Assembly: GCA_020725405.1 (NCBI GenBank)
Contig: DYFB01000087.1
Coordinates: 1 to 41,691 of the forward strand
Length of the DNA: 41,691 bases
Reading direction: 5' to 3'
Origin: Symbiobacterium sp.
GTDB taxonomy: Bacteria > Bacillota > Sulfobacillia > UBA995 > UBA9673
The notes beneath the pieces were generated by a model. The model did not search any database. It was given only the letters and a program-made list of their open reading frames with translations, and was not told the DNA's origin. The translations under genes were made by a program, and so were the position numbers. Positions within the stretch are counted from its first letter, which is position 1; each line of letters starts with the position of its first letter. This document shows positions 1-41,691 of the stretch, one piece after another.

Positions 1-390
1 ACCTTCAACATGGGAATCGGCCTGGCCGTGGTCGTCCCGGCCGACCAGGCCGACGCCTTCTGCCGGGCCGTGGCCGGGTGGGAGGACCCGCTCGCGGGTC
101 CTGCGGGCGCGACCCCGCCGGCTGTCGACGCGGCCACACCGGATGGCACGGCCCCGCCGGCTGTCGACGCGGCCCCACCGGATGGCACGGCCCCGCCGGC
201 TGTCGACGCGGCCCCACCGGATAGCACGGCCCCGCCGGCTGTCGACCCGGCCCTCGAACCTCTTGTCGCCATGGCCTCGCCCCCGCGGAGGGCCTGGACG
301 ATCGGGGAGGTCGTGCCGGTCGAGCGCCTGGGCGCGGCCGCGCCGGTCCCAAGCCGGCGGGTCGTCATCACCGATAAGAGGGGGCGGTAG
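1..390 (+). CDS. purM: Phosphoribosylformylglycinamidine cyclo-ligase (AIR synthetase), C-terminal part
   Basis: The frame is open from base 1 and begins inside the family's TFNMGIG motif. It ends with an IGEVV strand and a final RVVI strand, as PurM C-termini do. PurM closes the imidazole ring: FGAM plus ATP gives AIR, step 5 of purine synthesis in the cytosol. Only about 129 C-terminal residues are visible; the catalytic N-terminal domain lies outside the window. Between the last helix and the IGEVV strand there is an odd Pro/Ala-rich insertion made of 13-residue repeats (APPAVDAAPPD type), absent from normal PurM. The stop TAG is 2 bp before the next gene, so purM and purNH are one operon. 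Family assignment is firm from the end motifs and the neighbours. Confidence 0.9.
   Translation, partial: TFNMGIGLAVVVPADQADAFCRAVAGWEDPLAGPAGATPPAVDAATPDGTAPPAVDAAPPDGTAPPAVDAAPPDSTAPPAVDPALEPLVAMASPPRRAWTIGEVVPVERLGAAAPVPSRRVVITDKRGR
106..255 (+). repeat. 39-bp in-frame tandem repeat inside purM
   Basis: Two adjacent, nearly identical 39-bp units (145-183 and 184-222) are flanked by partial or diverged copies on each side, giving about four copies. Each unit encodes 13 residues of the form GTAPPAVDAAPPD, so copy-number change keeps the frame. It lies in a surface region near the PurM C-terminus. This is probably a young slippage or recombination expansion, because the copies differ by only a few bases. 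Confidence 0.9.
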
Positions 391-392
391 CT

Positions 393-2675
393 GTGAGCTG
401 CGAAGGAGGCGGTCGGGACAGGCTCCGGTTGGGGGTCCTCGCCTCCGGCCGCGGGACGAACCTCCAGGCCATCATCGACGCCTGTGAGGCCCGGACCATT
501 GACGCCGAGGTGGTCGTGGTCGTCTCCGACCGCGGCGACGCTCAAGCTCTGGAGCGGGCCCGCCGTCACGGCATCGCGTCCGTGTGGGTCGACCCGAGGG
601 GCCTCGACGGGCGGGAGGCGCACGACCTCAAGGTGGTCGAGGTCCTCCGGGAGCACCGGGTCGACCTTGTCGTGCTGGCGGGCTACATGCGTCTCGTGAC
701 CCGTTCCTTCATCGAGGCCTTTCCCTGGCGCATGATGAACATCCACCCGGCCCTCCTGCCGGCTTTCCCGGGCAAGGACGGCCTCAGCCCGGCCCTGGCT
801 TACGGAGTCAAGGTGGCGGGGTGCACGGTGCACTTCGTGGATGAAGGGATCGACTCCGGACCGATCATCCTCCAGGCCGCCGTCCCCGTGCTCGAAGGGG
901 ATACGGTCGAGACGCTGGCCGAGCGCATCCGGGCCCAGGAGCACCGCCTCTATGTCCGGGCCATCCGGCTTTTCGCCGAGGGCCGGCTGCGGGTCGTGGA
1001 GGGGCGCCGCGTGGAGATACTCCCGTCACCGCGGCGCAGGCGGGCCCTTCTCAGCGTCAGCGACAAGACAGGGCTCGTCGAATTCGCCCGCGGCCTCCTG
1101 GAAGCCGGGTTCGAACTCGTCTCGAGCGGTGGCACGGCCCGGGCTCTCGCCGCGGCCGGCCTGCCGGTCGTCCCGGTCGACGAGGTGACGGGGTTCCCCG
1201 AGATGCTCGACGGCCGGGTGAAGACCCTCCACCCTCTCGTCCACGGCGGCATCCTCGCCAGGCGCGACCTCGACGACCACATGGACCAGCTCGCCCGCCA
1301 CGGCATCCAGCCGATAGACCTCGTGGGCGTCAACCTCTATCCCTTTCAGGCCACCGTCAACCGGCAGGCGGAAGAGGTGGGCGAAGAGGCGTTCGCCGAA
1401 GCCATCGAGAACATCGACATAGGCGGCCCGGCCCTTATCCGGTCGGCGGCCAAGAACCACGAGTCCGTCATCGTCGTCACCGACTCTGCCCAGTACGGCC
1501 CCGTCCTCGAGCACCTCCGGAAGACGGGCGACGTCCCGCCGGCCGCCCGGTGCGAGCTGGCCCTCGCCGCCTTCCGGCACACGGCCTTCTACGACGCGGT
1601 CATCTCGTCGTACCTGGAGAGGGCGGTCGGAGGCGGCGCGGAGGGAGCGTCCATCAGGGCAGCGTCCACCGGGGCCGGGGCGGCGGGGTCAGAGGCAGCG
1701 GCCTCCGTCCTGCCGACCCGCCTCGTTCTCGCCTACGAGAAGGCTTACGATCTGCGCTACGGGGAGAATCCGCACCAGGCCGCCGCCTTCTACCGGCATC
1801 CGCTCCGCGGTGTCCGGGCCTCCCTCGGGGCGACCCTTACGGACGCGGTCCAGCTCCAGGGCAAGGAGCTGTCCTACAACAACATCGCCGACGCCGAGGC
1901 TGCCCTGAGGTGCGTGGAGGAGTTCACGGACGCCCCGGCGGCCGCCGTGGCCGTCAAGCACCAGAACCCCTGCGGAGCGGCGGTCGCTCCCGACATCCTT
2001 ACGGCCTACCGTCTGGCCCACGACTCCGACCCGGTCTCCATCTTCGGCGGCATCGTCGCTCTGACCCGGCCCCTCGACGCCGACCTCGCCGCGGAGATGG
2101 TGAAAATCTTCCTGGAGGTCGTCCTCGCCCCGGACGTCACCCCGGAAGCCCTCGAGGTCTTCAAGGCCAAGCCCAACGTGAGGCTCCTCGTCCTGCCGGT
2201 GGGGGCCGGCCGCGCTTCCGCTCTCGAGCTGAGGGGCGTGGCGGGCGGTCTCCTGGCCCAGACCCCGGATGTCCTCCGGGTAGGTCCTGACGAGTGGAAG
2301 GTCGTCACCCGCCGCCGCCCGACCGAGGCCGAGCTTCGCGACCTCCTCTTTGCCTGGAAGGTCTGCAAGCACGTCAGGTCCAACGCTATCACCGTGGCCC
2401 GGAGGGGCCAGCTCGTGGGAGTGGGTGCGGGGCAGATGAACCGGGTCGACTCGACCCGCCTGGCCGTCGGCCACGCCGGTGACCGGGCCCGGGGAGCCGT
2501 CCTCGCCTCCGACGCCCTCATGCCCTTCCCCGATTCGGCCGAGGCGGCGGCGGCCGCCGGAGTCACGGCCATCATCCAGCCGGGCGGGGCGCTCAAGGAT
2601 GCCGCCGTCATCCGGGTCTGCGACGAGGCCGGGATGGCCATGGTCTTCACCGGCGAGAGGCATTTCCGCCACTAG
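393..2675 (+). CDS. purNH: Fused GAR formyltransferase / AICAR formyltransferase-IMP cyclohydrolase (PurN-PurH)
   Basis: One uninterrupted 760-residue frame carries three activities. Residues about 10-205 are PurN: GRGTNLQAI at the phosphate site, then MNIHPALLP with N116 and H118, and a later VDEGIDSGP with the catalytic Asp. Residues about 213-410 are the MGS-like IMP cyclohydrolase (SVSDKTGLVEF, SSGGTARAL, LDGRVKTLHP). The rest is AICAR formyltransferase (RYGENPHQAA, YNNIADAEAAL, VKHQNPCGAA with the catalytic Lys-His). Both formyl transfers use 10-formyl-THF, covering steps 3, 9 and 10 of the purine pathway. GTG 393 is preceded by GAGGGGG. An in-frame GTG at 1011, with GGAGGGG six bases before it, could also start a separate PurH. 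A Gly/Ala-rich insert follows SSYLERAV in the PurH part. PurN and PurH are usually separate proteins. Confidence 0.94.
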   Translation: MSCEGGGRDRLRLGVLASGRGTNLQAIIDACEARTIDAEVVVVVSDRGDAQALERARRHGIASVWVDPRGLDGREAHDLKVVEVLREHRVDLVVLAGYMRLVTRSFIEAFPWRMMNIHPALLPAFPGKDGLSPALAYGVKVAGCTVHFVDEGIDSGPIILQAAVPVLEGDTVETLAERIRAQEHRLYVRAIRLFAEGRLRVVEGRRVEILPSPRRRRALLSVSDKTGLVEFARGLLEAGFELVSSGGTARALAAAGLPVVPVDEVTGFPEMLDGRVKTLHPLVHGGILARRDLDDHMDQLARHGIQPIDLVGVNLYPFQATVNRQAEEVGEEAFAEAIENIDIGGPALIRSAAKNHESVIVVTDSAQYGPVLEHLRKTGDVPPAARCELALAAFRHTAFYDAVISSYLERAVGGGAEGASIRAASTGAGAAGSEAAASVLPTRLVLAYEKAYDLRYGENPHQAAAFYRHPLRGVRASLGATLTDAVQLQGKELSYNNIADAEAALRCVEEFTDAPAAAVAVKHQNPCGAAVAPDILTAYRLAHDSDPVSIFGGIVALTRPLDADLAAEMVKIFLEVVLAPDVTPEALEVFKAKPNVRLLVLPVGAGRASALELRGVAGGLLAQTPDVLRVGPDEWKVVTRRRPTEAELRDLLFAWKVCKHVRSNAITVARRGQLVGVGAGQMNRVDSTRLAVGHAGDRARGAVLASDALMPFPDSAEAAAAAGVTAIIQPGGALKDAAVIRVCDEAGMAMVFTGERHFRH

Positions 2676-2725
2676 CCGGTCCGCGGTTCGACCGGGCTGA
2701 CCCGGCTGCGAAGGAGCTGAAGGTC

Positions 2726-4075
<1,350 letters not shown>

Positions 4076-4139
4076 AACCGGCGGTCCAGGCCGGCGAGAG
4101 AGAGGTCGGCCGGGGCCGCGCGCGTGGAGGCAGGGGTTT

Positions 4140-4973
4140 CTAGGGAGCCCCGCCCGCCCGGTCGAGGAGGGCCTCTATGGCCCGGGCCACCGCGTCCTCG
4201 TAATCACCCTCGGCCACCACGTCGGCGGCCCGCTGGACCTCCTCGTCGGCCCACGGCATGGCCACCCCCACCCCGGCCTCCCGGAGCATCGGTATGTCGG
4301 CGACGGAGTCACCCATGGCCACGGTCTCGGACGGCTCGACCCCGAGGAGGCGGGCGATCTCGAGGAGCGCCGTGCCCTTGTCGGCCGCCGACGAGACGGC
4401 GCTCATGAGGCCGAGGGGCTCGCCCGACCAGGAGGGGGAGTAGTAGTAGTCAAGGGCGCCCGGGTAGAGCCGGTGGCCGGCCTCCGCGGCCGCCCTCAGG
4501 GCGGCGGTCCCCCCGATCATCGATACGTGGACGGCCATTATCTCCTGGGGCCGCGCGGCGATGATGGCGTCCAGGTCCGCCTGGGCGTACTGCGAGATGG
4601 CTGTCTCTTCGAGCGCCGGGGGAAGCTTGTCGAAGAGGAGCTCGTCCCCGGAGAAGAGCGAAACGATGGCCGTCTCGAACGGCCGGGCGGCGTCGACGAG
4701 CGCCCGGGCGGCGCCGCGGGGGAGAGGGTGGCTGGTCAGGATGTCTCCGGAGGGGTGCAGGACCACCCGCCGTCCGTAGTGGCACCCCACGGGACCTGAG
4801 ACGCCCAGGATATCGGCGTAGACGGCGGCCGATCCGGTGTAGCGTCGTCCGGTGATGAGGGTGGCCTTGACTCCCTGGGCGATGGCTTTCTTGACCGCCA
4901 CGAGGTTCGGGTCGGTTATCCGCCGACCGGCTCCGGTCAGGGTGTGGTCTATGTCGAGGGCCAGAAGACGCAT
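4140..4973 (-). CDS. Cof-type HAD-superfamily phosphatase
   Basis: A 277-residue haloacid-dehalogenase-fold hydrolase of the Cof (IIB cap) type. HAD motif I is DIDHTL at residues 7-12, with His where Gly is usual (DxDGT). Motif II is the Thr of LITGRR. The motif III Lys is in ADKGTALLEIARLLG and motif IV is GDSVADIPML, with Ala replacing the common Asn. These proteins usually dephosphorylate small sugar phosphates or flavin-type phosphates in the cytosol; the substrate cannot be read from sequence. The gene faces purD, with 64 bp between the stops. The start ATG is the natural N-terminus of the fold (MRLLALDIDHT). Confidence 0.85.
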   Translation of the reverse strand: MRLLALDIDHTLTGAGRRITDPNLVAVKKAIAQGVKATLITGRRYTGSAAVYADILGVSGPVGCHYGRRVVLHPSGDILTSHPLPRGAARALVDAARPFETAIVSLFSGDELLFDKLPPALEETAISQYAQADLDAIIAARPQEIMAVHVSMIGGTAALRAAAEAGHRLYPGALDYYYSPSWSGEPLGLMSAVSSAADKGTALLEIARLLGVEPSETVAMGDSVADIPMLREAGVGVAMPWADEEVQRAADVVAEGDYEDAVARAIEALLDRAGGAP

Positions 4974-5024
4974 CGGTCGACCTCCCGGGCTCTGGATGCC
5001 GGCCTCACCCGGCGGGCTCCCGGA

Positions 5025-5060
5025 CCGGACGGGTCCCGGTCCGGACGGGTCCCGGTCCGG
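5025..5060. repeat. 16-bp GC-rich direct repeat
   Basis: The unit ccggacgggtcccggt occurs twice in tandem (5025-5040 and 5041-5056) and is followed by a partial third copy. It lies in the roughly 200-bp gap between two leftward genes, upstream of the HAD gene. No promoter motif stands out. Its role is unknown; simple slippage is enough to explain it. Confidence 0.7.
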
Positions 5061-5175
5061 CGGCCGGCTGGCGCGGGGCGAGGGGGGGCAGCGGCGGGCC
5101 CCCTGCGCCGGGCGCTGAATGTCCCGGGTATTCCCCGCTAGCGGTAGGTCTCCCTCCCGGCGGCGGCGTAGGGCG

Positions 5176-5844
5176 TCAGTCGATGAGACCGAGGATGTGC
5201 CGGAGGCGCCCGTGGATGCTCTCCAGCTCCTCCAGACGCACCTCCTGGATGGCCGCGATGGTCTCCACCCGGTGGACCACCCCGGCCCAATCGTGGGTCC
5301 GGCGGGCGTCGAGGAGCTCGGACTCCTCGCGGCGGATGTCCCCCACCGTGTCCCGCAGAGAGACCCGGCTGTGCCAGATGCTGTTCATGGCCCCCTCCAG
5401 GGAGGTCAGGGCTCTCTCCCCGAGAGCCACTCGACCCGAGCGGAGCAGACCCACCCGGCGGCTGATGGACCGGCTCACGCCGGCTATCTCCCCGAGAAGG
5501 TCGGCGATGGCCTGGCGGTTAGCCCGGACCGCCCGGACCGCTTCGAGGGCCCGCTCGTGCCGGTCGTGGCCGGGCTCCGCGGCCGCGGCGAGGACGTCCT
5601 CGCTGACATCCTCGAGGTCGTCGAGGAGGGCGGCGAGGCCGGCGAGCATGGCCTCCACCTGGCCAAGGCAGGTCTGAGTGGCCGTCACGCCGGGTGGAGG
5701 CGAGGTCTCCTCCCGGGCCCAGGGCGCCAGCCGGGCCGGGCTCACGCCGACGGCCACGGCGGCTGCGGCCGCCGCGGCCACGAGCCCGGCCGCGAGCAGG
5801 AGAACGACCACGCCCGTGCGGGCGCGCCGGCGGGACTTAACCAA
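5176..5844 (-). CDS. Membrane-anchored helical protein of unknown function
   Basis: A 222-residue protein I do not recognise. It starts MVKSRRRARTG, a basic head, followed by a hydrophobic Ala/Val/Leu segment at about residues 12-34 that would act as a signal anchor or uncleaved signal peptide. The rest is charged and almost wholly helical, with heptad-like Leu/Ile spacing at about 55-220, so a coiled-coil extracytoplasmic domain is likely. There are two Cys-free helical blocks and no catalytic motif. It stands alone between the HAD gene and a long non-coding stretch. Coding is supported by strong GC3 and a sensible signal-anchor start. Confidence 0.65.
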   Translation of the reverse strand: MVKSRRRARTGVVVLLLAAGLVAAAAAAAVAVGVSPARLAPWAREETSPPPGVTATQTCLGQVEAMLAGLAALLDDLEDVSEDVLAAAAEPGHDRHERALEAVRAVRANRQAIADLLGEIAGVSRSISRRVGLLRSGRVALGERALTSLEGAMNSIWHSRVSLRDTVGDIRREESELLDARRTHDWAGVVHRVETIAAIQEVRLEELESIHGRLRHILGLID

Positions 5845-6243
5845 GACTGGCCTCCGTTCTGCGGGAGCTTCGGCCCGACCGGACCGCCCCGCGGCCCGCC
5901 TCCGGGGCGCTCCCCGCGCCGCCGCGCCGTGCGGTCGGGCCGACCCTAGCTTTCCCCGCCCCCCGGGCTCTACCCCTCCTCGCTCGGAGGAGCGGACACG
6001 GCCTTGCAGCGAATCCCTCCGCGGGCTGGGCCAGGCATCGAGCCTCGGCCGTGGTGCGGGGATCCCCCCGTCTGTGGCGACCTTCCGGGGGCAGGCCGCC
6101 GGCTGGTCGCCGGAAGGCGAGTGGCTCTATCTCGTGGCGATCCAGCCGCCGGAAGGGACACCTTACCAGGGCTTTCAATCCCCGCAAGATTTTGCTGAAA
6201 GTACCTGGCGAAACATGGAGGAATAGAAAGAAACTTGTAGAAC
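5845..6243. other. Non-coding leader region upstream of the riboswitch
   Basis: About 400 bp with no clear gene. Frames crossing it on the minus strand lack start context and read as Arg/Pro-rich shadow translations. From about 6160 the DNA becomes noticeably richer in A and T than its surroundings, as expected near a promoter for the riboswitch transcript. A TTGCTG at about 6192 is a possible -35, but no convincing -10 pairs with it. A short rightward open frame at 6074-6226 is listed separately. Confidence 0.5.
6074..6226 (+). CDS. Possible 50-residue ORF or gene remnant
   Basis: A short frame starting at GTG 6074. Its translation (GQAAGWSPEGEWLYLVAIQ, then a Gln/Glu-rich tail ending RNMEE) looks more like real protein than the Arg-rich shadows around it. 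The WSPEGEWLYLV part resembles one blade of a beta-propeller. The ribosome site is weak (GGGGA too far upstream). It could be the tail of a decayed gene or chance. It ends about 18 bases before the riboswitch. Confidence 0.25.
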   Translation: MATFRGQAAGWSPEGEWLYLVAIQPPEGTPYQGFQSPQDFAESTWRNMEE

Positions 6244-6333
6244 GGGACTCCCGGCGATAAGGGCAAACCCGTCGAAAGACGGGGACGCAAAGCCTCGGGT
6301 CTAAGGCCGAAGGGCTATGACGGCCGGGCTGCC
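6244..6333 (+). ncRNA. Cyclic di-GMP-I (GEMM-I) riboswitch aptamer
   Basis: All the GEMM-I landmarks are present in order. There is GGGCAAACC, then a perfect hairpin CCCGTC-GAAA-GACGGG with the GNRA loop, then the signature GGGACGCAAAGCC joining segment. The receptor side is GGTCTAAGGCC, followed by a second hairpin arm, and the 3' strand GGCCGGGCTGCC that closes P1. P1 can be drawn between CCCGG at 6250-6254 and CCGGG at 6324-6328. The aptamer binds c-di-GMP in the nascent RNA. It leads rightward into the small peptide and the HD-GYP histidine kinase, so it should link their expression to c-di-GMP level. Confidence 0.93.
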
Positions 6334-6365
6334 GAACCTCACGTCCCAGCCATCGCTTGTCCTTC

Positions 6366-6398
6366 AAGGCAGCCCGCGCCTGACGCGCGGGCTGCCTT
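6366..6398 (+). terminator. Riboswitch expression platform: strong hairpin, likely terminator
   Basis: A perfect 14-bp stem (6366-6379 with 6385-6398) around a 5-base loop. The 5' arm contains GGCAGCCCG (6368-6376), the exact complement of the aptamer's P1 3' strand CGGGCTGCC (6325-6333). The two pairings are mutually exclusive. If c-di-GMP stabilises P1, the hairpin is free to form; without ligand the P1 strand can pair with the hairpin's 5' arm. That predicts an OFF switch. The T tract after the stem is short (TT then GCCG), so termination may be weak or need a factor. Confidence 0.75.
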
Positions 6399-6502
6399 GC
6401 CGCCCTCCGCCGCCCGAGCGACGCCTTGCCCTTCGCGGGACGACCGACCTGCAGGCCCTGCCAGCGCGTGGCAGGTCTGTAGTATGATGGGGGGGATAAT
6501 GG

Positions 6503-6601
6503 ATGAGGCGCATCGTCACGACCCTGCTGTTCATCCTGGCCCTGGCTCTCTCGGCGGCGGCGAACCTCGGGCTCCCGTGGGGGCCCCCGGCTCCGCCCTG
6601 A
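6503..6601 (+). CDS. Predicted 32-residue hydrophobic peptide
   Basis: A small frame missed by length filters. It starts MRRIVTTLLFILALALSAAA, a basic head and one hydrophobic helix, and ends in a Gly/Pro/Trp-rich tail followed by two stops in tandem (TGATGA). Codon third positions are almost all G or C, like the real genes here. A GGGGGGG run lies 7 bases before the ATG. It sits between the riboswitch hairpin and the kinase, 41 bp before the kinase start, so the two are probably co-transcribed. It could be a membrane micropeptide partner of the kinase, a leader peptide, or a small secreted peptide. No family is recognised. Confidence 0.5.
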   Translation: MRRIVTTLLFILALALSAAANLGLPWGPPAPP

Positions 6602-6642
6602 TGAGACGCGCCTAAGCCAGGGGCAAGGCGGGCGGGAGCGGC

Positions 6643-9600
6643 GTGTTAGGGCTAACGTTCAACACCTATAGGACGGTCCTCACGGTTTCGAGCATCATCC
6701 TTATCATCGGGACGTTAGCGACCCTGGGCGGTTGCCCGCCCGCCTTCCTTTTGGCGGCCTTCGTCCTCACCTACGTCGCGGCCGAGTGGTTCCAGGTCGT
6801 CTTTCCGTCCGGGGCGGCCCTGTCCTTCGGCTCGACGGTGACCCTGGCGGCCATCGCCTGGCTCGGCCCGCAAGCAGGTGTTCTTCTCCAGAGCGCCGGG
6901 GCCCTCGCGAGCGGGGTAATCACCCGGACGCCGGCGGTCCGCCTCGCGGAGAACTTCTCGAACTACGTCCTTTCGGCCGCCGGAGCCGCCCTCGTCTACA
7001 GGGCTCTCGGCGGGGCTCCCGGGCAGGCCCCCGGAAGCGGGATGCCGGCCCTGGCACTTTCCATCGTCACCCTCTGCGCCGCGCAGGCTCTCTTCACCGC
7101 CCTGGCTCTCAGCCTCTACAAGGTCCGGCCTCTCTGGGCCTGCCTCAGGGACTTGGGGGGCCTGTCCCTGCTCCTGTCTCTCGGGGCCGCGTCTCTCTCC
7201 ATCCCTTTCCTCTGGGGCCTCGAGGTGTTCGGCCCTTCGACCGCGCTGGTCGCCACGGTGGTGGTCATCGTCCTGGCCTCGAGCGTGTCGCGGGTGGCCG
7301 CCCTGCGGTCTCAGCGCCGGGCCCTGACCCGTCTCTTGCCCCTCGCCCCGGCGCCGCAGACCGGAGTGTCCGACCGCGCGGAGGCGCTCTTCAGTCTCGT
7401 CTCCGCCCTGGCCTCGGCCGCGGGCCTCCCCGTCGAGGAGGCCGAGGCCCTGCAGAACGCGGCCCTCCTCCACGACGCCGGCTTCACCGAAACGGACGCT
7501 CAGGCCGCCGCGAGCCAGGACCCCCTGACGCCCGAACAGCTCCGGAAGATACGAGAGCACCCCCGCCGGGCGGCAATGCGGGTGGGCGAGGTCGGGAACC
7601 TCCTGTGGGTGGCGAGGATTCTCGAGACCCATCACGAGCACTACAACGGGTGGGGGTACCCTTTCGGGCTGAAGGGGGACGAGATACCGCTGCCCGCGGC
7701 TCTCCTGGGGTTGGCCGAAGCCTACCTGGCCCTCACTACCCCGCGGCCCTACCGGACCGGGACGAGGAGTCCCCAGCAGACCGTGGAGTACCTGAGAGCC
7801 CACAGCGGCGAGCAGTTCCATCCGGCCGCCGTCGCCGCCATCGAGAAGCTCCTGGAGTCCGGGGCTCTCGAACGGCTGGATACCCCGGGTGCTTCCCGCC
7901 TGGTCGAGGAGGCCGTGTCCCGGCTTAGACGGGCCAAGGAGCTGCCTGGCCTGCCGGGGAGGCCTTTCCCCGAGGCGACGCCGCGGGGTTTCTGGCTCGC
8001 CCCGGTCTGGAGGACCCGCTGGCTCCTCGCGCGGCTCTTCTCGCCGTGGACCGCGGTTCAGGTCCTCCACCGGACGAGCGATTGGTACCGCAGCCTCTAC
8101 GAGCTCGGGCAGGTCTTCAGCTCTTCGCTCGACCTCGGGGACATCGCCCGCCATCTCTCGCAGGCCGTCCACAACCTGACCACCCTCCCGTGCGAGGTCT
8201 GCCTGGTCCAGGAGGACGGCGAGACGCTGTCGCCGGTGGCCTCTCTGGGCCTGCCGCCCGGGGCCACGGCCGGCCTCACCCGGAAGGTCAACCGGGGACT
8301 CACCGGGGTCGCCTTCGCCGAATCACGGCCCGTCGTCTCCCTGGACATGTCGAACGACCCGCGGGCGCTCCAACCGGACAAGGTCAGGGAGCTCGGTCTG
8401 AAATCCTACATGGTCGTCCCCCTGGCCGTCGCCGGCACGCCTCTCGGGACCATTTCGGTGTACTCGCCTGCCGTCGAGCGGTTCTCTCCCGCCGAGTCCG
8501 AGATTCTCACGGCCGTAGCCAACCTCGCCGCGCTCACCCTCCAGAACGCGGTCCTCTACGCCAAGGCCTCCGACCGCCTGGTGGAGCTCATCGAGACCCA
8601 GTCGTTCCTGAGGACGGTCCTCAACACGGCGCCCATCGGCATTCTGACCCTGGACGCCCGGGGCCGGCTGTCGCTGGCTAACCGCGTGGCCTATCATTAT
8701 CTCGAGACTCTCGGTCTCGAGGCCGGGAGCGGGGGCGTCGGGAAAGGAGGCGGGGCTCGGGACGGAAACGGGGCCGGGGGAGCCGGGCAGGGCGATTTGG
8801 CCGAGGGGCTGCGGGCCCGGCTGGGCTTCGAGCTTCGCGGGGCGTCGTCGGCCGGAGGCGAGGTCGCCGGACCCGAGACGGTGCGGGTGGCTGGGACGGG
8901 CGGGGACCGCTTCTTCCAGGTGTGGGTCGCGCCGCTCGGCGACACCCGCAGGGAGAGGGCGGGCGGGCTCCTGGTCATACTGAACGACGTGAGCGCGGCC
9001 AAGAAACTCGAGGCCGAGGCCTCCCGCAACGAACGTCTGGCTGCCGCGGGCGAGATGGCCGCCCGGGCCGCTCACGAGATTCGCAACCCGCTGACGTCTC
9101 TGCAGGGCTTCGCCCAGCTTCTACGTCTCTACTGTCCGGTGAGGGACCAGTGGGGCGAGTGCTCGACCTTCATCGACCGAATCAGGGAGGAGGTCGAGCG
9201 CCTGGACGAGATAGTCGAGTCCATGCTCGTCCTCGCCCGCCCGGCCTGCCCCGACATCACCCGAGGGGACCTTTCTCTCCCGGTGCTGGAGGTCGTCAGC
9301 GGCTACGCCGGCCGGGCGGCCGAACTCGCGACGGTGCTCGAAGGACCGGTTGAACCCGGGGGAGTGACGGCCTACTTCGACTCCCGCCAGATACGGCAGG
9401 TCTTGATGAACCTCATCCAGAACGCCCTCGACGCCGTGTCCGGGCCGGGGGGGCCGCCGCCCGGCCAGCGGCGCGTCGTTGTCTCCGTGGGCTTCCGGCG
9501 ACGAAGCGGCCGCCGATTGGCCTGCGTCAGGGTCAGGGACAACGGGCCGGGCCTGCCGCCCGGGGACGAAGCCCAGATTTTCACGCCCTTTTTCACCACC

Positions 9601-9777
9601 AAGGACGGAGGCACGGGCCTGGGGCTGGCGGTCTCCAAGGGCATCGTCGAGGCCCACGGGGGAGCCATCGAGGTCCGGCCGACCCGAGGTCCCGGGACGG
9701 TCTTCGAGGTCCTCCTCCCGACGTCGTCGACCCGCGCTCCCGGTGCCTGGCGACGCCCGTCCCCCCGGGAAGGGTAG
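6643..9777 (+). CDS. Membrane histidine kinase with HD-GYP, GAF and PAS domains
   Basis: A 1044-residue sensor. Residues about 1-220 hold several hydrophobic helices, a MASE-like membrane input unit. Residues about 240-420 are an HD-GYP domain: LLHDAG with H277 and D278, REHP, THHEH with H330 and H331, GWGYP at 337-340, then LKGDEIPLPA and RPYRTG. The Lys of HDIGK is Phe here (F281) and the usual VAD is LAE, so metal binding may persist while phosphodiesterase activity is doubtful. A GAF domain (about 485-645) and a PAS domain (about 655-785, with a Gly-rich insert) follow. Then come HisKA with the phospho-acceptor H811 in AAHEIRNPL, and an HATPase domain with N box, DNGPGLP and GTGLGLA. No response regulator is adjacent. 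GTG 6643 follows GGGAG. The gene lies downstream of the c-di-GMP riboswitch. Confidence 0.92.
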   Translation: MLGLTFNTYRTVLTVSSIILIIGTLATLGGCPPAFLLAAFVLTYVAAEWFQVVFPSGAALSFGSTVTLAAIAWLGPQAGVLLQSAGALASGVITRTPAVRLAENFSNYVLSAAGAALVYRALGGAPGQAPGSGMPALALSIVTLCAAQALFTALALSLYKVRPLWACLRDLGGLSLLLSLGAASLSIPFLWGLEVFGPSTALVATVVVIVLASSVSRVAALRSQRRALTRLLPLAPAPQTGVSDRAEALFSLVSALASAAGLPVEEAEALQNAALLHDAGFTETDAQAAASQDPLTPEQLRKIREHPRRAAMRVGEVGNLLWVARILETHHEHYNGWGYPFGLKGDEIPLPAALLGLAEAYLALTTPRPYRTGTRSPQQTVEYLRAHSGEQFHPAAVAAIEKLLESGALERLDTPGASRLVEEAVSRLRRAKELPGLPGRPFPEATPRGFWLAPVWRTRWLLARLFSPWTAVQVLHRTSDWYRSLYELGQVFSSSLDLGDIARHLSQAVHNLTTLPCEVCLVQEDGETLSPVASLGLPPGATAGLTRKVNRGLTGVAFAESRPVVSLDMSNDPRALQPDKVRELGLKSYMVVPLAVAGTPLGTISVYSPAVERFSPAESEILTAVANLAALTLQNAVLYAKASDRLVELIETQSFLRTVLNTAPIGILTLDARGRLSLANRVAYHYLETLGLEAGSGGVGKGGGARDGNGAGGAGQGDLAEGLRARLGFELRGASSAGGEVAGPETVRVAGTGGDRFFQVWVAPLGDTRRERAGGLLVILNDVSAAKKLEAEASRNERLAAAGEMAARAAHEIRNPLTSLQGFAQLLRLYCPVRDQWGECSTFIDRIREEVERLDEIVESMLVLARPACPDITRGDLSLPVLEVVSGYAGRAAELATVLEGPVEPGGVTAYFDSRQIRQVLMNLIQNALDAVSGPGGPPPGQRRVVVSVGFRRRSGRRLACVRVRDNGPGLPPGDEAQIFTPFFTTKDGGTGLGLAVSKGIVEAHGGAIEVRPTRGPGTVFEVLLPTSSTRAPGAWRRPSPREG

Positions 9778-9904
9778 CCCGCTTCGGGGAAGAGGGGGCT
9801 CGATACGGAGGGAAGGGGAGTGCGTTTCGGGGAAGGGAGCCGCCTCGGCCCCGCCGAACGTCTCCGAGCCGCCGCGCGTGAGACGAGGGAGGTCTTCCGA
9901 GATT

Positions 9905-11296
9905 ATGCCAAGCCCGGGCTACAAGCTGGCCGTCATCGGGGGAGGGTCCAGCTACACCCCTGAGCTCGTCGAGGGTCTCATCGCCCGCCGGGATCGCCTG
10001 CCCCTGGCCGAGCTGGCCCTGGCGGACATCGAGGCCGGCCGGGAGAAGGTCGAGGCTGTCGCGGGCCTCGCCCGGAGGATGCTGCGGCGCGCCGGGCTCG
10101 AGGCCCGGGTGACGGTCACCTTCGACCGCCGTCGGGCCATCGACGGGGCGGACTTCGTCCTGAGCCAGTTCCGCGTCGGCGGGCTCCGGGCCCGGGTGAA
10201 CGATGAGCGCATCCCCCTGGCCTACGGCATCGTCGGGCAGGAGACGACGGGGCCCGGGGGGTTCTCCAAGGCTCTCCGCACGGTCCCCGTGGCCCTCGAG
10301 GTCGCGCGCGACGTGCGGGAGCTCGCTCCGGAAGCTTGGGTGATGAACTTCACCAACCCGGCCGGCATCGTCACCGAGGCCATCCTCAAGCACTCCGGCG
10401 GGGTGAGGTGCATCGGCCTGTGCAACGTCCCCGTCAGCCTGCAGCGGGCCGTGTGCGGGTTCGTCGGCGCCGAGCCCTGGCGGGTCGAGCTCGACATCGT
10501 GGGTCTGAACCACCTGGGCTGGGTGACCGCCGTGCGCCTGGACGGCGAGGACATCCTGCCGGCCGTCCTTTACCATCCGGTGGTCGAGGAGCAGTTCGTC
10601 CGGAACATCCCGGGGGCCTCGGGCATCGGTCCTCTTCTCGAGTCCCTGCGGATGCTCCCTTCACCCTATCTGCAGTACTACTACTTCCACGACGAGCTCC
10701 TGGCCAAGGTGAAGGAGGATATCGCCTGCGGGAAGGGCACGCGGGGGGAGCAGGTCCTGGCGGTCGAGGAGAAGCTCTTCGCCCGCTACCGGGACCCCGA
10801 CCTGGCCGAGAAGCCTCCCGAGCTCGAGAAGAGGGGCGGGGCCTACTACTCGGAGGCGGCTGTCGACGTCATGGTCTCGTTGGTGGGCGCGGCCGACGGT
10901 CCGCCTGACGGGCCCCGGAACCGCCACGTTGTGAACGTGCCCAACCTGATGGTCGATGACGAGCGCGGCTCGGGCGGCGAGGCCGGATCCCCTGGGGGCG
11001 GTCCGGTCCTTCCCGATCTTCCCGCCGGGGCCGTGATCGAGGTTCCCTGCCTCGTCGGGCCCCGGGGGCCGCGTCCGCTCGGCGGCGGCCCCCTCCCCAA
11101 GGAGATCCGCGGGCTCATCCAGCAGGTCAAGGCCTACGAGGAGCTCACCATCGAGGCCGCGGTCACGGGCGACCGCCGCACGGCCTTCCTGGCCCTCCTC
11201 GCCCATCCCCTCGTGCCCGGGGTGCGGGCGGCCGGGGGCCTCCTCGCTGACATCCTGGAGGCCGGTCGAGAGCACCTCGGGCGGTTCTTCCGGTAG
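9905..11296 (+). CDS. Family 4 glycoside hydrolase, 6-phospho-beta-glucosidase type
   Basis: A 463-residue GH4 enzyme. The N-terminus KLAVIGGGSSYTPEL is the NAD-binding Rossmann motif. NFTNPAGIVTEA, GLCNVPVS (the metal-binding Cys) and LNHLGW (metal and catalytic His) are the family hallmarks. GH4 enzymes cleave phosphorylated glycosides by a redox mechanism using NAD and Mn2+ in the cytosol. The CNVP form points to 6-phospho-beta-glucosidases such as LicH/BglT. ATG 9905 is chosen because the Rossmann strand follows and GAGGGAGG lies about 12 bases before it; the open frame extends far upstream without protein-like sequence. A Gly/Ser/Pro-rich insert (GSGGEAGSPGGGP) is extra. No PTS genes are nearby, so the sugar source is unclear. 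Confidence 0.9.
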   Translation: MPSPGYKLAVIGGGSSYTPELVEGLIARRDRLPLAELALADIEAGREKVEAVAGLARRMLRRAGLEARVTVTFDRRRAIDGADFVLSQFRVGGLRARVNDERIPLAYGIVGQETTGPGGFSKALRTVPVALEVARDVRELAPEAWVMNFTNPAGIVTEAILKHSGGVRCIGLCNVPVSLQRAVCGFVGAEPWRVELDIVGLNHLGWVTAVRLDGEDILPAVLYHPVVEEQFVRNIPGASGIGPLLESLRMLPSPYLQYYYFHDELLAKVKEDIACGKGTRGEQVLAVEEKLFARYRDPDLAEKPPELEKRGGAYYSEAAVDVMVSLVGAADGPPDGPRNRHVVNVPNLMVDDERGSGGEAGSPGGGPVLPDLPAGAVIEVPCLVGPRGPRPLGGGPLPKEIRGLIQQVKAYEELTIEAAVTGDRRTAFLALLAHPLVPGVRAAGGLLADILEAGREHLGRFFR

Positions 11297-11311
11297 GGAG
11301 GTTCCGGCGAC

Positions 11312-12193
11312 TCAGGGTCGATTCCTACCCACCCGGGCCCGCATGGTCCGGGCCTGCGCCGCCAGGAGCTCGAGGTAGTCGTCGGGTAGGTCCCGGGCGA
11401 CCTTCAGGAGATTGCGGACAGCCGCTCGGTGAAGACCGAGCCCTACCAGGTCGGCCCCTGGCCTCTCCGCGGCTCGGGCCCCGTCCGGGAAGCCCGCGGG
11501 ATCCCCGCCGTTGCCGGTTCGATCTTCCGCGGTCCCTCCGCCTGCTCCGCCGTCCCCGAGCGGACCGCCGGCGAGACCGGGGACACCGAGGGCCCCCGCC
11601 AGCCGGTCCATCACGGCCCTGGAAGGCCGCGGGACGGCTCCGTGCTCGACCCGGCTGATATAGGAGTGGTCCACCCCCGAGAAGCGCGAGAGCTCACGGA
11701 TGCTGAAGCCTGCCTCCCGTCTAGCCCGGCGCAGGGCGGCGGCGAGTCTCAGCCGGTCGGCCACGTCGGCGAGGCCGCGGGCGAGTTCGGCGACCTCGGC
11801 CCGGTAGAGGCGGTCGCCGCCGCCCGAGACCCCGGGTCCGGTGGGTCCGGCTGGGACCTCGCGGGTCCGGGCCTTTTCACCGGTCGGAGGGCTGGCTCCG
11901 GTCTGTCCCGCGGTCGGACGCCCGGCCGTGGCCTCCTCCCCCGTCGGGCTTCCAGCCCCGGTATCTTCCCAGGTCGGGTGCCCAGCCCCGGCGTAGAAGG
12001 CCGCGAGCTCCATAGCGGCGGCGGCCATCTTCGGATCCCCGTAGAACTGGTCCTTACCGGGAAGCCCCTTGGCCAGGATGGCCTTCACCGCCTCGAGCCC
12101 GCGCCTGACCTCCTCCGGCTCGAGAAGGCGGGCGGTGTCGCCGCCGGCGTGGGCCTTGACGAGTTGGGTCAGCGTCCTGATGGGGGCGGCCAA
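11312..12193 (-). CDS. XRE-family helix-turn-helix regulator with Pro/Gly/Thr-rich linkers
   Basis: A 293-residue protein. A helical N-terminal block (residues 1-70) precedes a repetitive linker (about 72-125, units like GSPTGEEATAGRPT). A Cro/CI-type HTH follows at about 155-205 (LRRARREAGFSIRELSRFSGVDHSYISRVEHG). Another Gly-rich stretch leads to a helical C-terminus. The HTH should bind DNA as a dimer. The start TTG 12193 follows GAAGGA. Two perfect palindromes just upstream (12224-12239 and 12295-12310) are natural candidate operators, one only 31 bp from this start, which suggests autoregulation and control of the divergent PAP2-like gene. The repeat linkers are unusual for this family. 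Confidence 0.85.
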   Translation of the reverse strand: MAAPIRTLTQLVKAHAGGDTARLLEPEEVRRGLEAVKAILAKGLPGKDQFYGDPKMAAAAMELAAFYAGAGHPTWEDTGAGSPTGEEATAGRPTAGQTGASPPTGEKARTREVPAGPTGPGVSGGGDRLYRAEVAELARGLADVADRLRLAAALRRARREAGFSIRELSRFSGVDHSYISRVEHGAVPRPSRAVMDRLAGALGVPGLAGGPLGDGGAGGGTAEDRTGNGGDPAGFPDGARAAERPGADLVGLGLHRAAVRNLLKVARDLPDDYLELLAAQARTMRARVGRNRP

Positions 12194-12223
12194 GGGCTCT
12201 CATCCTTCCGGGCCGCGGTGTGG

Positions 12224-12239
12224 TGGTGCCTGGGCACCA
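12224..12239. promoter_or_regulatory. Palindromic operator candidate 1
   Basis: TGGTGCC-TG-GGCACCA, perfect 7-bp arms in 16 bp. The same palindrome recurs at 12295-12310, and a half-site GGCACCA lies between the promoter boxes at 12265-12271. Its position just upstream of the XRE start fits a self-repression site. Confidence 0.7.
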
Positions 12240-12256
12240 TTTAGCGCCCCCTACTG

Positions 12257-12286
12257 TTGACAAGGGCACCACTTCCGGCTTATACT
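12257..12286 (+). promoter_or_regulatory. Sigma-A-type promoter for the PAP2-like gene
   Basis: TTGACA at 12257-12262 is a perfect -35. TATACT at 12281-12286 is a good -10, with an 18-bp spacer. An operator half-site (GGCACCA) lies inside the spacer, and full palindromes lie on both sides, so a bound repressor would block polymerase. TTGACAA reads as TTGTCAA on the other strand and may also serve the leftward XRE gene. Confidence 0.75.
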
Positions 12287-12294
12287 CTGGGTGG

Positions 12295-12310
12295 TGGTGC
12301 TTATGCACCA
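12295..12310. promoter_or_regulatory. Palindromic operator candidate 2
   Basis: TGGTGC-TTAT-GCACCA, perfect 6-bp arms in 16 bp. It shares TGGTGC..T..GCACCA with candidate 1, with the same arm-to-arm spacing. It lies at about the transcription start of the rightward promoter, a classic repression position. Confidence 0.7.
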
Positions 12311-12373
12311 TTCCACATCCTACGTTGTTGCCCATGCGGTGTCAATACCGGGGAGACCGGGAGGAGAAGCCCG

Positions 12374-12955
12374 ATGAAAAAGAGCGCCGGAGTGGTCGTC
12401 GGAACGGTCCTCACCTACCTCCTCAGCGCCCCGGTGGTGGCGGTAGGAGTGGTCATCCTGGTCGCGGCGACGCTCCTGCCGTCGACCCCGGCCAACATGG
12501 GCTGGGCCGCCGTGGCCGCCGTCTTCCTCGGGGTCATCCCGCTCGCCGGCTACGTCCTCCCGGCGCTCGTCCGTCGGACCGCCGGCAACGAACGGGTCCA
12601 GAGGCTTGTCTCGTTCCTCGTCAACCTCGTCAGCTATCCGGTCGGAGCCGTCATCCTCCTCATCGGCCAGGCTCCGCCCGTCCTCTCGGCCATCGCCTGG
12701 TCCTACGTGGCCACGGTCGCCGCGCTCGCTCTGGTCAACCTCTTCTACAAGGCCAGCGGTCACGCCTCGGGCGTCGCCGGGCCGGTGGTCGCCTTCTTCA
12801 TGCTCTATGGAGCCTGGGCCCTGCCGTCGCTCCTCCTCCTGCCGCTTGTCGTGTGGGCCCGGGTGAAGGTGAAGGGTCACACCTGGCCTCAGACCGTTGC
12901 CGGAGCCCTGATAGCCGCCGTGGCGACGTGGGGCGTCTTCGCCTGCGTTCTTTAG
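12374..12955 (+). CDS. PAP2-like polytopic membrane protein
   Basis: A 193-residue protein with about six hydrophobic helices. Near the C-terminus it has KASGHASGVAGP and, after another helix, RVKVKGHTWPQ. These correspond to PAP2 phosphatase motifs 2 (SGH) and 3 (R-x5-H-x3-D, here with Gln in place of Asp). Family members remove phosphate from membrane lipids such as phosphatidate or isoprenyl diphosphates. The motif 1 KxxxxxxRP is not clear, so activity is uncertain. ATG 12374 follows GGAGGAG; longer in-frame extensions run through the promoter and are rejected. It is divergent from the XRE gene and lies behind the operator-bearing promoter. Confidence 0.75.
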   Translation: MKKSAGVVVGTVLTYLLSAPVVAVGVVILVAATLLPSTPANMGWAAVAAVFLGVIPLAGYVLPALVRRTAGNERVQRLVSFLVNLVSYPVGAVILLIGQAPPVLSAIAWSYVATVAALALVNLFYKASGHASGVAGPVVAFFMLYGAWALPSLLLLPLVVWARVKVKGHTWPQTVAGALIAAVATWGVFACVL

Positions 12956-12979
12956 AGGTGAGGGCGCACTCCGGTTCGA

Positions 12980-14443
12980 TCAGGGAGCCGGCGGCCGCGA
13001 GACGGCCCTGCGGATGACCTCCAGCCGCTCGGGCCCGACCACCCCCAGGCGCCACACGGCTATCCCCGCAAGCCTCCTCCGCTTGGCCAGCCCTATCTTC
13101 GCGACCAGGGACTCGGGCGTCTCGTAGGTCCCGTCCCTGCCCACCAGGAGGCCGAGAAGAAGCTTCTCCCCCGGCACGACCGCCAGGGCGAGATCGACGG
13201 CTTCGATGACCTTGTCGAGGGGTTCGGGGCCTTTCAACGTGGTGTAGTTGTAGGCCATGATGACGATGCGGTCGGCGATCTCTCCGAGCGCCGCCCAGTC
13301 GTAGCCGGGGAACCAGCTGTTCAGCGGGTGGAGGCTCAGGGTCAGGGTCTTGCCCCGGGAGTGGAGCGCGTCCCCGAGGAGCCGGACGAACCCCGTGAAC
13401 CTCTGCCGGGTCAGGGCGAGCTCCTCGCCGGCTTGACGCCGGCCGAGGTATTCGAGGTCGAGGTTCACGCCGGCGAAGTCGACGGCGTAGGCCAGAATCT
13501 CCTCGACGGCCCGGGCCATGGCCGCGGGATCGGCCAGGAAGCGGTCAAGGTCCCCATCGGCGTTGGCCTTGAAGACCATCATCTCGGCCCGGAGGCCGTG
13601 CTCGCCGGCCTGCCGAAGGACGTCCTGCCAGGACGCCGGGCGAGTCTGGCGGTAGTAATCGTCGTCGAGGATCAGGCGACCGGTCGCCGGGTCGAGGACA
13701 AACCACGAGCAGGCTATCTCGGAGACGACGTCGGTCCCCCCCGAGGCGACGGCCGGGTACGGGGCTCCGAAGAGCTCGGCCCAGCTGCTGTCGTCTCGGC
13801 CGCCGAGAGCGTAGTAGCCGAGGACGGTCATGGGGCGGCGGGGGGAGACGACGGTTATCGTCCGGGTCGCCTCGCGCCACTCGACGAGCGCGCCGAGTGC
13901 CTCGGAGAAAAAGCGGAGGGGTATCAGGGTCCGGCCGTCGATGATGCGGGCCGGGACGTCCAGGAGGTGGACCTGACCGTCGACGAAGGCCTCGACCCTG
14001 TCGGCGAAGAGGATGACCGTCCGGCCGTTGTAGATGTCGACGGCCGTCACCCGGCGGTCGGCCTCGCTCCAGTCGACGGTGCAGCCGAGGGCCTCGGCCA
14101 GGAAGCGGAAGGGGACGAGGGCGCGGTCTCCGCTGATGACCGGGGGAACGTCGAAGTCCACGGTCAGGCGGTCGAGGTAGACGGTGATGGGCGGCAGGGC
14201 GGAGTTGGCCAGGGCGATGCCCGCGGGAGTCCCGCTGTCCGGCACCGGCTGGAGGGACGGCGGTGAGGCGCCGAGGATGACGGCGGCGGCCAGGGCGAGC
14301 CCCGCCGCTCGGCGGATAAGAGCCCGGGCGGGGGCTCGGTCGCGGGCAGCGGCGCGGTCGCGGACTGCGGTTGGGTCACGGGCAGCGGCGCGGTCGCCGG
14401 CCGCGGTTCGGGCATCGAGCTTCGGTCCTGGCAGTCTGGTCAT
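12980..14443 (-). CDS. Secreted GH18-fold protein with copper-amine-oxidase-N domain
   Basis: About 487 residues from ATG 14443. A basic Arg/Ala repeat head (RDRAAARDRAPARA) precedes a signal-peptide core (LALAAAVILGAS). Then come two halves of a copper amine oxidase N-terminal-like domain (ALVPFRFLAEALGCTVDW and TLIPLRFFSEALGALVEW), a common cell-wall-associated module in Bacillota. The C-terminal half is a GH18 barrel with VNLDLEYLG as the DxxDxDxE-type active site (Glu kept), plus IMAYNYT and GIAVWRLG. Relatives include spore-cortex and peptidoglycan glucosaminidases such as YaaH/YdhD. The likely role is extracytoplasmic cleavage of GlcNAc-containing polymer. The open frame extends 65 codons further upstream, but that part is Arg/Pro-rich and not convincing. 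Convergent with the PAP2-like gene. Confidence 0.88.
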   Translation of the reverse strand: MTRLPGPKLDARTAAGDRAAARDPTAVRDRAAARDRAPARALIRRAAGLALAAAVILGASPPSLQPVPDSGTPAGIALANSALPPITVYLDRLTVDFDVPPVISGDRALVPFRFLAEALGCTVDWSEADRRVTAVDIYNGRTVILFADRVEAFVDGQVHLLDVPARIIDGRTLIPLRFFSEALGALVEWREATRTITVVSPRRPMTVLGYYALGGRDDSSWAELFGAPYPAVASGGTDVVSEIACSWFVLDPATGRLILDDDYYRQTRPASWQDVLRQAGEHGLRAEMMVFKANADGDLDRFLADPAAMARAVEEILAYAVDFAGVNLDLEYLGRRQAGEELALTRQRFTGFVRLLGDALHSRGKTLTLSLHPLNSWFPGYDWAALGEIADRIVIMAYNYTTLKGPEPLDKVIEAVDLALAVVPGEKLLLGLLVGRDGTYETPESLVAKIGLAKRRRLAGIAVWRLGVVGPERLEVIRRAVSRPPAP

Positions 14444-14674
14444 GGTTACGGGTCCTACAGGCTCCTCTCGCGACGGACGGTGTGGGAGTGTTCCTTCCGC
14501 GGGCCGCCGGAGCCGGGCCCGGGGGCCCGCTCTCGCTCTCTTCCACGGAACCCGCTCCCGCCCGCCTAGGCTGATCCCGGAGGGTGGATTCGACCGCCCG
14601 ACTTGGGTGCCTGCCTGCGGTTCGGGGCTTTGCGACATCTTCGCTTAGCCGGTTGGCCCACTTGAGGTCAGTCC

Positions 14675-14764
14675 GGCCCGGGCGGTGTCCCCGGCCCGGG
14701 CGGTGTCCCCGGCCCGGGCGGTGTCCCGGGCCCGGGCGGTGTCCCCGGCCCGGCCGGGATCCGC
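14675..14764. repeat. 18-bp GC-rich tandem repeat in a 412-bp intergenic region
   Basis: The unit ggcccgggcggtgtcccc repeats four times (14675-14746) with a diverged fifth copy. It lies in the divergent gap 14444-14855 between the GH18 gene and the sugar-kinase gene. The copies are nearly identical and each can fold locally (GGCCCGGG). Apart from this, the gap holds no convincing gene; rightward and leftward frames through it are repeat translations. No clear promoter was seen. Confidence 0.88.
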
Positions 14765-14855
14765 GGCCCGGGAGGAGGAAGGGGCCTGCGTGAGAAGACT
14801 CTTCCAGGGGAAACCCTAAGCAGAACCCCCCGTACAGGGAGGGCTCGGGAAGGCG

Positions 14856-15899
14856 GTGGACGCCGTGGGCGCGGAGCGGTGCTTCTGCGGGGTGGACGGC
14901 GGGGCCACGAAGACCTGGGCTGTCGTCGGGGACGCGGCCGGACGTCTTCTCGGCTTCGGCGCCGCCGGCCCGGCTAACTACCACGTGGTCGGCATGGAGT
15001 CGGCCATGGGCTCGGTCCTGGCTGCGGCCGGCGCCGCCGCCGCGGCGGCGGGCGTCGACCTCTCCGACCTCGAGCGGGCCGGCTTCTACCTCTCCGGCGA
15101 CGACTCACCCCGGGACCACGCGTCCATCGGGGAGGCCCTGGCCGCGAGGCTCCCCCCGGGCCTTCCCTTCGATTGGGACAACGACAGTTGGGCCGCCCTG
15201 CGGGGCGGCACGCCCCGGCCCTGGGGCGCCGTGGTCATCGGGGGCACGGGGACCAACTCCGCCGCCCGGGGCCGGGACGGTCGCCGGGCCATAACCCGGG
15301 GTCTCGGGCGCGACACGGGGAACCCCGGTGGCTCGAGCGACATCGCCCGCGAGGCCGTCTTCTGGGCCTTCCGGATGGACGAGGGCTCCTGTCCCAAGAC
15401 GAGGCTCCACGGGGCCATCCTCCGGGCCCTCGACCTGCCCGACTACGATTCCGTTCTGCGGTGCGGCCAGACGGGCGACCTCGCCTTCCTCTACCAGGCC
15501 ATGGCCGTGGTGACGCCCCTTGTCTTCCGGCTGGCCAACGAGGGGGACGAGGCGGCCCAGCGCGTCCTAATCGACATGGGCCGGATGATGGGCGAACAGA
15601 CCGGGGCCGTGATGCGACGGGTGGGGCTCGACGGGGAGGAGGCCGACGTCGTCATGGCCGGCAGCCTGTTCCGGGGCGAGAGCCCCCTCCTCATCGACTC
15701 CCTGACCCTGCACATCCACCGCTTCGCCCCTCGGGCCCGGCCGCGGCTCCCGCTCTACCACCCCGTCGTCGGCGCCTACCTCCTGGCCCTGGAGGGGGCG
15801 GGTCTAGAAACCGGTCCCGGGACGTACGAGAGGATAGAGGAGACCCTCCCGGGTACCCTGCCCGAGCCGGGGCCGGTGATAGTCCTCGGGCTGGAGTAG
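14856..15899 (+). CDS. BadF/BadG-family ATPase, N-acetylglucosamine-kinase-like
   Basis: A 347-residue ASKHA-fold protein. CGVDGGATKTWAVVGD is the phosphate-1 loop, and GAVVIGGTGTNSAARG is the second phosphate motif. DNDSWAAL and GSSDIAREAV are typical of the BadF/BadG/BcrA family group that includes eukaryotic-type GlcNAc kinases. The probable role is ATP-dependent phosphorylation of an amino sugar in the cytosol, which would suit the GH18 protein encoded next door; that link is inference. GTG 14856 is used, with GGGAGGG about 12 bases before; GTG 14865 is an alternative. The stop TAG overlaps the strong GGAGG of the next reading frame. Confidence 0.82.
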   Translation: MDAVGAERCFCGVDGGATKTWAVVGDAAGRLLGFGAAGPANYHVVGMESAMGSVLAAAGAAAAAAGVDLSDLERAGFYLSGDDSPRDHASIGEALAARLPPGLPFDWDNDSWAALRGGTPRPWGAVVIGGTGTNSAARGRDGRRAITRGLGRDTGNPGGSSDIAREAVFWAFRMDEGSCPKTRLHGAILRALDLPDYDSVLRCGQTGDLAFLYQAMAVVTPLVFRLANEGDEAAQRVLIDMGRMMGEQTGAVMRRVGLDGEEADVVMAGSLFRGESPLLIDSLTLHIHRFAPRARPRLPLYHPVVGAYLLALEGAGLETGPGTYERIEETLPGTLPEPGPVIVLGLE

Positions 15900-15912
15900 G
15901 AGGTGCGTGGGC

Positions 15913-16138
15913 TTGAGCGGCAACAACGGCCACGGTCGAAGGCTCCCGGAGGAGCTCTCGCGGTCGTTCATCGACGCGGCCGGACCTCCGCCGGGAGAGG
16001 GCCGTCCGGCCCTGGCCCGCTGGCCTCGACGAGGTCCTGGAGCGAACCCTGGTGGCCCCGCGGGAGGCGGCTCGAGGGCGCCTGCGGCGGCCTGCTCCGG
16101 CGGCGCCGGACGAAGAGGGAAGGGGAGGGGGAGGTTGA
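15913..16138 (+). pseudogene. Small frame-shifted ORF upstream of the CDF gene
   Basis: A strong GGAGG (about 15898-15903) precedes TTG 15913, which opens MSGNNGHGRRLPEELSRSFI and continues to ALARW near 16023. From there the original frame turns into Pro/Gly/Arg-rich noise. The next frame instead reads LDEVLERTLVAPREAARGRL and ends at TGA 16136-16138, overlapping the CDF start as TTGA. One extra C in tggcctcgac would explain the switch. Joined, it would be a protein of about 74 residues of unknown function. It may be a real frameshift or a base-call error, or the whole region may be an N-terminal extension of the CDF protein. Confidence 0.4.
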
Positions 16139-17058
16139 GACCCGCGGTCCGGGCCGCCGGGCTATCGGTGGTCTCCAACACCGGCCTCGTCGCCGTCAAG
16201 CTCGTCACCGGCCTGGTCATGGGCTCGGTGAGCGTCATCTCGGAGGCCATCCACTCGGCCCTCGACCTCGTGGCCGCGCTCATCGCCCTCTTCTCGGTCA
16301 GGGAGGCCGCCCGGCCGCCCGACGAGACCCACGCCTTCGGGCACGGGAAGATAGAGAACGTCGCCGCGCTGGTGGAGGCTCTCCTGGTTTTCGCCGCCGC
16401 CGGCTGGATAGTGCTCGAGGCGGTCCGGAAGCTCCTCGGAGCGGTGCGGGTCGAGGCCCTCGGCCTGGGAGTCGCCGTCATGGCCGGGTCGGCGCTCGTG
16501 AACTACCTCGTGTCCGAACACCTCTACCGCGTGGCCCGCGAGACCGACTCGGTGGCCCTGAAGGGCGACGCCGTCCACCTCCGGACGGACGTCTACACCT
16601 CGGTCGGCGTGGCCGCCGGCCTGGCGGCCATCCATTTCACGGGACTCACGGTCCTGGACCCGCTCATCGCCATCGTCGTCGCCCTGCTCATCGTCAGGGT
16701 CGCCTGGCGCCTCACCCGGGAGGCCTTCCGTCCTCTCCTCGACGTCCGCCTTTCGGACGACGAAGAAGCCCGCGTCCGGGAGATCGTCGGGTCGTTCGCC
16801 AAGGAGTTCGTCGAGTTCCACAAGCTCCGGACGAGGCGAGCCGGGCCGGAGAGGCACATCGACCTCCACCTCGTCGTCCACCCCGACCACGCCGTCTCCG
16901 AGGTCCACGAGCTCGCCGACCGCATCGAGACCGCCCTCCGCGAGTGGTGGGAGCGGACGTCGGTCCTCATCCACATCGAACCCTGCCGGCGGGCCCCCGA
17001 CTGCGACCGCTGCCGGAACCCCTGCGAACCTCCGCCGCCGACCGGCTCGACCAGCTAG
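16135..17058 (+). CDS. Cation diffusion facilitator family metal transporter
   Basis: A 307-residue CDF protein that exports divalent metals such as Zn, Fe or Mn in exchange for protons. Hydrophobic helices span about residues 8-190. The two metal-site motifs are SEAIHSALDLVAA in TM2 and GDAVHLRTDVYTS in TM5, both His-xxx-Asp. FGHGKIEN lies in the loop after TM2. The cytoplasmic domain (from about 200, HIDLHLVVHPDHAVSEVHELADRIE) is the usual ferredoxin-like dimer. The tail adds a Cys cluster, CRRAPDCDRCRNPC, which may bind metal. TTG 16135 gives normal family length, has AGGGGAGGGGGAGG before it and overlaps an upstream TGA. A longer start at 15907-15913 would add an unusual 74-residue head. 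Confidence 0.87.
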   Translation: MRPAVRAAGLSVVSNTGLVAVKLVTGLVMGSVSVISEAIHSALDLVAALIALFSVREAARPPDETHAFGHGKIENVAALVEALLVFAAAGWIVLEAVRKLLGAVRVEALGLGVAVMAGSALVNYLVSEHLYRVARETDSVALKGDAVHLRTDVYTSVGVAAGLAAIHFTGLTVLDPLIAIVVALLIVRVAWRLTREAFRPLLDVRLSDDEEARVREIVGSFAKEFVEFHKLRTRRAGPERHIDLHLVVHPDHAVSEVHELADRIETALREWWERTSVLIHIEPCRRAPDCDRCRNPCEPPPPTGSTS

Positions 17059-17073
17059 GTCCCCATCCCGGCC

Positions 17074-18417
17074 TCAGCCGACCCCGAGAAGCCGCCCGGC
17101 GGCGGCCACGGCGGCGCAGACGACCGCGGCGACGGCCGTCGGGAGCAGGGCGGCGGCCGCCGTCCATCGGGCGCTCATGGTCTCTTTCCGGATAGTGAGG
17201 AGCGTCGTGGCGCAGGGCCAGTGCAGGAGGGAGAAGAGCATGAAGCACAGGGCGGTCAGCCCGGTCCAGCCGTTCGCGGCGAGGATGGACCCGAGAGCCT
17301 CGAGGCTCCCCACCTCGACCATCGCCCCGGTGGAGAGGTAGCTCATCAGAAGGATGGGGAGGACGATCTCGTTGGCCGGCAGGCCGAGGACGAAGGCGGC
17401 CAGGATGAAGCCGTCGAGCCCCAGAGCGGCCCCGGCGGGCCCGAGCCAGCCGGCGAGGTGCGCGAGGAGGGTGGAGCCGCCGACCGAGGTGTTGGCCAGG
17501 ACCCAGACCAGGCCCCCGGCCGGAGCGGCCACGGTCACGGCCCGGCCGAGGACGAAGAGGGTCCGGTCGAGGACCGAGCGGACGAGGACCTGCCCGAGCC
17601 GCGGCCGCCGGAACGGGGGAAGCTCGAGGACGAAGAACGAGGGGGCTCCCCGGAGGAGGGTCCGCGAGAGGAGCCAGGAGACGGCCAGGGTGACGACCGC
17701 ACCCGTAAGGACGACGGCCGTCACGACGAGCGCCGCGGCGGCCCCGCCGCCGGCCGCGGAGCGGCCGGCCCCGGCCCCGCCGGCGAACACGGCGGCCAGG
17801 GTGATGAGAGCCGGGAAGCGGCCGTTGCAGACGGTGAAGACGTTGGTAAGGATGGCGGTCATCCGCTCTCTCGGCGAGTCGATGATCCGGCAGGAGACGA
17901 CTCCCGCGGCGTTACAGCCGAGCCCCATGCCCATCGTCAGGGCCTGCCTCCCGCAGGCCCCGACCTTCTTGAAGACGGCGTCGAGGCTGAAGGCGATGCG
18001 GGGGAGGTAGCCGAGGTCCTCGAGAAGGGTGAAGCAAGGGAAGAAGATGGCCATGGGTGGGAGCATCACCGCGATCACCCAAGCCAGACCCCGGTAGACG
18101 CCGTCGAGGAGGAACCCGCCGGCCCAGGCGGGGGCCCCGACCGCCGAGAGGGCCGCAGCCAGAACCCTCTCGCCGGCCTGGAAGGCCCGGGCCAGGACCT
18201 CGGACGGGTAGTTGGCCCCCGCGACGGTGACCCAGATAACCAGGCCGAGAGTCAGGAGCATCAGCGGGAAGCCCGTCAGGGGGGAGCTCAGGATACTGTC
18301 GATGACCGGCGTCAGGTCCCGGCCCGGGACGCGGCGGGTGACCGCGGTCCGGTGGAGGGTCCCGGCTCGCTCGTAGAGGGCGGCCACGATCCGGTCGGCG
18401 TCGGCCGTCCGCGTCAA
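17074..18417 (-). CDS. feoB: FeoB permease half (ferrous iron transport), separate from its GTPase
   Basis: A 447-residue polytopic protein equal to the C-terminal membrane part of FeoB. It starts where FeoB's linker helix would (ADADRIVAALYERAG, then DSILSSPLTGFPLMLL). It carries the two Gate-type regions (FPCFTLLEDLGYLPRIAF, GACGRQALTMGMGLGCN, then VFTVCNGRFPAL; and the later CATTLLTIRKE segment). The pore Cys of GCN is kept. The start TTG 18417 overlaps the stop of the GTPase gene (TTGA), with AGGAG about 10 bases before, so translation is coupled. Together the pair moves Fe2+ into the cell. The upstream open frame is an Arg/Pro-rich shadow of the GTPase gene and is excluded. Confidence 0.9.
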   Translation of the reverse strand: MTRTADADRIVAALYERAGTLHRTAVTRRVPGRDLTPVIDSILSSPLTGFPLMLLTLGLVIWVTVAGANYPSEVLARAFQAGERVLAAALSAVGAPAWAGGFLLDGVYRGLAWVIAVMLPPMAIFFPCFTLLEDLGYLPRIAFSLDAVFKKVGACGRQALTMGMGLGCNAAGVVSCRIIDSPRERMTAILTNVFTVCNGRFPALITLAAVFAGGAGAGRSAAGGGAAAALVVTAVVLTGAVVTLAVSWLLSRTLLRGAPSFFVLELPPFRRPRLGQVLVRSVLDRTLFVLGRAVTVAAPAGGLVWVLANTSVGGSTLLAHLAGWLGPAGAALGLDGFILAAFVLGLPANEIVLPILLMSYLSTGAMVEVGSLEALGSILAANGWTGLTALCFMLFSLLHWPCATTLLTIRKETMSARWTAAAALLPTAVAAVVCAAVAAAGRLLGVG

Positions 18418-19271
18418 GGACCCGCGCTCCTCTTGGTCTCCGGACTGGTCCGGGACACCGCCGGTCGGGGGCGGACGACCGGGGAGAAGCCCGGAGAAGG
18501 GAGGGGGGACCCGGGAGGGGGAGCGGGTCCGGCAGGGGCAGGGGACCCGGGAGGGGGAGCGGGTCCGGCGAGGAGGCGGAGAACTCTGGCGTCGCCGCAG
18601 AGAGCCCTGACGGCCAGCCAACGGAGAGGCGCTCCTCGGGGCAGCCGCCCGGCCAGGCGGGCCTCGAGGCGGCGCAGGCTCTCCTCCACGTCCGGGGGGT
18701 AGACGACGGGCCTCGGGTGGGTGACGAGGGAGCCGTCGCACAGGGCGGCTACGGTGTCCATGAGTTCAGGGAGCCCCCGTCCGTCGCGAGCCACGGCCGG
18801 GACGACCGGAACCCCGAGACCCTCGGCGAGGACGCCCACGTCGATGTCGTAGCCCTTGCGGCGGGCCTCGTCGATGAGGTTGAGGAGGACGACGACCTTA
18901 CCGGTCACCTCCAGGACCTGGAGGACGAGGTTGAGGTTCCGCTCGAGGGCGGTGGCATCGGCCACGACCACGGTCGCGTCCGGGCGGCCGTGGCAGAGGA
19001 AGTCGCTCGCGACCTCCTCTTCCGCGGAACCCGCCAGGAGGGAGTAGGTCCCGGGCAGGTCGACCAGGGTGTAGAGCCGGCCGCGGTGACGGGCTGTGCC
19101 CCAGGCGGTCCGGACCGTCTTACCCGGCCAGTTCCCGGTGTGCTGGGCAAGGCCGGTGAGGGCGTTGAAGACCGTGCTCTTGCCGGTGTTGGGGTTCCCG
19201 GCGAGGGCCACGACCGGATGGCTGCCGGAGGCGGCCCGGGGGCCTGTCCGGAACAGCCCATCCGACGCCAC
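18414..19271 (-). CDS. feoB: FeoB GTPase half (G domain plus helical spacer)
   Basis: 285 residues. G1 is GNPNTGKST, G3 is DLPGTYSL and G4 is NLID in VVLLNLIDEARRKGYDID. A helical GDI-like spacer (PPDVEESLRRLEARLAGRLP) follows. The tail is a Pro/Gly-rich linker built from a 36-bp repeat (29-bp identical blocks at 18505-18533 and 18541-18569). The protein ends at TGA, overlapping the permease start by 4 bp, so FeoB is made as two chains. GTG 19271 is chosen because GGGGGGAG lies 9 bases before; GTG 19280 is possible. The order feoA-feoB(N)-feoB(C) is a normal feo operon apart from the split. Confidence 0.9.
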   Translation of the reverse strand: MASDGLFRTGPRAASGSHPVVALAGNPNTGKSTVFNALTGLAQHTGNWPGKTVRTAWGTARHRGRLYTLVDLPGTYSLLAGSAEEEVASDFLCHGRPDATVVVADATALERNLNLVLQVLEVTGKVVVLLNLIDEARRKGYDIDVGVLAEGLGVPVVPAVARDGRGLPELMDTVAALCDGSLVTHPRPVVYPPDVEESLRRLEARLAGRLPRGAPLRWLAVRALCGDARVLRLLAGPAPPPGSPAPAGPAPPPGSPLPSPGFSPVVRPRPAVSRTSPETKRSAGP

Positions 19272-19321
19272 TGCCGTCACTCCCCCCGGTTCGGGGCTCC
19301 GGGCGGTCGAGCCTGCTGTCC

Positions 19322-19567
19322 TCAGACGTCGCCTCGGACGAGGATGCCGGCGGCGTCCTCGCGCCTGAGAGCGATGACGGACCCCTTTATCGCGTAGGCG
19401 GTGGGGTCTCCGAACGGGCTGCGGCGCACGACCTCCACGACCGCGCCGGGCACGAACCCGAGGTCGAGCAGGCGTCGTCGCTTCGGGCCTCCGGCCTCCA
19501 TCCCGACCACCTTGGCGGCGGCTCCCGGCGGCAGAAGATGGAGCGGCACGCTGCCCGGCGACGGCAA
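19322..19567 (-). CDS. feoA: FeoA-family SH3-like protein
   Basis: An 81-residue protein with the FeoA pattern: a start of PGAAAKVVGM, then KRRRLLDLGFVPGAVVEVV, an SH3-like barrel ending in IALRREDAAGILV. FeoA is a small cytosolic partner that supports FeoB iron(II) transport. TTG 19567 has GGGGGAAG six bases before it. It is first in the leftward feo run, 50 bp before the FeoB GTPase gene. The 81-bp gap to divergent pcrA holds TTAATAAT, an AT-rich spot that may be promoter, and two copies of TGTCTCGGCC 15 bp apart whose role is unknown. Confidence 0.9.
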   Translation of the reverse strand: MPSPGSVPLHLLPPGAAAKVVGMEAGGPKRRRLLDLGFVPGAVVEVVRRSPFGDPTAYAIKGSVIALRREDAAGILVRGDV

Positions 19568-19648
19568 GGCGTCTTCCCCCGAACCCCTCTGTCTCGGCCC
19601 CCTGTGTCTCGGCCTTCAGGTTAATAATACGGAGCAGCGGAAAGGCCG

Positions 19649-24386
<4,738 letters not shown>

Positions 24387-24440
24387 CGGCCGCCCGGCCG
24401 GCCGGTCCCGCCGGGCCACGGGAGGAGGTCCACCTGGACC

Positions 24441-25952
24441 GTGGCGACTTCGGGTTTGCCTAGCGACGACCTTGATCGGACCCTGCGCTTCGTCCTCGAC
24501 CGCGCCCTGGGAATGGGCGCCGTCTACGCCGACGCCCGCTTCCAGGACCGCCGGCTGACCCTCGTTGGCCTGACGGCCCGCCGGGAGGGTGGGACACCCG
24601 GCGGGGGCCGGGCGGCGTGGGAGGTCTCGCGCCATACCGAGCGCGGCCTCGGCGTCCGCGTGGTCGGTCCCGGGGGAAGGGAGGGCTTCGCCGCCACCAG
24701 CGACCTCAGCCGCCCGGCGCTGGCCAAGGTCGTCTCCGACGCCGCCGCGGGTGCGATGTCGGGTAGGGCCGGTCCGTCCGGCGAGGGCGGCGAGGGAACC
24801 AGCCTCGGGCCGGCTGTGAGGACCGTGGGCCGCGCGGCGACGCCCCGTCGACTCCACCCCGACGACCTCGAGCTGGAGGAGAAGCGGGACATCCTCCGCA
24901 CCTTCACCGCCGAGGCCTTCGCCCGCTCCGAGACTTCGACGGTGAGCCTGGCCTACGCGGACGCCGCGGGAACCGACGTCTTCGCCAGCACGGAGGGTTC
25001 GCGGGTCGAGACCGACTCGGCCCGCGTCATCCTTCGGGCCGGAGTCGAGGCCCGGCACGCCCTGCGGGCCTTCGACAGCGCCGAGAGCCTGGGGGGCGTG
25101 GGCGGGCTCGAGCTCCTATCCGAGCTGGCCGTCAAGGACCTCGCCCGGCGCCTCGCCGCCAACGCGGCCGACTGGCTGGGTGCTCCGGCCGCTCCCGGCG
25201 GGGAGATGACGACCGTGCTCGACAACCAGGCTGGCGAGAACTTTGTCCACGAGGCCGTCGGGCACTCCTGCGAGGCCGACGCCGTCCTGACCGGGGCTTC
25301 GGTCATGGGTGGCAGGCTCGGCCGCGAGATCGGCGCTCCGGGCGTGACCGTGGTCGACGACCCGGGGCGGGTCGGGACGGTCGGGATGTACGTCTACGAC
25401 GACGAGGGCGTTCCCGCGCGGTCGGTCACCCTCATCGAGGAAGGAGTCCTCCGGGCCTACCTCCACACGCGGCGGACGGCCGCGGCCATGGGGGTCGAGC
25501 CGAACGGGCACGCCCGGGCGCGCGACTTCGGCTACGTGCCCATCGTCAGGATGGGGACCATAAACATCGAGCCCGGCGAGTTCACTCTCGAGGAGATGCT
25601 CGAGGACATCGACCGGGGCATCTACCTGATGGGCAAGCGCGGCGGGCAGGTCGACCCGGCCCGGGGGGTCTTCCAGTTCCGGCCGGACCGGGCCCGTCTC
25701 ATCCGCCGGGGCGAGCTCGGCGAGCCGGTCCGGGCCCCGTCTCTCTCCGGCAGCATTCTCGACATCCTCCAGAGCATCGACGCGGTCGGGCGCGACCTCG
25801 TCTTCCACCCCGGGGGGTGCGGCAAGGGCTTCCCGGGCCAGACCATCCCGGCCGGCTCCGGCTCACCCCACCTCCGGCTGACGAGGGCGACCATCGGCGG
25901 CGCCGGCTCCGGCGACCCTGACTGGGCCGGGCGGAAGGAGGGCGGTGCCTGA
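24441..25952 (+). CDS. tldD: TldD-type metalloprotease subunit
   Basis: A 503-residue TldD. The zinc motif HEAVGHSCEAD (HExxGH) is present, with downstream GEFTLEEMLEDIDRGIYL and GGCGKGFPGQ-type C-terminal motifs of the TldD/PmbA family. With TldE it forms a heterodimeric protease that trims unfolded peptides and, in some bacteria, peptide toxins or modified peptides. GTG 24441 lies 12 bases after GGGAGGAGG. Its stop overlaps the start of tldE by one base (TGATG), so the two are coupled. A Gly-rich insert sits near residue 110. No RiPP or toxin gene is nearby. Confidence 0.93.
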   Translation: MATSGLPSDDLDRTLRFVLDRALGMGAVYADARFQDRRLTLVGLTARREGGTPGGGRAAWEVSRHTERGLGVRVVGPGGREGFAATSDLSRPALAKVVSDAAAGAMSGRAGPSGEGGEGTSLGPAVRTVGRAATPRRLHPDDLELEEKRDILRTFTAEAFARSETSTVSLAYADAAGTDVFASTEGSRVETDSARVILRAGVEARHALRAFDSAESLGGVGGLELLSELAVKDLARRLAANAADWLGAPAAPGGEMTTVLDNQAGENFVHEAVGHSCEADAVLTGASVMGGRLGREIGAPGVTVVDDPGRVGTVGMYVYDDEGVPARSVTLIEEGVLRAYLHTRRTAAAMGVEPNGHARARDFGYVPIVRMGTINIEPGEFTLEEMLEDIDRGIYLMGKRGGQVDPARGVFQFRPDRARLIRRGELGEPVRAPSLSGSILDILQSIDAVGRDLVFHPGGCGKGFPGQTIPAGSGSPHLRLTRATIGGAGSGDPDWAGRKEGGA

Positions 25953-27373
25953 TGCAGGACCTCCTCGAACGGGCCGAGCAGGCCCTCGAGCTCGCCCGCC
26001 GGGCGGGCGCCGCGGCGGCCGAGGCCTACGTCATCGACGCCCCGGCCGACGCCGTCTCGTTCGAGCGCGCGGGGGCGGGTTCGGGCGGCGTGAGGCTCAG
26101 GACGGCCGTTACCGTCCCCCACCGGGGGCTCGGCCTCACCGCCCAGTGGGGCGGCCTGGTCGGCTTCGCCTCGACCACCGACCTCTCGGCGGCCGGCCTC
26201 GAAGACGTCGTCCGGGCCTGCCGCCACGCGGCCCTCCCGGAGGAGCCCGGCCTCGCCCTGACGCCTCCTTCCGGCGTCCGGCCCAGCCCCACCCCCTCGG
26301 ACCTCGTCGACCGGCGGGTCGTGGAGATGAGTCTTGCCGACCTTGTCGAGGTGGCCCGGGAGGTGGCCGAGGAGGTCTGGGAGGCCGGGGGCCTCGCGGT
26401 GGGCGTTGTCTCCTTCGCGCGCTGCCGCCGGGTGGCCGTGGCCAACAGCCTGGGTCTCGCCCGCTCCTCGCTCGACACTCTGGTCTCGGCCGGGGCCTAC
26501 GCCGCGTCCCCGGGCGGCGGGCTCGCCTCCTGGTCGCGGGCGTCGCGGAGCCTCGAGGGGCTCCGCCGGCTCTCCGTCGGGCGGCGGGCGGCCGGTATGG
26601 CTCTCTCCTCCGAGGGCGCCCGGGACGTCGTCCCCGGGCGCCAGACGGTCGTCCTCGGTCCCGGCGCCGTCCTCTCCCTGCTCGCCGGCTCGCTCGGCCC
26701 GGCTCTCGGGGCCGACCGGGTCGGTGAAGGCTCATCCCCGTTCTCCGGGCGGGACGGCCGGCCGCGCCTCGGGGAAGAGGTGGCCGCCTCCCTCCTGTCC
26801 GTCACCGACGACGCCACCCGGCCGGTCGGGACGGGCTCCTACGAGTTCGACGCCGAGGGGACGCCGGGGGGCGTGACGCCGCTCATCCGGGACGGAATCC
26901 TGGTTGCCGTCCTTCACAACAACCGCACGGCCGCCGCGGCCCGCCCGGCCGGAGAGGCTTCCAGCGGGAACGCCTCCCGCGACCGGTCGGACCGGATGAC
27001 CACGTTCGTCGAGCCCTCCGGCCACTTCGGCTACAGGTCCGGCGTATCGCCGTCGACCCTTGTCGTCCAGGCTCCGGGCCGGACCTACGCCGGTCCGGGC
27101 GAGGCCGGCGTGGACCGGGGGCTCCTGGTCGCCGACGTCATGGGAGCCTTCGTTATCGACCCGGCCGTAGGCGACTTCTCCGTGACCACGACCAACGCCT
27201 GGGCCCTGGAGAGAGGCTCTCCCGCCTACCCTGTCCGGAGGGCGATGCTTACGGGCAACATCTACGAGATGCTGAAGATGGTCTCGGCGCTGGCCGGCGA
27301 GCCCGAGGACGTCGCCGGCCCGTTCTCCGTCCTGACCCCGGCCTGGGTGGTGTCCGAGCTAACCGTCGTCTGA
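25952..27373 (+). CDS. tldE: TldE/PmbA-type protease partner subunit
   Basis: A 473-residue PmbA/TldE homologue. It has the N-terminal ALELARRAGAAAAEAYV, the central GRQTVVLGPGAVLSLL, LIRDGILVAVLHNNRTA, then GLLVADVMGAF and a TTTNAWALERG C-terminal part. It lacks HExxH, as TldE should, and supplies the peptide tunnel for TldD. ATG 25952 overlaps the tldD stop. In Bacillota and archaea these pairs are often adjacent, as here. Confidence 0.92.
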   Translation: MQDLLERAEQALELARRAGAAAAEAYVIDAPADAVSFERAGAGSGGVRLRTAVTVPHRGLGLTAQWGGLVGFASTTDLSAAGLEDVVRACRHAALPEEPGLALTPPSGVRPSPTPSDLVDRRVVEMSLADLVEVAREVAEEVWEAGGLAVGVVSFARCRRVAVANSLGLARSSLDTLVSAGAYAASPGGGLASWSRASRSLEGLRRLSVGRRAAGMALSSEGARDVVPGRQTVVLGPGAVLSLLAGSLGPALGADRVGEGSSPFSGRDGRPRLGEEVAASLLSVTDDATRPVGTGSYEFDAEGTPGGVTPLIRDGILVAVLHNNRTAAAARPAGEASSGNASRDRSDRMTTFVEPSGHFGYRSGVSPSTLVVQAPGRTYAGPGEAGVDRGLLVADVMGAFVIDPAVGDFSVTTTNAWALERGSPAYPVRRAMLTGNIYEMLKMVSALAGEPEDVAGPFSVLTPAWVVSELTVV

Positions 27374-27477
27374 AGGAAGGCCGACCTCGTTGTTGTCTTC
27401 CGAAGGACGACCGGCCCGACGCTGCCTGAAGGAAGACTGACCTCGTCGGCTGAAGGCTGAAGGAAGATTGACTTACC
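27370..27477. repeat. Three spaced 21-bp direct repeats upstream of gatC
   Basis: Three copies of about 21 bp share CTGAAGGAAG followed by GAC: 27370-27390, 27426-27446 and 27457-27477. Copies one and two also share CCTCGT. The first copy begins inside the last codons of tldE. The 56-bp and 31-bp spacings are irregular, so this is not a CRISPR. They could be regulator sites for the gat operon, or remains of local duplication. Confidence 0.7.
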
Positions 27478-27498
27478 CGGTGAAAAGGGCAATGCTAT
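27468..27498 (+). promoter_or_regulatory. Possible gat operon promoter
   Basis: TTGACT at 27468-27473 lies inside the third direct repeat and is a good -35. TGCTAT at 27493-27498 is a weak -10 with a long 19-bp spacer. The local A/T richness supports a promoter here, about 60 bp before gatC, but the match is only fair. Confidence 0.35.
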
Positions 27499-27559
27499 TG
27501 GGGTTGGGCACGGCGCGCCGCCGGCCCGGCCGCGCGCTCACCCGCCCGGGAGGTATCCG

Positions 27560-27853
27560 GTGACGGCCCTTACCCGCGAGGAAGTCCGGCACATAGCCCA
27601 CCTGGCCCGTCTGGCCTTCGAGCCGGACGAGCTCGATCGTTTCACCACCCAGCTCAACGCCATTCTGCAGCACGTGAATCGCCTGGGGGAAGTGGACACC
27701 GCCCTGGCCTCACCCACGGCCAGCGTCAGCGCCGGGCGGACGACCCCGCTCAGGGAAGACGAGCCGTGGGAGGGACTGACCCGCGAGGAGGCTCTGGACA
27801 GCGCGCCAGCGGCCGATCGGGGGCTGTTCAAGGTCCCCCGGATCGTCGACTAA
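27560..27853 (+). CDS. gatC: Asp-tRNA(Asn)/Glu-tRNA(Gln) amidotransferase subunit C
   Basis: A 97-residue GatC with the family N-terminus LTREEVRHIAHLARLAFEPDEL, the central FTTQLNAILQHVNRLGEVDT, and the C-terminal GLFKVPRIVD. It wraps around and stabilises GatA in the trimer that converts mischarged Glu-tRNA(Gln) or Asp-tRNA(Asn) to the correct amide. GTG 27560 follows GGGAGG. It is first of gatC-gatA-gatB. Confidence 0.95.
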   Translation: MTALTREEVRHIAHLARLAFEPDELDRFTTQLNAILQHVNRLGEVDTALASPTASVSAGRTTPLREDEPWEGLTREEALDSAPAADRGLFKVPRIVD

Positions 27854-27910
27854 CCCCTTCCGTCGCCTTCACGCCGGACCCGAGTTCGAACTGACACTGG
27901 GGGAGTGCCC

Positions 27911-29467
27911 TTGAAGCTCATAGACAGGACGGCCAGTCAACTGGCGACCCTGCTCCAGGACGGGGAGGTCACCCGCTCGGAAGTGGTGGAGGCCTTCCTC
28001 GACCGCATCGACGCCGTGGACGAGTCCGTGGCGGCCTTCCTCCATGTGACGGCCGACCGGGCGCGGCGGCTCGCCCGGGCGGCCGACAAGGCGGCCGAGG
28101 GAGGGGCCACGCCGGGAGGCGTCCCCTTCGCCCTCAAGGACAACATGTGCACCAGAGGCATCCCCACGACCTCCGGCTCACGCATCCTCGAAGGCTACCG
28201 GCCTCCGTACAGCGCCACCGTGGCCTCCCGGCTGGAGGACGCCGGCTTCATCCTGCTCGGCAAGACCAACCTCGATGAGTTCGCCATGGGCTCCTCGACG
28301 GAGAACTCGGGCTATTTCCCCACGGCCAACCCGTGGGACCTCAGGCGCGTCCCCGGCGGCTCGAGCGGCGGGTCGGCCGCCGCCGTGGCCGCCTTCGAGG
28401 TCCCGTTCGCCCTCGGCTCGGACACCGGCGGCTCCATCCGCCAGCCGGCCAGTTTCTGCGGCGTCGTCGGGTTAAAGCCGACCTACGGCCTTGTTTCGCG
28501 CTACGGGCTCGTGGCCTTCGCCTCGTCCCTCGACCAGATCGGGCCCATAACCCGCGACGTCACCGACGCGGCCATGGTCCTGAACCTCATCGCCGGCCCC
28601 GACCCCCTCGACTCCACGTCGGCCAGGGTAAGGGCTCCCGACTACACCCAGGCCCTCGTCCCCGACGTCGACGGGCTCGTGGCCGGGCTGCCGAAGGAGC
28701 TCTTCGGAGAGGGCATCGACCCCGAGGTGAAGGCCAGGGTGAGCGAGGCCGCGGGCGTTCTCGGTGACCTCGGGGTCCAGGTCGAGGAGTGCTCCCTGCC
28801 GCACGCCACCTACGCCCTTGACATGTACTACATCATCGCTCCGGCCGAAGCGTCCTCGAATCTCGCCCGGTACGACGGTACGCGTTACGGCTTCCGCTAC
28901 GGGGTCGGGGAGAGCCCGGCCGAAGGGCCCGCGCGGCCCGAGCCCGGCGGGGAGGACCCCCCGCCCGGTCTGGCAGCCGAGGCGGCCCGGCCGGGTCCGG
29001 CCGACCTTCTGGAAATGTACGTCGAGACCCGCCGCCGCGGCTTCGGGCCGGAGGTGAAGCGCCGCATAATGCTCGGCACTTACGTTCTCTCGGCCGGGTA
29101 CTACGACGCCTACTACCTCCGGGCCCAGAAGGCCCGGACCCTTCTCCGCCAGGACTTCGAGCGGGCCTTCTCGCGCTACGACTTTCTCATCTCGCCGACT
29201 TGCCCGACCGTCGCCTTCCCGCTGGGTGAGAAGGTCGACGACCCGCTCCAGATGTATCTCGCCGACCTCTGCACCATCCCGGCCAGCCTCGCCGGTCTAC
29301 CGGCCTTGTCTCTGCCGTGCGGTTTCTCGCAGGGCCTGCCGGTCGGTCTCCAGCTCATGGGTCCGCCCTTTTCCGAGGAGTTGCTCCTCAGGGTGGGCTT
29401 CGCCTACGAGCAGCGGACCGACCACCACACCAAGAGGCCGCCTCTTCTGGGGGTGAAGCGCCGGTGA
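27911..29467 (+). CDS. gatA: Amidotransferase subunit A (glutaminase)
   Basis: About 518 residues. The amidase triad is visible: Lys in [11 protein letters not shown], the cis-Ser in [13 protein letters not shown] and the nucleophile Ser in [16 protein letters not shown], then [13 protein letters not shown]. It frees ammonia from glutamine for GatB. TTG 27911 (MKLIDRT) has GGGGGAG about 5 bases before; GTG 27905 is the alternative, two codons longer. An extra Pro/Gly/Glu-rich insert of about 30 residues follows [10 protein letters not shown], in a loop where normal GatA has a short turn. The stop overlaps gatB by 4 bp. Confidence 0.95.
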
Positions 29468-30918
29468 ACTACGAGGCCGTCATCGCCCTCGAGGTCCACG
29501 TCGAGCTGGCGACGCGGAGTAAGATATTCTGCGGCTGCCCGACGACCTTCGGGGCCGAGCCCAACACCCAGGTGTGCCCGATATGCCTCGGACACCCGGG
29601 GGTCCTGCCGGTCCTCAACCGTCGGGCGGTGGAACTCGCCGTCCGGGCGGCCCTGGCCCTGAACTGCGAGGTCCACCCGGAGTCGGTCTTCGCCCGCAAG
29701 AACTACTTCTACCCCGACCTGCCGAAGGGGTACCAGATAACCCAGTACGACCGGCCCCTGGCGACAGGCGGGCACCTCGACCTGGAGGTCGGGGGTGAGG
29801 TCCGCCGGGTCCGCATCCGGCGGGTGCACCTCGAGGAGGACACCGGGAAGTCGTTCCACGGCGGCGACGCTCATGGGTCCTCGCCCGAGCACTCCCTGGT
29901 GGACTACAACCGCGCCGGGGTGCCCCTCATCGAAATCGTCTCCGAGCCGGACTGCCGCTCCCCGGCCGAGGCCGGCGCCTACGTCGAGGAGCTCCGCTCG
30001 GTTCTCGAGTACGCGGGGGTCTCCGACGTCCGCATGGAGGAGGGTTCGCTGCGCTGCGAGCCCAACGTCTCCCTCCGCCCGGTCGGCAGCGAGCGGCTGG
30101 GGGTGCCGGTCGAGCTCAAGAACCTCAACTCCATCCGGGCCGTGGAGAGGGCCCTGGTCTACGAGATAGAGCGGCAGTCCGCCCTGCTCGCCGCCGGGGG
30201 CGAGGTCCGGCGGGAGACCCGGCGCTGGGACGAGGGATCCGGGACGACCCGGCTCATGCGGGTCAAGGAGACGGCCGACGACTATCGCTATTTCCCGGAG
30301 CCGGACCTCCTGCCGCTCGGGCTCGACGCCGCCTGGATCGAGTCCATCCGGCGCTCCCTGCCCGAGCTGCGGGCGGCCCGACGCGAGCGCCTCGTCCGCG
30401 ACTACGGTCTTCCCCCCTACGACGCGGCCGTCCTCACGGCGTCAAGGTCCCTCGCCGATTACTTCGAGGAGACGGTCCGGCTGACGGGCGACCCGAAAAC
30501 AGTGTCCAACTGGCTGATGGGCGACGTGATGCGCCTCCTGAATGAGACCGGGGTCGGGGCCTCGGTCCTCCGCGGGCGTGACTCGACCTTCCCGCCGGCC
30601 TCCCTGGCCGAGCTGGTCGCGCTCGTCCAGGAGGGGACCATCAGCGGGAAGATGGCCAAGGAGGTCCTCGAGGAGGCCTTCCGGACGGGCCGGTCCCCCC
30701 GTGACCTCGTCCGCGAGAAAGGCCTCAGCCAGATATCCGATACGGCCGAACTCGAGGCCGTGGTCGACAGGGTGATCGAGGCCAGCCCGGCCGCGGTGGA
30801 TGAGTTCCGGGCGGGGAAGGAGAAGGCTCTCGGCTTCCTGGTGGGCCAGGTCATGAAGGAGACCGAGGGGAAGGCGAACCCGAAACTGGTCAACGAGCTC
30901 CTCCGGAAGAAGCTCTAG
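29464..30918 (+). CDS. gatB: Amidotransferase subunit B
   Basis: 484 residues from GTG 29464, which overlaps the gatA stop as GTGA. It starts [20 protein letters not shown]. The zinc site is CGCPTTF then CPICLGHPG, and the kinase-like domain has [17 protein letters not shown] and EEDTGKS. The C-terminal YqeY-type tail ([14 protein letters not shown], then [17 protein letters not shown]) binds tRNA. GatB activates the side-chain carboxyl with ATP and transfers ammonia. Length and motifs are normal. Confidence 0.96.
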
Positions 30919-31007
30919 CCCGCCCGGGGGCTCTGGCCCGCACCCGGCGCCGCGGGTTCCGGGTCCGGCAGGCCGGGCAGACCGACCCCGCCGTGCGGCG
31001 CGGGGCC

Positions 31008-31856
31008 TCAGAGGGCGACGGCCTCGCCGGCCAGACGGGGAGCGTGGGCGGCCGAGAAGACGCGGGACGGGGAGAAGAGCGGGGCCACGCCGAGCCCGTC
31101 CCGGTAGCCCGCCTCCTCGAGACGCGCGGCCACGGCGCCGTAAGCCAGCTCGGGCGTGTTGCACTCGTCCGAGAGATGGGCGAGGAGGACCATCTTGGTC
31201 CCGGGCCCGACGATGCGGGCGAGGGCCTCGGCGGCCTGCTCGTTCGAGAGATGCCCGCGGTCCCCGAGGACCCGCCGGATGAGCTCGACCGGCCGGTCCG
31301 ACCCGAGCTCCATATCGACGTCGTGGTTGCTCTCGAAGATGAGATAGGTCGAGTCTCGGAGGAGGGCGACCATCTCGGCCGGGACGCACCCGAGGTCGGT
31401 CACCACGGCTATCCGGCTCTCGCCGTCATCGATGAGGAACCCGAGCGGGTCCTCGCAGTCGTGCGGCTTCAGGAAGGCCCTCACTTCCAGCCCACCCACC
31501 CGGAACGGTCGCTGCGGCTGGACGGCGTGGTTCTCCCCGGCGGCCAGCCTTCCGCATCCGCCGACCCACCCGTCCCAGGCCAGAAGGGAGTCGAGGACGC
31601 GGCCTGAGGCGTACAGGGGGACCCTGTGCTTGACCGTGAAAGGGTTCCGGAGGCGCAGGGCGGCGACGTGGTCGGAGTGGCCGTGGGTGACGAGCACGCC
31701 CGCGAGGCCGCCCGGCTCGACCCCCTCTCGCCGGAGTCCGCTCTCGAGCCTCCGGATGCCCGTCCCGCAGTCCACGAGGACCCGCGTTCCGTCGCCGCCC
31801 TCGATGAGATAGGCGCTGCCAGCCCGACTCGAGCTCGCCAGAGAGAAAAAGCGCAT
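31008..31856 (-). CDS. Metallo-beta-lactamase-fold hydrolase, YycJ/WalJ-like
   Basis: A 282-residue protein starting MRFFSLASSSRAGSAYLIE, the typical YycJ N-terminus. Metal ligands are seen in VTHGHSDHVAAL, in the later TDLG and in LLAHLSDECN. YycJ/WalJ proteins are nuclease-like MBL enzymes linked to DNA mismatch processing or, in Bacillus, sitting next to the walKR cell-wall locus. No walKR is seen here. ATG 31856 lacks a good ribosome site; longer starts add an Arg/Pro-rich head that is not conserved-looking. It is convergent with gatB. Confidence 0.82.
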   Translation of the reverse strand: MRFFSLASSSRAGSAYLIEGGDGTRVLVDCGTGIRRLESGLRREGVEPGGLAGVLVTHGHSDHVAALRLRNPFTVKHRVPLYASGRVLDSLLAWDGWVGGCGRLAAGENHAVQPQRPFRVGGLEVRAFLKPHDCEDPLGFLIDDGESRIAVVTDLGCVPAEMVALLRDSTYLIFESNHDVDMELGSDRPVELIRRVLGDRGHLSNEQAAEALARIVGPGTKMVLLAHLSDECNTPELAYGAVAARLEEAGYRDGLGVAPLFSPSRVFSAAHAPRLAGEAVAL

Positions 31857-32086
31857 GCCGGGGGATTTCTGACCGGGCGAGGCATTACCTGCCTGGGGCC
31901 GGTACCCGAGCCTGCTCCGCTCCCTCCCGCGGCACCTCCTCGCCCGGGAATGCGCGGGCCCGATGGAACCTGCGGGCGGGTCCGGTCGTCTATTGGCCTG
32001 TCGGGGGACGGAAGACCCTCGGGACCAAGACAAGCGAGCCCGTCCGCCCGAGGACGGGTTCCAGCGGTGCGGAGGAGGTGCGCTAA

Positions 32087-32560
32087 GTGAGGAAGCTGGT
32101 TCTCATCATCCTGGCGGTGGCCATCGTCTGCGGTAGCGCCGCCTGGCTCGTCGGTTGCCAGAGACCGGTGGCCGACCCCGGGGAACGGTCCGGGAGCGGT
32201 CCGGCCCTGGCCGTGCCGGGAGACCAGTACGAGCCGACCGAGGAAGAGCTCACCTGGATCGAAGGGCGGAGCCGCGAGGCCGGGGTGTACGTCAAGAAGT
32301 TCGGTGACCACTTCATCGTCCTGATCGCCATGGGCGAGAGGCCGACCGGAGGCTACGCGGTCATCATCGACGAGATCGCCACCTCCGGAGACAACTGGAT
32401 AGTCGACGTCAGGTTCGCCGAGCCCGAGCCGGGCTCGATGGTGACGATGGCCCTGACCTACCCGTACGAGATCGTGAAAATCACCGACACGGGGCTTGGC
32501 ATCAAGGTCCGCGACATCACCGACGGCGAGCCGGAGGAGCTCGAGATCACGGGTGAGTAA
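32087..32560 (+). CDS. Lipoprotein with PrcB-type C-terminal domain
   Basis: 157 residues. A signal peptide (RKLVLIILAVAIVCGSAAW) ends in the lipobox LVGC, so it should be lipidated and held outside the membrane. The mature part has a helical segment, then MGERPTGGYAVIIDEIAT, WIVDVRFAEPEPG and ALTYPYEIVKI. This is the PrcB_C pattern, in which TGGY and the Pro-rich strand are conserved. PrcB-like proteins act with extracellular proteases or as inhibitors; the exact role here is unknown. GTG 32087 has GGAGGAGG about 8 bases before. Confidence 0.8.
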   Translation: MRKLVLIILAVAIVCGSAAWLVGCQRPVADPGERSGSGPALAVPGDQYEPTEEELTWIEGRSREAGVYVKKFGDHFIVLIAMGERPTGGYAVIIDEIATSGDNWIVDVRFAEPEPGSMVTMALTYPYEIVKITDTGLGIKVRDITDGEPEELEITGE

Positions 32561-32648
32561 CTGAAGCAGGGAAGACACCAAGAGCGTAACTAAACGATTG
32601 ACGAGGAACGTCAAGAGCATAAGCCGGACCGGGACAGCGATGAACTCG

Positions 32649-32672
32649 AGGGGGCCGCAGGCGCGGCCCCCT
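32649..32672. terminator. Bidirectional hairpin terminator
   Basis: AGGGGGCCGC-AGGC-GCGGCCCCCT, a perfect 10-bp stem with a 4-base loop, between the convergent lipoprotein and arginine decarboxylase genes. The downstream strand reads CTCTCTCG, so the T tract is poor, but placement and symmetry support a shared terminator. Confidence 0.75.
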
Positions 32673-32718
32673 CTCTCGTCGGTCGGGGTCGGTCGATGGC
32701 GTCTGGCCGGGTTGCCGG

Positions 32719-34188
32719 TCAGTCCTGGTCGATGACCTGGAGAAAGTCGAGACCGGGGCTCTGGTGGCCCTGGAGGTGCATCCCGGCCCTCTTGGCTTCG
32801 CTGAGGTAGGCGACGACCTCTTCGGTCACCCGCTCGCCGGGGTATATAGCCGGAATGCCGGGCGGGTAGGCGGCGATCATCTCGGCCGACACGCACCCGA
32901 CCGCCCGGTCGAGGGGCACGCGCCGCGTCCTGCCGCGGAAGGCCACGGCCGGACTCAGGACCGTGGGCGGGGTCGGCGGGAGGAGGGCCCGGCCCGCGGA
33001 TCTGGGAGCGGAGGGCGAGCCGCGCCGGCCCGCGGAGGACTCCGCGGCGATGCGTTCGAGCCCGGCGAGGAAGGCCTCCACCGCCTCCGGGCTGTCGCCG
33101 AGGCTCAGGAGAAGGACGACGTTGGCGAAGTCGGATAGCTCGACCTGGAGGCCGAACTCCCGCCTGAGGGCCCGCTCGACCTCGAGCCCGGTGAGGCCGG
33201 CCCGGCTCACGTTGACGGTGATGCGGGTGGGGTCGAAGCCGGCGGGCCCTCCGGCGGCGTGGACATGAAGGCACCTCACCGCACCCAGGGCCTCGACCGC
33301 CCCGGTCACCCGCCGTGAGAGCGAGAGGACCCCGTCCAGGAGATCGCGGCCGTGGTTCACCAGGAGATACCGGGCGGCATCGAGTGAGCTCATCAGAATG
33401 TACGAAGGGCTCGTGGTCTGGAGGAGCCGGAGGACGGCCCGGACGCGGTCGACCGGGACCCGGGTCCCCTTGAGGTGGAGGATCGACGTCTGGGTCAGGC
33501 TGCCGGCCGTCTTGTGGATGCCCTGGGCCACTCCGTCCGCTCCCTGGCTGAGGGCCGAGTCGGGCAGCTCGGGGTGGAAGCCCAGGTGAGCGCCGTGAGC
33601 CTCGTCGACGAGAAGGGGGAGCCCGTAAGAGTGGGTAATTTCGGCGATCTTGCGGATGTCGGACAGGGCGCCGTGGTAGGTCGGGCTGACGACGAGGACC
33701 CCCTTGGCGTCGGGGTGGAGGCTCAGGGCCCCGGCCACCGCCTCGGGCGCTATTCCCAGGGGCAGGCCGAAGGACCGGTCGAAGTCGGGTTCGAGGTAGA
33801 CAGGGTAGGCGCCGCTCAGGATGAGCCCTCCGACGACCGAGCGGTGGGCGTTCCGCGGGACGATGAGCTTGTCTCCCGGCCGGCAGAGGGCGAGGATCAG
33901 GCCGTGCAGTCCGCAAGAGGTCCCGTTGACGAGGAAAAGGGAATGGTCGGCCCCCCAGGCTTCGGCGGCGAGTCTCTGGGCTTCGGCGATGCACCCGCTC
34001 GGGGAGTGGAGGTCGTCGAGCCCCTCGGCGCTGACCACGTCGGCCTCGAACAGCCTACGCCCCAGATACTCGAGATACGGGGCGGCCACGGCGCCGCCGC
34101 CCTTGTGTCCGGGCATGTGGAGGCGCCGGACGCCGACGTAGTCCCGGATGGCCTCCAGGATGGGGAGTCTCTGCTGGGGTCCAGCCAC
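32719..34188 (-). CDS. speA: Arginine/lysine/ornithine decarboxylase, Bacillus SpeA type
   Basis: A 489-residue PLP enzyme of the aspartate-aminotransferase fold (group III decarboxylase). It starts PILEAIRDYVGVRRLHMPGHKGG. FLVNGTSCGLHGLILA, VSPTYHGALSDI, LLVDEAHGAHLGFH and the PLP Lys in GIHKTAGSLTQTS are clear. The C-terminal domain has IPAIYPGERV. Bacillus SpeA of this type makes agmatine for polyamine synthesis; substrate choice among Arg, Lys and Orn is not certain. GTG 34188 has GGAG 8 bases before. A Ser/Arg/Pro-rich insert near residue 390 is extra. Confidence 0.88.
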   Translation of the reverse strand: MAGPQQRLPILEAIRDYVGVRRLHMPGHKGGGAVAAPYLEYLGRRLFEADVVSAEGLDDLHSPSGCIAEAQRLAAEAWGADHSLFLVNGTSCGLHGLILALCRPGDKLIVPRNAHRSVVGGLILSGAYPVYLEPDFDRSFGLPLGIAPEAVAGALSLHPDAKGVLVVSPTYHGALSDIRKIAEITHSYGLPLLVDEAHGAHLGFHPELPDSALSQGADGVAQGIHKTAGSLTQTSILHLKGTRVPVDRVRAVLRLLQTTSPSYILMSSLDAARYLLVNHGRDLLDGVLSLSRRVTGAVEALGAVRCLHVHAAGGPAGFDPTRITVNVSRAGLTGLEVERALRREFGLQVELSDFANVVLLLSLGDSPEAVEAFLAGLERIAAESSAGRRGSPSAPRSAGRALLPPTPPTVLSPAVAFRGRTRRVPLDRAVGCVSAEMIAAYPPGIPAIYPGERVTEEVVAYLSEAKRAGMHLQGHQSPGLDFLQVIDQD

Positions 34189-34218
34189 GGCCGCCGCTCC
34201 ACCGTCCCCTCTACGGGG

Positions 34219-34902
34219 TCAGAGTATGCGCCCGGGCCGGCGGCGGTCAGCGGAGGGCGGGGCCGTCGGGCGGATGAGCACGAGGGGCGTCTGCTCGTCG
34301 GCGTTGCCGAAGGGGTTCGCCCGCAAGGCCCGGAGACACTCGTCCCGGCGGTCTGGGTCGAGGCCGGTCGACTGGCCGACGAGGTCGACCCGGCCGAGGT
34401 CGTTGACGTCGACCACCAGCAGGGGGAGCCCGGTGCCCGCCCTCACTTCCTCGGCCAGACGGTCGGCGTCGGCCGGGCCGAGGACGATATGCCGCTCGAA
34501 GGGGGGCATCGTGCCCGAGACATCGTCGATGAGCTTGACCTCCGGCCCGACCGCGGCGTAGAAGAGCCCCCTCTTCCCGACCAGCCGGCCGGCCAGAGCC
34601 AGGACCGCGCCGAGGAGCACCCGGGCCCGACCGGCCGTGTTGATGACGAGCTGCATGGTCTGGGGTGACGTGAGGCTTCCATCCTTTCCCGGGAAGCGGG
34701 AGAGGAAGCGGGCGAGGCGACCCGGCCGGATCTCCTCGGGGAGAACGAGCCGGCCCTGAGTGATGGCGACCACGCTCTCGGCCACGGCCACGATGTCGCC
34801 CGCCCGGGCGACCAGGCGGGTGTAGCGCCGGACGATACCGGCCAGGTCCTCCCCGGGGCCGATGACGTGGGTCCTGAGCGGAATGAGAGCTACCAAGTCC
34901 AC
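34219..34902 (-). CDS. Coenzyme F420-0:L-glutamate ligase-like protein
   Basis: A 227-residue protein resembling the N-terminal part of CofE (F420-0 gamma-glutamyl ligase). It has IPLRTHVIGPGEDLAGIVRR, RAGDIVAVAESVVAITQGRL, and later LPLLVVDVNDLGRVDLVGQ with the Asp-Asn-type metal site. CofE adds glutamate to F420-0 with GTP. Many Bacillota carry such paralogues without F420, so the substrate is unknown. GTG 34902 follows GAGGGGGG; TTG 34896 is possible. It lies 30 bp upstream of the arginine decarboxylase gene on the same strand and is probably co-transcribed with it. Confidence 0.72.
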   Translation of the reverse strand: MDLVALIPLRTHVIGPGEDLAGIVRRYTRLVARAGDIVAVAESVVAITQGRLVLPEEIRPGRLARFLSRFPGKDGSLTSPQTMQLVINTAGRARVLLGAVLALAGRLVGKRGLFYAAVGPEVKLIDDVSGTMPPFERHIVLGPADADRLAEEVRAGTGLPLLVVDVNDLGRVDLVGQSTGLDPDRRDECLRALRANPFGNADEQTPLVLIRPTAPPSADRRRPGRIL

Positions 34903-34999
34903 GAAGCCCCCCTCGTGTCCATGATATGGCCGGGGGCCGCGCCGGGTCCCCGCGCCCTGCCGACCCTCCTGAGGCTCATCTTCGGACGGCCGCCCGAAT

Positions 35000-36034
35000 A
35001 TGGAGGTCGCGGAGGACGGTCGGGGTGAGGGGGCGGGGCGAGCCGTGAACGGCGGACCGGGCCGGGCCGGAAGCGGGGAGCCGTGGTCGGCGGTTGTCAC
35101 CAACCTGCGGGCGGCGGTCGACCTCGGGCGCTCCCCCCCCGTCACCCTCGTCACCCTCGACCTCGTCGCCTCCGGCGAGCCGGCGGTCGGGATGCGACCC
35201 GAAGCCGGGCGGCTCGTCCTGGTCCTCGAGGGAGCCGTCCTCAACCATCCGCCGGGCGCCCTGGCCGTGGCCGACGGCCTGGTCGAGGCGGTCGCGTGGC
35301 GCGGGCCGGAGCCGGCCGGGCCCGGCTCCGGGACCGGGTCGGCCGGCGGGGGACCACACCCCGCTTCCCGAGTCGAGGTCGAGGTGGCCGTTCGCCTCCC
35401 GGTGGAGCCCCGGGTCTTCTGGAGGCCCGGCCTGCCCGGACGCCTCGTCCTCGAGATACCGCGCGAGGCCGTGACCTGCGCTCTGGCCGGCACCCGGGTC
35501 GGGGTCGACCCCGGCCATGGCGGCCGGGACGGCGGGGCCCGGGGCGGCCGCTACCGGGAGGCGGACGTAGTTCTGGAGTTCAGCCGGCGCCTGGCCCGGT
35601 GGCTCCGGAGCCACGGAGTGTCCGTCCCGGTCACACGGGACCGGGACGAGACCGTCTCCGTGGAGACGAGGATCCGCCTGGCCCGGCGGGAACGGCCCGA
35701 CGCCTTCGTCAGCTTCCACGCCGGGGCGAGCACCGACCGGCGCCGGCGGGGGACGGCGGTCCTCCATCGGGGCGACCCGCCGAGCGAGCGCCTGGCCCGC
35801 TGTCTTCACGCCGCCATCTTTCATAATAGTCCCTTCCTGGAGGACGTCGGCGTGTCGCCGGCCCGCGACCCATTTCTGCGCCGCCTGCGCGCTCCGGCGG
35901 TCACGGTCCTCCCCGAGTACATCACCAGCCACATGGGGGAGGGTCTCCTCAGAGACGTTTCCTTCCAGGAGCGGTTCGCCCAGTCGCTCTTCGACGGCCT
36001 CGTGGCCTTCTTCCTGGACCCGCCGGCGGTCTAG
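35000..36034 (+). CDS. N-acetylmuramoyl-L-alanine amidase with AMIN-like domain
   Basis: About 344 residues. An AMIN-like beta domain (residues about 35-160, with VTLVTLDLVASGEPAVGM and RLVLEIPREAV) precedes an Amidase_3 domain. Zinc ligands are seen as DPGHGG, READVVLEF and SFHAGAS, with the catalytic Glu in VLPEYITSHMGE. It should cut the amide between MurNAc and the stem peptide. No signal peptide or membrane segment is visible from any start, which is odd for a wall enzyme. ATG 35000 has no ribosome site; GTG 35045 with GAGGGGG before it may be the true start. A Gly-rich linker sits between the domains. Divergent from the F420-ligase-like gene. Confidence 0.83.
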   Translation: MEVAEDGRGEGAGRAVNGGPGRAGSGEPWSAVVTNLRAAVDLGRSPPVTLVTLDLVASGEPAVGMRPEAGRLVLVLEGAVLNHPPGALAVADGLVEAVAWRGPEPAGPGSGTGSAGGGPHPASRVEVEVAVRLPVEPRVFWRPGLPGRLVLEIPREAVTCALAGTRVGVDPGHGGRDGGARGGRYREADVVLEFSRRLARWLRSHGVSVPVTRDRDETVSVETRIRLARRERPDAFVSFHAGASTDRRRRGTAVLHRGDPPSERLARCLHAAIFHNSPFLEDVGVSPARDPFLRRLRAPAVTVLPEYITSHMGEGLLRDVSFQERFAQSLFDGLVAFFLDPPAV

Positions 36035-36128
36035 GGGCGGTGGCCCGGCCCGGGAGGGGAGGTCTTCCTCCCCCAGCGGGAGAAGTTCCTCACAAGCGCG
36101 CAAGCAGCGGCTGGAGGGTGGCCTCGAC

Positions 36129-37073
36129 ATGGTGGTGTCGGACCGGCAGGAGGGACCCCGGGGCTTCCGGGTGCGCGAGGCCGCTCCGGGGGAGGCGGGG
36201 CGGCTCGCCGCGCTTCAGAGGAAGTGCCTCGAGGTCTGCCCGGACATGGACGAGCAGCCGCCCGTCTTCTTCGAGAACCCGGGCTTCGACGGCGGGCGCA
36301 ACATCTTCTGCGCCGTCGACGGGGAGGGGCCCGGGGAAAGGCTCCTCGGCTACGCCCTCGTCTTCCGGCTCCCCGACCCGGCCTACCTCTACCTCGACGT
36401 CAAGGTCGATCCCGGTCTCCCCGACCCTGAGGCGGTCAGGGACGCGGTCTTCGAGAGGGTCCTCGCCCGGGCGCGGGAGATCAAGGCCGGGTACCCGCCG
36501 TACCAGGAGACCCTGCTTTACGGCTGTTGCTTCACCTCCGGCGCAGCCAGCCTCGATTATCTCGCCGGCAAGGGCTTCACCCGCCACGAACCGCTCTGCG
36601 TCTACACCATGGTCCGCGACCTCTCCGAGCCCGTGCCCAAGGTCCCCATCCCGCTCGGGGTGGAGGTGAGACCGTGGGCGCTCGACACGGAGGAGGAGCT
36701 TTCCCGCTATCTCCTGGCCCACAACGCCTCCCTCCCTTACAATTACCTCGACCCCGAGGCTTTCCGGGGTCTTTTGGCCGCCCGCCCCGCGACCGTCTTC
36801 GGGGCCTTCGCCGGCGCCGAGGTGGCCGGGAGCGCCACGGTGATCAGCGGGGACGGGGTCGGAACCATCGAGTACCTCTTCGTCTCCGGACCGTGGCGCG
36901 GCCGGGGGGTGGGGAGGTGCCTGGTCCGGGCGGCCCTGAGGCACTTCGTCGAGAAGGGCCTCTCCCGGGCCGAACTCGCCGTGGCCACCGAGAACAGCGG
37001 GGCCCGGGCTCTCTACGAATCCATGGGCTACCGGGTCACGCGCGAGGCGGTCTCCCTGGCGATGCACCTCTAG
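36129..37073 (+). CDS. Tandem GNAT-family N-acetyltransferase
   Basis: 314 residues with two GNAT folds, an arrangement like MshD. The N-terminal fold (about 15-165) is degenerate. The C-terminal fold (about 175-314) has VGTIEYLFVSGPWRGRGVGRCLVRAAL, the acetyl-CoA loop RGRGVG, then ATENSGARALYESMGYR, the usual last GNAT motif. The substrate is unknown. ATG 36129 follows GGAGGGTGG. It stands 94 bp after the amidase gene on the same strand. Confidence 0.83.
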   Translation: MVVSDRQEGPRGFRVREAAPGEAGRLAALQRKCLEVCPDMDEQPPVFFENPGFDGGRNIFCAVDGEGPGERLLGYALVFRLPDPAYLYLDVKVDPGLPDPEAVRDAVFERVLARAREIKAGYPPYQETLLYGCCFTSGAASLDYLAGKGFTRHEPLCVYTMVRDLSEPVPKVPIPLGVEVRPWALDTEEELSRYLLAHNASLPYNYLDPEAFRGLLAARPATVFGAFAGAEVAGSATVISGDGVGTIEYLFVSGPWRGRGVGRCLVRAALRHFVEKGLSRAELAVATENSGARALYESMGYRVTREAVSLAMHL

Positions 37074-37149
37074 GTTCAGAGCGGCAGGTGGCTCCTACTG
37101 CCTGAAGTGCTCAAGCAGCTCCGGCGAAACGGGGCCAGGGCGAGCGGGT

Positions 37150-37425
37150 ATGGACGCCCACGAGGAGCCGGGGAGTTTGTGGTATGAGTACGGTCCCGCG
37201 ATGAATAACGGGGCGAACCTAATTACCGGCGGCAGCGTTGATGGCAACGTTTCCGCACTCTTCGGCTCCCCCTTCGTCATCGCGGGAAACGTGGGCTCGG
37301 ACCGGCCCGCCGGCCCCTGGGCGCGGGCGGCCGGCGGGCCGGTCCGCTGGGCTATTGGCTCAGGTTGTCCTCCGGGACGTAGACCTCGAGGGTGTAGGAG
37401 GTGGTCCCGCCGGAGTAGAGGTTGA
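37150..37425 (+). CDS. Doubtful 91-residue ORF in a less GC-rich gap
   Basis: The first half reads LWYEYGPAMNNGANLITGGS, then a VDGNV and VIAGNVGS pattern that looks like a short beta-helix, while the second half is Arg/Pro-rich and runs antisense into the protease gene. The ribosome site is weak. The gap 37074-37351 is clearly richer in A and T (around 37170-37260) than its neighbours, so it may hold regulatory DNA or a gene fragment instead. Confidence 0.25.
   Translation: MDAHEEPGSLWYEYGPAMNNGANLITGGSVDGNVSALFGSPFVIAGNVGSDRPAGPWARAAGGPVRWAIGSGCPPGRRPRGCRRWSRRSRG
37299..37345 (-). terminator. Long hairpin after the protease gene
   Basis: A perfect 16-bp inverted repeat (37299-37314 with 37330-37345) around a 15-base loop, ending 7 bp beyond the protease stop. 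It has no T tract on the leftward strand. It probably acts as a terminator or a 3'-end stabilising hairpin. Confidence 0.6.
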
Positions 37426-39949
37426 CCCGCACCCGCCAGTCGCCGGTCATGTCGATGGTCATCCAGAGGGTCTCCGGGTTGTTGAGGGTGTAGGCCCGCC
37501 CGCGGTAGGTCCCCGCCGGGTCGTAGACGTAGAAGTCTAGGTCAGCGCTTCCCGGCCAGCTCAGGCGGAAGAGCGAGTAGCCGGTGTAATCGCAGGTCAC
37601 GGTATGCCACTGGTCGCGGGCGCTGCTCGAGACTGTCCCGGTCCAGGCCTTCTTCTCGTAACCCTCGACCTCCAGATTGAAGTCGCTGTCAGCGCCGCTG
37701 TAGAGGTTGACCCGCACGGTGTAGGTGCCCGTCCCGTACTGGTCGGTGTAGACTCTCAGCTTCTCAGGGTTGCTGAGGGTGTAGGCCCGGCCGATGTAGG
37801 TGCCGTCGGGGGCGTAGACGTAGAAGTCGAGGTCGGCCGAGGTGTTCCAGGACAGGGTGAGGTAGACGTAGCCCGCGGTGTGGACCGTGAAGTAGAGGTA
37901 GGCGTCGCGCTGGGACGAGGTGACCCGGCCGGGTAGGTTGAGCTCGTGGGCGGTGGCCGGGGCCTCGTTGGCGACCGTGCAGCTCTTCGAGTCCGTGGCC
38001 GTCTGGCCGGCGTCGTCGGTCGCCCGGGCCGTGACCGTGTGGGTCCCGTCGGCGGAGGCTGTGGTGTCCCAGGTGTACGTGTAGTGGGAGCCGTCGAAGT
38101 TCGCCGTGATGTCCACCCACGCCCCGCCGTCTATGCTCACCTCGACCTTCACGAGGTTGTTGTCGTCAGAGGCCTGGGCCTTGACGGTGTAGGTCCCGGA
38201 GACCGTCTCGCCCTCGGCGGGGCTGACCACGCTGACCGCCGGCGGGTTGTCCGGCGGCGGCGGGGGCTCGCCGAGACCGGCGCTCATATCCAGGGTGTAG
38301 GGGCCGCTTCCGGCGTAGGAGTGGACCTTGACCCGGTAGGTCCCTGTCACCGAGGGGACGACGCCGATGGTCTCCTGCCGAGACGTCCCGATGCTCTTGG
38401 CGAGCTCCGAACCTGACGGACTGTAGAGATAGAGGTCGAAATCGGGGTTCGACGAGCTCGACCAGTTGAGCATGATCAGGGTCAGGGCGATGGGGTAGTC
38501 GGTCGTCGTGACTTCGAGGTTATACCAGTGGGTGTCGCCCGTCCCGCCGAGCGAGGACTCCGCGACCCGGTGGACCGGGACCGCGGGCCCGGTCCCGCTG
38601 AAGCCGCCCGCCGCCCGGACGGCCTCGTAGCCGTCGAGGCGTCCGGCGCCGTAGTCGATGTCCTTCCCGGAGACGCACCAGTCCTGGGATGTCTGGCCGA
38701 GCAGGCTCTTGACCTGGGCCGGGGTGAGGGAGGGATCGGCGTCGAGCATGAGGGCCACCGTCCCGGCGACGAAAGGCGTGGCCATGCTCGTCCCGCTGTA
38801 GGCGACGTAGCTGTTCGGCGTGTTGGCCTTGGGGGCCATGATGCTGACGCCGGGGGCGGCGATGTCGGGTTTGATCCGGTTGTCGGCCGTGGGCCCGCGG
38901 CTCGAGAAGGAGGCCAGCGAGAAGCCTTTCTCGCCGCAGTCGGCCATGGCCCCGACGGTGATGGCGTGCTCGGCCGCCGCCGGGGAGCCGACGGTGTACT
39001 TCGCCGGTCCGCTGTTGCCGGCCGCCACCACGGGGACGATGCCTTCGGCCGCCGCGCGGTTCACCGCCTGGCTCAGACTGTCGGTCCCGTCCGAGCTTCC
39101 GCTCGACCCGAGGGACATGCTGATGATCTCGATGCCGTAGGTGCTCTTGTTGGTGATACACCAGTCCACCGCGGCGGTGATGGTGCTCATGGATCCCGAG
39201 CCCGACGAGTTCAGAACCTTGAGGCCGATGAGGGCCGCTCCGGTAGCGACGCCGCGGTAGGCGGCGTTCCCGTCGCCCTCGCCGGCGGCGATGCCGGCGC
39301 AGTGGGTGCCGTGCCCGTGGTCGTCGTAGGGAGTGGCGCGGTTGTTGATGTAGTCCTTCCAGGCAATGATTTTGCCGCCGTCAAGGTCGACGTGGCCCGG
39401 GTCGATCCCGGTGTCGATGACGGCGATGACGATGTCGTCTTTGGTGTAGGTCCTTTCCGCCCCGTCCCGGTCGCCGGTGAGGCCGAAGTCGGCCCGGGCC
39501 TTGGCCACGCCGAACCAGGTCGAGGCGGTGTCCATGCAGACGTGGACCGGATGGTCGTACTCGACCTGGACGACGACGGGCAGGGCGGCGAGGGCGCGCA
39601 CCTGGGCCGGCTTCAGGTTGAGGGCGAGGTAGGGGAAGTTGGCGTAGGTGCGGTTGACGCTGAAGGCCCCGAGGGGCCGCTCGAGCTCCCGGGAGATCAC
39701 CGGACGACTGAAGACGGCGATGACCGGGATAGTCTCGTCCTCCGCCGCTGTTCCGATGAGTTTGTCGAGGTCGTCGAAGATTCTGTTACCGTCAAGGTCC
39801 ATCATCCGTCGGCCGCCCAGGGGGGACGCCCCGGGCGGGGCCGGCTCACCCGCCAGGGCTGCCGCGGGCCCTAGGGCAAGGCTCAGGACGAAGGCCAAAG
39901 CGAGGGCCAACCAGGCCGCTCTGCGGCTGCGAGGTCGTCGTGCGTTCAC
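37352..39949 (-). CDS. Secreted subtilisin-like serine protease with PPC and Ig-like domains
   Basis: 865 residues. The signal peptide (RRAAWLALALAFVLSLALG) is followed by a propeptide (about 40-140). The S8 catalytic domain follows, with D179 in VIDTGIDPGH, H213 in HGHGTHCAG, Asn in AAGNSGP and S388 in GTSMATPF. Then come a PPC domain (about 470-565), an Ig-like domain (PPAVSVVSPAEGETVSGTYT) and two closely similar PPC domains that both contain ADLDFYVY and GRAYTL, ending at residue 865. PPC domains usually aid secretion or substrate contact and may be removed. GTG 39949 has AGGAGGTGC about 9 bases before. A LuxR-type regulator gene lies 39 bp upstream on the same strand. Confidence 0.95.
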   Translation of the reverse strand: MNARRPRSRRAAWLALALAFVLSLALGPAAALAGEPAPPGASPLGGRRMMDLDGNRIFDDLDKLIGTAAEDETIPVIAVFSRPVISRELERPLGAFSVNRTYANFPYLALNLKPAQVRALAALPVVVQVEYDHPVHVCMDTASTWFGVAKARADFGLTGDRDGAERTYTKDDIVIAVIDTGIDPGHVDLDGGKIIAWKDYINNRATPYDDHGHGTHCAGIAAGEGDGNAAYRGVATGAALIGLKVLNSSGSGSMSTITAAVDWCITNKSTYGIEIISMSLGSSGSSDGTDSLSQAVNRAAAEGIVPVVAAGNSGPAKYTVGSPAAAEHAITVGAMADCGEKGFSLASFSSRGPTADNRIKPDIAAPGVSIMAPKANTPNSYVAYSGTSMATPFVAGTVALMLDADPSLTPAQVKSLLGQTSQDWCVSGKDIDYGAGRLDGYEAVRAAGGFSGTGPAVPVHRVAESSLGGTGDTHWYNLEVTTTDYPIALTLIMLNWSSSSNPDFDLYLYSPSGSELAKSIGTSRQETIGVVPSVTGTYRVKVHSYAGSGPYTLDMSAGLGEPPPPPDNPPAVSVVSPAEGETVSGTYTVKAQASDDNNLVKVEVSIDGGAWVDITANFDGSHYTYTWDTTASADGTHTVTARATDDAGQTATDSKSCTVANEAPATAHELNLPGRVTSSQRDAYLYFTVHTAGYVYLTLSWNTSADLDFYVYAPDGTYIGRAYTLSNPEKLRVYTDQYGTGTYTVRVNLYSGADSDFNLEVEGYEKKAWTGTVSSSARDQWHTVTCDYTGYSLFRLSWPGSADLDFYVYDPAGTYRGRAYTLNNPETLWMTIDMTGDWRVRVNLYSGGTTSYTLEVYVPEDNLSQ

Positions 39950-39988
39950 CTGTAAGCACCTCCTGTTCTGCTCTGGACCCGACTGTGC

Positions 39989-40318
39989 TCAGGGCGGCGG
40001 CGGCCGCCCCAGCCGTCCGGGGTCAGCCTGGCTGCGGGCGGCCGCGGCTTCAGTCGCCAGGAGGGCGATGACCATGGAGAGGAGGTGCCTGGTCGAGCGA
40101 CTCCCTGTCTTCTTGAGGAGGTTCCCGACGTGGAACTTGACGGTGCTTCGGGAGAGGAACAGCGCGGCGGACATCTCGTCTGTCGAACGACCCTGCGACA
40201 GCTGCTCCAGGACGGCCAGCTCGCGCGAAGTCAGGTGGGGCCAGCGGCGACTGACGACAGCGGAAACGAAACCCGCCCGCGGCTCCTGCGCTCGGAGCGG
40301 CAAAGAGCCGTCAGACAT
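39989..40318 (-). CDS. Stand-alone LuxR/GerE-type HTH regulator
   Basis: A 109-residue protein. The LuxR-type HTH is at about residues 27-85: LTSRELAVLEQLSQGRSTDE, then LFLSRSTVKFHVGNLLKKTG. There is no receiver or ligand domain, as in the Bacillus sporulation regulator GerE. ATG 40318 has GGAGGAGG about 10 bases before. It is first in a likely operon with the secreted protease and probably controls it. A 20-bp lux-box-like palindrome lies about 110 bp upstream. Confidence 0.88.
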   Translation of the reverse strand: MSDGSLPLRAQEPRAGFVSAVVSRRWPHLTSRELAVLEQLSQGRSTDEMSAALFLSRSTVKFHVGNLLKKTGSRSTRHLLSMVIALLATEAAAARSQADPGRLGRPPPP

Positions 40319-40427
40319 GACTTTGGTCCTCCTCCGTCCGTCCGGCCGGGGGCCGGGCGGGGTCAGGTGGGCCGCGTCCGGGGTAGATTCCCTCCCTGGA
40401 TATGGCAGTCCTGCCTATCTCTTGCAA

Positions 40428-40447
40428 ACCTGTACCTAGGTCCAGGT
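40428..40447. promoter_or_regulatory. Lux-box-like 20-bp inverted repeat
   Basis: ACCTGTACCTAGGTCCAGGT has outer arms ACCTG/CAGGT and a perfect 8-bp core ACCTAGGT. By eye it agrees with the classic Vibrio lux box at 14 of 20 positions. On the leftward strand it abuts a TTGCAA (40422-40427) that could be the -35 of the LuxR-type gene, the position used by class II activators; the matching -10 (CATATC) is weak. Confidence 0.55.
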
Positions 40448-40614
40448 GCACGCCTGCGGTCCGCGGCCCGCCGCTGCCCCCAAAAACCCGCCCTGGGCTC
40501 CGAAATCTCTCTAGGAAAGGGCGGTAGCGCCATTTCCGGAGAGAGAGAGAGGACAGAGAACGCCGCTCCGGGCGAGCGGGAAGGCCGTTCGGGGGCCTGC
40601 CCCGGATGCGATTT

Positions 40615-40630
40615 AACCGGTCGACCGGTT
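40615..40630. promoter_or_regulatory. Perfect 16-bp palindrome upstream of the DUF5667 gene
   Basis: AACCGGTCGACCGGTT, symmetric over 16 bases, lies 40 bp before ATG 40670. Its place just before the ribosome site suits an operator. The 351-bp divergent gap 40319-40669 otherwise holds the lux-box-like repeat and no gene. Confidence 0.55.
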
Positions 40631-40669
40631 TAGCGGTCACTTCGCAAGAGAGGGGAGGCGACGTCGATA

Positions 40670-41527
40670 ATGATCAAGAGACTGGCGGTCATCCTCACGT
40701 TTATGATGATTGGCTCGTTTCTGGCCGGGCCGGCCGTTCTGGCCGTGGAGAGCAGCGAAGCGGGGGACGAGGACCTGCCGGATCCGGGCATCCTTCCGGG
40801 GTCTCCGCTGTACTTCCTCAAGCGGGCCTGGGAGGGCCTGAAGCTGCGGCTTACGCGGGCCCCCGAAGACAGGGCGGTCTACATCGCCCATCTCCTCGAG
40901 GTCCGACTGGCCGAATGCAGCGCCCTGGCCGAGAGGGGCCGGGAGAGGCTTCTCGCCCGGACGCTCGAGGACTACCGGGCCCTCGCCGACAGGGCCGAGG
41001 CCGAGATGGAGCAGGCCGCCGGCCGGGGGGCGGACCTCACCGAGGCGCTCGTGGCTGTGGAACGGGCCACGAGGAAGGGCGGCGAGGTCCTGACCCGGGT
41101 CATGGGCGAGGTGCCGGAACAGGCCCGGACGGCGGTCCGCCTGGCTCTCCAGGCGGCGAACTTCGGACGGGAGACCTGCCTTAGGATGATGGAGCGGGTT
41201 CACCAGGGGGCCGTCCCCGGCAGCCGGGAGGTCATCGCCGAGCTGCTCCAGAGCATCCGGGAGACACTTCCGGCGGGCTGGCAGCTTCCTCCGGGGCTAG
41301 GCCCGGGCGGCGGGCCGGACGGTGACGACGATGATGAGGCCGAGTCCGGACAGGCTCCCGGGCAGGGGCAGGGCGGTCAGGACCTGGGACAGAGCCAGGC
41401 TCCCGCCCAGGCCCAGACCCCCGGTCAGGGTGAGACCCCCGGTCAGGGCCAGAGTTCCAGCCAGAGTGCGGGCCAGGGCCAGACCCCCGGTCAAGGGCAG
41501 AACCCCGGCCAGGGCGGAGGCGGGTGA
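40670..41527 (+). CDS. Secreted DUF5667-domain protein with Gly/Gln-rich tail
   Basis: 285 residues. A signal peptide (LAVILTFMMIGSFLAGPAVLA) is followed by a DUF5667 domain: LPDPGILPGSPLYFLKRAWE, then LRLTRAPEDRAVYIAHLLEV and long helices to about residue 205. The tail (about 215-285) is acidic, then Gln/Gly/Pro-rich with repeated TPGQGQ units. DUF5667 proteins are extracytoplasmic and of unknown function. ATG 40670 follows GGGGAGG. Divergent from the LuxR-type gene. A strong terminator follows. Confidence 0.87.
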   Translation: MIKRLAVILTFMMIGSFLAGPAVLAVESSEAGDEDLPDPGILPGSPLYFLKRAWEGLKLRLTRAPEDRAVYIAHLLEVRLAECSALAERGRERLLARTLEDYRALADRAEAEMEQAAGRGADLTEALVAVERATRKGGEVLTRVMGEVPEQARTAVRLALQAANFGRETCLRMMERVHQGAVPGSREVIAELLQSIRETLPAGWQLPPGLGPGGGPDGDDDDEAESGQAPGQGQGGQDLGQSQAPAQAQTPGQGETPGQGQSSSQSAGQGQTPGQGQNPGQGGGG

Positions 41528-41580
41528 ACGAACCAGGGTCGGCCAGCTCCGGTTCTAGGGCCGGGCGGCCCCGGTTCTTG

Positions 41581-41615
41581 GGGGCGCTCCCTCTCCTCGG
41601 GAGCGCCCCTTTGTT
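41581..41615 (+). terminator. Rho-independent terminator after the DUF5667 gene
   Basis: GGGGCGCTCCC (41581-41591), loop TCTCCTC, GGGAGCGCCCC (41599-41609), then TTTGTT. This is the best intrinsic terminator in the window. The group IIC intron starts directly after its T tract, the normal target for that class. Confidence 0.92.
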
Positions 41616-41691
41616 GTGCGCCCGGCATGAGGGAGTGCTAGCGGGTGAAAGTCCCGTGGGGAGGGTGGCCACGTACAACCCCTAGCCGATG
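41616..41691 (+). mobile_element. Group IIC intron, 5' end (cut by window end)
   Basis: Starts GTGCGCCCGGCATGAGG and continues with GCGGGTGAAAGTCCCG. These closely follow the 5' end of known IIC introns such as the Oceanobacillus iheyensis intron (GUGUGCCCGGCAUGGGUG, then AGGGUGAGAGUCCCG). IIC introns insert just 3' of terminator stem-loops, exactly as here, with TTTGTT as the probable IBS1 exon sequence. Only 76 bases are visible; the reverse transcriptase gene, if present, lies beyond the window. Confidence 0.88.

Follow-up and report, generated by a model that had tools for sequence, protein, structure and literature searches.

A candidate c-di-GMP riboswitch unit joining a micropeptide gene to an orphan membrane histidine kinase in Symbiobacterium

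What does c-di-GMP control at a locus of Symbiobacterium sp. where a GEMM-I riboswitch lies upstream of a membrane histidine kinase carrying its own HD-GYP domain? A preliminary description of the window (the whole stretch of 41,691 nucleotides analyzed here) had the messenger setting the amount of kinase and perhaps also its activity. We propose, with a probability of about one half, that a c-di-GMP OFF switch acts on a unit composed of a micropeptide gene and the kinase, and that the peptide modulates the kinase or is sensed by it. The RNA upstream contains the following elements.

6244-6347 (core 6252-6337), forward strand: c-di-GMP-I (GEMM-I) riboswitch aptamer with an extended P1, matching RF01051 and RF03167.
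6325-6376, forward strand: anti-terminator pairing of 6325-6333 CGGGCTGCC with 6368-6376 GGCAGCCCG, nine perfect pairs, supported by fold energies.
6366-6398, forward strand: terminator-like hairpin AAGGCAGCCCGCGC-CTGAC-GCGCGGGCTGCCTT, -31 kcal/mol, without a U-tract.

The full GEMM-I aptamer announced previously is borne out by a match to RF01051 over its whole length (model 1-87, + strand, 6252-6336) at 90.3 bits (E 9.8e-19), above the Rfam gathering cut-off of 35, and the RF01051 search found this single copy in the genome. The start at 6244 had been rightly placed, because GGGAC at 6244-6248 pairs with GTCCC at 6343-6347 in the aptamer-constrained fold and extends P1. The clan sibling RF03167 (c-di-GMP-I-GGC) matches the same site in cmscan with fewer bits (77.8). 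The core reads GACGCAAAG against the GGC consensus GACGCGAA, which is the ordinary c-di-GMP-I letter at that position, and the GGC variant was rejected. The genome can synthesize the ligand, with three GGDEF matches, at least one of them with an intact GGEEF motif.

The competing hairpin of the preliminary description is present and strong, though it is followed by GCCGCCC and not by a U-tract, and a terminator scan returned no site at 6366-6398. At homologous positions in the relatives G050 and G062, GC hairpins are followed by T-rich tracts. The anti-terminator pairing, equally long in 0.4% of shuffles, excludes the aptamer P3/P1 3' strands as well as the hairpin 5' arm, and this state is the free-energy minimum for transcripts up to 6380-6385, as seen in the energies calculated prefix by prefix. 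Such a mutually exclusive geometry fits an OFF switch despite the missing U-tract: since the aptamer competes with the anti-terminator, c-di-GMP binding should, judging from sequence and fold, favor the hairpin and lower read-through.

The first gene after this platform precedes the kinase.

6503-6601, forward strand: micro-ORF of 32 aa, MRRIVTTLLFILALALSAAANLGLPWGPPAPP, read from the sequence, with homologues before kinase orthologues.
6643-9777, forward strand: membrane histidine kinase of 1044 aa, GTG start.

Missed in the preliminary description, the 32-codon micro-ORF sits between riboswitch and kinase, with a G-run at 6488-6494 as its Shine-Dalgarno sequence and a predicted signal-peptide/TM product ending in a Pro-Trp tail. 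The idea that the switch sets the amount of kinase thus stands insofar as an aptamer and a switch geometry lie upstream, but falls insofar as it implied direct control, since the micro-ORF comes first and a second RNA structure follows. A homologous micropeptide precedes the fused kinase in 16/19 orthologues from eight families; none was found before the kinase in G006, G019 and G025, and only 126 nt of upstream sequence is available for G019. These peptides of 25-35 residues share a basic start, a hydrophobic core, a small-residue end and an aromatic-Pro or Pro-Trp tail (for example NLGLPWGPPAPP), and most of them, as judged by eye, have an Ala-x-Ala-like end ahead of the tail. When 1.38 Mb of partly redundant sequence was scanned on both strands, 15 of 17 distinct matches to a motif defined after the first peptides had been seen lay directly upstream of this kinase. 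The sampled loci of free-standing TM-HD-GYP genes carry no such micropeptide. Within the G031/G050/G062 family, synonymous changes account for 8 of the 9 codons that differ (P about 2e-4); this bias is strong only in that one family, divergent micropeptide pairs being uninformative. The micro-ORF is by these measures coding and conserved with the kinase, and its presence beside the kinase in many related bacteria suggests that the latter probably has an unannotated peptide partner, a membrane or secreted chain of about 30 residues. The literature searched, in which absence is not proof, contained no description of a micropeptide-kinase pair, making the pair new as far as searched.

The fused architecture, which had been considered unusual, turns out to be common to about 19 genomes of the class. 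A search for the same domain order with an upstream GEMM-I was productive in four genomes (G000, G031, G050 and G062) from two lineages and left the remaining ~15 orthologues without a riboswitch. In G031, G050 and G062, the GEMM-I element stands 250-300 nt before the peptide-kinase pair, and terminator hairpins are followed by T-rich tracts. The riboswitch-bearing G000 and f26 trio (G031, G050 and G062) do not group as sisters in the tree, where family relations are poorly resolved and the placement of G018 was left out; a short-pattern search for kinase relatives in a collection of genome contigs returned only a distant Shimia HK domain match. Since only 4/19 orthologues have a riboswitch and the closest relative, G002, has none, the unit can do without the switch; in Thermaerobacter, too, the pair occurs but the riboswitch does not.

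The micro-ORF could also have a promoter of its own just upstream, in which case the riboswitch would only stop stray transcription and c-di-GMP would hardly affect the kinase. The preliminary description had named a promoter between the hairpin and 6643 as what would refute it, and two observations bear on this point. Five genomes (G000, G002, G031, G050 and G062) have TATGAT/TATAAT boxes at the same place, immediately ahead of the micro-ORF, and G002 has its box without having a riboswitch. However, a scan in both directions, judged insensitive, found no sigma-70 consensus pair and no -35 partner, and the boxes are not evident in the remaining orthologues. Such a promoter is possible, but we regard this reading as a whole as rather unlikely.

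The second RNA structure, which had also escaped the preliminary description, encloses the micro-ORF.

6422-6630, forward strand: long-range helix over the micro-ORF, 6422-6431 CGCCTTGCCC with 6621-6630 GGGCAAGGCG, a 10-bp complement assessed by pair probability.

Pair probability reaches 0.99-1.0 at 9/10 pairs. For this genome alone the helix is weak, since 7/200 shuffles and 3.6% of random genomic places equal it. Its counterparts in G062, G050, G031, G005 and G004 are stronger, at 11-13 bp, and random genomic places show at least 11 pairs in 1% and at least 12 in 0.4% of cases. Rfam searches around the micro-ORF found no second known riboswitch or RNA family, even when E values of up to 5 were admitted for the window and of up to 3 for four relatives.

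The helix raises another reading, modelled on TnaC- or Erm-type attenuation, in which the micro-ORF would encode a cis-acting leader peptide without later function: a ribosome at its stop codon would decide whether the helix, which in some genomes has a U-tract behind it, ends transcription or masks the start of the kinase. A helix of 10-13 bp does close over the micro-ORF in six genomes, where its 3' arm lies 8-19 nt beyond the stop codon; in G004, G031, G050 and G062, T-rich tracts come next. We also take tails such as WPP, GPPAPP and PWW to resemble ribosome-stalling endings. Yet G008, G015, G040 and G068 have no helix and still keep the peptide 14-45 nt from the kinase, while in Thermaerobacter-like genomes the kinase is more than 300 nt away. 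Moreover, a leader peptide needs no signal-peptide-like N-terminus, and when the stop codon is reached, a chain of 25-35 residues would not yet have left the exit tunnel. We consider this reading unlikely. Far less credible is a type I toxin-like gene (a small hydrophobic peptide, a 5'-3' closed mRNA and a hidden Shine-Dalgarno sequence) that adjoins the kinase by chance. The mRNA fold is closed, and in the f26 family codons 3-6 pair with the Shine-Dalgarno sequence, but linkage to one kinase across eight families, a composition that is signal-peptide-like and not that of a membrane-spanning toxin, and the lack of any known antisense RNA all argue against a toxin.

The kinase, which in our preferred reading would be the protein that the peptide acts on, is built as follows.

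6643-7344, forward strand: N-terminal six-helix-type membrane domain, residues 1-234, resembling ECF S-components (AlphaFold, Foldseek).
7366-7824, forward strand: HD-GYP domain, residues 242-394, 5/7 metal ligands (PF13487, HD_5, 89 bits; ligand table).
8131-8541, forward strand: GAF domain (PF01590, 58.9 bits).
8605-9003 (approximate limits), forward strand: degenerate PAS domain (PAS_8, 17.6 bits, below the Pfam cut-off of 21.8).
9049-9240, forward strand: HisKA with the AAHEIRNPL phosphoacceptor motif at H811 (PF00512, 52.5 bits).
9379-9723, forward strand: HATPase_c with intact N, D-x-G-x-G, F and G boxes (PF02518, 86 bits).

This confirms the domain order first proposed, with a PAS domain that is below the cut-off here and clear in orthologues (PAS_4 in G002, G050, G004 and one Thermaerobacter-like genome). 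The protein has both the phosphoacceptor histidine and the ATP-binding boxes of a histidine kinase, H811 and N923, N927, D966, G968, G970, G992 and G994 being invariant across 19 sequences. The AlphaFold model of the membrane domain has a mean pLDDT of 89.2, and its best Foldseek TM-score against TmRibU, normalized by target length, is 0.62, with E values of 0.01-0.07, suggesting a modest likeness to S-components.

The HD-GYP domain, whose nearest solved relatives are 4mcw, 9rbz and 4r8z, still has its HD, HP, HHE and GYP motifs, the last as GWGYPFGL. The full ligand set of an active phosphodiesterase (H189, H221, D222, H250, H276, H277 and D305 in PmGH numbering) is reduced to five of seven, R replacing H189 and E replacing D305, and the HDxGK lysine is F. 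Free-standing TM-HD-GYP relatives have 7/7 ligands in 17/20 cases, erosion has gone further in several other fused orthologues, and the other fused members with a riboswitch have only 3/7. Hydrolysis of c-di-GMP, which the preliminary description had named as the activity of HD-GYP domains, is therefore doubtful for this kinase, and catalysis is not what the riboswitch-bearing group conserves; the eroded domain could still bind c-di-GMP. The two-level circuit, in which the riboswitch sets the kinase level and an active HD-GYP phosphodiesterase gives feedback, can draw on a real aptamer, on the motifs kept and on the GEMM-I elements that also precede GGDEF-HD-GYP proteins in G031 and G050, but the three substitutions and the 3/7 ligands of its riboswitch-bearing relatives make it quite improbable.

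In the mechanism we propose, riboswitch, micropeptide gene and orphan membrane histidine kinase would form one transcription unit, whose first product, as comparative genomics suggests, is the peptide that belongs with the kinase. The peptide would enter or cross the membrane, as a bitopic regulator or as a short secreted signal released by cleavage, and would set kinase activity via the S-component-like domain, while the HD-GYP domain would now serve as a sensor or linker, perhaps binding c-di-GMP but probably not turning it over. As to the output, the five neighbor genes scanned contain no response regulator domain, Spo0A is present in the genome, and no NCBIfam equivalog reached its cut-off (the KinD model gave 106 of 775 bits). 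Weakly, this points to an orphan kinase feeding a distant regulator, possibly Spo0A, with high c-di-GMP shutting off peptide and kinase together.

More tentatively, the class may possess an undescribed peptide signaling pair, in which an orphan kinase senses a short exported aromatic-Pro/Pro-Trp peptide through its S-component-like membrane domain. The kinase would have arisen when a TM-HD-GYP protein was fused with a GAF-PAS-HK module, and in two lineages a riboswitch would have been placed before the whole pair. With this placement, c-di-GMP would control the sending as well as the receiving of the signal. Micropeptides that adjoin sensor kinases seldom receive an annotation, and the partner is evident here. 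If the peptide acts on the kinase, the two would constitute a new peptide-kinase pair found throughout a class of spore-former-related Firmicutes, the riboswitch cases would tie the production of peptide and receptor alike to c-di-GMP, and an enzyme domain would have turned into a sensor part after fusion.

The locus resembles several known systems in part. Like RF01051 riboswitches, its RNA has P1-P3, the GAAA tetraloop region, the conserved core and an alternative pairing with a downstream hairpin; unlike them, it has a hairpin without a U-tract, its first gene is an unannotated micro-ORF, and another long-range RNA structure comes after that. The GEMM-I riboswitch Bc1 is known to have a long expression platform that contains two terminators (PMC11218506). 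Free-standing TM-HD-GYP proteins of the same phylum (about 430-490 aa), the nearest relatives outside the class, share the order of membrane domain and HD-GYP but lack the GAF-PAS-HisKA-HATPase part, usually have intact ligands and, where sampled, have no micropeptide in front. Peptide pheromone-kinase pairs (ComC-ComD, AgrD-AgrC, ComX-ComP) likewise place a short pre-peptide beside a polytopic membrane kinase. Unlike those systems, the kinase neighborhood shows no response regulator, exporter or processing enzyme; their pre-peptides have a double-Gly or amphipathic leader, whereas the leader here is signal-peptide-like, and the kinase subfamily presumably differs from that of ComD/AgrC/ComP. 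MgrB, a small membrane peptide of 47 aa that controls the sensor kinase PhoQ, contains cysteines, and its gene does not lie beside phoQ; we take it as a working principle only, claiming no sequence relation. Like SafA and MzrA, MgrB shares with the micropeptide an N-terminus that is basic, a single hydrophobic segment and a short tail on the outside, and its C-terminal Trp is functionally important, W47A reducing function (PMC8404706).

The riboswitch-then-kinase layout of the preliminary description stands in both of its elements but missed a gene, with a G-run as its Shine-Dalgarno sequence, between the hairpin and the kinase:

6503-6601: micro-ORF of 32 codons, MRRIVTTLLFILALALSAAANLGLPWGPPAPP

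Micropeptides at the same place in relatives' genomes (part of the set; others exist):
G002: MRIIKGLLFTLVLVLAALADVGFPWGPPPNP
G005: MRKVLGSLLLLVLLGIAAAGNFGFPWPF
G004: MRKLFLVLVVVMLGVCASSNLGFPWW
G040: MARVLKVAVPLALVAIFALSAAAQSNWPW
G050: MKNLLRALVTLALLALAGGAWINWPW
G018: MRRTWLLILALTVLARLAGAQMTWPP

A micropeptide gene precedes the kinase in 16 of 19 fused orthologues, from eight families, usually at a distance of 14-66 nt (G018 has 165 nt, Thermaerobacter-like genomes 320-415 nt). A scan for ORFs with these features across all fetched DNA (1.38 Mb, both strands counted, partly redundant) gave 17 distinct matches, 15 of them directly upstream of the kinase; the motif was fixed after the first peptides had been seen, and the figure describes specificity, not discovery. 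A stricter scan of a smaller DNA set placed 15 of 16 matches there, and no such ORF was found in the fetched DNA ahead of genes for free-standing TM-HD-GYP proteins, which lack the kinase module. In two of the three pairwise comparisons among the micropeptide genes of the G031, G050 and G062 family, 8 of the 9 codons that differ are synonymous (P about 2e-4 for each, the comparisons not being independent); more divergent pairs were uninformative in this respect. The micro-ORF is very probably a real gene, and at the level of sequence these data show its conserved pairing with the kinase. We found no description of this pair in the searchable literature; it would be the new element here, the riboswitch and the kinase architecture being of known kinds. 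In three Thermaerobacter-like loci (L074, L077, L078), the gap between the two genes holds a conserved block, CATCAAA ... GGTGTAAAG, with no Rfam match at the gathering cut-off.

In six genomes, the region 5' of the micro-ORF is perfectly complementary to the spacer that separates its stop codon from the kinase gene (10 bp in G000, the window's own genome; 11-13 bp in G062, G050, G031, G005 and G004), with pair probabilities predicted near 1 at most pairs and, in four of the six, T-rich tracts 3' of the helix's 3' arm. At random places in the same DNA, at least 11 pairs occur in 1% and at least 12 in 0.4%; the G000 helix alone is not significant, since 3.6% of random places reach 10. The complement is absent from G008, G015, G040 and G068. 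This helix may be an attenuator or a closure of the micropeptide mRNA, and because it spans the micro-ORF, the latter could be a leader peptide rather than a partner of the kinase. In L076, L079 and L080, codons 3-6 of the micro-ORF pair with its own Shine-Dalgarno, and a hairpin ending in TGGTATAATCAGG lies ahead of it.

Further upstream, the window's single GEMM-I aptamer (6252-6337) scores 90.3 bits against RF01051, confirming the full aptamer claimed earlier, and is almost certainly a c-di-GMP-I riboswitch. Its clan sibling RF03167 gives 77.8 bits and was rejected: the letter distinguishing that model is GACGCGAA, and the sequence carries the ordinary GACGCAAAG. P1 is extended by pairing of 6244-6248 with 6343-6347, which accounts for the start previously placed at 6244. 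The proposed competing hairpin was also recovered:

6366-6398: highly stable hairpin, -31 kcal/mol, followed by GCCGCCC and no U-tract

Its 5' arm (6368-6376) is the exact 9-base complement of 6325-6333, on the aptamer's 3' side within P3 and P1. In predicted folds of transcripts ending at 6380-6385, the anti-terminator is the energy minimum (-59.0 to -60.1, versus -44.7 to -46.2 when the aptamer is imposed as a constraint, ligand energy being left out); at 6400, with the hairpin complete, hairpin plus aptamer is favoured over the anti-terminator (-73.8 versus -67.7). Base complementarity shows aptamer and anti-terminator to be exclusive pairings. Since ligand binding would stabilise the aptamer, the predicted arrangement would work as an OFF switch.

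GEMM-I is widespread: 55 of 61 genomes of the class carry it. The search for GEMM-I before the fused kinase in relatives, suggested in the preliminary description, added to G000 three genomes of one other family. On the tree this distribution requires two changes, so the switch was gained twice or frequently lost; G002, the nearest relative, carries both peptide and kinase and no riboswitch. In the two genomes sampled from the sister family, GEMM-I lies ahead of a flgB-like flagellar gene, read by eye, of an apparent flgB operon (L085 2107-2191 in G004; L086 1323-1408 in G006). In G031 and G050, from the family with riboswitch-bearing kinases, it also precedes GAF-GGDEF-HD-GYP proteins (L083 2345-4943; L088 2236-4830), where c-di-GMP apparently controls its own enzymes.

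The domain order claimed for the kinase was confirmed, except that its PAS is only degenerate:

Residues 1-234: membrane domain
Residues 242-394: HD-GYP, followed by GAF, degenerate PAS, HisKA and HATPase_c

The phosphoacceptor and the ATP boxes show no variation across the 19 relatives. A structure model of membrane domain and HD-GYP (mean pLDDT 89.2) matches solved HD-GYP domains, among them 9rbz with c-di-GMP bound; for its membrane portion, a resemblance to the ECF S-component TmRibU is supported by modest scores. Measured against the seven metal ligands of PmGH, the HD-GYP keeps five (H189 to R, D305 to E), which makes it doubtful that the kinase hydrolyses c-di-GMP. All seven occur among fused orthologues in G005 and G018 only, and the remaining riboswitch-bearing orthologues (G031, G050, G062) keep three; 17 of 20 free-standing proteins have the full set. 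Genomes sampled outside the class yielded only the free-standing form, and the fused kinases therefore look like a class-specific derivative with mostly decayed catalysis. Binding without catalysis is known of some HD-GYP domains.

A scan of the five neighbouring proteins detected no response regulator domain. Elsewhere the genome encodes Spo0A and three GGDEF matches, of which at least one retains the GGEEF motif intact. In most relatives (L066, L067, L070-L074; G005, G004, G006, G019, G032, G040, G049), a UvrD/PcrA-like helicase gene, as read from sequence, lies directly 3' of the kinase; the window instead has a gene of glycoside hydrolase family 4 there. At 393-2675, a single 760-aa ORF gives PurN-like and PurH-like readings in one frame. 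The ORF at 10-390 contains several near-identical PPAVDAAPPDGTA repeats, which look like a repeat expansion within the C-terminal portion of the gene preceding this purN-purH fusion.

Altogether, we propose that c-di-GMP binding would stabilise the aptamer, allowing the hairpin to form and giving the OFF state; that the micropeptide, in the membrane or outside the cell, would act on the kinase; that the decayed HD-GYP would be a non-catalytic part of it; and that Spo0A may be its target. We give this whole chain a probability of about one half. MgrB, a small membrane peptide known to act on a kinase and in which the terminal Trp is important (PMC8404706), offers an analogue; the micropeptide would be like it in principle, with no membership claimed.

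Follow-up and report, generated by a model that had tools for sequence, protein, structure and literature searches.

A 20-bp near-palindrome ahead of a GerE-type regulator gene and a subtilase gene in Symbiobacterium sp.: a possible operator of a local two-gene operon

The stretch of DNA analyzed in this work (hereafter, the window) is one entire contig of a Symbiobacterium sp. genome, 41,691 bases long with 71% G+C; the source genome (G000) comprises 2.23 Mb in 97 contigs and is 95% complete. The locus of interest consists of two genes on the minus strand and a divergent gene on the plus strand, separated by a 351-bp intergenic region containing two separate, unlike near-palindromes. Its features are as follows.

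39949..37352, minus strand: 865-aa subtilase, GTG start (PF00082, E = 7.3e-61; PF17957; PF04151)
40318..39989, minus strand: 109-aa stand-alone GerE/LuxR-type HTH regulator, ATG start (PF00196, E = 2.7e-14)
40399..40404, minus strand: CATATC, a possible weak -10 element (3/6 to TATAAT, below the scan threshold)
40422..40427, minus strand: TTGCAA, a possible weak -35 element, self-complementary (4/6 to TTGACA)
40428..40447, no strand assigned: candidate operator, the 20-bp near-palindrome ACCTGTACCTAGGTCCAGGT, with 9/10 complementary pairs (hereafter, the dyad)
40613..40632, no strand assigned: second near-palindrome TTAACCGGTCGACCGGTTTA, found in a palindrome scan, its inner 16 bp perfect
40670..41527, plus strand: divergent gene of a 285-aa DUF5667 protein (PF18915, E = 2.8e-18)

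Two further elements were observed elsewhere in the window. A c-di-GMP-I-GGC riboswitch (77.8 bits) lies at 6253-6337, about 300 bp ahead of a 1044-aa ORF (6643-9777) in which HD-GYP-like, GAF-like, and histidine-kinase-like parts were recognized by eye. At the contig end (41639-41691), there is a match to the first part of the group II intron model RF02003; with 21.8 bits (E = 0.0039), it falls short of the gathering score of 49, and the end of the contig truncates it. The assembly may have broken here at a copy of such an intron.

The regulator gene has a G+C content of 0.68/0.56/0.83 by codon position. In its product, PF00196 spans residues 29-82 of 109 with 53 bits against a curated cut-off of 23.5, which places the protein in the GerE/LuxR HTH superfamily, and no other Pfam family was found in it at E<=0.01. 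GerE being its sole Pfam domain, the initial annotation was right to call it a stand-alone LuxR-type regulator. The protein ends with an Ala/Pro-rich tail and has no cysteine. Among solved structures, its best match is GerE (1fse, 74 aa, E = 1e-6, 32.2 bits), followed by VpsT (29.7 bits), CviR (28.8 bits), and ChrA (28.5 bits), response regulators being among these matches within a few bits. In the CviR alignment, its stretch STVKFHV is paired with RTVKFHV. Of the NCBIfam families, the response regulator MadR scores best (46.2 bits, cut-off 300); no NCBIfam family's cut-off was reached. GerE domains in general commonly carry the residues E178, L182, and G188 (TraR numbering). An excerpt of PMC4338825 gives them as conserved HTH residues of quorum-sensing LuxR receptors, and, judged by eye against that excerpt, RELAVLEQLSQG of the regulator has the E, the L at +4, and the G at +10.

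The autoinducer-binding domain PF03472 is not present in the regulator, and none was found in the 95% complete genome, the E. coli control being positive. LuxI-type synthase PF00765 had no match in the genome, nor in any of the 14 control genomes, which deprives this negative of weight. Other GerE matches in the genome comprise two above and one below the cut-off; the two above it look by eye like two-component proteins, one a response regulator encoded behind a histidine kinase gene (contig C61), the other a kinase to which a receiver and a GerE domain are fused (contig C15). Homologues of the regulator at E<=1e-8 were detected in 4 of the 60 relatives searched (35-48% identity); the relatives searched did not include a member of the same genus. 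In a scan of genome contigs, for which 80 of at least 81 confirmed homologues were kept, the best match listed had E = 1e-13 and 44% identity. The regulator has no close relative among the 60 relatives or among the contig-scan matches listed.

The subtilase gene follows in the same direction, with a gap of 39 bp, in agreement with the earlier description of a subtilisin behind the regulator. PPC and Big_7 domains were identified in its product, whose N-terminus looks signal-like by eye. Another contig of the same genome, C10, carries two more subtilase genes close to one another (8581-10245 and 14430-16058; locus L108); their identity to the subtilase described here is 53%, and the match to the first of them contains one in-frame TAA.

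In the intergenic region, the inverted repeat reported in the initial annotation was located exactly at 40428-40447, with TTGCAA directly adjacent on the side of the regulator gene. The dyad carries CTG-N10-CAG ends, falls among the more AT-rich patches of its region, and is identical on either strand at 14 of 20 positions to the Vibrio fischeri lux box ACCTGTAGGATCGTACAGGT, as that box is given in an excerpt of PMC4444344. TTGCAA and CATATC are separated by a spacer of 17 bp and might together form a weak promoter, although a sigma-70-like promoter scan of the region returned none above threshold. No Rfam family was found at the dyad site, and a terminator-like hairpin on the minus strand (40579-40563) is within chance (0.3 expected). 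The second near-palindrome lies nearer the divergent gene, 37 bp ahead of it, and is possibly the operator of this DUF5667 gene, whose product has a Gly/Gln/Pro-rich tail and, by eye, a signal-like N-terminus. The earlier description of the sequence is accurate and the observation is confirmed, and the interpretation attached to it is partly supported.

The likeness of the dyad to the lux box has to be read against what the DNA yields by chance. A score of 14/20 is reached at five window positions, none exceeding it, and a specific lux-box identity of the repeat is thus not supported; in 30 simulated windows such positions averaged 1.0 and never numbered more than 4, so real DNA here yields more of them than simulation does. 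Similarly, 20-bp palindromes with 9/10 pairs occur at 11 window positions (two of them overlapping), against 4.9 (s.d. 1.9) in simulated windows. Among simulated 351-bp sequences with the composition of intergenic DNA, a lux score of at least 14 was found in 0.8%, and at least one such palindrome in 2.6% or 2.9% (two runs). Two separate palindromes of this quality, the state seen here, occurred in 0.02% of the simulated sequences and in 0.6% of the overlapping real 351-bp segments (n = 5710) taken from the window to the left of the locus. Sites both palindromic and lux-like to the degree of the dyad were absent from 60 simulated windows, a joint criterion that was chosen after the site had been seen. 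A chance expectation of 0.19 for the site pattern was discarded as circular, the pattern having been trimmed to the positions common to the site and the lux box. Since two separate near-palindromes are rare in 351 bp, one or more functional dyads are probably present in the intergenic region, the statistic specifying neither which of them nor which protein.

The initial annotation had proposed a search for other copies of the repeat in the genome; allowing up to 3 mismatches, the dyad occurs there once, and so it is not present ahead of the two C10 subtilase genes. The conservation search covered the genome itself, 3 other family members, and 17 other relatives. At the same threshold, no match was found in the 3 family members, and matches in 3 of the 17 other relatives (G004, G005, and G018) would look like chance, as a reversed control matched in three further genomes (G006, G008, and G009). 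The half-site pattern ACCTG-N10-CAGGT shows no enrichment: at up to 1 mismatch, 59 occurrences were counted in the genome and 60 for the control. Of the two exact occurrences of the pattern, one is the dyad and the other lies on contig C83. One genome copy and a half-site pattern devoid of enrichment do not point to a regulon marked by the dyad. We also inspected GerE genes with short reading frames (<=170 aa), which make up 6 of the 86 GerE-gene loci compared (L004-L090 minus L010, the window's own). The upstream check covered five of the six, L074, whose match begins at a contig end, being left out; no dyad-like site was found upstream of these five genes, which are remote relatives (best 11-12/20), and upstream of one (L068) there is an unlike palindrome with 8/10 pairs. 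The second near-palindrome, at up to 3 mismatches, is unique to its own locus among the 21 genomes, its reversed control having one match each in G012 and G020.

Counting the source genome itself, 6 of the 21 genomes encode close relatives of the subtilase (E<=1e-60). In the five others (G002, G005, G008, G018, and G019), the regulator has no match at E<=1e-8, which leaves a conserved regulator-protease pair unsupported there. The closest relatives outside the genome are those of G002 (split on two contigs; 80% identity over residues 237-864 and 71% over 10-239) and G018 (61% identity over residues 9-863). Their upstream contexts were read, with gene names assigned by eye: a divergent DUF362/ferredoxin-like gene in G002 and a co-directional ThiT-like transporter gene in G018. 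In G002, the homologue of the DUF5667 gene (50% identity) sits behind an SbcC-like gene (by eye), with no room for an intergenic region of this kind. As these contexts differ, the regulator is unmatched in the subtilase-bearing genomes, and G002 leaves no such room, the region with both palindromes is particular to this species among the genomes compared. Within the DNA flanking the GerE match (1.5 kb for L004-L009, otherwise up to 4 kb), none of the 86 loci showed a subtilase match at E<=1e-4. A literature search for an operon of a LuxR-family regulator and a subtilase found no matching paper.

Several known systems resemble parts of this arrangement. Like GerE of Bacillus subtilis, the regulator is small and consists essentially of one GerE HTH domain, without a sensor domain; the similarity is at the HTH level, the regulator differs in its 109-aa length with an Ala/Pro-rich tail, and no evidence for a common regulon was found. 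With the LuxR/lux box system of V. fischeri it shares a GerE-family DNA-binding domain and a 20-bp dyad beside a -35-like hexamer, the two dyads agreeing at 14/20 positions, whereas the regulator has no autoinducer-binding domain. CviR of Chromobacterium has a similar recognition-helix stretch; it is, however, a full AHL receptor, whereas the regulator is a GerE domain alone. The CviR site consensus, CTGNCCNNNNGGNCAG in an excerpt of PMC9654057, agrees with the dyad at 8/10 positions, and scores of 8 or 9 against the consensus in that excerpt are reached at 77 window positions. Finally, PedR of cyanobacteria is likewise a short HTH-only protein and gives a weak NCBIfam match (32.8 bits), far under the cut-off of 120. 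Redox control by PedR is cysteine-based, and control of this type was dropped because the regulator has no cysteine.

Taken together, the arrangement is most likely of an ordinary kind, with a small HTH regulator beside its likely target gene and a dyad in front. We tentatively propose, at a confidence somewhat short of even, that the dyad is an operator, probably the regulator's own, in a local autoregulated two-gene operon. The HTH-only regulator would bind, probably as a dimer, to the dyad beside the -35 element of the promoter from which it is itself expressed; once bound, it would set transcription of its own gene and of the subtilase gene behind it. The dyad sits where an activator or a repressor could bind. 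Because it lies just upstream of the weak -35 element, its center about 45 bp ahead of the start guessed from TTGCAA, 17 bp, and CATATC, activation would fit this position, and self-activation by the regulator is possible; repression is conceivable too. As the protein has no known sensor domain, its activity might be set by its amount, by promoter drive, or by a partner. Counted in favor of the operon were the dyad adjacent to TTGCAA, the presence of two palindromes, the 0.8% frequency of the lux score, GerE as the sole domain and as structure match, the CviR-like STVKFHV, the CTG-N10-CAG ends, and the 39-bp gap. Counted against it were the single copy of the site, the missing enrichment, the unmatched regulator in subtilase-bearing genomes, the lack of a promoter passing the scan, and the five short-frame GerE genes devoid of a like site.

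That the dyad arose by chance and regulates nothing is unlikely, yet has to be taken seriously: the window offers 11 equally good palindromes and five lux-like positions, the 2.9% of intergenic-like sequences with such a palindrome means that a reader of the whole window would meet some, and the dyad has neither a second genome copy nor a counterpart in the family members. The rarity of two separate palindromes in 351 bp, both in simulated and in real stretches, argues against this, as does the position of the dyad within one of the more AT-rich patches. The same pair of unlike palindromes in one divergent intergenic region would also suit a dyad serving a different factor, e.g., one that represses the regulator-subtilase promoter or the DUF5667 gene, the more so as binding by the neighboring regulator is an assumption. 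No other factor was seen beside the dyad, however, and the palindrome nearest the DUF5667 start is the second one, which makes this explanation rather improbable.

The probabilities given here are not wholly exclusive, since a GerE-like sporulation regulator whose protease acts in sporulation would be a special case of the operon. The encoded Spo0A makes a sporulation or stationary-phase role possible, and GerE is the best solved-structure match; it leads VpsT, CviR, and ChrA by only a few bits, though, and the best NCBIfam match points to MadR, so that we regard this version as a long shot. A true quorum-sensing lux system, in which an AHL receptor and a lux box control the protease, could appeal to the 14/20 identity and the CTG-N10-CAG core. 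It is hardly credible and was rejected because no autoinducer-binding domain exists in the protein, which has the GerE domain alone, or was found in the 95% complete genome, where the E. coli control shows that the search works. Doubtful, finally, is the broader proposal that, in a Spo0A-bearing bacterium, an HTH-only LuxR-type regulator devoid of a signal receptor acts through a lux-box-type operator to activate its own expression and to switch on a secreted subtilase, recognizing a lux box independently of quorum sensing.

The lux-box label for the dyad is weak and should be avoided unless binding is demonstrated. If the regulator does not bind the dyad, the case would illustrate how readily DNA with 71% G+C produces 14/20 matches to the lux box. 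If it does, this would be a simple example, from a little-sampled lineage, of a LuxR-type protein that has no receptor and controls a secreted protease.
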